NCBI GenBank assembly: GCA_905234655.1
Contig: CAJOJG010000017.1
Location: forward strand, 38,762 to 102,761
Length of the DNA stretch: 64,000 nucleotides
Source: an uncultured Bacteroidales bacterium
GTDB lineage: Bacteria > Bacteroidota > Bacteroidia > Bacteroidales > UBA3824
Direction of reading: 5' to 3'
Positions 1 through 64,000 of the stretch are shown piece after piece. A program made the position numbers and the translations under genes. The notes under the pieces are model-generated. The model was given only the letters and a program-made list of their open reading frames with translations. It made no database searches and was not told where the DNA came from. Numbering within the stretch: position 1 is the stretch's first letter; every line of letters begins with the position of its first letter.

Positions 1-624
1 GTAGTCCTTCGAAATTCCGATGTTGTCCTGTATGACTTCGGGCGTTACCGTAGAACCCTTCGGGAGCGCGATGGCGAGTTTGTCGAGTTCGTTGCTTATC
101 TTCGAGAGGTCTGTGCCGAGATATTCGGTCAGCAACCTTGTCGAGCGTGGATCCGACACAAGCCCGATGCTCTTTACATAACTGTCTATCCACGCCGGAA
201 TCTTGTTCTCGTACAACTTAGTGGAGGTGAACAGCACGCCTGTCTTGTCGACGAGCGTGGCGAGCTTCTTGCGCTTGTCCACAGTCTTGTACTTATGGCA
301 CAGCACAAGTATCGTCGTCTTCTGAGGCTTTTGGGCGTAGAAGGCGAGGTCGTCGATTTTCTTCAAGTCCTGGGCCTCCTTGACGATGACGACCTGGTAC
401 TTCGCCATTGCAGGAAAGCGGCGGGCCATCACGTCGAGGTTCCTCACATCGATGTCCTTGCCATAGACGACGGTCTGGTTAAAGATGCGCTCGTCAGGGC
501 TGAGGACATTATTCTCGATGTAGTTCGAGATTTTGTCGATGAAGTATGGCTCGTCGCCTTGCAGCAGGTAGACATTAGCGTACTTCCCCGCCTTGAGGTC
601 GGACATTATGGATTCGTATGTCAT
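1..624 (-). CDS. holA: DNA polymerase III delta subunit (HolA), 3' end outside the window
   Basis: Reverse-strand frame from ATG at 624 reads MTYESIMSDLKAGKYANVYLLQGDEPYFIDKISNYIENNVL...; matches the N-terminal pattern of the DNA_pol3_delta family (LLxGDEPYFID). Not listed in the ORF track because it is open at the window edge. Confidence 0.85.
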   Translation of the reverse strand, partial: MTYESIMSDLKAGKYANVYLLQGDEPYFIDKISNYIENNVLSPDERIFNQTVVYGKDIDVRNLDVMARRFPAMAKYQVVIVKEAQDLKKIDDLAFYAQKPQKTTILVLCHKYKTVDKRKKLATLVDKTGVLFTSTKLYENKIPAWIDSYVKSIGLVSDPRSTRLLTEYLGTDLSKISNELDKLAIALPKGSTVTPEVIQDNIGISKDY

Positions 625-640
625 TGTGGCTATGTTATAA

Positions 641-742
641 TTTTTTGTCGCTTCGCGAGAAATCTTTCAAATTCATTTCAAATCTTTCAAATCCTTTATT
701 TGTACGGTTTGTATAAGATTTGAAAGATTTCCCGCGAAGCGG
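641..742. repeat. Long inverted repeat (24-bp arms, one mismatch) between AMP nucleosidase and holA
   Basis: Arms CGCTTCGCGAGAAATCTTTCAAAT (649-672) and ATTTGAAAGATTTCCCGCGAAGCG (718-741); AAATCTTTCAAAT is also directly repeated inside. Confidence 0.85.
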
Positions 743-797
743 CATTATAATTTTTCGTCCACAAAGGTAAACATAAATTGGACAACGCCAAAAATTT

Positions 798-1577
798 TTA
801 GTCATGGTCGAACCTCAGATGGCGGACGCTCATGCAGTTGTTCATTATCTCACGGAGCGTGCGGATTCCCATCTCGAGGTGGTCGTCGACATAGTTTTTA
901 GTGACACTATTGTCGCTCTCACGGGTCTTCACGCCCGAGGCTACCATCGGCTGGTCGGACACCAGGAGCATCGCGCCGCAGGGTATCTTGTTCTTGAACC
1001 CCACAGTAAAAAGCGTCGCGGTCTCCATGTCCACGCCCATCGCGCGAATCTTGCGGAGATAGTCCTTGAAATCCTCGTCCCACTCCCACACGCGGCGGTT
1101 AGTGGTGTAGACCGTGCCTGTCCAGTAGTCGTGTCCAAGGTCGCGCACAACCGCCGAGGCAGCCCTGAGAAGCTGGAACGCGGGCAGTGCCGGGACTTCG
1201 GGCGGAAGGTACTGGTCGGAGGTGCCCTCGCCCCTTATGGCGGCTATCGGGAGGATTACGTCGCCGAGCTTGTTGATTTTCTTCAGGCCGCCACACTTAC
1301 CGAGGAACATGACCGCCTCGGGCTTTACCGCGCTCAGGAGATCCATGATTGTGGCGGCGTTCGGGCTGCCCATGCCGAAGTTAATCAGCGTTATGCCTTC
1401 AGCGGAGACGCTCGGCATGTTCTTGTCGAGCCCCATGACCGGCACGCTAAAACGCTTGGAGAACAGCTCGAGGTAGTTCTGGAAGTTAGTCAGAAGGATG
1501 TACTTGTCAAAATCGCCGAGTTCCCGTCCCGTGTACCTCGGCAACCAGTTGTTAACGATTTCTTCTTTTGTCCTCAT
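798..1577 (-). CDS. amn: AMP nucleosidase (nucleoside phosphorylase superfamily)
   Basis: 259 aa; GMGSPNAATIMDLL, FLGKCGGL and GVDMETATLF are nucleoside phosphorylase-fold motifs; length typical of the Bacteroidota AMP nucleosidase. Confidence 0.85.
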   Translation of the reverse strand: MRTKEEIVNNWLPRYTGRELGDFDKYILLTNFQNYLELFSKRFSVPVMGLDKNMPSVSAEGITLINFGMGSPNAATIMDLLSAVKPEAVMFLGKCGGLKKINKLGDVILPIAAIRGEGTSDQYLPPEVPALPAFQLLRAASAVVRDLGHDYWTGTVYTTNRRVWEWDEDFKDYLRKIRAMGVDMETATLFTVGFKNKIPCGAMLLVSDQPMVASGVKTRESDNSVTKNYVDDHLEMGIRTLREIMNNCMSVRHLRFDHD

Positions 1578-1652
1578 TTTGTTTTTAAGTTTTTAATTGT
1601 TAATTTTGCACCATGTTATTATCAACCTCAACAATGTCAAACACTTTCGGCA

Positions 1653-2105
1653 ATGGAAAAGCTAAATCTGCCTCAGTATGGCCTTAACATCAAGACTGAT
1701 GCACAAAATAAATACATTTTTGACATAATACGAAAAAAATTTTTGGTCTTGACCCCGGAAGAATGGGTCCGGCAGAATTTTGTGCATTTTCTCATAAACG
1801 ACCTCCACTACCCTCAGTCGCTCATAGCCACTGAAAACGGCCTCAAACTTTTCAACACCCAAAAACGCGCCGACATCGTCATATACGGCCGCGACATGAA
1901 GCCCTTGGTCGTCGTCGAATGTAAGGCGACGGACGTGACGATAACCCAAGAAACGTTCAACCAGGTCGCCCGCTACAACATCAACTTCAAGGCGCGGCTC
2001 GTCATTGTCACCAATGGAATGAAGCACTATTGCGCCCGGTTCGACGCCGCGAGCTCAAGGTACACTTTCCTTAATGAAATTCCTGACTATTCACAGTTGA
2101 TTTAG
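1653..2105 (+). CDS. HsdR N-terminal-like (HSDR_N) domain protein
   Basis: In-frame ATG at 1653 inside ORF 804..2105: MEKLNLPQYGLNIKTDAQNKYIFDIIRKKFLVLTPEEWVRQNFVHFLI...RADIVIYGRDMKPLVVVECKA; standalone PD-(D/E)XK-like domain common in Bacteroidota. Confidence 0.8.
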   Translation: MEKLNLPQYGLNIKTDAQNKYIFDIIRKKFLVLTPEEWVRQNFVHFLINDLHYPQSLIATENGLKLFNTQKRADIVIYGRDMKPLVVVECKATDVTITQETFNQVARYNINFKARLVIVTNGMKHYCARFDAASSRYTFLNEIPDYSQLI

Positions 2106-2200
2106 AGGACAGCTACACAAGGAAAAATGTTGAGAATCAACAAGACTCCCAACATTCCAGAATACGTAATACAATGTTTCATGTGCATTTTTGATTGCGA
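2102..2200 (-). pseudogene. Signal-peptide remnant of a propeller-protein paralog
   Basis: Minus-strand peptide MLGVLLILNIFPCVAVL* matches MLGVLLILNIFPWVAIS of the neighbouring gene; the DNA is near-identical to ~3400-3448. Confidence 0.7.
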
Positions 2201-2259
2201 GCAATAAATAAGTACCATATTCCACGCCACAAAAATATACACATTTTTCCGAAAACACG

Positions 2260-2315
2260 TGCCACTTTTGGGTGATTTTTCAACGCGAAAGCCAAAAAAA
2301 TACACAAAAGTGGCA
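2260..2315. repeat. Palindromic intergenic repeat, copy 1
   Basis: TGCCACTTTTGGGTGATTTTT...AAAAAAATACACAAAAGTGGCA; same family as 4307-4360, 6771-6824 and the half copy 8200-8220. Confidence 0.8.
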
Positions 2316-2330
2316 GATTAGATTAAAGTA

Positions 2331-3476
2331 TCATTCGCGGAGGATTTTTGGAACAGGGAGAAAGCAAGGAGGACTTTCGCCGTCACAAGGATTTGCGGAA
2401 AACCAGGAGGCGGGAAATATTTGGTTTGACGGTTCTATTTTGTCTTTTGACGGAACGTAGATGTATTCCATCTCCGTGTTTCCAAGCTTGTCAGTAGAGA
2501 GCGATATGGCATATTTTTCATACGAGTAGAAACACGTCTTATGGTGAAAAACATCATAAAACGGACTTGAACTTAACTCAATACCATAGTAATCAATAAT
2601 GTTTGTTATTTTTTCTGACCCAAAATCGACATATCCATCTTTAAGGTCATATTCCAATAAATCCGTAACCCGGGCACGAGATTTATCATGGATAAAGTTG
2701 CAATATATCTTTTTCCCGTCGTATGAAAATGCAGATGTAATATAAAATTCATCAGGGAAATCGGCGAGTTTAATGCTTTTGACCTTGAAAGTACCAGTCA
2801 TTCGGTCAAAATCTCCGTAATGAAGCTCTGCAAATCTCAAGACTGAAGTAAAATGTTTGCAATCAGGACTGAGCATTACATATAAATCGTTATCACGACT
2901 GGGTTGTTTTTTATTCTCAAATATCCAATCTTCACTGCCACAATATATAACCTCATCATTTGACAACAAATATTTCCGTATCTCGTCATCTCCAGAATAG
3001 AACAACCACACTCCACTGCAATCTGACTTGTGCACGGCAAGCACTATATCGCCCGTCTCAAAATTATCTATTTTCTTTATGACTTTGTTCTTCTCAAGAT
3101 CTATCATCATATAATTTCTCCCAAAATAATGGACGATATTACTTGAACTGCCTGGCACAAAACATTTTGACTCGTAAACAAGCATTGAACTGCCCTCTAT
3201 GACATTGTTGTCGGCATCATGTAGAATACCATCATACCCAATTAGCCTCGTATCTCCATTTTCATCTACATAATAGCATTGTTCGACATCATAGTATTCT
3301 TTTAAGTAAACATTGTCGCAGACCTCAACACTCGGGTGATTTAAATCAAGATAATATCCACCAATGAAAAAACGCGACACATGCTTTGACTGTGAAATGG
3401 CTACCCAAGGAAAAATGTTGAGAATCAACAAGACTCCCAACATTCTGTAATACACGAAAAAAACTCTGATTACCAT
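2331..3476 (-). CDS. Secreted beta-propeller-like hypothetical protein
   Basis: Probable start at 3476 (MVIRVFFVYYRMLGVLLILNIFPWVAISQ, signal peptide), overlapping the upstream lipoprotein stop by 7 nt; ends CFLPVPKILRE. Confidence 0.6.
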   Translation of the reverse strand: MVIRVFFVYYRMLGVLLILNIFPWVAISQSKHVSRFFIGGYYLDLNHPSVEVCDNVYLKEYYDVEQCYYVDENGDTRLIGYDGILHDADNNVIEGSSMLVYESKCFVPGSSSNIVHYFGRNYMMIDLEKNKVIKKIDNFETGDIVLAVHKSDCSGVWLFYSGDDEIRKYLLSNDEVIYCGSEDWIFENKKQPSRDNDLYVMLSPDCKHFTSVLRFAELHYGDFDRMTGTFKVKSIKLADFPDEFYITSAFSYDGKKIYCNFIHDKSRARVTDLLEYDLKDGYVDFGSEKITNIIDYYGIELSSSPFYDVFHHKTCFYSYEKYAISLSTDKLGNTEMEYIYVPSKDKIEPSNQIFPASWFSANPCDGESPPCFLPVPKILRE

Positions 3477-4234
3477 TGTTCTGGAGTAATAGTACGGACA
3501 AGACGGATTCTCGCTTTTTGGGTAGGGTTGTTCGTATAACCGTAAGTGACCTTGCCATTTTGACTTGTCGGCCACCATACTACAACCCCACATCCCTTTT
3601 TCTTGTTCGCGCTATTGGAATTAATCCACATAGATGTAACGAAATCGATATAATTTCTCAAGTCCCTATCTATCAGTTCTTCTTCTCCTTCGATATACAA
3701 TTCCAAATCATTTGGAATCAAACTCTTGTCGGAATAGATCAAACCAATATTACGAATATCATCTTCGGTAGGAATGTGGAACCCGTTCTCGCGAGCCAAA
3801 GTCTTACGATTGAATATAACATTGTCAAAACTTCTCATACGGCTGCCTGTTCCAAAATTTCTTTCCCACTCGTAGAAGTAGCCATATTTCACACCAGCCT
3901 CATCTCCAGGTAACGTACTATACCATTGTCCACAATTAGTATGCACATAGTCAAGAAACCACTCTTGAAGAATTGTGAAATCTTCGTTAGCCACTTTTAC
4001 CGTTCTGTAGGCATCGTATTCTTTACGATTCCTTTTCATCATTAGCACAGAGGAGGTATCCAAAAAGGAGAAGCTCTTTGACAGACGTCGCCCCTGCCTG
4101 ACGCTTGTATCGGACATTTGTGAAATGACTTCAGTGACAGAGGAATCCTCTTCCTCCTCGCAGGCCGTCATGCCTGCGAGCATCACGGCAACGACTGCCG
4201 CAAATGCAATTAGCTTCATGATTCTGTTTTTCAT
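3470..4234 (-). CDS. Lipoprotein, probably surface-exposed (254 aa)
   Basis: MKNRIMKLIAFAAVVAVMLAGMTACEEEEDSS: lipobox followed by an acidic run; mature part of unknown family. Confidence 0.7.
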   Translation of the reverse strand: MKNRIMKLIAFAAVVAVMLAGMTACEEEEDSSVTEVISQMSDTSVRQGRRLSKSFSFLDTSSVLMMKRNRKEYDAYRTVKVANEDFTILQEWFLDYVHTNCGQWYSTLPGDEAGVKYGYFYEWERNFGTGSRMRSFDNVIFNRKTLARENGFHIPTEDDIRNIGLIYSDKSLIPNDLELYIEGEEELIDRDLRNYIDFVTSMWINSNSANKKKGCGVVVWWPTSQNGKVTYGYTNNPTQKARIRLVRTITPEQW

Positions 4235-4377
4235 GTTAATATGAATTATTTATTGATTACGGGCAAGCAATATTGCTTCCACGCCACAAAATTTTCCGAA
4301 AACACGTGCCACTTTTGGGTAATTTTTCGTGCGGAAGTCAAAAATTACCCAAAAGCGGCATGTTAGATTAAAGCATC
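4149..4377. repeat. ~229-bp direct repeat, copy A (lipoprotein signal-peptide DNA + 5' region + palindrome)
   Basis: Near-identical to 6622-6841; the length difference is one 9-nt indel (acaaaattttccgaaaacacg vs acaaaaaacacg). Confidence 0.9.
4307..4360. repeat. Palindromic repeat, copy 2 (hairpin after the preceding minus-strand gene)
   Basis: TGCCACTTTTGGGTAATTTTTCGTGCGGAAGTCAAAAATTACCCAAAAGCGGCA: 21-nt arms. Confidence 0.9.
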
Positions 4378-5785
4378 ATTCGCGGATTATTTTTGGAAGA
4401 GAAACCTGTTTTGGAATTTTCACAAATTTTGAAACCGTCTTCATTTCATCATTATGGAACAAAACACTCATGGTGACATTGCAAATCCCGAATGACATGA
4501 AATTATGAACGACATGCCTTCCTTCAGCAATAACACCATCGCCAAAATCCCACGATACTTTTTTAGCGCCAATACCTCGGTAATCGAAACTTGCCGAACC
4601 ACACTCCACCGCATAAAGGAATGACGGCAGGTAACGAGGAACATGAAGAAACGAATTTTCACACACAGCTCCGTCGAGATACAACGCTTGGTAATTGAAC
4701 TTACAATCATTCGACGGAGCATCCGGACTTTCTATGACAGAAACATATCCATCACCAGAAAAACCAAGGTATATATTTCCATCAGGACCTACTATCATGT
4801 CAGACCGACTGTTAAAAATATCCCCCGACATTTGCTTCCGTAGGACGACAATGGTGTCTGCAACCTCACTTGCTTTGTGAATTGAGCCCACAATCCTGTA
4901 CCTGATAACCATAAATTCCGACTTTGTTTTTCCATATTTGCCACAGAACAAATATTCACCCGACGGCGAAAACTCAAAACAACTAACACTGTCTATACCC
5001 ATGTCCACCTTACCTGCCACATCGCCATACTCGCCGATCTCAGTTCTGTAATACTTCTCTCCATTTTTGAACAATAAAAAAGAGCCGTCAGCAGAAATCC
5101 TCAGATTAGAACGGTAGACGGTCGTAGTCATTTTAAAATCACGTGCAGTCGATACCAACATAAGGCTATCAGAAACTTCAAATGTTTTAAGGCAACCTTC
5201 CTCGTCATTATACACAATCAGACACGGATAATCATTGACACTTACAGTCACAAAATCGTCTATCCTTAAACCACGATAAACATCATGCGAAGCCAAGGAA
5301 ACTATACCTTTGGCACAATTAATTATCAAATGATGAAGTTCATGCACACTTCCTACCTTGGCATTCTCCTTTTTCACAAAAAGATGGTGTACATCCTTGT
5401 TTTCATTGTCGCCGATATTACAAATCCCGAAATCAAACGCGGAAACAAAAGAATCATTGTATATTACCCTATTTTCAAAATCAGCAACCTCAAAATACAG
5501 GACTCCATTCTTCTTTACGAGATAACAATAAAACAGGAGATTCCCGTAATCATCGGAATATGCGACAAAATAGTCGTGCATATTATGACTATTATGATAA
5601 TCTTCGCTTCCCTCATAAACTGGCATGACCACGGCCCTCCCGTCCTGAAAAGACACATGCGCACCAGACCCGAAAATCCAATTGTCATAATTTTTCTGAC
5701 AAACCGCCGATGGAACGGAGCTTGTCAGAAAAAAAATGAACAGAATTGCCAGGATTGCATTACTGATATTTCGGCTCGAAAACAT
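4376..5785 (-). CDS. Secreted propeller/PKD-domain hypothetical protein
   Basis: Probable start MFSSRNISNAILAILFIFFLTSSVPSAVCQ at 5785; NYDNWIFGSGAHVSF N-terminal motif; PKD-like SFDYRGIGAKKVSWDFGDG; ends SLPKIIRE; overlaps upstream lipoprotein stop (5760). Confidence 0.65.
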   Translation of the reverse strand: MFSSRNISNAILAILFIFFLTSSVPSAVCQKNYDNWIFGSGAHVSFQDGRAVVMPVYEGSEDYHNSHNMHDYFVAYSDDYGNLLFYCYLVKKNGVLYFEVADFENRVIYNDSFVSAFDFGICNIGDNENKDVHHLFVKKENAKVGSVHELHHLIINCAKGIVSLASHDVYRGLRIDDFVTVSVNDYPCLIVYNDEEGCLKTFEVSDSLMLVSTARDFKMTTTVYRSNLRISADGSFLLFKNGEKYYRTEIGEYGDVAGKVDMGIDSVSCFEFSPSGEYLFCGKYGKTKSEFMVIRYRIVGSIHKASEVADTIVVLRKQMSGDIFNSRSDMIVGPDGNIYLGFSGDGYVSVIESPDAPSNDCKFNYQALYLDGAVCENSFLHVPRYLPSFLYAVECGSASFDYRGIGAKKVSWDFGDGVIAEGRHVVHNFMSFGICNVTMSVLFHNDEMKTVSKFVKIPKQVSLPKIIRE

Positions 5786-6707
5786 AGCGTATTGAATAGC
5801 ACTCACGATCAAGCGTCTGAAGTCCAATAAATGCTACATAATCGTAATATTTCTTGTCAAGCGGATTCTTGTAATGACGTTTCACCGTGAAAAAACGGTG
5901 CCCATTATCTGAACCATCCTGCATGTGAAATACTCCTTCCTCTCCAAGCGCATTAAACCAACCGCATGAAAGAGTTTCATTGTATGTGCCATACCGATAA
6001 CCAGCAAATGTCTTGTCACAATCCTTATCAGTACCTTTTTTCAAACCACATAAAAAAGCATCGAAATACATTTCATCCCAACCTGAAAAATCATGAACGC
6101 TTTTCAATTGTTGCTGATATACATCATGGTCTTCTTCCATCAAATCATTAATGTCAATTCTGTTTGGCAACCTACCCACATGTTCATAAACTCTTGTAGG
6201 TCTTCCGTTAGCTCTGTAATCAGGCAATTTCATATAGAAATCATTACGAAGTTGGTATGCCAGCGGCCATTGATACAGATAGCCATATTTCGCCGCATTC
6301 GATTCCTTGAAGTCATACACTGTGCATTGATGATTGAATTCTACTTTTTCAGCCACATTGTCAATCATCATGTAGAAGTACCTGCCAGGGTTAGATACTC
6401 GATAGACTTTTACCGCAAGGTATTTTTTCTTTGGATCTGAATAGCAATAGACAGTGTCAACTTCCAAATAGTCCGATTCATCGGCGACAAGACCCTTAGA
6501 TACGCCAGCAGCATACTTCTGACTGAACGTCCACTCCATCCTCTTACCGTCAACGACAAGTACGCCGTCATTAGCCACTTCCACTTGCTCACTGACTGAT
6601 TCTGCCTCAACCACTACCGGTTCTTCCTCCTCGCAGGCCGTCATGCCTGCGAGCACCACGGCAATGACTGCCGCAAATGCAATTAGCTTCATGATTCTGT
6701 TTTTCAT
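5760..6707 (-). CDS. Lipoprotein, probably surface-exposed (315 aa)
   Basis: MKNRIMKLIAFAAVIAVVLAGMTACEEEEPVV; signal peptide near-identical to 3470..4234, mature part divergent. Confidence 0.7.
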   Translation of the reverse strand: MKNRIMKLIAFAAVIAVVLAGMTACEEEEPVVVEAESVSEQVEVANDGVLVVDGKRMEWTFSQKYAAGVSKGLVADESDYLEVDTVYCYSDPKKKYLAVKVYRVSNPGRYFYMMIDNVAEKVEFNHQCTVYDFKESNAAKYGYLYQWPLAYQLRNDFYMKLPDYRANGRPTRVYEHVGRLPNRIDINDLMEEDHDVYQQQLKSVHDFSGWDEMYFDAFLCGLKKGTDKDCDKTFAGYRYGTYNETLSCGWFNALGEEGVFHMQDGSDNGHRFFTVKRHYKNPLDKKYYDYVAFIGLQTLDRECYSIRYVFEPKYQ

Positions 6708-6841
6708 GTTAATATGAATTATTTATTGATTACGGGCAAGCAATATTGCTTCCACGCCACAAAAAACACGTGCCACTTTTGGGTAATTTTTCGTGCGGAA
6801 GTCAAAAATTACCCAAAAGCGGCAGGTTAGATTAAAGCATC
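6622..6841. repeat. ~220-bp direct repeat, copy B
   Basis: See copy A at 4149-4377. Confidence 0.9.
6771..6824. repeat. Palindromic repeat, copy 3
   Basis: Same 54-bp hairpin as 4307-4360, directly after the LuxR-type gene. Confidence 0.9.
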
Positions 6842-7575
6842 TTGTGATTCACGCAATAAAACAACGCCTCGGAGATATTAGAGACATCAAGTTTCTTAAA
6901 AAGACGCTTCCTGTAAGTCTTCACGGAATCCACTGACAGGCATATAGATTTTGCGATGTCGTCCATGGTGCGCCCCTGTGCCGAGAGCCACAGTATTTGC
7001 CTTTCGATGTCAGTCAAGACGACAACCTCCTGCCGCGTCCAGCAGCGCGTAGACAACGAATACTCATAATAATCAGGCTCACCTTCCTTGCACAAGACAA
7101 TATTGCCGGAACTTTGTCCCGTAGGCATCGTCAGGACAAAAAGTCCGACCTTGACATTGCCATCCACAACTTTGACAGGCACAAAATATTGGAGCATCAG
7201 CATCTTGCCAAGATGGAAATTATACGAAACCTTGACTTTCAAGATTTCATCGTCAGGCATCCCCCGCAAGAACGAGAACACGGCCTCATTAATCTTCACA
7301 AGCATCTTATAATCCTCGTCCGGCACGCACTTCACAAACTTGTCGCAGTCCACGTCCCCCACCTCTGATGTATCGACACCGCACCACCGCGCAATATTGT
7401 CGGTCATATACAGCACCTTGTTATCCTCATAGTCCACGAGGTACATCCCGCACCCAAATATTTGCGTCATGGACTTGGCGAGCCTTAAGTCCACACCGGC
7501 AACACCGCCGCCACATTCCCCACGTCCCATGATAAAATTTGGATAACTGAAAAAATCTTTGATGCTCTTTTCCAT
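6832..7575 (-). CDS. LuxR-type HTH transcriptional regulator with N-terminal PAS-like region
   Basis: C-terminal LTDIERQILWLSAQGRTMDDIAKSICLSVDSVKTYRKRLFKKLDVSNISEAL is a GerE/LuxR HTH. Start placed at 7575 (MEKSIK) because the longer ORF overlaps a TATATTTG promoter-like element. Confidence 0.8.
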   Translation of the reverse strand: MEKSIKDFFSYPNFIMGRGECGGGVAGVDLRLAKSMTQIFGCGMYLVDYEDNKVLYMTDNIARWCGVDTSEVGDVDCDKFVKCVPDEDYKMLVKINEAVFSFLRGMPDDEILKVKVSYNFHLGKMLMLQYFVPVKVVDGNVKVGLFVLTMPTGQSSGNIVLCKEGEPDYYEYSLSTRCWTRQEVVVLTDIERQILWLSAQGRTMDDIAKSICLSVDSVKTYRKRLFKKLDVSNISEALFYCVNHKML

Positions 7576-7643
7576 CGTGTCTTTTTTTAATATTTCCGCC
7601 GCAAATATAGACACAATGAAGAAAAAAGCAAAATTAATTTCGG

Positions 7644-8165
7644 TTATTCGCGGATTATTTTTGGAAGAGGGAGCAGGCAGGGATTAATGTGCGACATCTG
7701 CCGACGCATAATTTGAGGAAAATAATAGCCACCGAAATTCATGGAACAATCTGATCCAATCGTATTTACAAGCACTTCTCCTTCCTCAACTCCGTCAATG
7801 ACATAAACCACTCCGCCACCACCATTCGTCGCATACAGACTTCCATCGATGCCTTGTTGAATCATAAACAGCCCTTCATTGTTCCCGCCAAAATCATAAA
7901 ACACCTTAAACTTAGAAAAAACCAATCCTTCGGACAAATCATAACCAATAAGCAAATCATTTCTTACAGCCATCAAATATTTGTCATTTCTTGTCAGTGC
8001 AAAAAACAGGTTTCCATCTGGCTTTGTGACAGAAGATACAGAAATTTCTTCCGTATGGCGGTCAACATCCAAGATAAAAAAATCGGAACTTGTACACGCA
8101 TATACCCTTGCCCCATCCAACGTCTGCCTAATGCAACAAATGAACGAAGTTATTATTGCTTCCAC
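7644..8165 (-). pseudogene. 3' fragment of a propeller-protein paralog, no signal peptide
   Basis: Ends NPCLLPLPKIIRE like the intact paralogs; the ORF start lies in the conserved intergenic sequence (ttgcttccacgccac). Confidence 0.6.
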
Positions 8166-8199
8166 GCCACAAAAATATACACATTATTCCGAAAACACG

Positions 8200-8220
8200 T
8201 GCCACTTTTGGGTAATTTTA
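8200..8220. repeat. Half copy of the palindromic repeat
   Basis: tgccacttttgggtaatttta preceded by ccgaaaacacg, as in copies 1 and 2; right arm missing. Confidence 0.8.
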
Positions 8221-8242
8221 TTATCACTCTTTAACATTTTTT

Positions 8243-8273
8243 TTTGCCATAACACAAAAACTGATTACCTTTG
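8243..8273 (+). promoter_or_regulatory. Bacteroidota housekeeping promoter (TTTG-N19-TACCTTTG)
   Basis: TTTG at 8243-8246 and TACCTTTG at 8266-8273, upstream of the ATG at 8309. Confidence 0.75.
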
Positions 8274-8308
8274 CAGCGCACAAGGCAACCATACAAAACT
8301 ACCCAAAC

Positions 8309-10573
8309 ATGAAAAAAACTGTTTTAATACACGCGCTCGGGCTAATGGCCTTCGCAGCCAACAGCACGGCGCAGACGACATCCTACGACCTGTTCCCAGT
8401 CCCTGAAGGGTTCAAGGCCGTCGCTGCCAACATTTCGGCAAACGGACTTAACGCCATTGTCGAAATAGAGAACGAGCCGCAGTCAAAAAAAGAAGAAAAA
8501 ATAACAAAATACATCTTCTTCACCAAGACTAACGGCCAATTCGGAAACCCATCGGAAAACAACCCTCTCAACAGCCTCATCGAGAAAAACATAAAGCCGA
8601 TGCAGCCATCGCTATCCAACGACGGCAACAAAATATACTTCGCCGCCGACAATGGCTCTGGAAACACCGACATATACGTAGTCTCTAAGTCAAACGGACA
8701 ATGGAGCGACATGACGCCGCTCAGCGACAGCATAAACTCACCAGCCCAGGAGCAGTACCCAGCCATATCGGCAGACGGCAACACGATATACTTCACGAGG
8801 ATTAAAGTCCCGGCAAAAGGCGAAAAACTCATCGACCCGCGATGCGGCATAATCTACATGAGCACCCACAAGCCCGACGGCACATGGACAAAAGCCAAAG
8901 ACGTGCCGGAGCCCGTAACGCTCGGCTGTGACGCATCACTGTACGTCGCGCCCGACAACCAGACCCTGTATTTCGCCTCAATCCGCAAGGAAGGCAGGAC
9001 AGACTTTGACATATACTACACGCACAGGCCAAACCAAAAGTCATGGATAATCCCGCTGCCAATCGACTCGGTCAACGGCCTCTACAACGACTTCTCGCCA
9101 TCATTCGACTACCAAAGCAAGATGATGTACTCACTGCATAGCGAAAAGAAGTCACAGGCTCTCGTCAAAACCGAAATCCCGCCCAACTTCCACCACCTGC
9201 CGGTCACAAGGTACATCGGAAAGACAATCGACAAATACACAAACCAGCCGCTCCAGACCGACATTACAATCAAGGACGCGCGAAGCTCCGAAATCCTCGC
9301 CCAATATAAAAGCGACGAGAAAACCGGCGAGTACGACTTCTTCATCACCGAACCGTCGCCGGTGTTCATCGACTTCAGCCACCCAGGCTACTCCCACAAC
9401 ATCATCGAGACAACCCCGGACGGCAAGGAACACAAGCAGGACTACACCTTCTTCAATAAAGTCGACATCCAGGTCAACGTATTCGACTCCGAAATGTTCG
9501 ACGCATTGGAAGGCGACTTCTACGTCCAGGCCGACGGCAAAGACACGACACTGAACATCGACGAATTTGCCACTGGCCGCTACAAAACCACACTACCCAT
9601 CGGAACAAACTTCGACTTCAAAATCACAAAAGACCTCTTCCTCGACTACGACTTTAAGGTCGACCTATCGCAAGTCGTGCTGTTCGAATCCGTAGAACGC
9701 GACGCCGAGCTTGTCTCGAGCAAGACACTGCTCAAAGTCCAGGTCAAAGGCCTCGAAGAAGGCGAGACCGCCGACGTGACCATTGTGGACATATCCACAA
9801 TCTCAAAATACTCCACCACCGCCACCACCGACGACAACGGATACGTCGAGTTCTGGCTCCGCAAAGGCGACCTCTACACCGTCAGCATCTTCAAGAAAGG
9901 CTATACGCCATTCAACCAGACTACCGCCCTCGGCGCAAAAGACCTCGCATTCGACAAACTCCGCAGACGCACAGGCCGTCAGACTAAGGACGCCGACTTC
10001 CAGACAAGCGGCCAAGGCCTCGACTACACAAGGCAAAGGCGCGCACACGGCGACGACTTCGACGAGGACGACGAAGAAGCATACCTCCTCTCAGACGAAG
10101 ATAGGCAGAGGAGAAGCACCAAGGACTTCGACTTCTCTAACCTCAACTTCTCCACCGACGAGACCATCAACCTCGACGGTAGCGTCACCGTCGTCGCCGA
10201 AATCCGAAAAATCAAGGAAGGCGTAGTAATGGAAATTCCCAACATCAACTTCGAGACTAACAGCTCCACACTCACCGAGTCAAGCTACGAAGGCCTCGAA
10301 ATCCTCGTCAACATCATGAAATCGAACCCGGACGTCAGCGTCGAAATATCCGCACACACCGACGACACCGGCTCCGACGAATATAACAACAAACTGTCCG
10401 ACCAAAGGGCCGCCTCCGCTGCGGCATACTTCATAACAAAAGGTGTATCCAGGAAAAGGATCATTACCAAAGGATACGGAAAGTCAATGCCGATTGTACC
10501 AAACGACAGCGACGAAAACAGGGCTAAAAACCGCCGTGTCGAAGTCAAAGTCATCAGCACAGTTAAAAGCTAA
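8309..10573 (+). CDS. PD40-repeat / OmpA-family outer-membrane protein
   Basis: 754 aa, signal peptide; PSLSNDGNKIYFAAD and PAISADGNTIYFTR PD40-like repeats; C-terminal INFETNSSTLTESSY...ISAHTDDTGSDEYNNKLSDQRAASAAAYFITKGV...NRRVEV OmpA domain. Confidence 0.85.
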   Translation: MKKTVLIHALGLMAFAANSTAQTTSYDLFPVPEGFKAVAANISANGLNAIVEIENEPQSKKEEKITKYIFFTKTNGQFGNPSENNPLNSLIEKNIKPMQPSLSNDGNKIYFAADNGSGNTDIYVVSKSNGQWSDMTPLSDSINSPAQEQYPAISADGNTIYFTRIKVPAKGEKLIDPRCGIIYMSTHKPDGTWTKAKDVPEPVTLGCDASLYVAPDNQTLYFASIRKEGRTDFDIYYTHRPNQKSWIIPLPIDSVNGLYNDFSPSFDYQSKMMYSLHSEKKSQALVKTEIPPNFHHLPVTRYIGKTIDKYTNQPLQTDITIKDARSSEILAQYKSDEKTGEYDFFITEPSPVFIDFSHPGYSHNIIETTPDGKEHKQDYTFFNKVDIQVNVFDSEMFDALEGDFYVQADGKDTTLNIDEFATGRYKTTLPIGTNFDFKITKDLFLDYDFKVDLSQVVLFESVERDAELVSSKTLLKVQVKGLEEGETADVTIVDISTISKYSTTATTDDNGYVEFWLRKGDLYTVSIFKKGYTPFNQTTALGAKDLAFDKLRRRTGRQTKDADFQTSGQGLDYTRQRRAHGDDFDEDDEEAYLLSDEDRQRRSTKDFDFSNLNFSTDETINLDGSVTVVAEIRKIKEGVVMEIPNINFETNSSTLTESSYEGLEILVNIMKSNPDVSVEISAHTDDTGSDEYNNKLSDQRAASAAAYFITKGVSRKRIITKGYGKSMPIVPNDSDENRAKNRRVEVKVISTVKS

Positions 10574-10587
10574 AACAACCTCAAAAA

Positions 10588-12765
10588 ATGAATAAGATGA
10601 TCACAAAAAAGATAATATTGACGTTGATTGTGGCGGTTACATGCACCGCCGCATACGCCCAACGCATGAAATACAAGGACATATACGGCCTAATCGGAAT
10701 CGAACCCGCCGAACACACGCTCATCAAACTCAACGAGTACCAGAGCGCAGACCCCGAGTTCCCCAACACATACGTCCAGACCGCAGTAATAAAGTGGAAA
10801 TGGCTCCAGGAAGAAGACCCGTTCCTCAACTACAAATATGTCCGCCAGCTTATCTACGACACAAGGCTTTACCTCGGCCTCGCCATAAGCAAAATCAAAG
10901 CCGACGACAAGGAGGTCAAGACTAACCGCGACTACTACACCAACCTCGGCGTTGGAAACCTCAAGACCGTCACACAGGAAGGCGTGCTCGGATACCTCGA
11001 CAACATCATGTCCACTCTTAACGAGTACGACGAGCATGTCACCGCCATTATCGACAACTTCAACCTCGCCATCGACAAGTACAACGACTGCACACAGACT
11101 TTCAACAAAATCGTCGGCCACTCCAACAACTACAAGAACCTTCTTGTGACAAACTCCGACGAGCTCCGCAGCGAAATCAAGAAACTGTCCATGGACTTCG
11201 ACAGCGTAAAACTATGCTTCGGACTCTTCAGGAACGAACTCGCCAACTACCCCATCAAACAATACGACCAAAAACTGGACATAAAGCCCATAGAGACATA
11301 CAGGCTCGAAGGCCTCACGTCGTCCAACTTCATCCAGCCGCGAATCCCCGTGTGGGACTACCAAGGATGGTGCAAGGACGCGCTCAAACTCCTCGACGGA
11401 AACATCAAGGACATAAAGACAAACACCGAAAAGGCCATCAAGGACATCCGCGCCCGCGTCGCCAAGCTCCAACGCGCAAACGCCGAGACCGACAGCATAC
11501 AGAACATAATCCCGTCGAACAAAATCCTCAACCTCACTGAAAAATACGACTACGAGTCGCTCCTGTCCTCCGCGCTCAGGTACGAAGTCTCAAAGGCAAA
11601 CCTACAGATTGCCTCCCTGCGCTCCACTAACAACATCGACAACCCGGAGTCCTACAACAGCGACTATAACCAAAAGGCGAACTACTACTACGACCTCTAC
11701 CTCATGGTGCGCACATGCAAGAACAACCTCCGCGCAATGAACGCCAGGATTAACGACAAGAGCCTTCACCTCCACGAACAGACCATCACGAACCTGTACG
11801 GCAACACATCAAAATTCTCCAAGACATACAAAACCGAACAGGAAAAGGAAATCGACAAAATCCAGGAGAAGAACTTCGAGCATTTCCGCGCATTCACCGT
11901 CGACCAGTACACGCCGATGAACGCCTCATACACATTCAAGGAAAAGGAAATCAACGCCGCGCCATACGAAATCCCTTTCGACGAAGCCGACCAGGACGAA
12001 TACACCACGGTATTCTCATGCAAGGACGGCACCGGCAACAGGCTTATCGGCGGCTACCGGAAGACCTCAGACGTCGCGTCGACCGCCTTCGTCGCAAAAG
12101 GCGACCCCGACGGACAGCTCCTTTGGGCTACCGACATCACGATGCCCGCCGGCCAAAACGCAATCATACAACTCGCTCCCTCCAAGACCGAAGGCCTCTA
12201 CGCACTCGCCACTAACGGCACTAAGAGCAGCGTCATCAAGCTTGACAAAGAGGGAAAAGTCGTCTCAAAAACAGACCTCACATCGACAATGTACCCCGTG
12301 GCGTTCACATTGGACGAAATAGCCGCCACAGTGTCCGTCGTGTCAAAAGGCGCAAACGGCAACGCCGACACAGACACCTACGACGATGTCGTCCTGGAGA
12401 CCGTGAGCCTTGGACAGAAGAACCCGGCATTCAGCAAATACTTCAAACTGAAAGGCAAAGTCGCCGACATCATAAAGTCGTCCACCGGCTACGTCATCGT
12501 ATGCAACTACACCGCGCTTAACGTGAACGGCAAAGAGTTCACATCTAAATCCGACATTGCCTCCGTGGCCATCAGCGGCGACAACATAACCGCCAACGCC
12601 TGCAACTCGAAAGAAGAAATCAGAGCCATCAAAGCCTTCCAGATTAACGCCGAGACCATTAACATCACCGGCGCATACGACAACCTGAACTCCAAGACAT
12701 CCTCCGACGAAAAGCCGGCATACCTGCTCCTATCGACAAGAGGAAAGTTCTTCTACAAAAACTGA
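10588..12765 (+). CDS. Secreted hypothetical protein (725 aa), probably co-transcribed with the OmpA-family gene
   Basis: Signal peptide MNKMITKKIILTLIVAVTCTAAYAQ; 14-nt gap to the upstream gene; family not recognised. Confidence 0.75.
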   Translation: MNKMITKKIILTLIVAVTCTAAYAQRMKYKDIYGLIGIEPAEHTLIKLNEYQSADPEFPNTYVQTAVIKWKWLQEEDPFLNYKYVRQLIYDTRLYLGLAISKIKADDKEVKTNRDYYTNLGVGNLKTVTQEGVLGYLDNIMSTLNEYDEHVTAIIDNFNLAIDKYNDCTQTFNKIVGHSNNYKNLLVTNSDELRSEIKKLSMDFDSVKLCFGLFRNELANYPIKQYDQKLDIKPIETYRLEGLTSSNFIQPRIPVWDYQGWCKDALKLLDGNIKDIKTNTEKAIKDIRARVAKLQRANAETDSIQNIIPSNKILNLTEKYDYESLLSSALRYEVSKANLQIASLRSTNNIDNPESYNSDYNQKANYYYDLYLMVRTCKNNLRAMNARINDKSLHLHEQTITNLYGNTSKFSKTYKTEQEKEIDKIQEKNFEHFRAFTVDQYTPMNASYTFKEKEINAAPYEIPFDEADQDEYTTVFSCKDGTGNRLIGGYRKTSDVASTAFVAKGDPDGQLLWATDITMPAGQNAIIQLAPSKTEGLYALATNGTKSSVIKLDKEGKVVSKTDLTSTMYPVAFTLDEIAATVSVVSKGANGNADTDTYDDVVLETVSLGQKNPAFSKYFKLKGKVADIIKSSTGYVIVCNYTALNVNGKEFTSKSDIASVAISGDNITANACNSKEEIRAIKAFQINAETINITGAYDNLNSKTSSDEKPAYLLLSTRGKFFYKN

Positions 12766-12790
12766 CACAATCCTTTACTTCCATAATGAC

Positions 12791-12834
12791 AATGGCCGTG
12801 GACTGCTGCAAGACGCCTCCATGGCCATTTTTTT
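12791..12834 (+). terminator. Rho-independent terminator
   Basis: AATGGCCGTGGA...TCCATGGCCATTTTTTT after the stop at 12765. Confidence 0.75.
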
Positions 12835-12925
12835 AGCCCGAAATCGAAAAAAAACAAAAATGGAGCATTTTTTGTACAAAAAAACATTGTAACTTTACGC
12901 ACTGAAAGTAAACACGGAAAACGAG

Positions 12926-15900
12926 ATGAAATTAATAGCGAAAATACTGGCATACACTATATTAGTTCTGACATTAACAATCCAAGCAAAGGCTCAAATC
13001 AAGACCGTTGGCGAGCCATACGGCGTGACATACAACACTACGGAATATAATGTCAGCGCGCAAAACTGGTGTGCCGTCAAAGACAAGAAAGGCGTGATGT
13101 ACTTCGGCAACAGCAGCGGCGTGCTGATATTCGACGGAACATACTGGAACATCGTGAAAACAAAGAACGCCGCCGCTGTAAAAGCACTCGCCATCGACAC
13201 AGCCACAAACCGCGTCTACGTCGGCGCAAAATCCGACATCGGGTACCTCGAGACTAACTCGAGCGGAGAATACGAGTTCAAGAGCATCATCGAAAAAATC
13301 CCCGACGGAAACCGGTATTTTAACGACATAACCAACATAATCGTCGACAACGGCGAAGGAATCATATACGAGGCACGCTCCGCGCTGTATATCCTTAAGA
13401 ACGACACTATCACCGTCATCCCCGCCGAGGGCAACAACTCGCTCCGTGCATTCAAGACCGGCGGCAAAATCTTCGTCGCCTCCACAAAATCGGGCATAAT
13501 GACCCTCAAGAATGGCGAAGTCCGCATAGACAAACGGCTTGCCGACGCCGGATACAACATAACAAGCATGGATCTCTCGGACAACAGGCTCCTGATTATC
13601 AACAAGGACTTGGGCATATTCGAGTACCAGAACGACACCCTCGAAAAAATAGACACCCCACTTCCCGACGACCTCAGGAGGGACATTTTCTGTGCGACGC
13701 GCACCCACGACGGACAGTACGCATTCGGCACAATCTCCAACGGCGCTGTCATCACCGACAAAGACCTCAAGCCAATCAAAAGGCTCAAGTCGAGCCAGGT
13801 AAGCAACATCTACGAGGACGACACACACCTGCTTTGGATTTCCACATACACACAGATTATTTCGGTCGACCTTTACTCGCCGTTCTCGTGGTTTCCACAC
13901 TCACAGACAGGCATTAACGGCACTGTACGCTCCATACTCCGCACCCGCAACCAGCTCTACCTCGGCGCGAACGCAGTGTTCAACATCAACATCGACTCGC
14001 TCCAAAACCCAAAATTCCGCGAACTTAAGAACCGCAGCGGCAACGGTGCAATATGGAAACTCGACACTATCGGCGGCAAGATTATCGGCGGCGGCGTCAT
14101 AGGCATGTTCTCCATCGACACTAACAACACCCTCCGCACAATCGACGAGAAAGCGCGGCTTATCCGTAACTTCATAATCCCGCGCCGTAACAAAAACATC
14201 CTCCTCGCTGACGGCGGCAGCGGAATCTCCATCTACGAAAACAAGAACAACAAATGGGAATACCGTGGCAGCGCGCAGGGCATGTCCGCAGAAGTGCGTC
14301 AGCTCGGCGAAGAACCCGACGGAACGATTATGGCATCGCTCAGGAACACAGGCGTATTCCGCATCTCCCTCAACGAAAACTTCGACACCGCGACCTTCAA
14401 GAGGTACACATCAATGAACGGCCTTCCGTCCGACATCGACAACTACGTATTCGACACTGGCAACGACCTTAAGGTATTCACTACCAACGGCATATACCAA
14501 TATGACAAGGAATCTGACTCCTTCATCGAAGACTCCGCCACTAACGCTCATTTCGGCGGCCGCAAGACATTCGACCTGCTCTACAACGACCACCGGGGGA
14601 ACCTGTGGGCAAAACACGTCGTGACAAACAAGCGCGAAAAACAGACAAACATCTGGCTGCTTGAACGTTATAAGATAAAGAAGGACACATTTGAACTCTT
14701 GAGCGACATATTCCTGCCGTTTAAGAGCCACATTTCGTCATTCGGATATATCGGCGACGGATGCTACATCATCGGCGACAATAATGGCTTTGTCCACTAC
14801 GACGAAAATATAAAGAAAGACATCAGCAAGCCATACAACGCGCATATCCGCAAGGTCGAGAATATCTACAACGACTCGCTGATTTATGGCGGGAACACCG
14901 ACCTCGACGAGATAAAAATCGTCCTGCCCTACGAACACCACAGCATCAGAGTAAGGTTCTCCGCGTCCTTCTACGAACACCCCGAGGACATCAAATTCAA
15001 GTCGTTCCTCGAGAACAACGACGACGAATGGTCAGACTTCCGAAGTGAGAACTACAAGGAATACCCCAACCTGCGCCCCGGAAAATACATCCTCCACGTC
15101 AAGGCCATCAACTGCTACAACGTCGAAAGCCAGGAGGCGAGGATTACATTCGAAATCCTCGCGCCGTGGTACTTGACAAAATGGGCGATAATGCTCTACG
15201 TACTCCTCTTTGCGCTTGCCATCTGGGGACTTGTCAAGGCATACACCAAAAAACTCATCCGCGACAAGCAAAAACTCGAGCACATCGTCGAGGAACGCAC
15301 CGCCGAAATCCGCAAACAGAGCCAGCTCATCATGGAAAAAAACGAGGAAATCACCGCCAAAAACAAAGAAATCACCGATTCCATAAAATACGCCCAGCGC
15401 ATACAGACCGCGATGCTTCCGCTCGAAGAAAAAATCAAAAACGTCCTGCCCGAGCATTTCATCCTCTTCCGCCCCAAAGACATCGTGAGCGGCGACTACT
15501 ACTGGTTTGCCGAGACCGAAAACAGCATCATCTTCACCGCCGCCGACTGCACCGGACACGGCGTGCCGGGCGCGTTCATGAGCATGATTGGCTCGCAGAT
15601 ACTCACCGAAATCGTCGCCGACGGCATCACCTCGCCCGACGACATCCTCACCAACCAAAACCGCCGCATCCGCAAGGCACTCAAACAAGACACCACCGAC
15701 AATCAGGACGGCATGGACATGGCACTCTGCACCATCGACAAGAAGACCCACCTCGTGGAATATTCCGGCGCAAAAAACCAGCTCGTCGTCATCCAAAACG
15801 ACGAACTAACAGAATACAAAGCCGACAAGCAGAGCATCGGCGGCCAGCAGCTCTACGGCGACGACTTCCAGTACAAGAAGACCGCCATCCAGCCCGACGG

Positions 15901-16123
15901 CAACACGTGGTTCTACATGTTTTCTGACGGCTACAAGGATCAGTTTGGCGGCAAGGACAATTCCAAGTTCCTCATCAAAAACCTACGCAACCTCTTCCTC
16001 AAAATCCACAACGAGCCGCCCGAGAAGCAGCGCGAAATCCTCAACGACACCATCGAGAAGTGGATTAAGGACGGCAACACCGAGCAGACCGACGACATCA
16101 TAGTCATTGGCTTCAAGTGCTGA
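12926..16123 (+). CDS. Propeller sensor + Y_Y_Y + TM + SpoIIE-type PP2C phosphatase
   Basis: N-terminal two-component-regulator-propeller-like repeats, TM WAIMLYVLLFALAIWGLV, then SIKYAQRIQTAMLP...FRPKDIVSGDYYWF...DCTGHGVPGAFMSMIG. Confidence 0.85.
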   Translation: MKLIAKILAYTILVLTLTIQAKAQIKTVGEPYGVTYNTTEYNVSAQNWCAVKDKKGVMYFGNSSGVLIFDGTYWNIVKTKNAAAVKALAIDTATNRVYVGAKSDIGYLETNSSGEYEFKSIIEKIPDGNRYFNDITNIIVDNGEGIIYEARSALYILKNDTITVIPAEGNNSLRAFKTGGKIFVASTKSGIMTLKNGEVRIDKRLADAGYNITSMDLSDNRLLIINKDLGIFEYQNDTLEKIDTPLPDDLRRDIFCATRTHDGQYAFGTISNGAVITDKDLKPIKRLKSSQVSNIYEDDTHLLWISTYTQIISVDLYSPFSWFPHSQTGINGTVRSILRTRNQLYLGANAVFNINIDSLQNPKFRELKNRSGNGAIWKLDTIGGKIIGGGVIGMFSIDTNNTLRTIDEKARLIRNFIIPRRNKNILLADGGSGISIYENKNNKWEYRGSAQGMSAEVRQLGEEPDGTIMASLRNTGVFRISLNENFDTATFKRYTSMNGLPSDIDNYVFDTGNDLKVFTTNGIYQYDKESDSFIEDSATNAHFGGRKTFDLLYNDHRGNLWAKHVVTNKREKQTNIWLLERYKIKKDTFELLSDIFLPFKSHISSFGYIGDGCYIIGDNNGFVHYDENIKKDISKPYNAHIRKVENIYNDSLIYGGNTDLDEIKIVLPYEHHSIRVRFSASFYEHPEDIKFKSFLENNDDEWSDFRSENYKEYPNLRPGKYILHVKAINCYNVESQEARITFEILAPWYLTKWAIMLYVLLFALAIWGLVKAYTKKLIRDKQKLEHIVEERTAEIRKQSQLIMEKNEEITAKNKEITDSIKYAQRIQTAMLPLEEKIKNVLPEHFILFRPKDIVSGDYYWFAETENSIIFTAADCTGHGVPGAFMSMIGSQILTEIVADGITSPDDILTNQNRRIRKALKQDTTDNQDGMDMALCTIDKKTHLVEYSGAKNQLVVIQNDELTEYKADKQSIGGQQLYGDDFQYKKTAIQPDGNTWFYMFSDGYKDQFGGKDNSKFLIKNLRNLFLKIHNEPPEKQREILNDTIEKWIKDGNTEQTDDIIVIGFKC

Positions 16124-16358
16124 ATTTTGGGATTTCAATCCAAAAAGTTTGGATTTTGTTTTGATGGTTCCAAACTACGCAAAGGAAATCCATCAAATCG
16201 CTGCCGGAATTTTGATTGGACTACAATTCGATTTATCAGGCGGCGATCATGGCGCAAGTGGACACGACTGCCCCGCGTATGGCAACTGACCCAAAAAAAA
16301 TTTTGCAATCCCGCGCCAAACCACTATATTTGCGCAAACAAACAAAAATTGCAAAATC

Positions 16359-17672
16359 ATGAACAAAAAACTCGACGAACCACAGGAATTTGCAAACGAC
16401 CTGATAGACTTCATATCATACAGCCCGAGCACATTCCACGTAGTCAGGAACATAAAAGCCGCGCTCTTGCGCAAAGGCTACAAAGAACTGCCCCTCACCG
16501 AGCCATGGCAGATAGAAAAAGAAGGCAAATACTTCGCCGCTCAAAACGACACCACCCTCGCAGTGTTCACCGTCGGAATGGGGCAGCCCGAAAAAGACGG
16601 ATTCCGCATCATCGCCGCCCACACCGACTCGCCCACAATCAAGATAAAGCCATCGCCCGAAATCGTCGTCGCAAACTCATACATAAAACTCAACACCGAA
16701 ATCTACGGCGGCGCGATATACAACACATGGTTTGACCGGCCGCTCAGCATCGCAGGGCGCGTCGTCCTCAAATCCAAAAACCCCTTCAAGCCCGAAGTGC
16801 GGCAGCTCAACCTCAAACGCCCGCTCTTGCAGATACCCAACCTCGCCATCCACTTCAACCGCAAAGTGAACGACGGCGTAAGAATCGACCCGCAAAAAGA
16901 GATGACGCCGCTATTGGCCTGCATCAAGTCGCCCCTCGAAAACCAAAACTACCTCGTGGAAATCATCGCCCGCGAGCTCAACGCATCCCCCGACTCAATC
17001 CTCGACTTCGACCTCTCGCTCTACGACACCGAAAAAGGATGCCTCATCGGCGCCAACAACGAGTTCATATCCAGCGCGCGCCTCGACAACCTCTCGATGA
17101 TACACGCCGGCATGGAAGGCCTATTCACAAGCCCCAACATCAACGCCACGCAGATGATGGTATGCTTCGACAACGAGGAAGTAGGCAGCCGCACGCGACA
17201 AGGCGCAGCGTCCCCGTTCCTCAAAAACGTCCTCGAACGCATCATCTACTGCCTCGGCGGCGACAAGGAAGAATACATCCGCGCCATCTACAATTCGTTC
17301 ATGATTTCAGCCGACCCGGCCCACGGACTGCACCCCAACTATCCCGAAATGAGCTGCCCGACCAACCGCCCAATCGTCAACAAAGGCCCGGTAATCAAAT
17401 ACAACGCCGACCAACGCTACTGCACCGACGCGGAAAGCGCGGCGATATTCGCCCACCTCGCCGAAATCGCCAACTCGCCTATCCAGCGGTTCACCAACCG
17501 CAGCGACCTCGCGGGCGGCTCAACACTCGGCAGCATCTCTACGTCGCAGACCGACTTCAAGTGCGTCGATGTAGGCACGCCGATACTCGCAATGCACTCA
17601 ATCAGAGAGATATGCGGTGTCTACGACCACTTCAACATCAAAAACATTTTCAAGACATTCTACACAATTTAG
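16359..17672 (+). CDS. M18 family aminopeptidase
   Basis: 437 aa; IIAAHTDSPTIKIKP, MVCFDNEEVGSRTRQGAASPF and SADPAHGLHPNY metal/active-site motifs. Confidence 0.9.
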   Translation: MNKKLDEPQEFANDLIDFISYSPSTFHVVRNIKAALLRKGYKELPLTEPWQIEKEGKYFAAQNDTTLAVFTVGMGQPEKDGFRIIAAHTDSPTIKIKPSPEIVVANSYIKLNTEIYGGAIYNTWFDRPLSIAGRVVLKSKNPFKPEVRQLNLKRPLLQIPNLAIHFNRKVNDGVRIDPQKEMTPLLACIKSPLENQNYLVEIIARELNASPDSILDFDLSLYDTEKGCLIGANNEFISSARLDNLSMIHAGMEGLFTSPNINATQMMVCFDNEEVGSRTRQGAASPFLKNVLERIIYCLGGDKEEYIRAIYNSFMISADPAHGLHPNYPEMSCPTNRPIVNKGPVIKYNADQRYCTDAESAAIFAHLAEIANSPIQRFTNRSDLAGGSTLGSISTSQTDFKCVDVGTPILAMHSIREICGVYDHFNIKNIFKTFYTI

Positions 17673-17753
17673 AAAAAAAACGAAAAAAAATTTGCGTATA
17701 ACCAAAATTTGCGCTAAATTGCGCCGAATAAAAAACACCCAAAAACGACAAAT

Positions 17754-18824
17754 ATGGAACTTAAGAACAACAGGGTAACTGGCGACAACTTCAACACATT
17801 CGTAGAGGCATACGCCTACGACAAGAAATCTGTCATCACGCCCGACGCAATCATCATACACTACACCGCAGGCTCAAGCGGCGCCGCCACAGTAAAAATG
17901 TTTTCCGCAAAGACCGCGACCACATCGGCGCACTTCGTCGTAAGCGAAGACGGCTCGATAACACAGATGGTGGACCTTAACAGGAAAGCATACCACGCCG
18001 GCACATCGAGCTACAACGGACGCTCAAGCTACAACGGATTCTCCATCGGAATCGAAATAAGCAACCCCGGCTACCTCCAGAAAATCGACGGCAAGTACTA
18101 CACATGGTGGGAAGCCACAAAAGCCAACAAGACCGCAACGCCGGCCTCAAAAGTCTACACCGGCAAGCACCGCAACGCCGTGACCACCATGACCTACTGG
18201 TACAAGTACACCGACGAGCAGATAGCATCGGTAAAAGCACTCTGCAAGTTCCTGTGCTCGAAATTCAAGATAATCGAAATCCTCGGACACGAAGAAATTG
18301 CGCCCGGACGCAAGTGCGACCCAGGGCCGGCATTCCCCCTCGACGCACTGAGGGACGAAATCTTCGCCCAAAACTCGACCGTCAGCATCAGCGACATGTT
18401 CAAGAACGCCGTCAGCAAATCTGCGGCATCGTCGCTCGTAATCGGAAAAGCCACCGTAAAACTCAACTTCCGCCAGCAGCCCTCCACAAACGCGCCACTG
18501 AAGTCGAGCCCGATGGCGGCAGGCACGTACATCTACATCATCGGCCAGGACTCCACAAAGGAATGGTACAACATCCTCCACGAAATAACCGGCTGGATTG
18601 ACAAACAGTACATCGAGCAGGACAACACCGACAGCGAGTACGACGGCGAACTCACCACAGACAACGCTATGTTGTACAGCGACTGCAAAAAATCGCGCCG
18701 CCTCGTCAGCGACCTCAAGAGCGGCACAAAGTTCAACATCATCGAGCAGCAGGAGAACATGTTCCGCATAAAGGCCGTCGTGGAAGGCTGGGCATGTGCC
18801 AAGTACATCGCGAAAGAAAGCTAA
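17754..18824 (+). CDS. N-acetylmuramoyl-L-alanine amidase (Amidase_2) with SH3-like C-terminal repeats
   Basis: IIIHYTAGSSGAATVKMF...TSAHFVVSEDGSITQMV...GHEEIAPGRKCDPGPAFPL; no signal peptide. Confidence 0.8.
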   Translation: MELKNNRVTGDNFNTFVEAYAYDKKSVITPDAIIIHYTAGSSGAATVKMFSAKTATTSAHFVVSEDGSITQMVDLNRKAYHAGTSSYNGRSSYNGFSIGIEISNPGYLQKIDGKYYTWWEATKANKTATPASKVYTGKHRNAVTTMTYWYKYTDEQIASVKALCKFLCSKFKIIEILGHEEIAPGRKCDPGPAFPLDALRDEIFAQNSTVSISDMFKNAVSKSAASSLVIGKATVKLNFRQQPSTNAPLKSSPMAAGTYIYIIGQDSTKEWYNILHEITGWIDKQYIEQDNTDSEYDGELTTDNAMLYSDCKKSRRLVSDLKSGTKFNIIEQQENMFRIKAVVEGWACAKYIAKES

Positions 18825-18927
18825 AAAGACACATTAACAACGATTTGACAAAGCGGCTGACCAGACAAAAGCGATTATTTTTGAATGGCCAGCCACTTTC
18901 ATTTTTTTACCACACATACAAACAACT

Positions 18928-19968
18928 TTGAAAATCATCGACGACATAAAAGGGCGCACAATCTTAGTCGCGCCATTGGACTGGGGACTTGGCCACGCGG
19001 CACGGTCTGTGCCAGTCATCAAAAGGCTCAGCCTCAACAACAAAATCATCGTCGCATGCGGCCCCGGCGCAGAAAAATTCCTGCGACAAGAACTCCCGTC
19101 GACCATAATCATAACCATCGACGACTGGAATATCCACTACCCCAAACACCGCATTAACATCTTCACAATCCTCGGCTGGATTCCCGTAGTACTGCGCAAC
19201 TCGATTAACGAACACCGCCGCATAAAGGAAGCCATACGCCGGCACGACATCGACTGCATCATATCCGACAACCGCTACGGCCTGTCATTCAGGCACATGG
19301 AATGTTACATCATAACCCACCAAGTCTACCCCAAAATGCCACGCGGACTCTCATGGCTCGAAGACATCGGCGGATGGATGTTCAAGAAATACCTCACGAA
19401 ATTCCGCAAAGTGCTAATCCCCGACTTTGAGGACGGCGAAAGCCTGTCAGGGAAACTGGCAGCCGACCGGGCACTTCCGACCGACCGGTTTGTCAGAATC
19501 GGGATTTTGTCACGCTTCCATAAATCCAACTCCACCGCCACTGCCCCACTCCACGATGTCATGGTCTTGATGTCCGGGCAGGAAAACCAACGCACAGTAC
19601 TCGAAAACATCCTCATAGCCGCACTCGCCGACTGCGGAAAAAAGACACTGTTCGTCCGTGGCGTATCCCCCGACCGCCCCACCCTGCCAGACACCTCAAA
19701 CATCACATTCCACAACATTCTGAGCGGCAACGACTTGCTAAATGCACTGAACTCATCGTCCACGGTAATATGCCGCGCCGGATACAGCACGCTGTGCGAC
19801 ATCGTGGCACTCGACAAAAAAGCCATCATCATCCCGACGCCCGGGCAGACCGAACAGGAATACCTCGCAGAAAGGCTTGACGGAAAGTTTGGATTCAGGA
19901 GCATATCGCAAAACGCCACACACTTCGCCACCAAAATTCGCGAATTATTAGACCAAGAACCAAAATAA
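18928..19968 (+). CDS. Glycosyltransferase (Glyco_trans_1_3 / MurG-like)
   Basis: ILVAPLDWGLGHAARSVPVIKRL and VICRAGYSTLCDIVALDKKAIIIPTPGQTEQEYLAERL; TTG start. Confidence 0.7.
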   Translation: MKIIDDIKGRTILVAPLDWGLGHAARSVPVIKRLSLNNKIIVACGPGAEKFLRQELPSTIIITIDDWNIHYPKHRINIFTILGWIPVVLRNSINEHRRIKEAIRRHDIDCIISDNRYGLSFRHMECYIITHQVYPKMPRGLSWLEDIGGWMFKKYLTKFRKVLIPDFEDGESLSGKLAADRALPTDRFVRIGILSRFHKSNSTATAPLHDVMVLMSGQENQRTVLENILIAALADCGKKTLFVRGVSPDRPTLPDTSNITFHNILSGNDLLNALNSSSTVICRAGYSTLCDIVALDKKAIIIPTPGQTEQEYLAERLDGKFGFRSISQNATHFATKIRELLDQEPK

Positions 19969-20023
19969 ATTTGCATCGGTGGAGATAATTGAATACCTTT
20001 GCGGTCAAAAGGATATAAACACG

Positions 20024-20605
20024 ATGATAAACATAGCAATCTTCGTCTCCGGCGGCGGCACAAACTGCGAAAGCATCATCCGCCATTTCAAAGGGAGCGA
20101 CAAATACAACACAGCACTCGTAGTAAGTAACAAACCCGACGCATACGCCCTTGTACGCGCCAAAAACCACAATGTACCTTCCGTCGTAACTCCAAAATCC
20201 ATCCTCAACAATCCGAAGGAGTTCATGCCACTGATGACAAAATACGGCATCCAGTTCATCGTATTGGCGGGCTTTCTGCCGATTGTGCCGGACTACCTCA
20301 TCGACGCATACCCAAACCGCATCATCAACATCCACCCCGCCCTGCTCCCCAAATACGGCGGTAAAGGAATGTGGGGACACCATGTCCACGAGGCCGTCAA
20401 AGCCGCCGGAGAGACCGAGACCGGCATGACCGTCCACTACGTGTCGCCGGTATGCGACGGCGGCGAAATCATATTCCGCCACACATGCGCCATATCGCCC
20501 GACGACACCGCCGACGACATCGCCGAAAAGGAACACGCCCTCGAAATGGAACATTACGCCAAAGACGTAGAAACCATACTGGAAAAGACATTCCACGGAC
20601 TATAA
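20024..20605 (+). CDS. purN: Phosphoribosylglycinamide formyltransferase
   Basis: MINIAIFVSGGGTNCESII...NIHPALLPKYGGKGMWGHHVHEAV...GMTVHYV. Confidence 0.9.
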   Translation: MINIAIFVSGGGTNCESIIRHFKGSDKYNTALVVSNKPDAYALVRAKNHNVPSVVTPKSILNNPKEFMPLMTKYGIQFIVLAGFLPIVPDYLIDAYPNRIINIHPALLPKYGGKGMWGHHVHEAVKAAGETETGMTVHYVSPVCDGGEIIFRHTCAISPDDTADDIAEKEHALEMEHYAKDVETILEKTFHGL

Positions 20606-20623
20606 AAATTTTTGAACATATAC

Positions 20624-21268
20624 ATGCAAAGTAAACCTATGCCGAAACCTTTACTTATTGCCATGTGGCTAATATGCAACATTCACATTTGCAAAGCGCA
20701 ACATGAATTTGACAACCTGGCATTAAGTAAAGTTTTCACACTCAGGAAAATACCTTTACATCTCAAAGGGCACTGAACACGATTTTTTTATATCCCGCTT
20801 TAAAGTCGCTGACCTTAATAAAGGCAACGTCGAATCGGAAGACACAATTTACGCAGAAAGGCTCGAATTATACATTTTACGACCGAACACATCTGTCCAA
20901 GATAGAACAGCCCGACTCAGACCACCCTGTCTTTATACCAAAAGTCATCGAACTGCCACATAGCGTCGGATTTCAAATATTTCCACATTTCATACAGATT
21001 AAAACCGTAAGTTTTGATAGTTTTATATTTTATAGAATAAAAAACCGTAAGTTTTGATGGTTTTATATTTTATGGAATATAAAATTACAAGTTTAACACT
21101 TTTTGTGTTTTATAAAAGATAATAAAGCGCGAATTTGGCAACCTCGTGAATATCAACGACAATTACCCAAAATATGTAATTTCCACCACGCCGCTCGTTA
21201 CATCAAGCGACTACAATGGAATCAAACACCTCGGGCTTAGGAAATTTTTGACGGACGGTTTGTCGTAA
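20624..21268 (+). pseudogene. Fragmented secreted-protein pseudogene interrupted by a tandem repeat
   Basis: Signal-peptide ORF MQSKPMPKPLLIAMWLICNIHICKAQHEFDNLAL... (20624-20776), shifted-frame GSNYTFYDRTHLSKIEQPDSDHPVFIPKVIELPHSVGFQIFPHFIQ, then REFGNLVNINDNYPKYVISTTPLVTSSDYNGIKHLGLRKF. Confidence 0.55.
21001..21120. repeat. Tandem repeat, three 40-bp units, third degenerate
   Basis: AAAACCGTAAGTTTTGAT[A/G]GTTTTATATTTTAT[A/G]GAAT at 21001 and 21041; diverged copy at 21081. Confidence 0.85.
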
Positions 21269-21799
21269 CAATCCCCCGCACACCACGCAGTCCATCCTAA
21301 CGTCGTGCGGCTCGCTCGGTATCTCGTCAAAAAACTGGAACGGAAAGCACACGCCGATTTTGTAAGCGTTCCTCAGCCTCGGCAACAGCCTGTCGTAATA
21401 GCCTTTGCCGCGTCCGAGCCTGTGTCCGGCTTTATCAAACGCCATGCCAGGCACAACCACAAAATCAACAGCGTCATAATCTGTGAACATCTCGCCCACC
21501 GGCTCCAAAATCCCAAACGCACCCTTCTCGAGGCTGTCAAAGCCGTCAAAAATTCGCAGTTCCAAATCATCGCCGACGACCTTCGGCAGCAGCACCTTGT
21601 GGTCGTCCCAATTAACAAACAGCGACTCGTCCAGCCACACCTCGTCTGCCAGCGGACAATATAGGAGAACGACCTTTGCCGAAAAAAACTTCATCCCAAG
21701 CAGTTGTGCCACAACACGATCCGACATTTCCGCCAGTTCTCCATCAGAATATTTGCACTTCTCCATGCGGATATATTTCCGCAGTTCGTTTTTAGTCAT
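21203..21799 (-). CDS. 5-formyltetrahydrofolate cyclo-ligase
   Basis: MTKNELRKYIR...VVPGMAFDKAGHRLGRGKGYYDRLLPRL; ATG at 21799. Confidence 0.85.
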   Translation of the reverse strand: MTKNELRKYIRMEKCKYSDGELAEMSDRVVAQLLGMKFFSAKVVLLYCPLADEVWLDESLFVNWDDHKVLLPKVVGDDLELRIFDGFDSLEKGAFGILEPVGEMFTDYDAVDFVVVPGMAFDKAGHRLGRGKGYYDRLLPRLRNAYKIGVCFPFQFFDEIPSEPHDVRMDCVVCGGLLRQTVRQKFPKPEVFDSIVVA

Positions 21800-21801
21800 A
21801 A

Positions 21802-21879
21802 TCAAATAAACCAGTTTTCGATTTTCAAGCCCGTTATTTCCGCTATATTACTGAAATCCTTGACATTGCGCGTAACATT
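21802..21879 (-). pseudogene. 3' remnant of a VapC-like PIN-domain toxin gene
   Basis: Minus-strand reading NVTRNVKDFSNIAEITGLKIENWFI* matches the PIN toxin C-terminal pattern (TRNVKDF...GL.I.N); in-frame TGA immediately upstream. Confidence 0.6.
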
Positions 21880-22002
21880 TCATAAAGAGTTATATTTCCT
21901 CCTAAAATTTTTCCACAAATTTACAAATTCTATCTCATAATCCAAAAAAAATCATTAAATTTGCCGCATTGTAAAAAATAATACCAAAAACGCAAAAGCA
22001 AA

Positions 22003-23334
22003 ATGTTTGAAAGTCTATCCGAAAAACTTGAACAATCGTTCAAGATGATTAAAGGCGAGGGCAAACTCACCGAAATCAACGTCGTCGAGGCGTTGAAGGA
22101 AGTGCGCAGGGCTTTGCTCGACGCCGACGTCAACTACAATATAGTCAAGGAGTTCACAAACAAGGTCAAGGAAAAAGCCTTAGGAACCCAGGTGCAGGGC
22201 GAATTGAAGCCTAACCAGCTGATGATAAAACTCGTCCACGACGAGCTCATCACGCTAATGGGAACATCCGAGACCGAAGTCAACCTCAAAGCCAACCCCG
22301 CCATAATCCTCATCGCAGGCCTCCAGGGTTCCGGCAAGACCACATTCTCCGGCAAGTTCGCCAACTTCATCAAGAAAAACAAAGGCAAGAAGCCATTGCT
22401 CGTGGCGGGCGACGTATACCGTCCGGCGGCAATCGAACAGCTGAAAGTACTCGCCGACCAAATCCAAGTGCCGGTATACACCGAGGACGGCAACAAGAAC
22501 CCCGTCAAAATCGCAAAAGCCGCCATCGACCAAGCGAAGAAAAACGGCAACGACGTTGTAATCATCGACACCGCCGGGCGCCTCGCCGTTGACGAGGAGA
22601 TGATGAACGAAATCTCAAACATCAAGAAAGAGACCAACCCGACGGAAATCCTATTTGTCGTCGACTCGATGACCGGACAGGACGCTGTCAACACCGCAAA
22701 AGCCTTCAACGAAAGGCTCAACTTCGACGGCGTGGTGCTCACAAAACTCGACGGCGACACACGCGGCGGCGCGGCCCTCAGCATCCGCTATACCGTCAAC
22801 AAGCCCATCAAATTCGTCTCCACAGGTGAAAAAATAGAAGCCCTCGACATCTTCTATCCATCGCGCATGGCAGACCGAATCCTCGGCATGGGCGACATCG
22901 TGTCACTCGCAGAACGTCTCCAACAGCAATACGACGAAGAAGCGGCGAAGAAACTTCAGAAGAAAATCCTCAAAGACCAGTTCAACTTCAACGACTTCCT
23001 CGCCCAAATCCAGCAAATCAAGAAGATGGGCAACCTCAAGGAACTCGCATCGATGATTCCTGGTGTCGGCAAGGCAATCAAAAACCTCGACATCTCCGAC
23101 GACGCATTCAAGGAAATAGAGGCCATCATCATGTCCATGACGCCATACGAGCGCGAAAACCCACAGATAATCAATGGCAGCCGCCGACGCAGGATAGCCG
23201 ACGGCTCGGGGTCAAACGTCGCCATCGTCAACCGCCTCCTCAAACAATTCGAGGAAACCCGCAAACTCATGAAAATGATGTCCGGCGGCGGCGCGCGCCG
23301 CATCGCCGGCATGATGCAAAAAATGAAACGATAA
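22003..23334 (+). CDS. ffh: Signal recognition particle protein Ffh
   Basis: 443 aa; GLQGSGKTTFSGKFA, DTAGRLAVDEEMM, TKLDGDTRGGAAL and a Met-rich C-terminal domain. Confidence 0.97.
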   Translation: MFESLSEKLEQSFKMIKGEGKLTEINVVEALKEVRRALLDADVNYNIVKEFTNKVKEKALGTQVQGELKPNQLMIKLVHDELITLMGTSETEVNLKANPAIILIAGLQGSGKTTFSGKFANFIKKNKGKKPLLVAGDVYRPAAIEQLKVLADQIQVPVYTEDGNKNPVKIAKAAIDQAKKNGNDVVIIDTAGRLAVDEEMMNEISNIKKETNPTEILFVVDSMTGQDAVNTAKAFNERLNFDGVVLTKLDGDTRGGAALSIRYTVNKPIKFVSTGEKIEALDIFYPSRMADRILGMGDIVSLAERLQQQYDEEAAKKLQKKILKDQFNFNDFLAQIQQIKKMGNLKELASMIPGVGKAIKNLDISDDAFKEIEAIIMSMTPYERENPQIINGSRRRRIADGSGSNVAIVNRLLKQFEETRKLMKMMSGGGARRIAGMMQKMKR

Positions 23335-23347
23335 TTTTTCTTTTTTA

Positions 23348-23478
23348 AACGAGAATAAAAACGAATTTAAATGAATTAAAACGAATTTAATTTACGGAAA
23401 AATTCGTTTTAATTCGTTCTAATTCGTTTAATTTGTGTGAAAAATTACGGAATAATTCGTTTTAATTTGTATTTAAAA
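23348..23478. repeat. Iterated-word inverted repeat between ffh and folD
   Basis: ACGAATT twice on the left, AATTCGT four times on the right; GAATTAAAACGAATTT pairs with AAATTCGTTTTAATTC. Confidence 0.75.
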
Positions 23479-23495
23479 ATTATTAATGCAAATAA

Positions 23496-24362
23496 ATGGA
23501 ACTGATAGACGGAAAGAAGACCTCGGCGGAGATTAAGCAAGAAATCGCCGCTGAAGTTAAAAACATAATCGCCAACGGCGGACGCGCGCCGCACCTCGCA
23601 GCAGTACTCGTGGGACACGACGGCGGCAGCGAGACATACGTGGCGCACAAAATAAAATCGTGCGAAGAAGTGGGATTCAAGTCAACACTCATACGCTACG
23701 AGGCGGACGTGACCGAAGACGAACTCCTCAAGGCTGTTGACCGCCTCAACAACGACAACGACGTCGACGGCTTTATCGTCCAACTCCCACTGCCAAAGCA
23801 CATCGACGAGCAGAAAGTAATCGAAGCCATAGACCCAAAGAAGGACGTCGACGGCTTCCATCCCACAAACCTCGGACGACTTGTAGCCGGACTCGACACC
23901 TTTGTATCGGCGACGCCCTCCGGCATCGTCGATTTGCTCAAACGCTACAACATCCCCACCGCAGGCAAACACTGCGTAATCATCGGCCGCAGCAACATTG
24001 TCGGCCGTCCGCTCAGCATCCTGATGAGCCAAAAGGGCATCGACGCGACCGTCACCGTATGCCACTCGCGCACCGAAAACCTCAAGGAAATAGCGCGCAC
24101 CGCAGACATCCTCGTCGCTGCCATCGGCAAACCCGGCTTCGTGACCGCCGACATGGTAAAGCCCGGCGCGGCAGTCATCGACGTCGGCACAACCCGCGTC
24201 AAGAGCGACCAGACCAAGTCGGGCTGGAAACTCAAAGGCGACGTTGACTTCGACACCGTGTCGCCCCTGTGCTCCTACATAACCCCCGTCCCCGGCGGCG
24301 TAGGCCCGATGACGATATGCTCGTTGCTTAAAAATACTCTGAAAGCAGGGAAACAAAGATAA
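23496..24362 (+). CDS. folD: Methylenetetrahydrofolate dehydrogenase / cyclohydrolase
   Basis: 288 aa; [67 protein letters not shown]. Confidence 0.97.
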
Positions 24363-24370
24363 AAAAATGA

Positions 24371-24423
24371 GGTTGTCCAAAAAGGGATTGTGAAAACGTC
24401 TTTTTGGACAATCCAATTTTTCA
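24371..24423. terminator. Hairpin terminator after folD
   Basis: GGTTGTCCAAAAAG...CTTTTTGGACAATCC followed by AATTTTT. Confidence 0.75.
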
Positions 24424-24433
24424 TTTTCGCGAA

Positions 24434-24937
24434 CTAATACTTTCCGTGGGTATTAGTCTTTTCGTGGATTATCTCCTCACGGTTATAGATGATAGTCTTT
24501 TCACGCTGGTTAATGAGCGCATCTACAGAGCCTTGCATATTGTCGAGCTGGGACTTTGTGCGGCGGATACCCTTTTCCATCGCGTCGCGGATTTCTTCGA
24601 GGCTTACCTTTTCTTCTTCAAGTTCATGGAACATGCGCTCGAGCTCAATAGTGTTGTTTATGGTCTCGGCGAGCTTAAGGCTCATTTCCTGAAGTTTCTT
24701 TTCAAGGTTTGAGTTTGCGATGGTCTGTAGATAATAATTCTGCTTGGATTCCTCAAGCTCCTTGAGGTGACGGCCCACTACAGCATCGTGCCTGTACCTG
24801 TCATACACTAACCATCCCATCGCCAATAGCAGCAATAGTATCAATGCAACAACGGCGATAAAAATCCACGCTTTTGTATTTGGCGTCATCTCGCCATAGC
24901 GTCGGTCAATCTTCTTGGATAATGTATACAGGCTCAT
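24434..24937 (-). CDS. Single-TM coiled-coil protein
   Basis: AWIFIAVVALILLLLLAMGWLVY TM segment, then a long coiled coil. Confidence 0.6.
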   Translation of the reverse strand: MSLYTLSKKIDRRYGEMTPNTKAWIFIAVVALILLLLLAMGWLVYDRYRHDAVVGRHLKELEESKQNYYLQTIANSNLEKKLQEMSLKLAETINNTIELERMFHELEEEKVSLEEIRDAMEKGIRRTKSQLDNMQGSVDALINQREKTIIYNREEIIHEKTNTHGKY

Positions 24938-24987
24938 ATCAATAAATCAATAAATCAATAAATAAATCAACAAATCAACAAATCAAA

Positions 24988-25023
24988 AGCAAGCCCCGCA
25001 ATTTCTTGATTGCAAGGCTTGCT
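24988..25023 (-). terminator. Hairpin after the pspA-like gene
   Basis: AGCAAGCC...GGCTTGCT with inner stem GCAAT/ATTGC. Confidence 0.6.
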
Positions 25024-25048
25024 AAAATTATGAAATTTCAGGATTATG

Positions 25049-25903
25049 CTACTCCAAAGGCGCCTGGTCGGCCTGCTGCATCGGGCGGTCGGCGGATGCG
25101 GTCTGCTGTGAAGCCGCCATTTCCCTCTTCAGCTGGTCGAGGTCGGAGGCTATCGCGTCGCCGACAGTCTTTGCGTCTTCGACGTTGCCGCTGGCGATGG
25201 CTTTCGTCTCCTGCATTTTTGCTTTGAGGGCGAGGAGTTCGCTCTGTGCCTCCACACCGCCACCGAGAGCCTGGTACGCGCTGTCGATGTCGGCAGAGCC
25301 GGACGATGCGGCGATTTCGAGGTACGAGTCGGCGAGTGCCTCCTGCTCGTTCACCTTCTCCTTCATCTTCTCAAGCATCGCTATGGTGTCCGTGGAATCG
25401 ATTCCGGCAAGCTGCTTGTTCACATTCGCAGTGGCTTCGCTGACCTTTGCGCGCGCCTTGAGCATCTTGGCCTCGTTCTTCCACTTGTCGATATTGGACT
25501 TCAGGGTCTTGATAGTGTCCTCGAACTTAGTCACCTGCGCCTGGAGCCTGTTGTAGTTGGACTCCAAGACCGGCAGGTCGCGGCTGCGCTGGCTCTTCTT
25601 CTCGAGGCATTGCGTAGCGAGACGGTCGGCCTCGGCCTGCGGCATCTTTCCCTGCTCGGCGGCCTGCACAAATGTCATCGCCTTGTTCTGGTAGTCGGTG
25701 ATGTCCTGGCGCGCCTTCTCGAGGTCGTTCTTTGCCGTTATGCAGCTCGCCTTTACCGATGCGAGAGCCTTGATGCTCTTCTCGAGGTCGGCCTCAAGGT
25801 CTTTTATGCCCTGGTCGGTCATCTTGATAGGGTCTTCGAGGGTGTCCATGGCGTTGTTGACCTCGGACTTGCCCCATCTGAATAATCTTTGAAAAAATCC
25901 CAT
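25049..25903 (-). CDS. PspA/IM30 family protein
   Basis: MGFFQRLFRWGKSEVNNAMDTLEDPIKMTDQGIKDLEADLEKSIKALASVKA..., coiled-coil PspA pattern. Confidence 0.88.
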   Translation of the reverse strand: MGFFQRLFRWGKSEVNNAMDTLEDPIKMTDQGIKDLEADLEKSIKALASVKASCITAKNDLEKARQDITDYQNKAMTFVQAAEQGKMPQAEADRLATQCLEKKSQRSRDLPVLESNYNRLQAQVTKFEDTIKTLKSNIDKWKNEAKMLKARAKVSEATANVNKQLAGIDSTDTIAMLEKMKEKVNEQEALADSYLEIAASSGSADIDSAYQALGGGVEAQSELLALKAKMQETKAIASGNVEDAKTVGDAIASDLDQLKREMAASQQTASADRPMQQADQAPLE

Positions 25904-25979
25904 AGTATTTGTATTTTATTTTTATTAATTTTGTCAGGTCAAATATAAAGTAAAATTTTTTTCTAATCAAATTTTTTTT

Positions 25980-26600
25980 ATGTCTTTTTTTGGTCAAAAC
26001 ATAAGATTTTTGCGCAACCGCCAACAGATGAGCCAGGCGGCTTTCGCGCAACTGTTTGGTCTTACGCGCGCTACGCTCGGCGCATACGAGGAGGAACGCG
26101 CCGAGCCGAGGGTGGAACTGTTTGTTAAAATTGCCAAACATTTCGGAATCTCGCTCGAAGATTTGCTGTGCAAGAGCCTTACGGGCGACGAAGTGGCTGC
26201 CTCCGAGGGAAAGGATTACGACATTCCTTTTATAAAAGCAAACGAGGCTGCGGCGTATATCGAGGCTGTGGCGGGTGGAGATAGTTACGCCTGCCATGAC
26301 CACATCTCGATTCCAGGCATAGACAGCGGCACGATTGCTTTTGAATATGGGAATAATATCCTGATTGTCAAGGACAAACGCAACACAGGCGGATTGTTTG
26401 AACCCAACAAAGGCAAATATTTCCTGCTCCTCAAACGGCGCGGACTTTCCATCGCCGCCGCCAACGGAATCGCCACGGACGCACTGCGAATATACGAAAT
26501 CGCTTATATCATAAAGTGTTATGACGGCGACGACCACACTCCAATCATGCTCGACTCTATATGCAATAGGCTTGGGAAGATTGAAGACAGGCTTCCGTAA
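25980..26600 (+). CDS. XRE-family regulator with a C-terminal S24/LexA-like region
   Basis: IRFLRNRQQMSQAAFAQLFGLTRATLGAYEEERAEPRVELFVKIAKHFGISLEDLL HTH. Confidence 0.75.
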   Translation: MSFFGQNIRFLRNRQQMSQAAFAQLFGLTRATLGAYEEERAEPRVELFVKIAKHFGISLEDLLCKSLTGDEVAASEGKDYDIPFIKANEAAAYIEAVAGGDSYACHDHISIPGIDSGTIAFEYGNNILIVKDKRNTGGLFEPNKGKYFLLLKRRGLSIAAANGIATDALRIYEIAYIIKCYDGDDHTPIMLDSICNRLGKIEDRLP

Positions 26601-27614
26601 CTATGCGGTGTACAACAGGTTACACCCACGGACACTGGCATCGTCAAACCGCCCGAGGACTTTGAACGAGCCGTCGGCATACCTGACGCCGATGTCGCCA
26701 ATCTCCAAAAATGCGCACGAATAGATATTGGCAAGGTCGATGACATTAATCCCACCGGCTGCGCCGTCAGGGACATACTTGAACGGGTCGTTCTGCTCAC
26801 GGACAATGACACGCATCGTCGCGCTTGGACGGTAAATCCCATGCCCGTCAGAATACGCCTGCGAGAGCATTTCGGTCATGCCATACTCCGAATGAACCGC
26901 ACTTATATTAAGGCGGCCGCACAATATCTCATGGACTTCGTCGCGGACGAGTTCCTTTCGGCGGCCTTTCATTCCGCCGGTTTCCATTACCATAAGCCCG
27001 TCGCCATAGTCTCCGGCGTACCGTTCCGCAAAATCCAAGAGCGCGAATGTCACGCCGATAAGCAAAACTTTTTCGCCGTTGCCGAGTAGCGACCTGAGCC
27101 TTTGGGACAATGCCTCGAAGTCATAAAGGTAAAAGCCACCGTCCTTGCCGGAAGATTCGATGAGTTTTTCAGCCATTGTCACGAGCGACGAGCCTGTGCG
27201 CTCCAAGTATGCCGGTAACAATGCCAAAACCGTATAACCGGACGGCGCGCCATAAAACTGCTCAAAACATTTAAGCAGATTCTTGTAATACAGTTCAACG
27301 TCCTTGACGAAATGTCGGCTCGTGCTCTTGCCAGTAGTGCCACTGCTCGTGAACACGACATTTTCTACAAAATCGGTCGTTTTAATTTCATAATCCTTAA
27401 AAAATCCGACCGGCATGTACACAATATCTTCCATAGAAGCCGCACGGCGATCCCGCCCGAGGTATTGGAGATACCGCCGGTAAACTGGATTGTTCATCCG
27501 CTGAAATTCGTTGAGTTCCAATGCGATACGGTCAAAATCTTCGCCATCGTGGCTCCCGATGCAAAAAATTTTTTCCTCAAAATATTTTCCGTCTATCTGT
27601 CCGAATGTTTCCAT
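26601..27614 (-). CDS. LuxE-like acyl-protein synthetase family protein
   Basis: MPVGFFKDYEIKTTDFVENVVFTSSGTTGKSTSRHFVKD and HSEYGMTEMLSQAYSDG resemble the LuxE/acyl-protein synthetase family. Confidence 0.7.
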   Translation of the reverse strand: METFGQIDGKYFEEKIFCIGSHDGEDFDRIALELNEFQRMNNPVYRRYLQYLGRDRRAASMEDIVYMPVGFFKDYEIKTTDFVENVVFTSSGTTGKSTSRHFVKDVELYYKNLLKCFEQFYGAPSGYTVLALLPAYLERTGSSLVTMAEKLIESSGKDGGFYLYDFEALSQRLRSLLGNGEKVLLIGVTFALLDFAERYAGDYGDGLMVMETGGMKGRRKELVRDEVHEILCGRLNISAVHSEYGMTEMLSQAYSDGHGIYRPSATMRVIVREQNDPFKYVPDGAAGGINVIDLANIYSCAFLEIGDIGVRYADGSFKVLGRFDDASVRGCNLLYTA

Positions 27615-27880
27615 GCCACAAAATTATATAAAAAATCTGGTGTTTTTGATGTAATTTCATGTCATTTTGACAGTATTTTGTGCCTAATTTTCAGTCCAAA
27701 TGACAAGAAAAATGAAATCATATGCCATTTTGTCATAGAAAATCGTAAAAAATGGGCAAAATCGGGTTTGGCACTAAGATTGAAAACGTAATGGTGTACG
27801 GCGATTAAAAAAGCCGCACAAAACAAGCAAACAAAAAACAAAAACGAATAAAAAGAACTTTTTAAAAACAGGAGGTTATT

Positions 27881-28315
27881 ATGTTACACAGATTCTTAAA
27901 CAATGACGACATCGATTGGTTTGGCAACAACATGTTCCACACAGACCGCAACAGAATGTTCGGCGTACCGCCGGTCAACATCTCCGAGTCCGACAAGGGC
28001 TTCTCAATCGAGATGGCAGCCCCGGGCTACGAGAAGAAGGACTTCAAGGTCAGCGTCGACAAGAACCTGCTCACAATCTCGGTCGACAAGCTCGAAGACA
28101 ACACCCAGAACGCCGACGCAACGCAGGAGGAGAACCCCGCCAACCGCCACGTATACCGCCAGGAGTTCAAGTTCAACAGCTTCTCAAGGTCGTTCACTCT
28201 GCCCGACGGTGTCGATGGAACTAACATCACCGGCTCCTACGAGAACGGAATCCTCACGCTCGACATCCCCAAGGCCGCTGTCGTAGACACGAGGAAGACT
28301 GTGGAAATCAAATAG
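27881..28315 (+). CDS. Hsp20 / alpha-crystallin family small heat shock protein
   Basis: PPVNISESDKGFSIEMAAPGYEKKDFKVSVDKNLLTIS...FKFNSFSRSFTLPDGVD...YENGILTLDIPK. Confidence 0.93.
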   Translation: MLHRFLNNDDIDWFGNNMFHTDRNRMFGVPPVNISESDKGFSIEMAAPGYEKKDFKVSVDKNLLTISVDKLEDNTQNADATQEENPANRHVYRQEFKFNSFSRSFTLPDGVDGTNITGSYENGILTLDIPKAAVVDTRKTVEIK

Positions 28316-28340
28316 CCACGGCTATCTGAACCACATTCTT

Positions 28341-28374
28341 AAAAAGACGCACCATTTCCGGCGCGTCTTTTTTT
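28341..28374 (+). terminator. Rho-independent terminator after hsp20
   Basis: AAAAAGACGCaccatttccgGCGCGTCTTTTTTT. Confidence 0.85.
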
Positions 28375-28440
28375 GTAGTTTTTTTTGTAGCAAACGCAAA
28401 AAACATTATATTTGTTCTTTGAAATTTTGACCCAACGACC

Positions 28441-29271
28441 ATGACAAGAAAAACACTTTATATCATAGTGGCACTTATGACGATAAGCATCGCGGCGCGC
28501 GCGCAGGATTCGCTCGTACTTAAATTTGGCGAGGAGTCCGTGTCCGCCAAGCTTGCCAAGTGCCTTGAGGCGACGGCCGACGACGACCGGCGGTCGCTCG
28601 CCGACGAAGCCGCCTCGGAACTCCACCAGCTTCTGCAATACGAAGCGGCGTTCTTCTACAATTTTGACTCGTTGAAGAACATCTCCACAATATACTCCGA
28701 CGACCAAAAGGTGAGGGTATTCTCCTTCGCCGTCCCGCTCAACAACGGTAAGAAATACCTCTACCACGGTTTCATAATGCACTACGACGAGGACGACGGG
28801 CTACGAGTCACCCGCCTTACCGACGACGAGAAAAAGACCCGCAACCCGCAGTTTGTGGACATGCAGGCTTCAAACTGGTACGGCGCGGTGTATTACCAAG
28901 TCCAACAAGTGGGCAGCCGACGCTCGCCGGTGTACGCACTGTGCGGATGGGACGGCGCAGACCTGTTCACTAACCGCAAGGTCTTGGAGCAGTTGACATT
29001 CGACGAGGACGGCAACGCGAAATTCGGCGGCTCGTTCGAGACAGAACATTCGGACGGGCTGCATAGGATTGTGTTCGAGTTCACTGAAAAAGCCGTCATG
29101 AGCCTCCAGTACGACCCACGGTTGAAGATGGTAGTAGGCGACCACCTGTCCGCCCCCGCCCAATACGTCCACAACCCAAGGTTCTACGGCCCGGACATGT
29201 CGTTCGACGGATACTACTACGACAAAGGCAAGTGGAACTACGAGCCGGACATCGACGTAAAACTTTGGTAA
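28441..29271 (+). CDS. Secreted hypothetical protein (276 aa)
   Basis: Signal peptide MTRKTLYIIVALMTISIAARAQ; upstream TATATTTG promoter-like element. Confidence 0.65.
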   Translation: MTRKTLYIIVALMTISIAARAQDSLVLKFGEESVSAKLAKCLEATADDDRRSLADEAASELHQLLQYEAAFFYNFDSLKNISTIYSDDQKVRVFSFAVPLNNGKKYLYHGFIMHYDEDDGLRVTRLTDDEKKTRNPQFVDMQASNWYGAVYYQVQQVGSRRSPVYALCGWDGADLFTNRKVLEQLTFDEDGNAKFGGSFETEHSDGLHRIVFEFTEKAVMSLQYDPRLKMVVGDHLSAPAQYVHNPRFYGPDMSFDGYYYDKGKWNYEPDIDVKLW

Positions 29272-29362
29272 AAAAAAGCAGAAAAATATATGCCATACAA
29301 AAAAAATAGTTAACTTCGCAATAAATTTGAGACAACAAATTTATACAAAAGAAACACACAGA

Positions 29363-29779
29363 ATGAGAGCCAAAAAGACAATCCAACTGTTACTGACATG
29401 CGTCATCGTAGTCACGATGATGTCATGCGGCGCGTTCAAGCAATGCGACGACATCGGCAACGACTTCTATAATTGTCTGAAGCACAGGGAATTTGAAAAA
29501 GCCTTGGAGTTCCTGGACGAAGAAGCGCTTAACGCCACGCCGCGCGACATCTGGCTCAACGGACTGACAGAAAAAGACCGCGCGCTCGGTCCCCTGCTCA
29601 GCGTCCAACGCCAGGATTTCGAATCGTACACAGTTGATAATGTGACAAGGCTCGCCATTAAATACAAGACCCAATACTCCTCCGGCAAGATGTACGAAAG
29701 GCTCGAGTTCATAGAACGGAACGACGACTTTAAGATTACATTTTACAAGTACAACGAAGACTCGACGTTAGTGGAGTAG
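29363..29779 (+). CDS. Small lipoprotein of unknown function
   Basis: MRAKKTIQLLLTCVIVVTMMSCGAFKQCDD. Confidence 0.65.
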   Translation: MRAKKTIQLLLTCVIVVTMMSCGAFKQCDDIGNDFYNCLKHREFEKALEFLDEEALNATPRDIWLNGLTEKDRALGPLLSVQRQDFESYTVDNVTRLAIKYKTQYSSGKMYERLEFIERNDDFKITFYKYNEDSTLVE

Positions 29780-29836
29780 CGACTCAAAAGGCAACCAACA
29801 AACCAAACAATCAAAAATCAACAAACCGACAAATAA

Positions 29837-30313
29837 ATGTCCGAGGAAAATGCACTGATACTGAAGAAGTTGATGGCACTATGTTCACGAGGTGAGAAGT
29901 GTGAATATGACGCTTATCAATACATGACAAAACGCGGAGCGAGCCACGAGGACGCGAAGCTTGCGGTAGAATACCTTGTCGAAAACAGGTTCATCGACAA
30001 CGAAAGATACTCGACCGCATTCGCCGCCGACAAACTCAGATTCGCCAAATGGGGAAAGAACAAAATCGTGAACGCGCTGCGGCTCAAACGCATACCAGAC
30101 ACCCTGATACAAAGCGCGTTGGACATGGCGATAGACCCCGACGACGAAAAAAAGGCGATAGAATCCGAAGTGGCAAAAAAATTGCGGGGTATCAGAGGCG
30201 AACCAAGGCACAAAATATGGGAAAAACTAATGCGGTTTGCCATCTCGCGGGGATACCCGATAGCGACATGCAAGCCGATTATCGACCGACTGATGGACGA
30301 GACGAATGACTAA
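29837..30313 (+). CDS. recX: Regulatory protein RecX
   Basis: LMALCSRGEKCEYDAYQYMTKRGASHEDAKLAVEYLVENRFIDNERYSTAFAADKLRFAKWGKNKIVNALRLKRI. Confidence 0.88.
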   Translation: MSEENALILKKLMALCSRGEKCEYDAYQYMTKRGASHEDAKLAVEYLVENRFIDNERYSTAFAADKLRFAKWGKNKIVNALRLKRIPDTLIQSALDMAIDPDDEKKAIESEVAKKLRGIRGEPRHKIWEKLMRFAISRGYPIATCKPIIDRLMDETND

Positions 30314-30334
30314 CTAACTTTAACTGAGCGATAT

Positions 30335-32203
30335 ATGGGACAAAAAGAAAAAATACTTGCCGTGGACGACAACGCCGTCAACCTCGTGATGCTCAAAGCG
30401 ATGCTTAGCGAGGAATACGACTTTGTGCCGATTTCCGACGGCACGACTGCGGAGGAACAGGCTCAATCTATCCAACCCGACCTGATCCTCCTCGATGTCC
30501 TCATGCCCGTTAAAGACGGACTGTCTATATGCCGCGACCTAAAGGCAAACCCGGCTACAAAGCACATCCCCGTCATCATCGTCTCGGCAAGGAACGACTC
30601 AAACGACATCGCCCAAGGGCTTACAGCCGGTGCGGACGACTACCTATGCAAACCATTTGGCACTGCGGAACTTAAACTCCGTATCCGCCGCCGCATAGAC
30701 GCCTCGAAGCCCTCGCCATTCTTCTACGACCAAATCCAACAACTCACCAAGCAACGCGACCAGGCCATACAAGCCGCGTCCGTGCTTCAAGCCATCCGCG
30801 ACTACACAAGCGAATCGCTCATAATCTGCAAACCCGACGGCACCATCGCCGCAGCGACCCAGTCCACCGGCCAAATATTGGGACTGCCCACAGGCACCGA
30901 GATTAACGGAAAGAACATCTGCGAAATTCCGCTTTCGGAGCAGGAACGCGACACAATCTCCCAACTCCTGCTCGCCCCGGACCCAAACGCGCCCGCCCGG
31001 TACATCTCCCAACGCAAACGCGACCTCGAACCGTCAATCTTGGAGACCACGGCGATTCCACTGCCAGGCGCGGACGGAGAGCCACAGTACATCGCCATAA
31101 AGACCCGCACAATCGAACCCATCGGCACTGACGACCCACAGGCTCTCAAAGAGTTGGAACTCAAGATGCTCAAACTCGAAAAGGAAATAGCCGGTGTGTT
31201 CAAGTACAGCGCGAAGGGCATAATAACAACAAGCCTCGACCTGACAATCCACCGCTACAACAGGCGGTTCCTCGAACTTTTCGGCATCAGGCGCAACATT
31301 AACTGCTCGGGAGTGAAACTGGAAAAAATCCTGCCGCAAAAATACGTCGACTCAATCGCGGAACTCGTCTCTAAAGTGGACAAGCCGCCGATTTTCGAGA
31401 CATCGCAGATTACATTCCAAAATCCCGACGGCACAAAGACCTACATCGAGATAACTGCCTCGATGCTGAAGACCTTTGACGAATCCAACCTCATGCTCAT
31501 ATTCAGTGACGTAACCCGTTTCCGAAACATGGACAACGAAATAATGAACGCGTCACAGGCGGCCGAGGAGCGCGAGCGCACCCTCTTGGCCCAGGAACTC
31601 CACGACGGCCTCGGAGCCGTGCTTTCGAGCATCAACATATACATCAACCTGATACTCTCCGGCGGCGCGGAAATCGACGAGATTTTCAGGACGCTCAGGC
31701 TGACGAAAGACCTTGTGGGACAGGCGATAGAGAACGTGAAGGAAATCGCCAACAACCTCCACCCCGTAATCCTGACGCGGTTTGGGCTTGTAGCGACTAT
31801 AAGCAACATAATCGAAGGCCTGCAGAACTCCCACATCGTGAAGTTCAAGTTTGACCACTCGACATTCCAGGAACTCAAAGACAAAGACCGCGAACTCTCA
31901 TTGTACCGCATGATTAACGAGCTGATTAACAACACAATGAAATACGCCGAGGCTAAGAATGTCACCATCACGCTCGAGACCGTAGGCCCCACGACGAGGA
32001 TAACATACACCGACGACGGAAAAGGGTTCGACCTCGAAGAACACCTCGCATCGCCCGAAAGCACATCGATGGGCATATCGAACATCATGGGCAGGACAAA
32101 AGCACTCGACGGCACATGCGACTACAAGACCGCCCCAGGCGAAGGCGTGAAAGTGACCATCGAGCTGCCGACTGTCGACGGCCACCAAACACACAGAGAA
32201 TAA
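30335..32203 (+). CDS. REC-PAS-PAS histidine kinase (HisKA_3 / NarX-like)
   Basis: N-terminal receiver ILAVDDNAVNLVMLK...PDLILLDVLMPVKDG; HisKA_3 ERERTLLAQELHDGLGAVLSSINIYINLIL; HATPase YTDDGKGFDLEEH. Confidence 0.88.
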   Translation: MGQKEKILAVDDNAVNLVMLKAMLSEEYDFVPISDGTTAEEQAQSIQPDLILLDVLMPVKDGLSICRDLKANPATKHIPVIIVSARNDSNDIAQGLTAGADDYLCKPFGTAELKLRIRRRIDASKPSPFFYDQIQQLTKQRDQAIQAASVLQAIRDYTSESLIICKPDGTIAAATQSTGQILGLPTGTEINGKNICEIPLSEQERDTISQLLLAPDPNAPARYISQRKRDLEPSILETTAIPLPGADGEPQYIAIKTRTIEPIGTDDPQALKELELKMLKLEKEIAGVFKYSAKGIITTSLDLTIHRYNRRFLELFGIRRNINCSGVKLEKILPQKYVDSIAELVSKVDKPPIFETSQITFQNPDGTKTYIEITASMLKTFDESNLMLIFSDVTRFRNMDNEIMNASQAAEERERTLLAQELHDGLGAVLSSINIYINLILSGGAEIDEIFRTLRLTKDLVGQAIENVKEIANNLHPVILTRFGLVATISNIIEGLQNSHIVKFKFDHSTFQELKDKDRELSLYRMINELINNTMKYAEAKNVTITLETVGPTTRITYTDDGKGFDLEEHLASPESTSMGISNIMGRTKALDGTCDYKTAPGEGVKVTIELPTVDGHQTHRE

Positions 32204-32237
32204 AAATATTGTTAACAATAAAATATAGACAACTGAC

Positions 32238-33014
32238 ATGAAAGTTATATTAGTAGACGACAAGTTAGTATACAGGAACGCAATCAAAACACTGCTGCAA
32301 AAGCTTGGCGACGTGGAAATCATCGCCGAGGCTTCTAACGGCATGGAGTTCCTCAAACTCCTCGACGGCTGCGACCCGGACCTCGTATTCATCGACATCG
32401 AAATGCCTGGAATGAACGGCATCGAGGCGACCAAGGAGGCCCTAAAAATCAACCCCTCGCTCGTCATCATCGGCCTCTCGATGTACGACAACAAGAAGTA
32501 CGTCAACGACCTCATCGATGCCGGCGCACGCGGATACCTGCTCAAACTCAGCGACAACTCCCAGATTTTCAGGCAGATACTTCAAAACCCAAGAGCCGAG
32601 GTGTTCTTCAGCAAAGAGATTTCGCCAGAAAAAGAATCCGAGGAAAAGGTCAAGAAGACAATCCTCATCGCGGACGACTTCGAGAACACGCGCTTTGTGA
32701 TAGAGTTCACCCTCAAGCAAGCCGGCTACGAAGTCCTCAAAGCCACAGACGGACAGGACGCGCTCAAATACTTCGACGGCCGCAGAATCGACCTGCTCGT
32801 GACAGACCTCAACATGCCGCGCAAAAACGGACTCGAACTCGCAGAGACCGTGAAAGCTATCCCGGCATACCGCAGCATCCCGATCCTCCTGCTGACCACA
32901 GAAATCAACGAGGAGAAAAAGGCAAAGTCAAAACAGATAGGAATAACCGGATGGATCCAAAAACCATTCGTCATCGACAAGTTCCTGTCCTTCATCAAGA
33001 AAGCCCTACAATAA
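32238..33014 (+). CDS. Dual receiver-domain (REC-REC) response regulator without output domain
   Basis: REC1 MKVILVDDKLVYRNAIKTLLQKL...DLVFIDIEMPGMNGIEATKEAL (NarL-type); REC2 ILIADDFENTRFVIEFTLKQAGYEVLKATDG...DLLVTDLNMPRKNGLEL (CheY-type). Confidence 0.88.
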   Translation: MKVILVDDKLVYRNAIKTLLQKLGDVEIIAEASNGMEFLKLLDGCDPDLVFIDIEMPGMNGIEATKEALKINPSLVIIGLSMYDNKKYVNDLIDAGARGYLLKLSDNSQIFRQILQNPRAEVFFSKEISPEKESEEKVKKTILIADDFENTRFVIEFTLKQAGYEVLKATDGQDALKYFDGRRIDLLVTDLNMPRKNGLELAETVKAIPAYRSIPILLLTTEINEEKKAKSKQIGITGWIQKPFVIDKFLSFIKKALQ

Positions 33015-33043
33015 GACACACTTTTTTTTAAGCCACAAGCAAT

Positions 33044-35128
33044 ATGCAACAACCGTCGCTACAGCAGTTTAAGCAGAAGTACATCGAGGAGGTCAACGAC
33101 CTGCTCAACGACATGGAAGGCTCGATCCTGAACCTGGAACAGAACCCATCAAGCCAGGACGAAGTCAACCAGGTCTTCCGCGTCATGCACACCATCAAGG
33201 GCACAAGCGCGATGTACGACTTCAAGACAGTCGAGACGATAACCCACGACGTCGAAAGCATCTACAGTAAAATCCGCGACAACCAAGGCACTGTAAGCAA
33301 GGAAGTCAGCACGATGACATTGGAATGTGTGGACCTCCTGCGCCACCTGCTTAACCAGCCCGAAGAAGGCGACGACAAACTTGTGGACGAATTTTTGGCG
33401 CGGCTGGCGATACTCGACGGCAAAAAGCCAAAGTCCGCCACCGCCGACACCCAACAAGGCGACGCGGAACAGCCGCAGAGCGCGACGACGTACTACATAA
33501 AATTTGAGCCGGAAGCCGACATCACAAACCGTGGCATCAACATAAAGGGAATCCTCAAAAACATCGAGGATCTCGGCTCCGGCACAATACTCACACGCTC
33601 ATGGCCCGACGACCAGGCGACAAACGGCAAATTCTACATGTACTGGGAGGCTCTGATAGCCACCACGACACCGCCCAACGAGCTCAGCGAGACTTTCATA
33701 TTCGTCCACGACGAAGTGACGATAACCAAAATCGCGGACTTCGACCTGTTCAAATTCGACGACTTCAAGGAGCAGATAGCCATCTACCAGACGACCGACA
33801 CTCCCATCGACACCGACGAACTCATGGCGCTCGCCATGCTCTTCCAAAGCCAAACGCCTGAGCCTGAACCACAGACCCACGAGCCTGAACCACAAACGCA
33901 CGTGCCCGAACCGCAGCCACACGACCCAAATTCCGCGACAGAACAGAAAATAATCGCGAAAAGCATCGAGGCGACGGACACTAAAAATTCCAGCATAAAA
34001 GTCGATTCAGAAAAACTCGACGAGCTGATGAACCTCGTTTCGGAGTTTGTGAACACGAAGGCAGAAATGCTGCTCCTCGCCGAAAAATACGACATCCCGG
34101 AGCTCCACGACATCTGCGAGAAGGTTGACAAATTGTCCAACAAACTGAAAGACAACGCATTGTCAATACGGCTTGTGCCGATAGAAAGCCTGATTCTGCG
34201 ATTCCAAAGGCTTGTGCGCGACCTGTCCAAGGAACTCGGCAAACAAATCGACTTCGTTACGGAAGGCACGGACACCGAACTCGACAAGACCATCATCGAC
34301 AACCTTGCCGTGCCGCTCATGCACATCATCCGAAACAGCATCGACCACGGCATAGAATCCGTAGAACGCCGCCGCGAACTCAAGAAGCCCGACCACGGCA
34401 TCATAAAATTCACTGCATTCTACTCGGGCAACAACGTGTTCATCCAAGTCCAGGACGACGGCGCGGGCATGAACCCTGTAGACCTGCGTCAAAAAGCGAT
34501 CGAAAAAGGCTTCATAAAGCCCACCGACCACCTCACTAACCGCCAACTGTACGACCTCGTGTTCCTGCCCGGCTTTTCGACCGCACAGAAAATCACTGGA
34601 ATTTCAGGCCGTGGCGTGGGAATGGACGCCGTGAAACAAAACATACTCAAACTACGCGGCGAAATCGAAATGGACAGCGAAGTGGACCTCGGCACGATTA
34701 CGACCATAAAACTGCCGCTCACGCTGAGCATCGTCGACGCGCTGCTTGTGTCTGTAGCCGACACGCTATTCCTCATACCGGTCTACATCATCGACAGTTG
34801 CACACACATACGGAAAGAGGAGTTCGACAGCGGCCACGGACGCATAATCCACGAAGGCGAGCCGACTCCCGTCATCGACCTCCGCAAAGAACTTAACATG
34901 GGCGGTACGACACCTGACGAGGCGACGGCGGTAATGGTCAAGCACAAGGACTCGCGTGTCGGGCTTATCCTCGACAAAGTCCACGGCGAACACCAGGCAG
35001 TGCTCAAGCCGCTCGGAAAATATTTCAACAACCAGGAATACCTCTCCGGCGGCAGCATCCTCGGCGACGGAAGCATAGCCCTCGTGTTAGACACTAACAA
35101 ACTTATCCGACAACTCACCAAAAACTAA
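33044..35128 (+). CDS. cheA: CheA-family histidine kinase
   Basis: Hpt VFRVMHTIKGTSAMYDF; dimerisation/ATPase VPLMHIIRNSIDHGIESVERRRELKKPDHG; FLPGFSTAQKITGISGRGVGMDAVKQNI; C-terminal CheW-like domain. Confidence 0.93.
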   Translation: MQQPSLQQFKQKYIEEVNDLLNDMEGSILNLEQNPSSQDEVNQVFRVMHTIKGTSAMYDFKTVETITHDVESIYSKIRDNQGTVSKEVSTMTLECVDLLRHLLNQPEEGDDKLVDEFLARLAILDGKKPKSATADTQQGDAEQPQSATTYYIKFEPEADITNRGINIKGILKNIEDLGSGTILTRSWPDDQATNGKFYMYWEALIATTTPPNELSETFIFVHDEVTITKIADFDLFKFDDFKEQIAIYQTTDTPIDTDELMALAMLFQSQTPEPEPQTHEPEPQTHVPEPQPHDPNSATEQKIIAKSIEATDTKNSSIKVDSEKLDELMNLVSEFVNTKAEMLLLAEKYDIPELHDICEKVDKLSNKLKDNALSIRLVPIESLILRFQRLVRDLSKELGKQIDFVTEGTDTELDKTIIDNLAVPLMHIIRNSIDHGIESVERRRELKKPDHGIIKFTAFYSGNNVFIQVQDDGAGMNPVDLRQKAIEKGFIKPTDHLTNRQLYDLVFLPGFSTAQKITGISGRGVGMDAVKQNILKLRGEIEMDSEVDLGTITTIKLPLTLSIVDALLVSVADTLFLIPVYIIDSCTHIRKEEFDSGHGRIIHEGEPTPVIDLRKELNMGGTTPDEATAVMVKHKDSRVGLILDKVHGEHQAVLKPLGKYFNNQEYLSGGSILGDGSIALVLDTNKLIRQLTKN

Positions 35129-35136
35129 GACTGACC

Positions 35137-35631
35137 ATGGAAAACTTCAGCGGCGCGACACCATACCTCTCGTTTTGGCTCGACGGCGAACTGTACGCCT
35201 TCGACATCGACAATGTCGTGGAAGTGACAGAACTGCCCAAAATAACAAAAGTGCCACAGTGCGCCGACTACATAAAAGGTGTGTTCAATTTCCGTGGCGA
35301 AATCCTGCCCACGATCGACGTGCGCACAAAGTGCCACCTTGACGAACTCGCCCCCGGCTCCATCAGCGAGGACGACATCGACGACCGCGCGGTCATAGTC
35401 CTCGAGATTAACAAGGACGACCCGGACTTGCACCTCATTGCGGGCGCGATTGTGGACAAGGTAAGCGACGTGGTCAACATAAAGCCGATAGACATAATCA
35501 GGATACACGACTTCGACTCAAAGATAGACGCATCGCTTTCCGACGGTGTCTATAACCATGACGGCAAAATCATCACAATCCTTCAGACCGCGAAAATCCT
35601 CGCCATGGACGACACCATCGTAAACGAATGA
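35137..35631 (+). CDS. cheW: CheW-like coupling protein
   Basis: YLSFWLDGELYAFDIDNVVEVTELPKITKVPQCADYIKGVFNFRGEILPTIDVR. Confidence 0.92.
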   Translation: MENFSGATPYLSFWLDGELYAFDIDNVVEVTELPKITKVPQCADYIKGVFNFRGEILPTIDVRTKCHLDELAPGSISEDDIDDRAVIVLEINKDDPDLHLIAGAIVDKVSDVVNIKPIDIIRIHDFDSKIDASLSDGVYNHDGKIITILQTAKILAMDDTIVNE

Positions 35632-35641
35632 TTGTGTTTTT

Positions 35642-36286
35642 TTACCCTCCAATCCCCAATTCCTTCACGTAACGCCTCATCCGGGACACTGTAAGTTGAC
35701 CGGGCGCAGTGCCGTCGCCGTAGTCCGAGGCGACGTATGTGAACTTTGCGCCACATCCAAGCGACGCAAGCCTCGAAATCTGACCCAACGTCCCCATGCC
35801 AAACGCCACAATCCCATCGCCTTCGCCATACAGCGACATCAAGGTTGAATTGTCGGCGGGAGAATTGACCTTACAGGCTATTTTCACAATATCCGCACCG
35901 CGTCCACGGCACTCGGAAATGATGGAGTCCAAATCTGAACGCGACGGTGTGAGGTCAAAATTATGGTATGAAATTATCAACTTGCACTTTGTGCCGTTGC
36001 AGGCGGACTTCATTCGGGCGGCGACCTCCGCGCCGCGCTCTATCTCGACATCAATATAGTCCGCGCCACATTGTGCGGCGGTCACGAGATATTTTAACGA
36101 AGCCTCCTCGTCGAAAACTCCCGGTCGGCACGTCACGATATAACTCACGTCCCTTTTTGAGAGCAAGTCCTTCATCTCGGCCACCGTAGGACGCACAAGG
36201 TCAACGCGCAATTCGGCGCACTTCTCGTCGCCAAGTTGGCGGAGGGCGTTACCGACACCCTCCGCCGACAAGCATACGTACAACAT
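35642..36286 (-). CDS. aroD: Type I 3-dehydroquinate dehydratase
   Basis: ELRVDLV, YIDVEIERG, LIISYHNFDLTPS, DIVKIACKVNSPADN, FTYVASDYGDGTAPGQLTV. Confidence 0.88.
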   Translation of the reverse strand: MLYVCLSAEGVGNALRQLGDEKCAELRVDLVRPTVAEMKDLLSKRDVSYIVTCRPGVFDEEASLKYLVTAAQCGADYIDVEIERGAEVAARMKSACNGTKCKLIISYHNFDLTPSRSDLDSIISECRGRGADIVKIACKVNSPADNSTLMSLYGEGDGIVAFGMGTLGQISRLASLGCGAKFTYVASDYGDGTAPGQLTVSRMRRYVKELGIGG

Positions 36287-36305
36287 GATTCTATTGTTTT
36301 AGAGA

Positions 36306-37364
36306 CTAACCGTTGAGGACTTTTGTCTGGACGTTGACCGACGCATCGTGGATGGCGGAAAATACCTGAGCCACAAAATTCTCGTCCAAGTCGCGTTCCT
36401 TCGCCATGCCGACGTATTTTGTGAGGATGGAGTCCCAACGCGACGGCTGATAGACAGTCATGTTGTTGGCCTTCTTGTACTCGCCAATCTTCACGCACAC
36501 ATCCATGCGCTTGCGGAGCATGTTGATGATTTCGGTATCCATCTGGTCGATGTGGAAACGCAATTCATTGAGGGATTCCTTGGACGCAGTCTCGGGGTCT
36601 ACCTTGCGGACAACGAGTTTGCCGAGCATTTCCTTGAGCGCGGCGGGTGTGAGTTGCTGCTTTGCGTCGCTCCAAGCCTTGTCGGGGTCGATGTGGGATT
36701 CAATCATGAGACCGTCAAAATTCAAGTCCATCGCCTTCTGTGACAAGTCGAAGAGGTATTCACGCTTGCCAGCGATGTGGGACGGATCGCAGAACAGCGG
36801 CAAGTCCGGGCGGCGACGCTTGATTTCCATGCCGATTTTCCAGCCCGGCTCATTGCGGTAGAGAATCTTCTCGTAACTTGAAAATCCCCTGTGAATCAGA
36901 CCAATCTTGCTGAGTCCGACAGATTCGAGGCGTTCTATCGCGCCGAGCCAAAGTTCAACGTCGGGGTTGACAGGATTTTTGACCAAGACTGGAATATTAC
37001 AGCCTTTGAGGCTTTCAGCAATGTCCTGCATCATGAACGGATTGGCGGTTGTACGCGCACCAATCCAAATGATGTCGATGCCGCCCTTGATGGCCGACCA
37101 CACGTGTTTCGCATTGGCAACCTCGGTGGCGGTCAACATGCCGGTCTCGCGCTTCACATCCTGAAGCCATTCAAGGCCGACTTCGCCCACGCCCTCGAAG
37201 TTGCCCGGACGTGTGCGCGGTTTCCAAATTCCCGCCCTGAAAACCTTGATGCCATTAGCCGCTAATTGGCGCGCTGTTTCCAATGTCTGTTCTTTTGTCT
37301 CGGCAGAACAGGGACCCGATATTATCCACGGCTTGTCACCGAAGACTTCTTCAAAATATTTCAT
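36306..37364 (-). CDS. Bifunctional DAHP synthase / chorismate mutase
   Basis: KPWIISGPCSAETKEQTLETARQLAANGIKVFRAGIWKPRTRPG...FCDPSHIAGKREYL plus C-terminal chorismate mutase LRFHIDQMDTEIINMLRKRMDVCVKIGEYKKANN. Confidence 0.93.
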   Translation of the reverse strand: MKYFEEVFGDKPWIISGPCSAETKEQTLETARQLAANGIKVFRAGIWKPRTRPGNFEGVGEVGLEWLQDVKRETGMLTATEVANAKHVWSAIKGGIDIIWIGARTTANPFMMQDIAESLKGCNIPVLVKNPVNPDVELWLGAIERLESVGLSKIGLIHRGFSSYEKILYRNEPGWKIGMEIKRRRPDLPLFCDPSHIAGKREYLFDLSQKAMDLNFDGLMIESHIDPDKAWSDAKQQLTPAALKEMLGKLVVRKVDPETASKESLNELRFHIDQMDTEIINMLRKRMDVCVKIGEYKKANNMTVYQPSRWDSILTKYVGMAKERDLDENFVAQVFSAIHDASVNVQTKVLNG

Positions 37365-37498
37365 CTTACCAAATGTATTTGTTCCGTGTATTCCGAATCA
37401 TAAAAATACTTGTGTTTTTATGATTACCTTTTTATAGTTTTACCTTTCTGTATTTCTGTGTATTCTGTGTTTTCCGTGACTAAAAACATTTCCTTCAA

Positions 37499-38341
37499 TC
37501 ACTTCAACACTTTCCTGATGCGGTTCGCATTGTTGACGTAATCCATCATGCCCTTGATGTCGTCGTTGACGAGAAGTTGCTTGAAGTTCTGAAGTTTTTC
37601 GATGTAGGTGCCGAGTACGTCGAGGACGTTGTCCTTGTTGTTGTCGAAGATCGGCACCCACATCTCGGCGTTGCTCTTGGCAAGGCGCACCGTCGATGCA
37701 AAACCGCCCGAAGCAAGGCTGAAGATGTTTTTTTCGTTGCGTTCCTTGTCCAAGACCGTCTGCGCCAACGCAAACGAGCATACGTGCGACAGGTGCGACA
37801 CATACGCCACGTGGACGTCGTGGTTGAAGGAATTGAAAAACATGGTGTTCATGTTCAATACCTCAAACATCCTTCGCGCCGTCTTGACAGCGTCTTCGTC
37901 GGAATCTTCGGAATCGCAGATTATCAACGCCTTGCCGTCGAACATTCCTGAAATTGCAGACCACGGCCCCGAATTTTCCGTTCCCGCCATCGGGTGGCAG
38001 GCGACGTAGCGGCGGCGGCGGCTGTGTCCCTTGACGCGCTCGCAGATTGTGCCCTTGGTGGAACAGATGTCGATTACAATCTGGTTGTCGTTGATTTTGT
38101 TGAGGACGTCGGGCAAAATCTTGATGGCCGCGCTCACCGGGACGGCGATTACGACGATGTCGCCTTTGCTGATGGCTTCGTCCATCGTACATTCCTCGTC
38201 GATAAGCCCCACTTGCTTGGCGTATCCCTGGCTCACGGGGCTGAGGTCGTAGCCAAAAATCTCGTCGGCGAATCCGCGTTTCCTGAGGTCCAGCGCGAGC
38301 GACCCGCCCAAAAGTCCGAGTCCAATTATTGAAAGTTTCAT
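37499..38341 (-). CDS. tyrA: Prephenate dehydrogenase
   Basis: MKLSIIGLGLLGGSLALDLRKRGFADEIFGYD...DICSTKGTICERVKGHSRRRRYVACHPMAGTENSGP. Confidence 0.9.
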   Translation of the reverse strand: MKLSIIGLGLLGGSLALDLRKRGFADEIFGYDLSPVSQGYAKQVGLIDEECTMDEAISKGDIVVIAVPVSAAIKILPDVLNKINDNQIVIDICSTKGTICERVKGHSRRRRYVACHPMAGTENSGPWSAISGMFDGKALIICDSEDSDEDAVKTARRMFEVLNMNTMFFNSFNHDVHVAYVSHLSHVCSFALAQTVLDKERNEKNIFSLASGGFASTVRLAKSNAEMWVPIFDNNKDNVLDVLGTYIEKLQNFKQLLVNDDIKGMMDYVNNANRIRKVLK

Positions 38342-38408
38342 TTTTTGTATTTTGTTTTCTACGTTAATTACTTTTCTTTTGCACGACCGCCTTGCGGCGG
38401 CCTAATTT

Positions 38409-38516
38409 TTTCTAAACAGAAATTTTCGTCAATTTGACCGTCAATTTTCGTCAATTTTTTTGTCAATTACGTTTATTAATTGACGGTAATTGACGAAAAA
38501 ATTGACGGTAATTTTC
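38409..38516. repeat. Iterated-word inverted repeat between pheA and tyrA
   Basis: CGTCAATT x3 (+ TGTCAATT) followed by AATTGACG x3 within ~105 bp. Confidence 0.8.
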
Positions 38517-38519
38517 GTT

Positions 38520-39365
38520 TTAATCATTGTGCATCTGTTCCCACGATTTTGAGCCTTCCATGTACTCGCCGAGGATGTGTATCTTGTTGAGCAACGGGCG
38601 GATGGCGGTAATCATGCCGTTGTACATCCGCTGGTCGTCAAACTTGACATCGACGTAAAACATGTACTGCATCGGCTGTCCCATTATCGGCATGGATTCC
38701 ACTTTGGTCAAATCGACGTTGTAGTACGACATCACGCTGAGTATCTGGGCAAGGCTGCCGACCTTGTTTTTGAGGACGAGGTTGAGGGAAGCCTTGTTGA
38801 AGGTTTCGAGGCCGCTGTCCATCGCGTTTTTGACGACCATGAACCGTGTGTAGTTTTTCTTGAAAGTCTCGATGCCGGGGGCGATGATTTCGAGACCGTT
38901 GGCCTGGGCCGCAAGCTCGCTGCCCACCGCGCCCAATGTCCTGTCGCCGCTCTCTGCCACCTGGCGCATTCCCAGGGCGGTGTCGGCGCACTCGGCGAGT
39001 TTGATGTGGGGGTACTGGCTGAAAAACTGCCTTGTCTGGTTGATTGCCATATAGTGGCTGCGCACTTCGCGCAGGTCTTCTATCTTGACGCCGGGAAGGA
39101 CGGCGAGGTTTTGCCTTACGCGCAGGAATATCTCGCCGCAGATGCGCACTTCCTTGCGGCGCAGAAGGTTGAGGTTGGCGTGGATGGTGCCGGCAATCGT
39201 GTTTTCGATTGCGATGAGGCCGTAGTCGTTTTCGCAATTCTCGACGCTGTTGAGCACTTCTTCAAACGACATCTTTTCCACGATGTCGATGTCCCTGCCG
39301 GCGAAATACTCGCGGGCAGCCACCTCGTGGAACGCGCCTTTCACTCCTTGTATCGCTACTTTCAT
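38520..39365 (-). CDS. pheA: Prephenate dehydratase (with ACT domain)
   Basis: MKVAIQGVKGAFHEVAAREYF...YGLIAIENTIAGTIHANLNLL...LNLVLKNKVGSLAQILSVMSYYNVDLTKVESMPI. Confidence 0.93.
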   Translation of the reverse strand: MKVAIQGVKGAFHEVAAREYFAGRDIDIVEKMSFEEVLNSVENCENDYGLIAIENTIAGTIHANLNLLRRKEVRICGEIFLRVRQNLAVLPGVKIEDLREVRSHYMAINQTRQFFSQYPHIKLAECADTALGMRQVAESGDRTLGAVGSELAAQANGLEIIAPGIETFKKNYTRFMVVKNAMDSGLETFNKASLNLVLKNKVGSLAQILSVMSYYNVDLTKVESMPIMGQPMQYMFYVDVKFDDQRMYNGMITAIRPLLNKIHILGEYMEGSKSWEQMHND

Positions 39366-39387
39366 GTTGTTAATGATTATGATAATT

Positions 39388-39420
39388 AAAAAAGCCCCAC
39401 CCTATCTCTAAGGTGAGGCT
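39388..39420 (-). terminator. Attenuator terminator upstream of pheA
   Basis: Minus strand AGCCTCACCttagagatagGGTGGGGCTTTTTT. Confidence 0.88.
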
Positions 39421-39457
39421 CGTGCATCTTGTCTTTTTGTTGCCTTAAAACATAGAA

Positions 39458-39529
39458 TTACCGCCTCACCTCGTCGCCAAAGTAAGCAAAGTAAAACGCA
39501 TAATAATATGTTCCGAATTTTGTATTCAT
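39458..39529 (-). CDS. Phe/Tyr-rich leader peptide of the pheA attenuator
   Basis: MNTKFGTYYYAFYFAYFGDEVRR*; 9 of 23 residues are Phe or Tyr; 3' end overlaps antiterminator segment GGTGAGGC. Confidence 0.88.
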   Translation of the reverse strand: MNTKFGTYYYAFYFAYFGDEVRR

Positions 39530-39537
39530 CGTGGCTG

Positions 39538-39545
39538 CAAAGTTA
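39538..39545 (-). promoter_or_regulatory. -7 element (TAACTTTG) of the leader transcript
   Basis: TAnnTTTG match just upstream of the leader ATG; no convincing -33 TTTG. Confidence 0.5.
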
Positions 39546-39578
39546 GCGTATATTTCGTAAAGCCGATGTTAAAGAATG

Positions 39579-39758
39579 TTAAAAGAGAGGGGTGGAAAAT
39601 TCCACTTCCTCACGTCGGGACACCTTCCGCCTGTTGCGTCTTGAATCTACAGGCGCAGTCAAATCCTTAGTTTCAACACCCAAAACCAAACTGATACGTG
39701 TCAATGTCTCGATGTCAAAATCGGTCTGTCCCTCAACCTCTTGGTATTCATGGTTCAT
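39579..39758 (-). CDS. Small XRE-like protein (59 aa), possible truncated antitoxin
   Basis: MNHEYQEVEGQTDFDIETLTRISLVLGVETKDLTAPVDSRRNRRKVSRREEVEFSTPLF*; TACATTTG element upstream; below the ORF track size cutoff. Confidence 0.5.
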   Translation of the reverse strand: MNHEYQEVEGQTDFDIETLTRISLVLGVETKDLTAPVDSRRNRRKVSRREEVEFSTPLF

Positions 39759-39883
39759 GGCTTTTTAAGTTTCTGCAAATGTAACGTGTTTTTCTTATTT
39801 TCCTAAATTCTACATACATTTTTTTGCACATTATCCTATCCCCCCAAAAAAATCCTTACCTTTGCACCCAAAAAATAAAAAAA

Positions 39884-40816
39884 ATGCTAAAAATTACTGG
39901 CAAATTCCCCTTCCACTTGCTTGCCTTGATGGTGGCGTTAGTGTGGGGCTCAACATTCGCGTCGAGCAAGGTGTTGCTCAATGCCGGGATGTCGCCGGCG
40001 GAAATAATGACCATCCGATTTGCCGTGGCGTACTTGGCGATGCTGCCGTTTTGCTGGAAGAGCGTGAGATTCACGGGCTGGAAAGACGAAATGCTGTTTG
40101 CAGTGCTCGGAATCACCGGCGGGTCGCTGTATTTTCTCACCGAAAACCTCGCCGTCGGCCTTGCCTCAGCGACATCGACAGTAGCCCTCATCGTCTGCGC
40201 CACGCCAATCCTCACCGCCATCGTCAACCGTCTCGTCCTGCGCGGCGAAAGGCTTGGCACTCAATTCCTTGCGGGTTCCATTGTTGCGCTCGTCGGCACG
40301 GCTTTGGTGGTCTTCAACGGCATCTTCGTACTCGACGACAATCCGCTCGTCATAATCCTCAGCCTTGCCGCCGCGCTGTGCTGGAGTTTCTATTCAATAA
40401 CGCTCAAAGTGTTGGAACGCAAATACAGTTCGCTCGACATCACAAGGAAAATATTCTTTTGGGGCGTGCTGACAATGCTGCCGTACTTCCTGTACGAGCC
40501 GTTTGACGTAGATGCGGACACCGTCAGGCAGCCAGTGGTGGCGTTCAACGTGCTGTTTCTCGCGCTCGTGGCGTCGCTCGGATGCTATTTTGCATGGTCA
40601 TACGTGGCAAGGCGGCTCGGCATCGTTACCGCGTCAAACTATCTGTACTTCAATCCCGTAGTGGCTCTCATCACCGCCCACATCGCCCTCGACGAGACGA
40701 TTACAATCTACGCAATCATAGGCTGCGTGGTAACGGTGGCGGGCGTTTACCTCTGCAACAAAAAAATAGCACGATTTCAAAAAAATGTTAACGGATTTGT
40801 ATGGTTTTTGAATTAA
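39884..40816 (+). CDS. EamA/DMT-family transporter
   Basis: MLKITGKFPFHLLALMVALVWGSTFASSKVLLNAGMSPAEIMTIRF..., multiple TM segments, two EamA repeats. Confidence 0.9.
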   Translation: MLKITGKFPFHLLALMVALVWGSTFASSKVLLNAGMSPAEIMTIRFAVAYLAMLPFCWKSVRFTGWKDEMLFAVLGITGGSLYFLTENLAVGLASATSTVALIVCATPILTAIVNRLVLRGERLGTQFLAGSIVALVGTALVVFNGIFVLDDNPLVIILSLAAALCWSFYSITLKVLERKYSSLDITRKIFFWGVLTMLPYFLYEPFDVDADTVRQPVVAFNVLFLALVASLGCYFAWSYVARRLGIVTASNYLYFNPVVALITAHIALDETITIYAIIGCVVTVAGVYLCNKKIARFQKNVNGFVWFLN

Positions 40817-40849
40817 ATACACTACATTTGTTAGCGGAAACCGACAACG

Positions 40850-43800
40850 ATGAAAGACTACACGACAAGACTTATAATATTCATTTTGTCCCTGGCGGCA
40901 TTTGCACTTGCGGATGCCAAGGCGCAGTATGCCATCATGTTCCGCTCTTTCGACGAGCAGGACGGAATGAGCAACGAGACCTTGACATGCCTCGAAGTAG
41001 ACGCTTTTGGATACATCTGGATAGGCTCAAAGACTGGTTTGTCGAGGTATGACGGCATCGGCTTCACACAGATGTCGTCCTCAAAATATAAAAGCGATGT
41101 CAATGCCGCCATCGGAAATACCGTCGCCGACTTGCTGAGCGACCCGGACGGGAACATGTGGATTGCCACGGAAAAAGGCGTGACAAAATTTGACATTTAC
41201 ACCAACAGGTTCACCTTCATCCCCCGGTACGACACCACGACCGGAATAGGACGGACGAGCTACCAATCTGACAAAGTATACATCGACAAGGACAACAACG
41301 CATTTTTCTACTCGCCATACCACCAGCTGCACAAATTTGACCCCGAGAAGTGCATATTCCGTCCGATATTCTGGGACTTCTTCAAGAACCACGACATCAG
41401 GTACTGCCACAAGGACAGCAGCGACTGCTTTTGGCTGATGTCAGAGACTGCCAACTGCGTCTACAAACTATCGCACGAGGGCAAACTCATAGACACGATA
41501 GACTGTTCCATACTCGGCGACGACACTCCGACAAAGGGCAACTACTGCTTCCTCGACAACAACGACGGGACATACTATTTCGGCGGCGACAATGGGCTCA
41601 TACTCTACGACGAAACCAAAAAAGAGTTCAGGAAGCTTGACGCAAAAAACATCTCAATCCTGCCGCCCAAGGAGACCAAATGCCTGTTCCACGACAGCCA
41701 GGGGAATTTGTGGATTGGAACTAACGCGAAAGAACTTTTTAAATACAACCCACGGACAAAGATGCTGGAGCGCATTAACTCCGCCGTGGCGCGCTCGCCG
41801 TTCAGGATAAACTCCCCGACGACCATCGACATCATCGAGGACAAACGCGGGCTGTTGTGGTTCGGCACATGGAAAGGACTGTCATACACATCGTTAAAGC
41901 CACAGAAAGACTTCATGAACGTGACTAACGAGGCTCAGACCATCATTGCACGGAAGAACTACATCTCGACCTTCACATCCCACGGCGACACGATAGCCAT
42001 CGGCAGCGACGGCGGCGGCATCACGTTTTGGCGTAAGGGCAGCCCCGCAGCCTTGGCAACATTCGACCCGGCAGACAGGGGGGGCACAAAAATGCTGTCC
42101 GCATCGGTACTCGCCGCAGTCTACGACCACGACGGCAACTGCTACAATGGCGGCTACAACAGGACTGTGACAAGAATCCACCCCGACCTAAAGACCGTCG
42201 ACGAGTACAAAATCGACAAGTCAAGCCCGACATCGATGCACTCCGACTTCACAGTGGCGATGGTCTGTGACAAAAAGAACAAAATTTGGGTACTCACAAA
42301 CGGCGACGGCCTCTACAAACTCGAAGACCCCGACCGTGGAATATTCCGCTCGATAAAGACCGGGCGCGACGGCTCGTCAATTAACAGCATCTGGGGCATT
42401 TGCCTTGCCGAATACGAGGACAAAATCCTCATCGGCACATACCAAGGCCTGTCGGTGTACGACACGACAAACGACACCTTCACAAACTACGAATGTGACA
42501 ATGACGACACGACGACGCTCAGCCATAACTGGGTCAACTGCTTTTGCATCGACGCCCAAAAGCGCATTTGGGTCGGCACAAACGCCGGACTCGACCTTTT
42601 CGACATCAAGACTGGCAAGTTCACGACATACGACACAGACTGCGGGCTGCTCAGCGACGCGGTACAAGGCATGGCGAGCGACGACAAGACGGGACTGTTG
42701 TGGGTTGCGACTGCCAAGGGCATCACAAAATTCTCGCCCGAAAAAGGCCGCGCGCTAAGGACATACCTCAACTCCGACGGCTTGCTGGCGGACAACTTCA
42801 TGCTCCGCGCGGCGCATAAAGACTACACCGGCACGATGTATTTCGGCGTTTCTAACGGATTCACATACTTCAAACCAGACCAAATCCGCATCGACTCCTT
42901 CATGCCGATGCCCACCATAACAAGGCTGTCGATTGAATACGAGGACGAGGAACGCACAAAGCGCACCCTCGACACAATCCTGAGCAACAAAGCCCCCGAG
43001 GCGACCGACCGCATAGTCCTCGACAACCACGAGACCCGCCGCATTATTGTCCAGTTTGCGACGCTTAACTACGTCAACCAGACCGGCAACAAATACTCCT
43101 ACATCCTCGAAGGCTACGAGGACAGATGGATTGACATCGGCACGCGCCACGAGGTCGTCCTCTCCAACCTCCCCGGCGGCGACTACACTTTCAAGGTCAA
43201 ATGCCGAAACATGGACGACGTCGAGTCCGAAGAGCGTCCGCTCAAAATCCACGTAAAGCCCACAATATGGGAAAATCCGCTTATCTGGGTGTTCATCGGG
43301 CTACTGGCAGTGGCTGTCATACTGACATACCTTGTGATTCATAACAGGCGTGTCCGTAACCGCCAGCGCAACCTCGAAATGACCGTAAAAAAGCGCACAG
43401 AAGACCTCGTGATGGCTAATGTGTCCCTCGAAATCCAAAAAGAGGAAATCGAAAAGTCGCTTAACAGCACACTTATCCTCAACGACCTCAGCCGTCAGAT
43501 TACAAGTTCATTCGACATGGAGACAATCACAATGACCGCGTACAACCACGTGAAGATGATTGCGCGGATGGACTTCTTCGCCCTCGGGCGCTACAGCCAA
43601 AGCAAAAACATGCTTGAATTTAACGACATATACCTCGACGGCCACAGGCAGGAGCCGACGGAAGTCCCCATCGACAGCGAGACGACAGAGGCCATGTGCT
43701 ATAACTCAAACGAAGACTCATACTCCGGCGACGAAGCCACCGCCCTGTCGAAGTTCCGCAATGCCGACGGACAACCTTTCGGCACACTGTTCGTCCTGCC

Positions 43801-44746
43801 AGTCCGCGAAGCCTCCAAGCCAACCGGAATACTCACGATAGGCTGTCTCGCGCAGAACAAGTACACGTCCTCCGACCGCGCCAACCTCCGAATGATAACG
43901 TCATACCTGAGCATCGCGCTCGAAAAAGCAAAAGACTACCAGCAACTCCAAATAAAGAACAACGCGATTAACGGCTCGATACGTTACGCAAAGACAATCC
44001 AGGACGCAATCCTTGCCCACGAGCAGTTCATAAACCAGTACTTCAACGCCATGATAATATTCCGCCCGAAAGACATCGTCAGCGGCGACTTCTACTGGTT
44101 CAAGACAATAGGCAGCGACCGCTCAAAACCCGAAAAAATCTTCGCCGCCGTCATCGACTGCACAGGCCACGGCGTGCCGGGCGCATTCATGTCCCTCATA
44201 AGCAACATCCTCCTCAACGACATCATCATCCGCAACAAACTGTACGAGCCCGACCTGATTCTCTCCGCGCTCGACAAGGAAATCGTCAACGCGCTTAACC
44301 AGGCCGACAATAACAACGACGACGGCCTCGACATGGCGATATGCAGGTTTGACCAGGACGAGGACGGACATTTCAGGAACATCGTCTACGCCGGCGCGAA
44401 AAACTCGCTCTACCACTACATGACAATCCAGCAGAAAGTCGACACGATAGCCGCAGACCGAATGTCCATCGGCGGCTTCAACAACATAAAGGACAAGACC
44501 TTCACGCCCCACCATGTGAAGGCGCAGCAAGGCGACATAATATACATGACCTCCGACGGAATAATCGACCAGAACAACAAGGAGCGCAAACGGTTCGGGC
44601 GCGTGAGGTTCGTAAAGACAATCGAACTTAACAGCGCGCTCGACATGCAAGGTCAAAAATCAAAATTTGAACAAGCACTCGACGGCTTCATGGACGGCGT
44701 CGACCAGCGCGACGACATAACAATCATGGGGCTGAGAATTTCATAA
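40850..44746 (+). CDS. Propeller sensor + Y_Y_Y + TM + GAF + SpoIIE-type PP2C phosphatase (1298 aa)
   Basis: Repeats such as GYIWIGSKTGLSRYDG and GLLWFGTWKGLSY; TM; GAF-like segment; FRPKDIVSGDFYWF...DCTGHGVPGAFMSLIS. Confidence 0.87.
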   Translation: MKDYTTRLIIFILSLAAFALADAKAQYAIMFRSFDEQDGMSNETLTCLEVDAFGYIWIGSKTGLSRYDGIGFTQMSSSKYKSDVNAAIGNTVADLLSDPDGNMWIATEKGVTKFDIYTNRFTFIPRYDTTTGIGRTSYQSDKVYIDKDNNAFFYSPYHQLHKFDPEKCIFRPIFWDFFKNHDIRYCHKDSSDCFWLMSETANCVYKLSHEGKLIDTIDCSILGDDTPTKGNYCFLDNNDGTYYFGGDNGLILYDETKKEFRKLDAKNISILPPKETKCLFHDSQGNLWIGTNAKELFKYNPRTKMLERINSAVARSPFRINSPTTIDIIEDKRGLLWFGTWKGLSYTSLKPQKDFMNVTNEAQTIIARKNYISTFTSHGDTIAIGSDGGGITFWRKGSPAALATFDPADRGGTKMLSASVLAAVYDHDGNCYNGGYNRTVTRIHPDLKTVDEYKIDKSSPTSMHSDFTVAMVCDKKNKIWVLTNGDGLYKLEDPDRGIFRSIKTGRDGSSINSIWGICLAEYEDKILIGTYQGLSVYDTTNDTFTNYECDNDDTTTLSHNWVNCFCIDAQKRIWVGTNAGLDLFDIKTGKFTTYDTDCGLLSDAVQGMASDDKTGLLWVATAKGITKFSPEKGRALRTYLNSDGLLADNFMLRAAHKDYTGTMYFGVSNGFTYFKPDQIRIDSFMPMPTITRLSIEYEDEERTKRTLDTILSNKAPEATDRIVLDNHETRRIIVQFATLNYVNQTGNKYSYILEGYEDRWIDIGTRHEVVLSNLPGGDYTFKVKCRNMDDVESEERPLKIHVKPTIWENPLIWVFIGLLAVAVILTYLVIHNRRVRNRQRNLEMTVKKRTEDLVMANVSLEIQKEEIEKSLNSTLILNDLSRQITSSFDMETITMTAYNHVKMIARMDFFALGRYSQSKNMLEFNDIYLDGHRQEPTEVPIDSETTEAMCYNSNEDSYSGDEATALSKFRNADGQPFGTLFVLPVREASKPTGILTIGCLAQNKYTSSDRANLRMITSYLSIALEKAKDYQQLQIKNNAINGSIRYAKTIQDAILAHEQFINQYFNAMIIFRPKDIVSGDFYWFKTIGSDRSKPEKIFAAVIDCTGHGVPGAFMSLISNILLNDIIIRNKLYEPDLILSALDKEIVNALNQADNNNDDGLDMAICRFDQDEDGHFRNIVYAGAKNSLYHYMTIQQKVDTIAADRMSIGGFNNIKDKTFTPHHVKAQQGDIIYMTSDGIIDQNNKERKRFGRVRFVKTIELNSALDMQGQKSKFEQALDGFMDGVDQRDDITIMGLRIS

Positions 44747-44822
44747 GTAAAATTTTATTTGCACATTACAAAAAACAGTTGTAATTTAGTAGCCGAAAAA
44801 ACAACAAAAAACGCGCAAAAAC

Positions 44823-45674
44823 ATGTTCCTCATAGCAGACTGCGGATCGACAAAATGCGACTGGGCAATATCCGACGGCTCTAACGCCACGGTATTCTCC
44901 GGCGATGGCTTCAACCCCATACACTCCGGCGAAAAAAACATCGAATCGGCAATAACCAACGCGATGTACGGCAATATCGCCGTGGACAACATTGACCACA
45001 TATACTTCTACGGCGCAGGTTGCATAGGCGGAGACGCTTCGGAAAAAGTGACTAAGACGCTCGCCGCCATCTTCCCAAAAGCCGAAATAGAAACCCACAG
45101 CGACCTCGTCGCGGCGGGACGTGCAATATTCAAGACCGACGCCGGCATCGCCGCGATACTCGGCACGGGGTGTAACTCCGGCGTGTACGTCGACGGCGAG
45201 ATTACCGAACACATTCCGCCGATGGGATACATACTCGGCGACGAAGGCAGCGGCGCAAGCATCAGCAAGAGGCTCGTCAACGCAATCTACAAACACGAAA
45301 TCGCCGACTCGTACCGGCAGATGTTCGAGCGCGAGTGCATGATGAACTACGACGACATCATATACGGCGTGTACCGAAGCGACAGCCCGTCCCAATTCTT
45401 GGCGAGCCTGGTCCCGTTCATCAGCGACCATATCAGCGACAACATCTTCAGGAACCTCGTGCTGACGGAGTTCGACCTGTTCTTTAACCGGAACATCATC
45501 CGACTTAACCGCCCCAAGAACTACGGCATAGGATTCGTCGGCTCCATCGCATCGACATTCTCGGAAATCCTCAAAGACGCGGCAAGGCTCCACGGACTGA
45601 CCATATACTCCATTATCCAACGGCCTATACAACGCCTGGCCGAATACCACAACGAAATAATTGCACAAAAATGA
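44823..45674 (+). CDS. N-acetylglucosamine kinase-like (BadF/BadG/BcrA/BcrD ATPase family)
   Basis: MFLIADCGSTKCDWAISDG, YGAGCIGGDA, AAILGTGCNSGVY, YILGDEGSGASISKRLV. Confidence 0.8.
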   Translation: MFLIADCGSTKCDWAISDGSNATVFSGDGFNPIHSGEKNIESAITNAMYGNIAVDNIDHIYFYGAGCIGGDASEKVTKTLAAIFPKAEIETHSDLVAAGRAIFKTDAGIAAILGTGCNSGVYVDGEITEHIPPMGYILGDEGSGASISKRLVNAIYKHEIADSYRQMFERECMMNYDDIIYGVYRSDSPSQFLASLVPFISDHISDNIFRNLVLTEFDLFFNRNIIRLNRPKNYGIGFVGSIASTFSEILKDAARLHGLTIYSIIQRPIQRLAEYHNEIIAQK

Positions 45675-46975
45675 CACCAGACTTAATGGCCGTAACCGGC
45701 AACCCCGTGCTCCACAGCCTGAGCCCGGTACTTATGAACGCCGCAGCACAGGCTTCAGGAACCCCGATGAGATACACACGCCTCACCGCCGAATCCGCAG
45801 CAGAAGCCATGGAGGCCTTCAAGGCTCTCGACATCAAGGGAATGAACGTCACCGCGCCCTTTAAGAACGAAATCATACCGCTGCTCGACTCCCTGACCGA
45901 AAACGCCAAGAAAGCCGACGCGGTCAACTGTGTCTTCCGCCGCGACGGACTCCTCGTCGGCGACAATACGGACATCACCGGCGTCGAACTGACACTCAAA
46001 CAGCACCCCGAATACCTCTCGCGCGGAAAGATGCTCGTCATCGGCTCCGGCGGCGCGGCCCACGCGGTCATCATTGCCGGAAAGAACCTCGGGCTCGAGG
46101 TGACAGTCGCCGCCCGCAACGGCCACGCGCTCAAGTCAATCCGCAACCGCCACAACGTCGAGACTACGACACTCGAAAGGATTGCCGAGAGAATCCATAA
46201 CTATCCGATTATCGTCCAGGCTCTGCCCGCCGGTGCAAAGGTATTTGAACCGACGACACTGGGTGCGGACCACCTCGTCCTCGACGCCAACTATAAGAAC
46301 TCCATCTTCGAGCAGCCCTCCAAACAGAAAGGCTTCCAGTTCCTCTCCGGGCGCAACTGGCTCGTTAACCAAGCCGTGCCGGCCTTCAAGACCTTCACAG
46401 GCAACGACATCGACCCAAAAGTGATGTACGACGCGCTCGACGACTATCACCTCGACTACCAGGGGCGCATCGCGCTCGTGGGATTCATGGGCGTCGGAAA
46501 GACAACGGCAGGGCGCGAACTCGCCAACAGGCTCAACTACCGCTTTTTCGACATGGATCACGAAATCGAAAAACGCGAGGGCATGAAGATTGCGGAAATA
46601 TTTGCCACAAAGGGCGAAGAATACTTCCGCGAGATAGAATCCGCGCTCCTCGACGAGTATGCGGACGAAGTCGACATAATCCTCTCGTGCGGCGGCGGCA
46701 CTGTCAAGCAGCCTCAAAACCGCGAGACACTCCGCCAAAACTTCGTGACACTGTGGATGCACGCATCGGCGGACTACTGCATAGACGGACTTGACACGAC
46801 CAACAGACCGCTACTTCAATGCGAAAACAAACTCGAAGTCGCACGCCAGATGCTACAGGAACGCATGCCGCTGTACGCCGACTGCGCATACGGAATTGTG
46901 AACGTAGAAAACCTCAACAAACACCAAGCAGCAACGAAACTCTATGAACAAATCGTTAACACCTTCGGCGTATAA
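45671..46975 (+). CDS. Bifunctional shikimate dehydrogenase / shikimate kinase fusion
   Basis: AroE half (AVTGNPVLHSLSPVLMNAA, GMNVTAPFKNEI, VIGSGGAAHAVI) followed by AroK half (IALVGFMGVGKTTAGRELANRLNYRFFDMDHEIEKREGMKIAEIF). Confidence 0.9.
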   Translation: MTPDLMAVTGNPVLHSLSPVLMNAAAQASGTPMRYTRLTAESAAEAMEAFKALDIKGMNVTAPFKNEIIPLLDSLTENAKKADAVNCVFRRDGLLVGDNTDITGVELTLKQHPEYLSRGKMLVIGSGGAAHAVIIAGKNLGLEVTVAARNGHALKSIRNRHNVETTTLERIAERIHNYPIIVQALPAGAKVFEPTTLGADHLVLDANYKNSIFEQPSKQKGFQFLSGRNWLVNQAVPAFKTFTGNDIDPKVMYDALDDYHLDYQGRIALVGFMGVGKTTAGRELANRLNYRFFDMDHEIEKREGMKIAEIFATKGEEYFREIESALLDEYADEVDIILSCGGGTVKQPQNRETLRQNFVTLWMHASADYCIDGLDTTNRPLLQCENKLEVARQMLQERMPLYADCAYGIVNVENLNKHQAATKLYEQIVNTFGV

Positions 46976-48185
46976 TGCCGAAATCACAATACCGCCCTCA
47001 AAAAGTTACATGCAAAGGGCGATAGCCATCGCGACGCTCGCCGACGGCAAGACCACAATCTACAACCCCGACTTCAGCAACGACTCCCGCGCCGGTCTTG
47101 GCGTGGCGAAGGCTTTGGGCTGCGTCGTCGACGAGTACAAAGACCGCGTCGAAATCCGCCAAGTCCACAACCGCATTTCCGACGTAATCAATGTCGGCGA
47201 GGCTGGATTGGGGCTAAGGCTCTACACGCCAATATGTTCGAGGCTGCGGACCGGCTTGACCATCACCGGCAGCGGCACGCTCCTCAAACGCCCAGTCGAC
47301 GAAATGGCCGCGCCGATGAAGGAGTTGGGCGTTACGGTCACACTCACAGACCGATGCGCACCGGTGCACACAGAAGGATTCCTGACCGGCGGCGAAGTCA
47401 CCGTCGACGCCGGCAAAAGTTCCCAGTTCCTGTCAGGTTTGCTCATTGCACTGCCACTCGCCCACCGCAGCTCCCACATCATCCTCTCCGCCGTCAACAG
47501 CAAACCATACATCGAAATGACGCTCGACATTGTAAAAAAATTCGGCGGACGGATTAGGAACCTCGACTTCAAGGACATATACGTCGAGCCAATAAGGCGC
47601 TACGACGGCTGCGAATACACCGTGGAAGGCGACTGGAGCAGCGCGGCGGCGCACCTTGCAGCCGGAGCAATCGCTGGCAAGGCAACAGTCCACGGGCTTA
47701 ACCCCGACTCGCTCCAGGCTGACAAGGCAATCCTCAACATCCTGAAAGACTGCGGCGCGGGCACCGAAATCGACGGCGACACTGTGACCATAAGCCATGA
47801 CAAACTCAAGGCGTTCAAGTTTGACGCGACGGACTCGCCCGACCTTTTCCCCGTAATCGCGGCTTTGGCGGCTAACTGTGACGGTACGAGCGAGATAACT
47901 GGCACTGACCGCCTTATATACAAGGAGAGTAACCGCGCACAGGCGATAAATGACGAGTTCAAAAAACTTGGCATAGCAGTTGACATAACGTCAAAGAAAA
48001 ACACAATGTTCGTTACCGGCGGCGAAATCCACGGCAACGCCACAGTCTCCTCGCACAATGACCACCGTATGGCAATGGCGTTGGCAGTCTGCGCGCTGAC
48101 GGCCTCCGCACCCATCACAATCGAACAGGCAGAATCCGTGGCTAAGTCATACCCGACATTCTGGGAGCAGTGGATTAACTTGTAA
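46944..48185 (+). CDS. aroA: 3-phosphoshikimate 1-carboxyvinyltransferase (EPSP synthase)
   Basis: PPSKSYMQRAIAIATLADG, GLGLRLYTPICSRL, KESNRAQAINDEFKKLG, SSHNDHRMAMALAVCAL; overlaps upstream gene by 32 nt. Confidence 0.92.
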   Translation: MNKSLTPSAYNAEITIPPSKSYMQRAIAIATLADGKTTIYNPDFSNDSRAGLGVAKALGCVVDEYKDRVEIRQVHNRISDVINVGEAGLGLRLYTPICSRLRTGLTITGSGTLLKRPVDEMAAPMKELGVTVTLTDRCAPVHTEGFLTGGEVTVDAGKSSQFLSGLLIALPLAHRSSHIILSAVNSKPYIEMTLDIVKKFGGRIRNLDFKDIYVEPIRRYDGCEYTVEGDWSSAAAHLAAGAIAGKATVHGLNPDSLQADKAILNILKDCGAGTEIDGDTVTISHDKLKAFKFDATDSPDLFPVIAALAANCDGTSEITGTDRLIYKESNRAQAINDEFKKLGIAVDITSKKNTMFVTGGEIHGNATVSSHNDHRMAMALAVCALTASAPITIEQAESVAKSYPTFWEQWINL

Positions 48186-48209
48186 GATTTCTCGCGAAGC
48201 GACAAAAAA
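48184..48209. repeat. 26-bp dispersed repeat, inverted relative to 641-666
   Basis: AAGATTTCTCGCGAAGCGACAAAAAA is the exact reverse complement of 641-666. Confidence 0.9.
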
Positions 48210-48218
48210 ACTCTATTC

Positions 48219-50033
48219 ATGTATTCAAACAGGAAATATATCATATCGTTCATCTTTGGCGTGATAGCCTTGATATACATCTACAAACTGTTCACGATAC
48301 AGGTTTTGGACATGAGTTATAAACTATCCGCCGAAAGTAACGTGTTCAGGAAGGTTGTCGACTATCCGGCGAGGGGACTGGTTTTTGACCGCAACGGCAA
48401 ACTCCTGGTCTACAACGAGTCGTCATACGACCTCCTGGCGACGCCTAACCGCGTCCCGGAGTTCGACACAGCCGACTTGTGCGAAATTCTCGGCACAAGC
48501 GTAGAGAGTTTTAAGGCAGAATTTAGGAAGGCAATCACGCACGCACGGTACAAGGAGAGTGTGATTTTCAAACAGATACCCAAACACCGCTACTCGTACC
48601 TGCAAGAAAAACTGTACAAGTTCCCCGGCTTTGAACTCCAAAAGCGCACAGCCCGCAAATACGAATACAACGCGGCGGCCCAGGTGTTGGGATATGTCCG
48701 CGAAGCCGACCCAAAATACATCGAAGCCCATCCTTACTACAAGCCGGGCGACTATATTGGCGTCGCGGGCATCGAAAAGTCATACGAGGAACAACTCCGT
48801 GGACAAAAAGGACTGAAGATTTATATCGTTGACGTAAAGAACAGAGTACAAGGCAGTTATAAAGACGGCGAATATGACACGGCGGCTGTCGTGGGACTTA
48901 ACGTGACCTCGACACTCGACATCGACCTCCAACTCTACGGCGAAAAACTCATGCAGAATAAAGTGGGCAGTATCGTCGCCATCGAACCGGCAACCGGCGA
49001 AATCCTCGCCCTCGTCTCGTCGCCCGGCTACGACCCTAACCTGCTCGTGGGCAGCGACATGGCGATTAACTATCCAAAACTCATCACCGACCCGTACAAG
49101 CCGATGTACAACCGCGCTCTCATGGCATGTTACCCGCCTGGCTCGACTTTCAAGACCATAAACGCGCTCATCGGACTTCAGGAAGGCGTCATCAACCAGA
49201 CATCATCCTTCCCGTGCAACGGCGGCTTCAGGCTCGGCAGCCACGTCGTCAAATGCCACCACGGCGGCTCGCTGGATCTTGTAAGTTCGATTCAGCACTC
49301 ATGCAATGCGTACTACTGCCACGAGTTCACGAAGATAATCGGCGACCCAAAATACAAACGCGCCGACTCCGCATATTCCAACTGGCGGCGGAGAGTCCAG
49401 TCTTTCGGACTTGGCACAAAACTCGGCAGCGACCTCAACCAGGAATCCGGCGGAATCCTGTATTCCAAGAACTATTACAACAAATTCTACGGCGAAGGCC
49501 ACTGGAGCGCGTACACCATTATTTCGTTGAGCATCGGGCAAGGCGAACTGGGCTTTACGCCGTTCCAGATTTGTAACGCCTGCGCCACAATCGCCAACCG
49601 TGGCTACTATTACATTCCCCACATCGTGAAGAAGGTAGAGAGCGGCGACATTGACAAGCGATTCTACGAAAAGCACGACACCGGCATCGAGAAAGATTAT
49701 TTCGAGACCGTAATCCAGGGCATGTACCAGGTTTGCGAGATGGGCACGGGACGCTCGGCGAGGGTCAGCGGAGTGGAAGTTTGCGGAAAGACCGGCACCG
49801 CCCAAAACCCCCACGGCAAGGATCACTCGATTTTCGAGGCTTTTGCGCCGCGCGACAATCCCAAAATCGCAATCGCAGTCTACGTCGAAAATGGCGGTTT
49901 CGGAGCGACATACGCCGCGCCGATCGCCGGACTTATGATTGAAAAATACCTCAAGGACACCGTCACCCGCAAGGATGTCGAGGAGCGAATCTGCAAGGCA
50001 AACCTGCTCGACATCGACGCGCAGATGAAGTAG
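48219..50033 (+). CDS. mrdA: Penicillin-binding protein 2
   Basis: YPARGLVFDRNGKLLVYNESSYDL, YPPGSTFKTINALIGL, SIQHSCNAYYCHEF, VCGKTGTAQNP. Confidence 0.92.
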   Translation: MYSNRKYIISFIFGVIALIYIYKLFTIQVLDMSYKLSAESNVFRKVVDYPARGLVFDRNGKLLVYNESSYDLLATPNRVPEFDTADLCEILGTSVESFKAEFRKAITHARYKESVIFKQIPKHRYSYLQEKLYKFPGFELQKRTARKYEYNAAAQVLGYVREADPKYIEAHPYYKPGDYIGVAGIEKSYEEQLRGQKGLKIYIVDVKNRVQGSYKDGEYDTAAVVGLNVTSTLDIDLQLYGEKLMQNKVGSIVAIEPATGEILALVSSPGYDPNLLVGSDMAINYPKLITDPYKPMYNRALMACYPPGSTFKTINALIGLQEGVINQTSSFPCNGGFRLGSHVVKCHHGGSLDLVSSIQHSCNAYYCHEFTKIIGDPKYKRADSAYSNWRRRVQSFGLGTKLGSDLNQESGGILYSKNYYNKFYGEGHWSAYTIISLSIGQGELGFTPFQICNACATIANRGYYYIPHIVKKVESGDIDKRFYEKHDTGIEKDYFETVIQGMYQVCEMGTGRSARVSGVEVCGKTGTAQNPHGKDHSIFEAFAPRDNPKIAIAVYVENGGFGATYAAPIAGLMIEKYLKDTVTRKDVEERICKANLLDIDAQMK

Positions 50034-50102
50034 ACAGGAGAGAGGAATGAGGAGAGAGGAGAGAGGAAAGAGGAAGTTGAAAAATTGAAAAATGATTGAA
50101 AG

Positions 50103-51530
50103 ATGAAGGAACGCGGACAGAGCGTATTTTTTTCGCTTGACTGGATAATAATGGTATTATACACCGCCCTGCTGTTCATGGGGTGGTTTAATATCTATGC
50201 GGCATGTTACGACGACAGCCACGACAGCATTTTCGACTTTAGCATGAGGTACGGCAAACAGTTGATTTGGATTGGCGTGTCGTATGTCATCGTAGTGCTT
50301 ATCATGGCGTCCAATTTCAGGCTGTATTCGGTGCTGTCGTATTTCATATACGGGGCGATGATTCTGATACTGACGAGCGTGCTTGTGGTGGGTATCTCGA
50401 GCCACGGCGCAAAGTCATGGTTCGAGATTGGCCCGATACGCATACAGCCATCCGAGTTCGCCAAGTTTGCAACCGCACTGGCGATGTCAAAACTCATGTC
50501 TGCCTATAACTTCGACATCAAGAAACCCGCCAACCTTTTCATGGCAATCGGCATTATCGCGCTCCCAGCAGGACTTATCCTTCTACAGCCCGACATGGGT
50601 TCGGTGTTGGTATATTTCAGCATGATTTTCGTGTTCTACCGGGAAGGCCTGTCGAGCATATTCCTGTGGCTCGTGGTCATGGGCATCGCGGTTTTCGTCT
50701 CCACTCTCCAATATCCCCTCGTCGCCGTCATGGCCGGGTTAACAATCATCGCGGGCGTGTGGTACTTGGCCTTCGGACGCTCGATAATCGAAGTCCTGAT
50801 AGCGTGGGGCGCGGTCGCGGCTGCGACGGGGCTGTTTTGGGTTATTAACCACTTCCTCCTTGACGACCACTACGAATGGCATATCCTCATCGTCGGCGCG
50901 TGCATGTTGCTGTTGCCGGGGGTCGTGGTCTACAGTTTCTTAAAGAGGGTCTGGACGGCGACATTCGTGTGGCTCGGGCTGATAGGATTTTTCGCAGTGG
51001 TGTTCTCGGTGGATTTCGTGTTCAACAATATAATGACCGACCACCAGCAGACGCTTATCCGCGTGTTCCTCGGTCTGGAAATAGACCCGAAAGGCACTGG
51101 CTATAATGTCGAACAGAGTAAGATCGCCATCGGCTCGGGCGGTCTATGGGGCAAGGGCTATCTACAAGGCACACAGACGAAGTTCAATTTTGTGCCCGAG
51201 CAGGCGACGGACTTCATATTCTGCACCGTCGGCGAGGAATGGGGCTTCGTCGGCTCTACTTTTGTCATCCTGATGTTCATAACCCTGATTATCAGAATCA
51301 TATTCCTCGCCGACAAACAACGCTCGGCTTTCGCGAGAATATACGGATACTGTGTCGCCTCGATTCTGTTCTTCCACGTCGGCATTAATGTCGGCATGAC
51401 CATCGGCCTTGTGCCGGTCATCGGCATCCCGCTCCCCTTCTTCAGCTACGGCGGCAGCTCGCTCTGGTCATTCACAATCCTGCTGTTCATCTTCGTCAGG
51501 ATGGATGCGTCAAGGGACGAGTTGTTGTAA
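50103..51530 (+). CDS. rodA: Rod-shape-determining protein RodA (SEDS family)
   Basis: Multi-TM; GAKSWFEIGPIRIQPSEFAKFATALAMSK, LILLQPDMGSVLVYF, FVPEQATDFIFCTVGEEWGFVGS, GLVPVIGIPLPFFSYGGSSL. Confidence 0.93.
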   Translation: MKERGQSVFFSLDWIIMVLYTALLFMGWFNIYAACYDDSHDSIFDFSMRYGKQLIWIGVSYVIVVLIMASNFRLYSVLSYFIYGAMILILTSVLVVGISSHGAKSWFEIGPIRIQPSEFAKFATALAMSKLMSAYNFDIKKPANLFMAIGIIALPAGLILLQPDMGSVLVYFSMIFVFYREGLSSIFLWLVVMGIAVFVSTLQYPLVAVMAGLTIIAGVWYLAFGRSIIEVLIAWGAVAAATGLFWVINHFLLDDHYEWHILIVGACMLLLPGVVVYSFLKRVWTATFVWLGLIGFFAVVFSVDFVFNNIMTDHQQTLIRVFLGLEIDPKGTGYNVEQSKIAIGSGGLWGKGYLQGTQTKFNFVPEQATDFIFCTVGEEWGFVGSTFVILMFITLIIRIIFLADKQRSAFARIYGYCVASILFFHVGINVGMTIGLVPVIGIPLPFFSYGGSSLWSFTILLFIFVRMDASRDELL

Positions 51531-51539
51531 TCAGAACCC

Positions 51540-52517
51540 CTATTCCAACACCGCGTCAGTCTTGAAGAACGTGAAGTTATACCACACGATCAGCAGGTAC
51601 AACATGCCGAGTGCCATGATGACTTTCGCGACGGTGCTGCAAAAATGGCAGTCGCTCTTGACCTTAATCATCAAGACCTTCACCAAAAGGAAAACCATCG
51701 GCAAGGCGACCGCAACGCCGAGATAAATGCCGGACTTCAAGTCGTGGCCGAGGAAGTTGGAATAAGCAAAATAAAGCCCGACCATCGTGACGGCTATCAG
51801 CACAGCGACAACAATCTTAGTCGCCGTCTGCCCAATGACAATCGGCATCGTGCTGCACCCCTGCTCGATGTCGCCCTCGATGTCCTCCATGTCCTTTATA
51901 ATCTCGCGTATCAAAGTCATCAAGAACGCAAACGCCGCATACCCGACGCTCCAATATATCAGCACCGCCGGGTCAAAAACCCCGGCCGCGATGCTCGGGT
52001 CGTCCACCGCGATAAGCCCACGGTACTCGTACAGCGACGGAAGGAACGGCAAAGTCGCCACCAAGAACGCGACGACAAGATTGCCGACCAGGAACATGCC
52101 CTTATACGCCGACGAGTAGAACCACAGCATCCCGACCTCGAACGGAAAGAGCAGCCCAAGTTGCCAAAATCCAATCCTCATCGAAACGAGCAGCCCGAGT
52201 ATGCACCCCGCGACGCTCATCCAAAGGTGGTAAGTCGTGGCAGTCCCACGCGAAACCTCCTGACCGACAATCCTTGAATCGGGGCGGTTGACCTTGTCAG
52301 CCTTCATGTCAAAATAGTCGTTGACGATATACCCGCCGGCCGCCACGAGCAACTGACCGACAGTCAACACGGCAAAATCCAAGTACGTGAAAGTGGGCGT
52401 CAGGTTGAACACGCGGATTATCGGGTCAACGACGCAAAATTTTATCATAAAAAGCATCACCGCCATCATTATCAGATTCTTATAGCGGACGAGCGTCAGG
52501 AGCGAGGAAGTTTTCAT
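51540..52517 (-). CDS. UbiA-type prenyltransferase (geranylgeranylglycerol-phosphate geranylgeranyltransferase-like)
   Basis: Start MKTSSLLTLVRYKNLIMMAVMLFMIKF at 52517; VNDYFDMKADKVNRPDSRIVG (NDxxDxxxD) and REIIKDMEDIEGDIEQGCSTMPI. Confidence 0.85.
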   Translation of the reverse strand: MKTSSLLTLVRYKNLIMMAVMLFMIKFCVVDPIIRVFNLTPTFTYLDFAVLTVGQLLVAAGGYIVNDYFDMKADKVNRPDSRIVGQEVSRGTATTYHLWMSVAGCILGLLVSMRIGFWQLGLLFPFEVGMLWFYSSAYKGMFLVGNLVVAFLVATLPFLPSLYEYRGLIAVDDPSIAAGVFDPAVLIYWSVGYAAFAFLMTLIREIIKDMEDIEGDIEQGCSTMPIVIGQTATKIVVAVLIAVTMVGLYFAYSNFLGHDLKSGIYLGVAVALPMVFLLVKVLMIKVKSDCHFCSTVAKVIMALGMLYLLIVWYNFTFFKTDAVLE

Positions 52518-52665
52518 AGTGTGGAAAAGTTTTGCGCAAATATACAAAATTTTGCACAATCGAAAATGGACTTTCTCATTATAAAAAATGCAATGTTGCA
52601 CCGTTTGAATACGCTGGCTTTTAAGAAAAATCATCAACTTTGCACCAAGAAAACCATAATCCACG

Positions 52666-53556
52666 ATGACACACTTAAACGAATTAGAAGCCGAATCGAT
52701 CTACATACTGCGCGAAGTGGCTGCGCAGTTCCAAAAACCCGCCATCCTATTTTCCGGCGGCAAGGATTCAATAGTGGTTACTCACTTGGCATACAAGGCG
52801 TTTTACCCGGCCAAACTGCCTTTTCCGCTCGTCCACATCGACACCGGGCATAACTTCAAGGAGACAATCGAATACCGTGACGCGCTCGTCGAAAAACTCG
52901 GCGCACAACTCATCGTCGGCTCCGTCCAGGAGAGCATCGACACCGGCCGCGTCAAGGAGGAAACCGGCTATAACGCATCGCGCAACGCCTTGCAGACCAC
53001 CACGTTACTCGACACGATCGAAAAATACAAGTTTGACGCCTGCATAGGCGGCGCGCGCCGCGACGAGGAAAAAGCCCGCGCAAAGGAGCGCATATTCTCC
53101 CACCGCGACGAGTTTGGACAGTGGAACCCAAAGAACCAACGCCCCGAACTATGGAACATCTTCAACGGCCGCAAGAACATGGGCGAGCATTTCCGCGTGT
53201 TCCCAATATCGAACTGGACGGAGATGGACGTTTGGCAGTACATATATAAGGAGAACATCGAACTTCCGAGCCTCTACTACACCCACACGCGCAAATGTTT
53301 CTTCCGCGACGGCCAGTGGCTCGCCGCCGAGGACTGCATCAAACGACGCCCCGAGGAAGAAGTCGTCGAGAAAGAGGTACGCTGCCGCACAATCGGCGAC
53401 ATTACCTGCACTGGCCTGACGCTGTCCAAGGCTCACACAATCGAGGACATAATCGCAGAGACCGCAGCGACACGCGTGACAGAGCGCGGCGGGCGCGCAG
53501 ACGACAAGCGCAGCGAGACCGCGATGGAAGACCGAAAAATCAATGGGTATTTTTAG
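52666..53556 (+). CDS. cysD: Sulfate adenylyltransferase subunit 2
   Basis: PAILFSGGKDSIVVTHLA...FPLVHIDTGHNFKETIEYRD...GGARRDEEKARAKERIFS. Confidence 0.95.
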   Translation: MTHLNELEAESIYILREVAAQFQKPAILFSGGKDSIVVTHLAYKAFYPAKLPFPLVHIDTGHNFKETIEYRDALVEKLGAQLIVGSVQESIDTGRVKEETGYNASRNALQTTTLLDTIEKYKFDACIGGARRDEEKARAKERIFSHRDEFGQWNPKNQRPELWNIFNGRKNMGEHFRVFPISNWTEMDVWQYIYKENIELPSLYYTHTRKCFFRDGQWLAAEDCIKRRPEEEVVEKEVRCRTIGDITCTGLTLSKAHTIEDIIAETAATRVTERGGRADDKRSETAMEDRKINGYF

Positions 53557-53609
53557 AAATTGAAAATGGGAAACTCTCAATTTTCAATTCTTAATTTCCA
53601 AGTAAAAAA

Positions 53610-54872
53610 ATGGCAAACGGATATTTAGATATGAAACTTCTGCGCTTCACCACTGCGGGAAGCGTGGACGATGGCAAATCGACACTTATCGGACGACTTC
53701 TGTACGATTCAAAATCAATTTTTGAAGACCAGCTCGAAGCCGTGGAGACCGCTTCCAAGAGCCGTGGCAATGAGGACGTCAACCTCGCCCTCCTGACCGA
53801 CGGTCTGAAGGCCGAGCGCGAGCAGGGCATCACAATCGACGTGGCGTACAGGTACTTCGCCACTCCAAAGCGCAAATTCATCATTGCCGACACGCCAGGC
53901 CACATACAGTACACACGAAACATGGTGACTGGCGCGTCGACCGCCGACCTCGCCATAATCCTCATCGACGCACGCCACGGCGTTATGGAACAGACCATAC
54001 GCCACTCCTACATCGCCACACTCCTCGGCATTTCGCGTATCGTGGTATGTGTCAATAAGATGGACTTGGTGGACTACTCGCAGGACGTGTTCAACAAAAT
54101 CATCGCCGACTACAAGGAAATGTCAAAACACCTTGACATTCCCGAGACCGACTTCATTCCAATCAGCGCGAAGAACGGCGACAATGTCGTCAACCGCTCC
54201 GAGAACATAACATGGTACACCGGCAGCCCGCTGCTTGAGTTCCTCGAAAATGTGGAAATAAAGAACCAGACTTCCGGCGACTTCCGCATGGCCGTGCAGT
54301 ACGTCGTAAGGCCGATTTCAGACAAATTCGCCGACTTCCGTGGCTACGCCGGGCGCATTGCGCAAGGGACAGTGAAGGTTGGCGACAAGATAAAAATCCT
54401 GCTCTCCGGCCTAACTTCGACCGTCAAGGGCATCTACAACGGCAAGCAGGAACTCCCACAAGCCCAGGAAGGCGAATCCGTGGACATAACGCTCGCGGAC
54501 GACATCGACATCTCGCGCGGCGACTACCTCGTCGGGGACAATGCCAACATTCCATCGGTCGGCAAGGAGTTCACGCTCGACATCTGCTGGTTCAACCCAT
54601 CGCCGATGCAACTCCGAAAGAAATACATCGTCCGCCACGCGACACAGGAAATCCAGGGACTTTTCACCGAAATACTCCACAAGACCGACATATCGACCCA
54701 GGAGAAAATCGAAGGCGCCTCGGAACTCCAACTTAACGACATCGCACGTGTGACGCTCAAGACCGCCGGCGAACTCGTGTATGAAAGCTACAAGAAGAAC
54801 AAAGTGACGGGCTCGCTCGTGTTCGTCGATCCGTTCACATTCGAAACCGTAGGAGCGGGAATGATTGTATAA
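53610..54872 (+). CDS. cysN: Sulfate adenylyltransferase subunit 1
   Basis: FTTAGSVDDGKSTLIGRLLYDSKSIFEDQLEA, EREQGITIDVAYRYFATPKRKFIIADTPGHIQYTRNM, VNKMDLVDY; no CysC fusion. Confidence 0.95.
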   Translation: MANGYLDMKLLRFTTAGSVDDGKSTLIGRLLYDSKSIFEDQLEAVETASKSRGNEDVNLALLTDGLKAEREQGITIDVAYRYFATPKRKFIIADTPGHIQYTRNMVTGASTADLAIILIDARHGVMEQTIRHSYIATLLGISRIVVCVNKMDLVDYSQDVFNKIIADYKEMSKHLDIPETDFIPISAKNGDNVVNRSENITWYTGSPLLEFLENVEIKNQTSGDFRMAVQYVVRPISDKFADFRGYAGRIAQGTVKVGDKIKILLSGLTSTVKGIYNGKQELPQAQEGESVDITLADDIDISRGDYLVGDNANIPSVGKEFTLDICWFNPSPMQLRKKYIVRHATQEIQGLFTEILHKTDISTQEKIEGASELQLNDIARVTLKTAGELVYESYKKNKVTGSLVFVDPFTFETVGAGMIV

Positions 54873-54875
54873 GCC

Positions 54876-55580
54876 ATGGAAGGACTCATCGAACAACTTA
54901 ACGAACGCTTTTCAAACTCGACCGCAGAGGAAGTCTTGACGTACTTTTTGCAGGAATACAAGGGCGAAATCGGACTCTCGTCGTCGCTTAGCTACGAGGA
55001 CCAGGTACTGACCCACATCATCTGCCAAATCGACAAAACCGCCAAAATCTTCACCCTCGACACCGGCAGGTTTTTCCCGGAGACTTACTCGCTCATCGAC
55101 AACACAAACATGCGCTACGGGATTAAACTCCAAGTCTACTTCCCCGACTACAAGAAGGTCGAGGAAATGGTCACGGAAAACGGCATCAACCTCTTCTACG
55201 AAAGCATCGAGAAACGCCACCTCTGCTGCCAAATCCGCAAAATCGAACCCCTGAAACGCGCGCTCAAAGGCTTGAAAGTTTGGGTGACGGGGCTTCGCCG
55301 CAGCCAGTCCGTGACGCGGAAGAACATGCAACTCGTAGAGTACGACAAGGACGACGACATCATAAAACTCAACCCGCTGATTGACTGGAGCGAGGAAGAT
55401 GTCAAGCGTTTTGTAAAGGATAACCATGTCCCATACAATAAACTCCACGACAAAGGTTTTCCGTCAATCGGCTGCCAACCATGCACCCGCGCCGTAAAAG
55501 AGGGCGAGGACATCCGCTCCGGCCGATGGTGGTGGGAAAACCCCGAACACAGGGAGTGCGGGCTGCATCAGAGGAATTGA
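54876..55580 (+). CDS. cysH: Phosphoadenylyl/adenylyl-sulfate reductase
   Basis: IFTLDTGRFFPETYSLI, HLCCQIRKIEPL, WVTGLRRSQSVTR, IGCQPCTRAVKEGEDIRSGRWWWE. Confidence 0.92.
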   Translation: MEGLIEQLNERFSNSTAEEVLTYFLQEYKGEIGLSSSLSYEDQVLTHIICQIDKTAKIFTLDTGRFFPETYSLIDNTNMRYGIKLQVYFPDYKKVEEMVTENGINLFYESIEKRHLCCQIRKIEPLKRALKGLKVWVTGLRRSQSVTRKNMQLVEYDKDDDIIKLNPLIDWSEEDVKRFVKDNHVPYNKLHDKGFPSIGCQPCTRAVKEGEDIRSGRWWWENPEHRECGLHQRN

Positions 55581-55738
55581 GGAAAGAGGAAAGATTTAGA
55601 GAGGAGAGATTAATGACTAAAGTTTGGAGATTGCAATCGTTTGCGTTTTTTTAATGTCACTTTTGCCGTTAAAAATCATCAGTTTAGCGCGACAATAACA
55701 TATCTTTGCGCCATAAAATCCTAAACACAAAAGACATT

Positions 55739-57556
55739 ATGAAACTGAAATTTTTAACGGCAATGGTTTTGGCATCGGCACTCGGCGCTTCCGCCCAAAA
55801 TCTGACTGTCCAGCCCGAATTTTGGTATTCGGGCTTTAAGGACAATAACCTCCAACTCCTAATCCACGGCGAAAACATCAGCCGCTACAAGGCCTCCGTA
55901 AACACTCCGGCGGCTACCCTCAGCAGCGAGCAGCGAGTCCAGAATCCAAACTACCTGTTCCTCAACATGAAGATTAACGGAACGGGAAGTTTTGAAATCA
56001 CGCTTCAAGACTCCACTAAGAAAAAGAACCACCAGAAAATTTCATACGAAATTAAGAGCCGCACCTCACGCAGCTACGGTTTTTCGGACAAAGACCTGAT
56101 TTACATGCTCATGCCCGACCGTTTCGCTAACGGCGACCCGAGCAACGACAATGTAGCCGGCTACCTCGAAAAGGCCGACAACACCGACCCTAACGGCAGG
56201 CACGGCGGCGACCTCAAAGGCATCTCCGACAATGTCGATTATTTCAAGAAACTTGGCGTTACCGCGCTGTGGATCAATCCATTGCTCGAAAACAACATGC
56301 CCGCCTACTCGTACCACGGCTACGCGATTACCGACTTCTACAAGGTTGACGCGCGCTTTGGCTCAAACGCCGACTACAAAGCCCTCGCCGACCGCCTCCA
56401 CCAAAACGGAATCAAACTCATAATGGACATGGTGTTCAACCATTGCGGCTCCAACAACTTCATCTACAAGGACGTGCCGGATTCCACATGGTTCCATTTT
56501 TGGGACAAGTACACCACCTCCAACTATCGCGGCACTATCTGTTTCGATCCCCACGCGTCAAAGGACGACCTGAAATACATGCTCAACGGATGGTTTGACC
56601 GCACGATGCCCGACATCAACCAAAACAACGAGATGATGATGACCTACCTCATCCAAAACTCGATTTGGTGGGCTGAATACCTTGGCCTCGACGGAATCCG
56701 CATGGACACTTACCCCTACAACGACAAGTACGCGATGCGCAAATGGTGCGACCGCATGCACGAGGAGTTCCCCAATTTTTCGTTGCTTGGCGAGTGCTGG
56801 CTCAACGACAACCCCTTCACGACCTACTACGCCGCCGGTGTCAAGAATCTTGACGGTTTCACCTCCGGCCTCGACCACGTCACGGACTTCCCGCTTACAT
56901 TCGCGCTCAACAAAGGTTTTCAGGAGCAAAACGGCTGGGACACGGGCATCCTGAGGGTCTATCAAAATTTTGTCTCCGACTATCTGCAACCGTACCCCGA
57001 GAAAAATGTAGTATTCATCGACAACCACGACATCAACCGCATCTACACCGACATCCACGACATCGACAAGTTGAAGATGATATACACCATCGTACTCACC
57101 ACACGCGGCATCCCGTGCCTGTATTATGGCAGCGAGGTTCTCTACGAAAGCGAGAAACCCGGCGACGGCTTTAAGCGCAAAAACATGTACGGCGGTTGGC
57201 AAGGCGACACGAAAAACGCTTTCACAGGAGCCGGACTTTCCGCCGACGAGAAGGACATGCTCTCCTTCATCTCGACCCTCGCCAACTTCCGCAAATCGTC
57301 GTCCGCTTTCTCCGGCAAGCTCACCCACTTTGTCCCGCAAGACGGCGTATATGTCTATTTCCGCATTAATGGCAACGACAAGGTAATGGTCGCCATCAAC
57401 AATTCCGACACCGACAAGTCGCTCGACCTCAGCCGTTTCCAAGAATGTCTTGGCGGCATAAAGTCGATGAAGAACATCCTCACCGGCAACACCACCCCGC
57501 TCCAAAACGCTCTGTCTGTCCCGAAAAAGACCCCGCAAGTGTGGGAGTTGAAGTAA
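55739..57556 (+). CDS. GH13 alpha-amylase family glycoside hydrolase
   Basis: Signal peptide MKLKFLTAMVLASALGASAQ; LIYMLMPDRFANGDPSNDN, DMVFNHCG, DGIRMDTYPY, FIDNHDINRI. Confidence 0.9.
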   Translation: MKLKFLTAMVLASALGASAQNLTVQPEFWYSGFKDNNLQLLIHGENISRYKASVNTPAATLSSEQRVQNPNYLFLNMKINGTGSFEITLQDSTKKKNHQKISYEIKSRTSRSYGFSDKDLIYMLMPDRFANGDPSNDNVAGYLEKADNTDPNGRHGGDLKGISDNVDYFKKLGVTALWINPLLENNMPAYSYHGYAITDFYKVDARFGSNADYKALADRLHQNGIKLIMDMVFNHCGSNNFIYKDVPDSTWFHFWDKYTTSNYRGTICFDPHASKDDLKYMLNGWFDRTMPDINQNNEMMMTYLIQNSIWWAEYLGLDGIRMDTYPYNDKYAMRKWCDRMHEEFPNFSLLGECWLNDNPFTTYYAAGVKNLDGFTSGLDHVTDFPLTFALNKGFQEQNGWDTGILRVYQNFVSDYLQPYPEKNVVFIDNHDINRIYTDIHDIDKLKMIYTIVLTTRGIPCLYYGSEVLYESEKPGDGFKRKNMYGGWQGDTKNAFTGAGLSADEKDMLSFISTLANFRKSSSAFSGKLTHFVPQDGVYVYFRINGNDKVMVAINNSDTDKSLDLSRFQECLGGIKSMKNILTGNTTPLQNALSVPKKTPQVWELK

Positions 57557-57561
57557 AAAAA

Positions 57562-58038
57562 CTATCTATGCACCACCTCCGCCACGACTGCGACCACTGC
57601 CCTACCCGTCCGAGCGGAAAAACTGATTGAATTTTGGGAATAACTTACGTCGGCAGACGTGGCGAGCCTATTGCCGAGTGCCGACGTAAGTTTTTCATAA
57701 AAACTGCCTGATGCGTTGCGGATTTTGTTCACAATCGAATTGATGTCCAACGTGAAATCATATCCATCACCCACGACAGCATCGATGCCTCGTGGACTGT
57801 TTACAGAGACATTTACACTTGTAATTCGAGAGGAAGACTTTATCCCGGCTCTTAGTCTATAATTAGTTGTAGTTGAGGATGTTGGCGATAACAGATTGAT
57901 AGTGGTTGACTGTGCTTGGGCTAACTTTTGTAATTTCTCAATGGCAGGAGCATAGTTTTGTGCAGCCGCCTTTTTGTAGAAATCAATTGCGGATTTCTCC
58001 GCATTGCAAATATAACACAAAGTTTTGGAATATAGCAT
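57562..58038 (-). pseudogene. Possible 3' fragment of a Sel1-repeat protein gene
   Basis: AEKSAIDFYKKAAAQNYAPAIEKLQKLA resembles the end of a Sel1/TPR repeat; the coding-like part begins beside the 27-bp direct repeat. Confidence 0.4.
58005..58031. repeat. 27-bp direct repeat, left copy
   Basis: TGCAAATATAACACAAAGTTTTGGAAT, identical to 58837-58863. Confidence 0.9.
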
Positions 58039-58140
58039 ATTTTTTCGGGGGATTTTTTGAAAAAAATTTTGATATTATGCTGCAATCTTCTATCATACAG
58101 AAACTCAGGGGCAAAGCCTTTCTCGTCGTTCCAATCGACA

Positions 58141-58551
58141 TTACATGTTTGTCCAGTCTTCAATCATTAGATTCTCTATCCGGCAAAAGTGTTTCATGTT
58201 GTGAGTAACAACTATCAAATTGTTTTCTCTCGCCAAAATGCCTATCAGCAAATCAAAATCTTCGATCAAATTTCTATTTTTTTGCATACGGACTTTTTCC
58301 ATACAAAAGGCCTTGGCAATATTCTTTATGCCAATAGTTTCGTATGTTTCTACAAGCAATTCGGCTTTCGACAATTCTTGTTTTTGATACTTTTGCGGCG
58401 CATTGTACGCACCGTAATACAGTTCGATTGCGGTAATTTCTGAAATACAACACATGCCGTTGTTTTCAATGCAATAACGGCGCACCGTCTCGTTTCCTCG
58501 CAGCAATTCGATACATATCGACGTGTCCAAAAGATATTTGTACTTTGCCAT
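58141..58551 (-). CDS. VapC-like PIN-domain toxin
   Basis: YLLDTSICIELLRGNETVRRYC...ISEITAIELYYGA...LIEDFDLLIGILARENNLIVVTHNMKHF. Confidence 0.88.
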   Translation of the reverse strand: MAKYKYLLDTSICIELLRGNETVRRYCIENNGMCCISEITAIELYYGAYNAPQKYQKQELSKAELLVETYETIGIKNIAKAFCMEKVRMQKNRNLIEDFDLLIGILARENNLIVVTHNMKHFCRIENLMIEDWTNM

Positions 58552-58552
58552 A

Positions 58553-58792
58553 TTAAGTCAAATGATATGAATTTTGTGTACGTCCGCAGCGAATCTGAGC
58601 CATTATTTCCTCGGTGGAACGAGTGTCGCAACTCCAGCCGCCGAAAAAACGATCGATTTCCTCTGCGGCGCGTTTTTTCTTCTCATCTTCCGATAAAGCG
58701 TCACTTTCCAATAGCAATTTTGACAACGCGATTCTTTCGTCAGGATTAAGATGCTGTGCCTGTCTCCAAAGACTATCCACTGTTACTTCCAT
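58553..58792 (-). CDS. Cognate antitoxin (VapB-like/unclassified)
   Basis: 79-aa ORF directly upstream of vapC: MEVTVDSLWRQAQHLNPDERIALSKLLLESDALSEDEKKKR. Confidence 0.7.
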   Translation of the reverse strand: MEVTVDSLWRQAQHLNPDERIALSKLLLESDALSEDEKKKRAAEEIDRFFGGWSCDTRSTEEIMAQIRCGRTQNSYHLT

Positions 58793-58836
58793 ATCACTTC
58801 CTATTTAACGATTTGACATTGCGACTCTTTCTACAC

Positions 58837-58863
58837 TGCAAATATAACACAAAGTTTTGGAAT
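58837..58863. repeat. 27-bp direct repeat, right copy
   Basis: See 58005-58031. Confidence 0.9.
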
Positions 58864-59056
58864 GTTGTATATTTTTTTTGAAAAAAAGATTTAATTCTGT
58901 GCATTTTGTATCACTCATCGACATACAACACGGTCATTATTATCCCCACGCAATCGTTTGCGCAATTTTCCAATCAAAAATCCCGCTAAAAATTTAGTTT
59001 TCAAAGCAATAAAACCTTAATATTGCAACATAAAACAATTGAAATTGAAAACGCTT

Positions 59057-61846
59057 ATGAAAAGACTTTTTTACACATTATTGATAATCCTGTCCGCCGT
59101 GTCGCTGTCGTGCGGTCAGGTTGTTGAGTGCAGCCCGGAGTTTCCCGCTTACAACACTCAGAACCTCGTAATCACCTTCCATGCCGACAAAGGAACAGCC
59201 GGACTTAAAGGCTTTACCGGCGACGTCTACGCCCACACCGGCGTTATTATGAAAGGCTCCTCAGCATGGGAGCATACAAAGTACGACTGGAGCGTCAACA
59301 ATGCCGAGTGCAAACTAACACGCACTGCCACAAATACTTACACGCTCACAATCCCGTCTGTGAAAGAGTTTTACGGACTAACCGAGGCCGAGGCGCAGAA
59401 TGTTGACAAACTCGCCCTCGTTTTCCGCTCCGCCGACGGCAACAAAGAGGGCAAGGACGACGGCGGCAAGGACATTTTCCTTCAAATCTACGAGCCGAGC
59501 GCGTTGAACCTGAAAATCTCCTCGCCCGACAAGAACCCGGTTTTTGTCAACGCCGGAGAGAGTGTCGAGGTAAAAATCACCGTTTCCGACCAAACCGCGA
59601 CCGTTACCTGCAACGGCGGGAATTTGAGCGGCAACACCTACACTTTCACCGCGCCCGAAAGCGGTGTCAGCACACTGAAATTTGAGGCTAAAAACGGCAC
59701 AGAAACAGCCACGGCGACGCTCTCATGCGTTGTCCGAGCCGACGCACCGACAGCCGAAATGCCAAAAAACCTTCGTCGCGGTGTCAACAAAACTGACACT
59801 AAATCAGCCACTTTCGTACTCTTTGCGCCAAACAAAAAGTCGGCATACGTTACCGGCGATTTCAACAACTGGAGCATCACCGACGAGAGCGTCATGAAAA
59901 AGGACGGCGACTATTTTTTCTGCACCGTCAACAACCTCGACCCCGACAAAGAATACGGCTACCAATTTATTGTAGATGAAACGATTAGGATTGCCGACCC
60001 GTACACCGAAAAAATCCTCGACCCAAACAACGACAAATACATTTCGCCGTCGGTTTACCCGGGACTTTCGTATCCCGAATATGGTGCCGACGGCATTATT
60101 TCAACCTTCACGCTCAACCGCAAAACATACGGCTGGAAAAACAAAGATTTCACCGCCGCCGAGTCCAAAGACCTGATAATCTACGAGTTATTAATCCGTG
60201 ATTTCACGACGGAAGGCTCGATAAAAGCCGTTACCGCAAAACTCGACTACCTCAAAAAACTCGGCGTCAACGCCATCGAATTGCTGCCGTTTTCAGAGTT
60301 TGAGGGCAACGATTCTTGGGGCTACAACCCGTCGTTCTACTTTGCCGCCGACAAGGCTTACGGCACGCCCGACGACTACAAGGCTTTCATCGACGAGTGC
60401 CACGGCCGTGGAATCGCTGTAATTCAGGACATTGTGCTTAACCACAGTTTCGGTCAAAGTCCGTTTGTGCAGTTGTATTTTAACAGTTCGACGGGGAAAG
60501 TTACCGCCGACAATCCTTGGTACAACGTCGAATCGCCCAACACGGTTTATTCTTGGGGTTATGATTTCAACCACGAAAGCGAGGAGACTATAATCCTGAC
60601 AGACAGCATTATGGCGTATTGGATGACTGAATATAACGTTGACGGTTTCAGGTTCGACTTCACAAAAGGTTTTACTAACAAAAAATCCACTACCGATGCG
60701 CAATGTTCGGCATACGATGCCTCGCGCATAAAGATTTTGGAACGCATTTACGACAAGATTAAGTCGTTGAAATCCAATGCTGTAATGATTTGCGAACACC
60801 TCTGCGACAACAGCGAGGAAAAGGAACTCGCAAACTACGGCATCATGCTTTGGGGCAACTCCAATTACAATTTTTGCCAGTCGACGATGGGCTATTCCTC
60901 TGACGCTTCGACCGACTGGGCGTTTGCCTCGAAACGTGGTTTTGAAAAAGAGAACCTCGTTGCCTACGCCGAATCTCACGACGAGGAGCGCATGATGTTC
61001 AAGGCGTTGGAATATGGCAATTCAGCCGGCGGCTATTCAGCCAAGGATTTTGCGACGGCGATTAACCGCATGAAAGGCGCGGCGGCGATTTTGCTGTCGA
61101 TTCCCGGGCCGAAAATGATTTGGCAGTTTGGCGAGTTAGGGTACGAATATTCAATCAATTACGACGGCGCGTCTGGCAAAATCGCCGACGACTACCGCAC
61201 CGCCAAAAAGCCTGTCCCGACGTATTTCACCGACCCGTCAGACTCCAAAAACCAACTCCGCGAATCGCTCTACGGTTTTTACGCTTTCATGGACAGCCTG
61301 CGCCTCAACAGCGACATCATGAAAAACGGCACTGCTACCGCCAGCACGTCAACTTTGATGAAGACCGTAACGCGCACTTTGGACGGCAACTCGCTGATTT
61401 TCGCGACCAATTTTGACGTAACGTCCAAGACGGCGGACATCAAATTCCCCGCCGACGGCAAGTGGTTCAACATTGCTGGCGGCGGCGAGGTGGAGGTTTC
61501 GGGCGGCAGCGCGACAATCACCTTCAACCCGGGCGAGACGATGATTTTCTCCAACAACGCCTCCGATGTCCGTCCCGACATCACCACGCCCGTCGCCGAG
61601 GTCATTCCGCAGAATTTTGACCTGAAAATCTACCCGAACCCCACGAGCGGTTATTGCCGCATTTCCGCCGACGGCAACATCAACGAGGTCGCGCTCTACT
61701 CCGTCAGCGGCAGCCTTGTAAAAACCGTCAAAAACATCATGGATTCAAACTTCGATTTGAATTTGAGCGGCTTAAAATCAGGTCTTTACATCGTGTCCAT
61801 GAAAATCGGCGGCATGGTGGTAAACAGGAAAATTTTGGTAAGGTAA
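59057..61846 (+). CDS. Secreted GH13 alpha-amylase with E-set/CBM48-like module and T9SS type A sorting domain
   Basis: TKSATFVLFAPNKKSAYVTGDFNNWS, LIIYELLIRDFTTEGS, DIVLNHSFG, DGFRFDFTKGF, AESHDEERMMF; C-terminal IYPNPTSGYCRIS...LYSVSGSLVKTV...GLYIVSMKIGGMVVNRKILVR. Confidence 0.88.
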   Translation: MKRLFYTLLIILSAVSLSCGQVVECSPEFPAYNTQNLVITFHADKGTAGLKGFTGDVYAHTGVIMKGSSAWEHTKYDWSVNNAECKLTRTATNTYTLTIPSVKEFYGLTEAEAQNVDKLALVFRSADGNKEGKDDGGKDIFLQIYEPSALNLKISSPDKNPVFVNAGESVEVKITVSDQTATVTCNGGNLSGNTYTFTAPESGVSTLKFEAKNGTETATATLSCVVRADAPTAEMPKNLRRGVNKTDTKSATFVLFAPNKKSAYVTGDFNNWSITDESVMKKDGDYFFCTVNNLDPDKEYGYQFIVDETIRIADPYTEKILDPNNDKYISPSVYPGLSYPEYGADGIISTFTLNRKTYGWKNKDFTAAESKDLIIYELLIRDFTTEGSIKAVTAKLDYLKKLGVNAIELLPFSEFEGNDSWGYNPSFYFAADKAYGTPDDYKAFIDECHGRGIAVIQDIVLNHSFGQSPFVQLYFNSSTGKVTADNPWYNVESPNTVYSWGYDFNHESEETIILTDSIMAYWMTEYNVDGFRFDFTKGFTNKKSTTDAQCSAYDASRIKILERIYDKIKSLKSNAVMICEHLCDNSEEKELANYGIMLWGNSNYNFCQSTMGYSSDASTDWAFASKRGFEKENLVAYAESHDEERMMFKALEYGNSAGGYSAKDFATAINRMKGAAAILLSIPGPKMIWQFGELGYEYSINYDGASGKIADDYRTAKKPVPTYFTDPSDSKNQLRESLYGFYAFMDSLRLNSDIMKNGTATASTSTLMKTVTRTLDGNSLIFATNFDVTSKTADIKFPADGKWFNIAGGGEVEVSGGSATITFNPGETMIFSNNASDVRPDITTPVAEVIPQNFDLKIYPNPTSGYCRISADGNINEVALYSVSGSLVKTVKNIMDSNFDLNLSGLKSGLYIVSMKIGGMVVNRKILVR

Positions 61847-61868
61847 TTTTAACTACGAAAAGCACGAA

Positions 61869-61913
61869 AAGCACGAAATCTGATTTAACGAAGGTTTCGT
61901 GCTTATTTTTTTC
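61869..61913 (+). terminator. Rho-independent terminator after the amylase
   Basis: AAGCACGAAA...TTTCGTGCTT followed by ATTTTTTT. Confidence 0.85.
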
Positions 61914-61933
61914 GGAAATTGATAAATAATCGC

Positions 61934-61941
61934 TATATTTG
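61934..61941 (+). promoter_or_regulatory. -7 promoter element TATATTTG
   Basis: TAnnTTTG match upstream of ATG 61966. Confidence 0.5.
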
Positions 61942-61965
61942 CAGGGAATAAAAACTTTGATTGAA

Positions 61966-62785
61966 ATGGAAACTCGCAGATACCCGGTTGATACTCAGTC
62001 GTTTAATGTTGTAAGAGATGGCGGTTATCTCTACGTAGACAAGACTGAAATGGTTTTCAAAATGACACACGAATTGCGTTATGCCTTTTTGTCGAGGCCG
62101 AGGCGGTTCGGCAAGTCGATGCTGTGCAGCACGTTGGAAGCGTATTTCAACGGCAGGAAGGATATGTTCAAAGGCCTTAAAATCGAGGGTTTGGAGACCG
62201 AATGGACAAAATATCCCGTCATCAAGTTGTCGTTTGCCAGCGCGAAAAACGTTACGGAAAAAAGCATCAACGAAATTATCAACAGTTTGCTTTCTGACAA
62301 CGAGGAAATCTTCGGTCTTAAAAAAGCCGACAAGGACAATGGTGTCAGACTGAAAAATTTGATTAAACAAGGATTACGACCCCGAATACAACACATACGT
62401 CCTCGGCTACCCAAACGGCGAAATCAAGACTTCGACGGCGTGGGTTTTCAACCAATATTCGTTCAAATTTCAGGACACCGTGCCGATTAAAAAGGCGTTC
62501 ATCGACTTTTCAAAGGACGACAATTTGAAGGTGTTTATGGAACATTTGGAGGTGTTTTTTGACGATTTTCCGTTTTCGCTCAACAATATGAACGAAAAAC
62601 ATTATCACGCAATACTTTACACGGTGTTGACATCTGTCGGCGCGGACATCATGGCAAACCGCGAGACCGCCGTCGGCAAATGTGATTTGGTGCTTACGAT
62701 GCCAAAAACAATCTACGTAATCGAACTGAAATACGACAAATCCGTAAAATCCGCCCAAAACCAAATCGCACGGCGGCGCTATTCA
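61966..62785 (+). pseudogene. AAA-ATPase-like/PD-(D/E)XK nuclease protein, internally deleted and 3'-truncated
   Basis: METRRYPVDTQSFNVVRDGGYLYVDKTEMVFKMTHELRYAFLSRPRRFGKSMLCSTLEAYF, then frame change into DYDPEYNTYVLGYPNGEIKTSTAWVFNQYSF...FSLNNMNEKHYHAILYTVLTSVGADIMANRETAVGKCDLVL. Confidence 0.8.
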
Positions 62786-63590
62786 AAGGCGCGAGATGTT
62801 GACACCGATTTTGACGACTTCGCGGCCGTCGTATTTGTATGGAATGGCATAGTTTTTAGAGTTGATTTGCGCCAACGCATCCTCTGCCGTGCCATCCACT
62901 TTGAGTTCGAGGACAAAGATGTTTTTTTCGTTTTTGATAACAATGTCGGTGCGCCCGACGGCAGTGTTGACCTCTACTTCGGTGTAGAACCCGAGCCACG
63001 TGAACATCACGTAAATGATTGTCTGAAAATGCTTTTCCTCTTTATTGTTGAGGACGTTGGGGATTGTGGACAAATAGTCTCTGAGGTAAGCCATGGCCTC
63101 GTCAATCTGAAGGCTGTACAATGCCGCATAAAACTGTTTCATCGACATTTTTGCCTGATGAAATATTTATCGGGAAATAATATTTCATCATATTCTGCAT
63201 CATTCCCACGCGGACTTCGTTGTTGGGATAGTCCAAGACATAAGTATTCCATTGAGGGTCGAAATCCTTGATTGTCAGGTAGCCAGCCTGATAGAGAATC
63301 GGCCAGAGGCTGTCGTAGCCTTCGGGCGACACGTCGAAATCGTCGGCGAACAATGTCTTCGGCACAAGATTCTTGATGTCGGCGTTGTGGCGTTTCAGGT
63401 GGTCGATAATGTACGACGAAGTCGCCGTGCCAAACCAATGGTTGTTGAGTTTGCCTTCGGCAAGCGCATTCAAGATTCTTGTAGGATTGAACATCGCAGG
63501 CGAGTTTTCGCTGAAATGGTAACAGTCGTATTGATACACCAACTGTTCCATCATCTTCTCGTAGGTGCAATTGTTTTTCGCCGCCAGCAC
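62783..63590 (-). pseudogene. Second AAA-ATPase-like/PD-(D/E)XK nuclease pseudogene, 5'-truncated and frameshifted
   Basis: MMEQLVYQYDCYHFSENSPAMFNPTRILNALAEGKLNNHWFGTATSSYIIDHLKRHN...FDPQWNTYVLDYPNNEVRVGM (63102-63590), then frame change to MSMKQFYAALYSLQIDEAMAYLRDYLSTIPNVLNNKEEKHFQTIIYVMFTWLGFYTEVEVNTAVGRTDIVI. Confidence 0.8.
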
Positions 63591-63634
63591 CGCACTTCTT
63601 TCAAAAAATGCGAGGGAAAATTTTTGTTCAGGAA

Positions 63635-64000
63635 TTAAAGTTTTGCGACCTCATCAGGCGAAAGGTTTGTGTATTTGGCAATAGTTGCAACCGGCAGGCC
63701 GTCGGCTTTCATTTGTAGGGCAGTGGCGATGGCTTGTTGCTTTGCGCCCTCGGCCATCCCTTTTCCGAATCCTTTCTTCTCGGCGTCGGTCATGGCGTTT
63801 GTGATGTCCCAAAGGTTGTGAAGGCTCTCTTCGTAGTCGGAATATTCCTTGTCGTCGAGCATCGCTATCTCCGCCTGTTCAAAGAGTTTCTTGAATACAC
63901 ATTCCTGCAACTCTTTCGGGCGTTCCAACAATTTGGACAGGTTTTTCAGGGCAAAAAGCCACTTGTCGTACATCGTAACGAGTTCGTCCTCTTTCTTGTC
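63635..64000 (-). CDS. C-terminal part of an Rpn/PD-(D/E)XK transposase-like family protein, 5' end outside the window
   Basis: DKKEDELVTMYDKWLFALKNLSKLLERPKEL...DAEKKGFGKGMAEGAKQQAIATALQMKADGLPVATIAKYTNLSPDEVAKL, a typical C-terminal tail. Confidence 0.65.
   Translation of the reverse strand, partial: DKKEDELVTMYDKWLFALKNLSKLLERPKELQECVFKKLFEQAEIAMLDDKEYSDYEESLHNLWDITNAMTDAEKKGFGKGMAEGAKQQAIATALQMKADGLPVATIAKYTNLSPDEVAKL

Follow-up and report, generated by a model that had tools for sequence, protein, structure and literature searches.

A probable ribosome-mediated attenuator of the phe/tyr type upstream of the pheA-tyrA-DAHPS/CM-aroD cluster in an uncultured Bacteroidales lineage

The region upstream of pheA in an uncultured Bacteroidales lineage, whose closest named relatives are metagenome bins, for the most part from the fore-stomachs of ruminants, very probably specifies a ribosome-mediated, phe/tyr-type transcription attenuator that controls the pheA-tyrA-DAHPS/CM-aroD cluster. 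This reading, in which we have high confidence, is drawn from sequence comparison and modelled RNA folding; from these we infer that the leader is transcribed, that ribosomes stall within it, that transcription terminates or reads through as a result, and that the four genes are co-transcribed. Positions below are those of the window, that is, the whole 64,000-nucleotide stretch of DNA that was analysed.

Leader elements and downstream genes

The elements of the leader region lie on the minus strand and are given here in the direction of transcription:

39545-39538, minus strand: -7 box TAACTTTG, of the Bacteroidota sigma-A type TAnnTTTG (direct reading)
39529-39458, minus strand: leader ORF, MNTKFGTYYYAFYFAYFGDEVRR and stop, 23 codons with 4 Phe and 5 Tyr
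39514-39507, minus strand: segment 1, GGAACATA, 5' base of the leader (1:2) hairpin
39472-39463, minus strand: segment 2 (A), GAGGTGAGGC, 5' strand of the antiterminator, in the last codons of the leader ORF
39454-39447, minus strand: TATGTTTT, 3' base of the leader (1:2) hairpin, directly past the stop codon
39421-39409, minus strand: segment 3 (B), GAGCCTCACCTTA, 5' arm of the terminator and 3' strand of the antiterminator
39404-39388, minus strand: segment 4 (C), TAGGGTGGGGCTT and T run, 3' arm and tail of the terminator

Direct reading places the leader ATG at 39529, 8 nt past the -7 box TAACTTTG, the TAnnTTTG consensus for the Bacteroidota box being that given in PMC9723704, and places GGTGAGGC (39470-39463, minus strand) within the last leader codons. 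The box, the 23-codon ORF with its Phe and Tyr codons and the T-tailed hairpin had all been pointed out in the preliminary description, and all are present on direct reading. Phe and Tyr account for 9 of the 23 codons, an in-frame enrichment that is conserved, and this density is matched by only 1.3% of 298 background small ORFs from the same upstream regions. The terminator, GAGCCTCACCTTA-gaga-TAGGGTGGGGCTT-TTTT (39421-39388, minus strand), is a 13-bp hairpin 5' of the pheA ATG at 39365; its fold of -20.5 kcal/mol (z -5.1) is equalled by 0 of 200 shuffles, and it is recovered by a terminator scan in which shuffles yield 0.3. The complementarity previously claimed between the end of the leader ORF and the 5' arm of the terminator holds in the window (shuffle p 0.005), with A (GAGGTGAGGC) pairing to 39419-39410 of the terminator (GCCTCACCTT).

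The gene assignments proposed for the cluster are borne out by Pfam and NCBIfam:

38520..39365, minus strand: pheA, prephenate dehydratase, the first structural gene (Pfam PDT, E 7e-52)
37499..38341, minus strand: tyrA, prephenate dehydrogenase (NCBIfam NF006307 above its cut-off, E 3e-103)
36306..37364, minus strand: DAHP synthase + chorismate mutase fusion (Pfam DAHP_synth_1 and CM_2)
35642..36286, minus strand: aroD, type I 3-dehydroquinate dehydratase (Pfam DHquinase_I)

The gene 5' of the leader runs divergently, and hence the terminator cannot serve it. This divergent gene (39824-40816, plus strand) codes for an EamA-family transporter with weak matches to models of the aromatic amino acid exporter YddG, and its promoter region adjoins that of the attenuator. 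Between pheA and tyrA there is a 43-nt imperfect palindrome of 22-nt AATTGACG repeats (38414-38524). The repeat unit occurs at 17 sites in the genome (at most 2 mismatches; control 0), and in the close relatives L002-L004, which are without it, the pheA-tyrA gap is only ~30 nt. The palindrome is apparently a dispersed repeat inserted within the operon, and its position between the two genes leaves constant co-transcription of tyrA in doubt. Directly before tyrA stands a GC-rich hairpin, GGCCGCCGCAAGGCGGTC (38380-38405, minus strand), without a T run. In the genus member L006 / L134 tyrA starts ~1.2 kb past the end of pheA, and an extra ORF, apparently an aminotransferase and absent from the window, lies between the two.

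Alternative pairings and the position of the ribosome

Under the proposed mechanism, a shortage of Phe-tRNA or Tyr-tRNA would stall the ribosome in the Phe/Tyr run and leave A (GAGGTGAGGC) free; A would then pair with B, the 5' arm of the terminator, and transcription would proceed into pheA. With both tRNAs charged, the ribosome would reach the stop codon and cover A, whereupon B would pair with C and transcription would end. A leader that is left untranslated would fold upon itself (1:2) and hide A, favouring termination. As the ribosome can stall at codons of either kind, a shortage of Phe or of Tyr should open the switch, and such a response would suit a cluster that makes both amino acids.

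The dependence on ribosome position was modelled by folding the nascent RNA ending just past B with the portion behind the ribosome taken out. A ribosome placed on the Phe/Tyr codons is predicted to let the antiterminator form, the freed RNA reaching -23 to -27 kcal/mol (-23.4 at most stalls); with the ribosome on the last Phe codon the antiterminator has -17 kcal/mol, and at the stop codon only -3.2 kcal/mol is left. Masking of the leader thus agrees with the switch anticipated in the preliminary description. The antiterminator amounts to about -23 kcal/mol for a ribosome stalled on Phe or Tyr and to almost nothing for one that has reached the stop codon. The same direction of change is predicted at 82 of 87 loci, where the upstream pairing of B at the stall exceeds that at the stop by over 0.3, and the reverse at 0. 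In the window itself the change is modest: the predicted upstream pairing of B goes from 0.76 down to 0.49 once the ribosome is at the stop codon, because weak AAGGC/GCCTT pairing persists. The antiterminator is slightly stronger than the terminator (-23.3 versus -20.5 kcal/mol) and therefore, once formed, can hold.

The A:B and B:C helices are maintained among relatives. Outside the genus, 47 of 71 loci have A:B complementarity at p<=0.05 in the shuffle test, with a combined p of 7e-43 in which loci are treated as independent, which they are not; leaders also fit their own terminator arm better than the arms of other genomes (Wilcoxon p 5e-13). Within the genus 94.9% of the cells of the A:B helix are paired, with 6 double-sided changes, including exchanges of UA to CG; for the B:C terminator 97.2% of cells are paired and covariation is weaker than for A:B. 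A coordinated change is illustrated by the relative L029, in which A is GGGGTGAGGC and B is GCCTCGCCCC. Alignment of relatives, which had been suggested as a check on the element, hence recovers covariation in the genus for A:B and more weakly for B:C, together with conserved Phe/Tyr codons.

A three-segment switch had been proposed for this leader. Nucleotides within the leader ORF pair, in addition, with the stretch directly past its stop codon: the ribosome-free leader has an MFE of -23.2 kcal/mol (z -2.9) with A hidden in the fold, and the full RNA without a ribosome prefers, in the folding, the leader hairpin plus the terminator. This 1:2 pairing is enriched among relatives outside the genus as a group (combined p 3e-9, with loci treated as independent, which they are not). 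It was scored by a per-sequence shuffle test and not by a column-wise covariation count, because the helix slides between relatives; the ungapped 1:2 helix test on the window alone is not significant (p 0.22). With the MFE fold and the enrichment in relatives, the leader hairpin makes four segments a better reading than three, and the switch is best read as the classical four-segment type, its 1:2 part being less firmly shown.

Conservation, operon content and tandem units

Among pheA upstream regions collected from 100 Bacteroidales genomes, 91 contain a Phe/Tyr-rich leader and 89 a leader with a terminator. Of 27 further loci in a phylum-wide draw, almost all of them in other orders of the class, 20 have the same combination, as do 63 of 78 named loci, the cultured genus Ancylomarina among them. 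Leader, terminator and antiterminator complementarity, on which the earlier proposal of an attenuator depended, are hence kept in the genus, in the order and beyond. Leaders were picked with a lower score for GTG and TTG starts, and some picks in distant genomes are probably wrong (such as the initial hits of L017, L043, L058 and L092, and also L074).

Across the leaders of relatives, Phe and Tyr constitute 42% of frame-0 codons versus 16-18% in the other two frames, and codons for Leu and Ile, which are U-rich too, are rare in frame; the conserved feature is therefore the coding run itself. The peptide sequences vary widely between families, and only the richness in Phe and Tyr is kept. A perfect TAnnTTTG precedes the leader in most relatives. 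A genome-wide search for the Phe/Tyr pattern, which returned 13 places (the pheA leader and 12 others) against 25 in the control, did not identify a second copy of the switch in this genome.

The codon content of the leader was set against gene order in 80 genomes, for each of which up to 6.6 kb starting at pheA was taken. DAHPS/CM is found on the same strand in 72 of these, with tyrA in 66 of the 72, and the leaders of this clustered set are mixed, with a mean of 43% Tyr among Phe+Tyr codons. In the other 8, where neither DAHPS/CM nor tyrA was found in the stretch, 4 have Phe-only leaders (0-2 Tyr) and 4 have no leader. The Tyr fraction accordingly stands at 0.43 for clustered pheA versus 0-0.18 for solo pheA (Mann-Whitney p 6e-4, on 8 solo genomes and with kinship ignored). 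Each of the four Phe-only cases comes from a different family (f95, f19, f29 and f39). The almost pure Phe leaders of these solo-pheA genomes are in the upstream regions L023, L049, L061 and L077, whose downstream stretches are L165, L157, L167 and L193. The claim of dual Phe/Tyr sensing is strengthened by this scarcity or absence of Tyr codons at pheA genes that stand apart from DAHPS/CM and tyrA. The pattern fits a codon sensor whose inputs would follow the products of the operon, in a small sample with kinship ignored.

The spacing between the -7 box and the leader ATG is 8 nt in the window, versus about 23 nt in relatives: most genus members have 20-24 nt, and nearly all others 15-64 nt. 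The suggestion that the leader mRNA is nearly leaderless thus may hold for the window, given the 8-nt spacing, and falls as a feature common to its relatives. The near-leaderless start is plausible but special to this assembly, and is deduced from the promoter box only. In B. thetaiotaomicron about 3.7% of mRNAs have a 5' UTR of <10 nt (PMC7366714).

About 14 of the 100 order-level regions carry tandem leader-terminator units (15 were called, and the first unit of L043 looks spurious), and the window itself has one unit only. Two Phe/Tyr units stand in series before pheA at L030, L035, L036, L037, L052, L079, L082, L083, L084, L091 and L095, and tandem units are likewise present at L230-L232 and L269; several Bacteroidales families and the cultured Ancylomarina are included. 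We hold it somewhat probable that the element represents a class-wide Bacteroidia family absent from Rfam, with a codon mix tuned to the operon, tandem duplication in several lineages and a near-leaderless start in the species of the window.

Competing explanations, known systems and significance

The leader might sense Phe alone, as a pheL-like attenuator, with the Tyr codons as filler in a U-rich, structure-bearing run. The position of pheA as the first gene and the existence of leaders that are nearly all Phe speak for this; yet Tyr codons occur in 18 of the 18 genus members found, make up 43% of the mix in clustered genomes and are nearly lost at solo pheA, while the other U-rich codons, Leu and Ile, are rare in frame, and we regard sensing of Phe alone as improbable. 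That the ORF is short, conserved and set at a constant distance from the terminator would also be expected if, as in TnaC, the peptide's own sequence arrested the ribosome on free Phe, Tyr or another ligand, independently of tRNA charging. Such an arrest appears highly improbable, given that the peptides diverge widely between families with only their Phe/Tyr richness kept, and that the Phe/Tyr ratio tracks operon content, as a codon sensor predicts.

The element would equally resemble a short terminated transcript if it were a plain terminator or a small-RNA gene with a chance ORF, pheA being transcribed from another promoter. Against this, the upstream gene is divergent, TAnnTTTG is not seen between the terminator and pheA, and the frame of the ORF, its codons and the antiterminator are conserved, so that we give this explanation only the slightest chance. 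Alternative RNA structures before a biosynthetic gene are likewise what a riboswitch or T-box type element, binding an aromatic amino acid or tRNA directly, would show; here the conserved feature is a coding run and not an aptamer, and an element of this kind has next to no probability. It was rejected on Rfam searches without a match at the gathering score. These searches, Phe_leader included, gave no match at the gathering score and none relevant to E 10 around the site, the only hit being an irrelevant one to Spot 42 (E 7).

Attenuation by the translating ribosome, the reading that we favour, is textbook knowledge for pheA in enterobacteria. In the phe operon of E. coli a run of control codons lies within a leader ORF, the RNA can adopt alternative 1:2, 2:3 and 3:4 pairings, and a terminator precedes pheA; the control codons of its pheL peptide are Phe, with no Tyr. 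The enterobacterial pheL (Rfam Phe_leader) shares with the present element the control-codon leader, the alternative pairings, of which 1:2 is less firmly shown here, and the terminator before pheA, whereas here Phe and Tyr alternate, the cluster makes both amino acids and there is no Rfam match. In the thrL (Thr+Ile) and ilv leaders, one leader has codons for several end products of a shared pathway; the multi-amino-acid logic is alike, but the amino acids and genes differ and there is no sequence relation. The two leader ORF/attenuator units in series of Salmonella mgtCBR (PMC3641672) resemble the arrangement in some Bacteroidales relatives, although the signals differ and the window has a single unit. 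In Flavobacterium psychrophilum and other Flavobacteriaceae, a structured element that has no Rfam hit has been reported 5' of pheA, and the same source gives hints of leader peptide attenuation ahead of operons for amino acids (PMC9723704). This is the same gene in the same phylum, and the same kind of element is found here in other orders of the class; the element as described in the part of PMC9723704 drawn on here comes without a leader sequence, dual Phe/Tyr sensing or a link to operon content. Our literature searches did not turn up a dual Phe/Tyr attenuator described for Bacteroidales, and the comparative attenuation paper of Lopatovskaya and colleagues may hold predictions.

Beyond the preliminary description, what the sequences add is the class-wide breadth of the element, the way in which leader codons go with operon content, and the tandem units. 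The classical form of ribosome-mediated attenuation comes from studies of Proteobacteria. Transcriptome maps have raised the suspicion of it in Bacteroidota, a phylum poor in Shine-Dalgarno sites, but it is, to our knowledge, little described there. A conserved and easily scored switch before pheA would offer a direct test of transcription-translation coupling in Bacteroidota. The correspondence between the codons of the leader and the genes of the operon would constitute a natural experiment, in which a dual-input sensor follows the genes under its control. The tandem versions raise the further question, open to test, of how the effects of two such switches combine.
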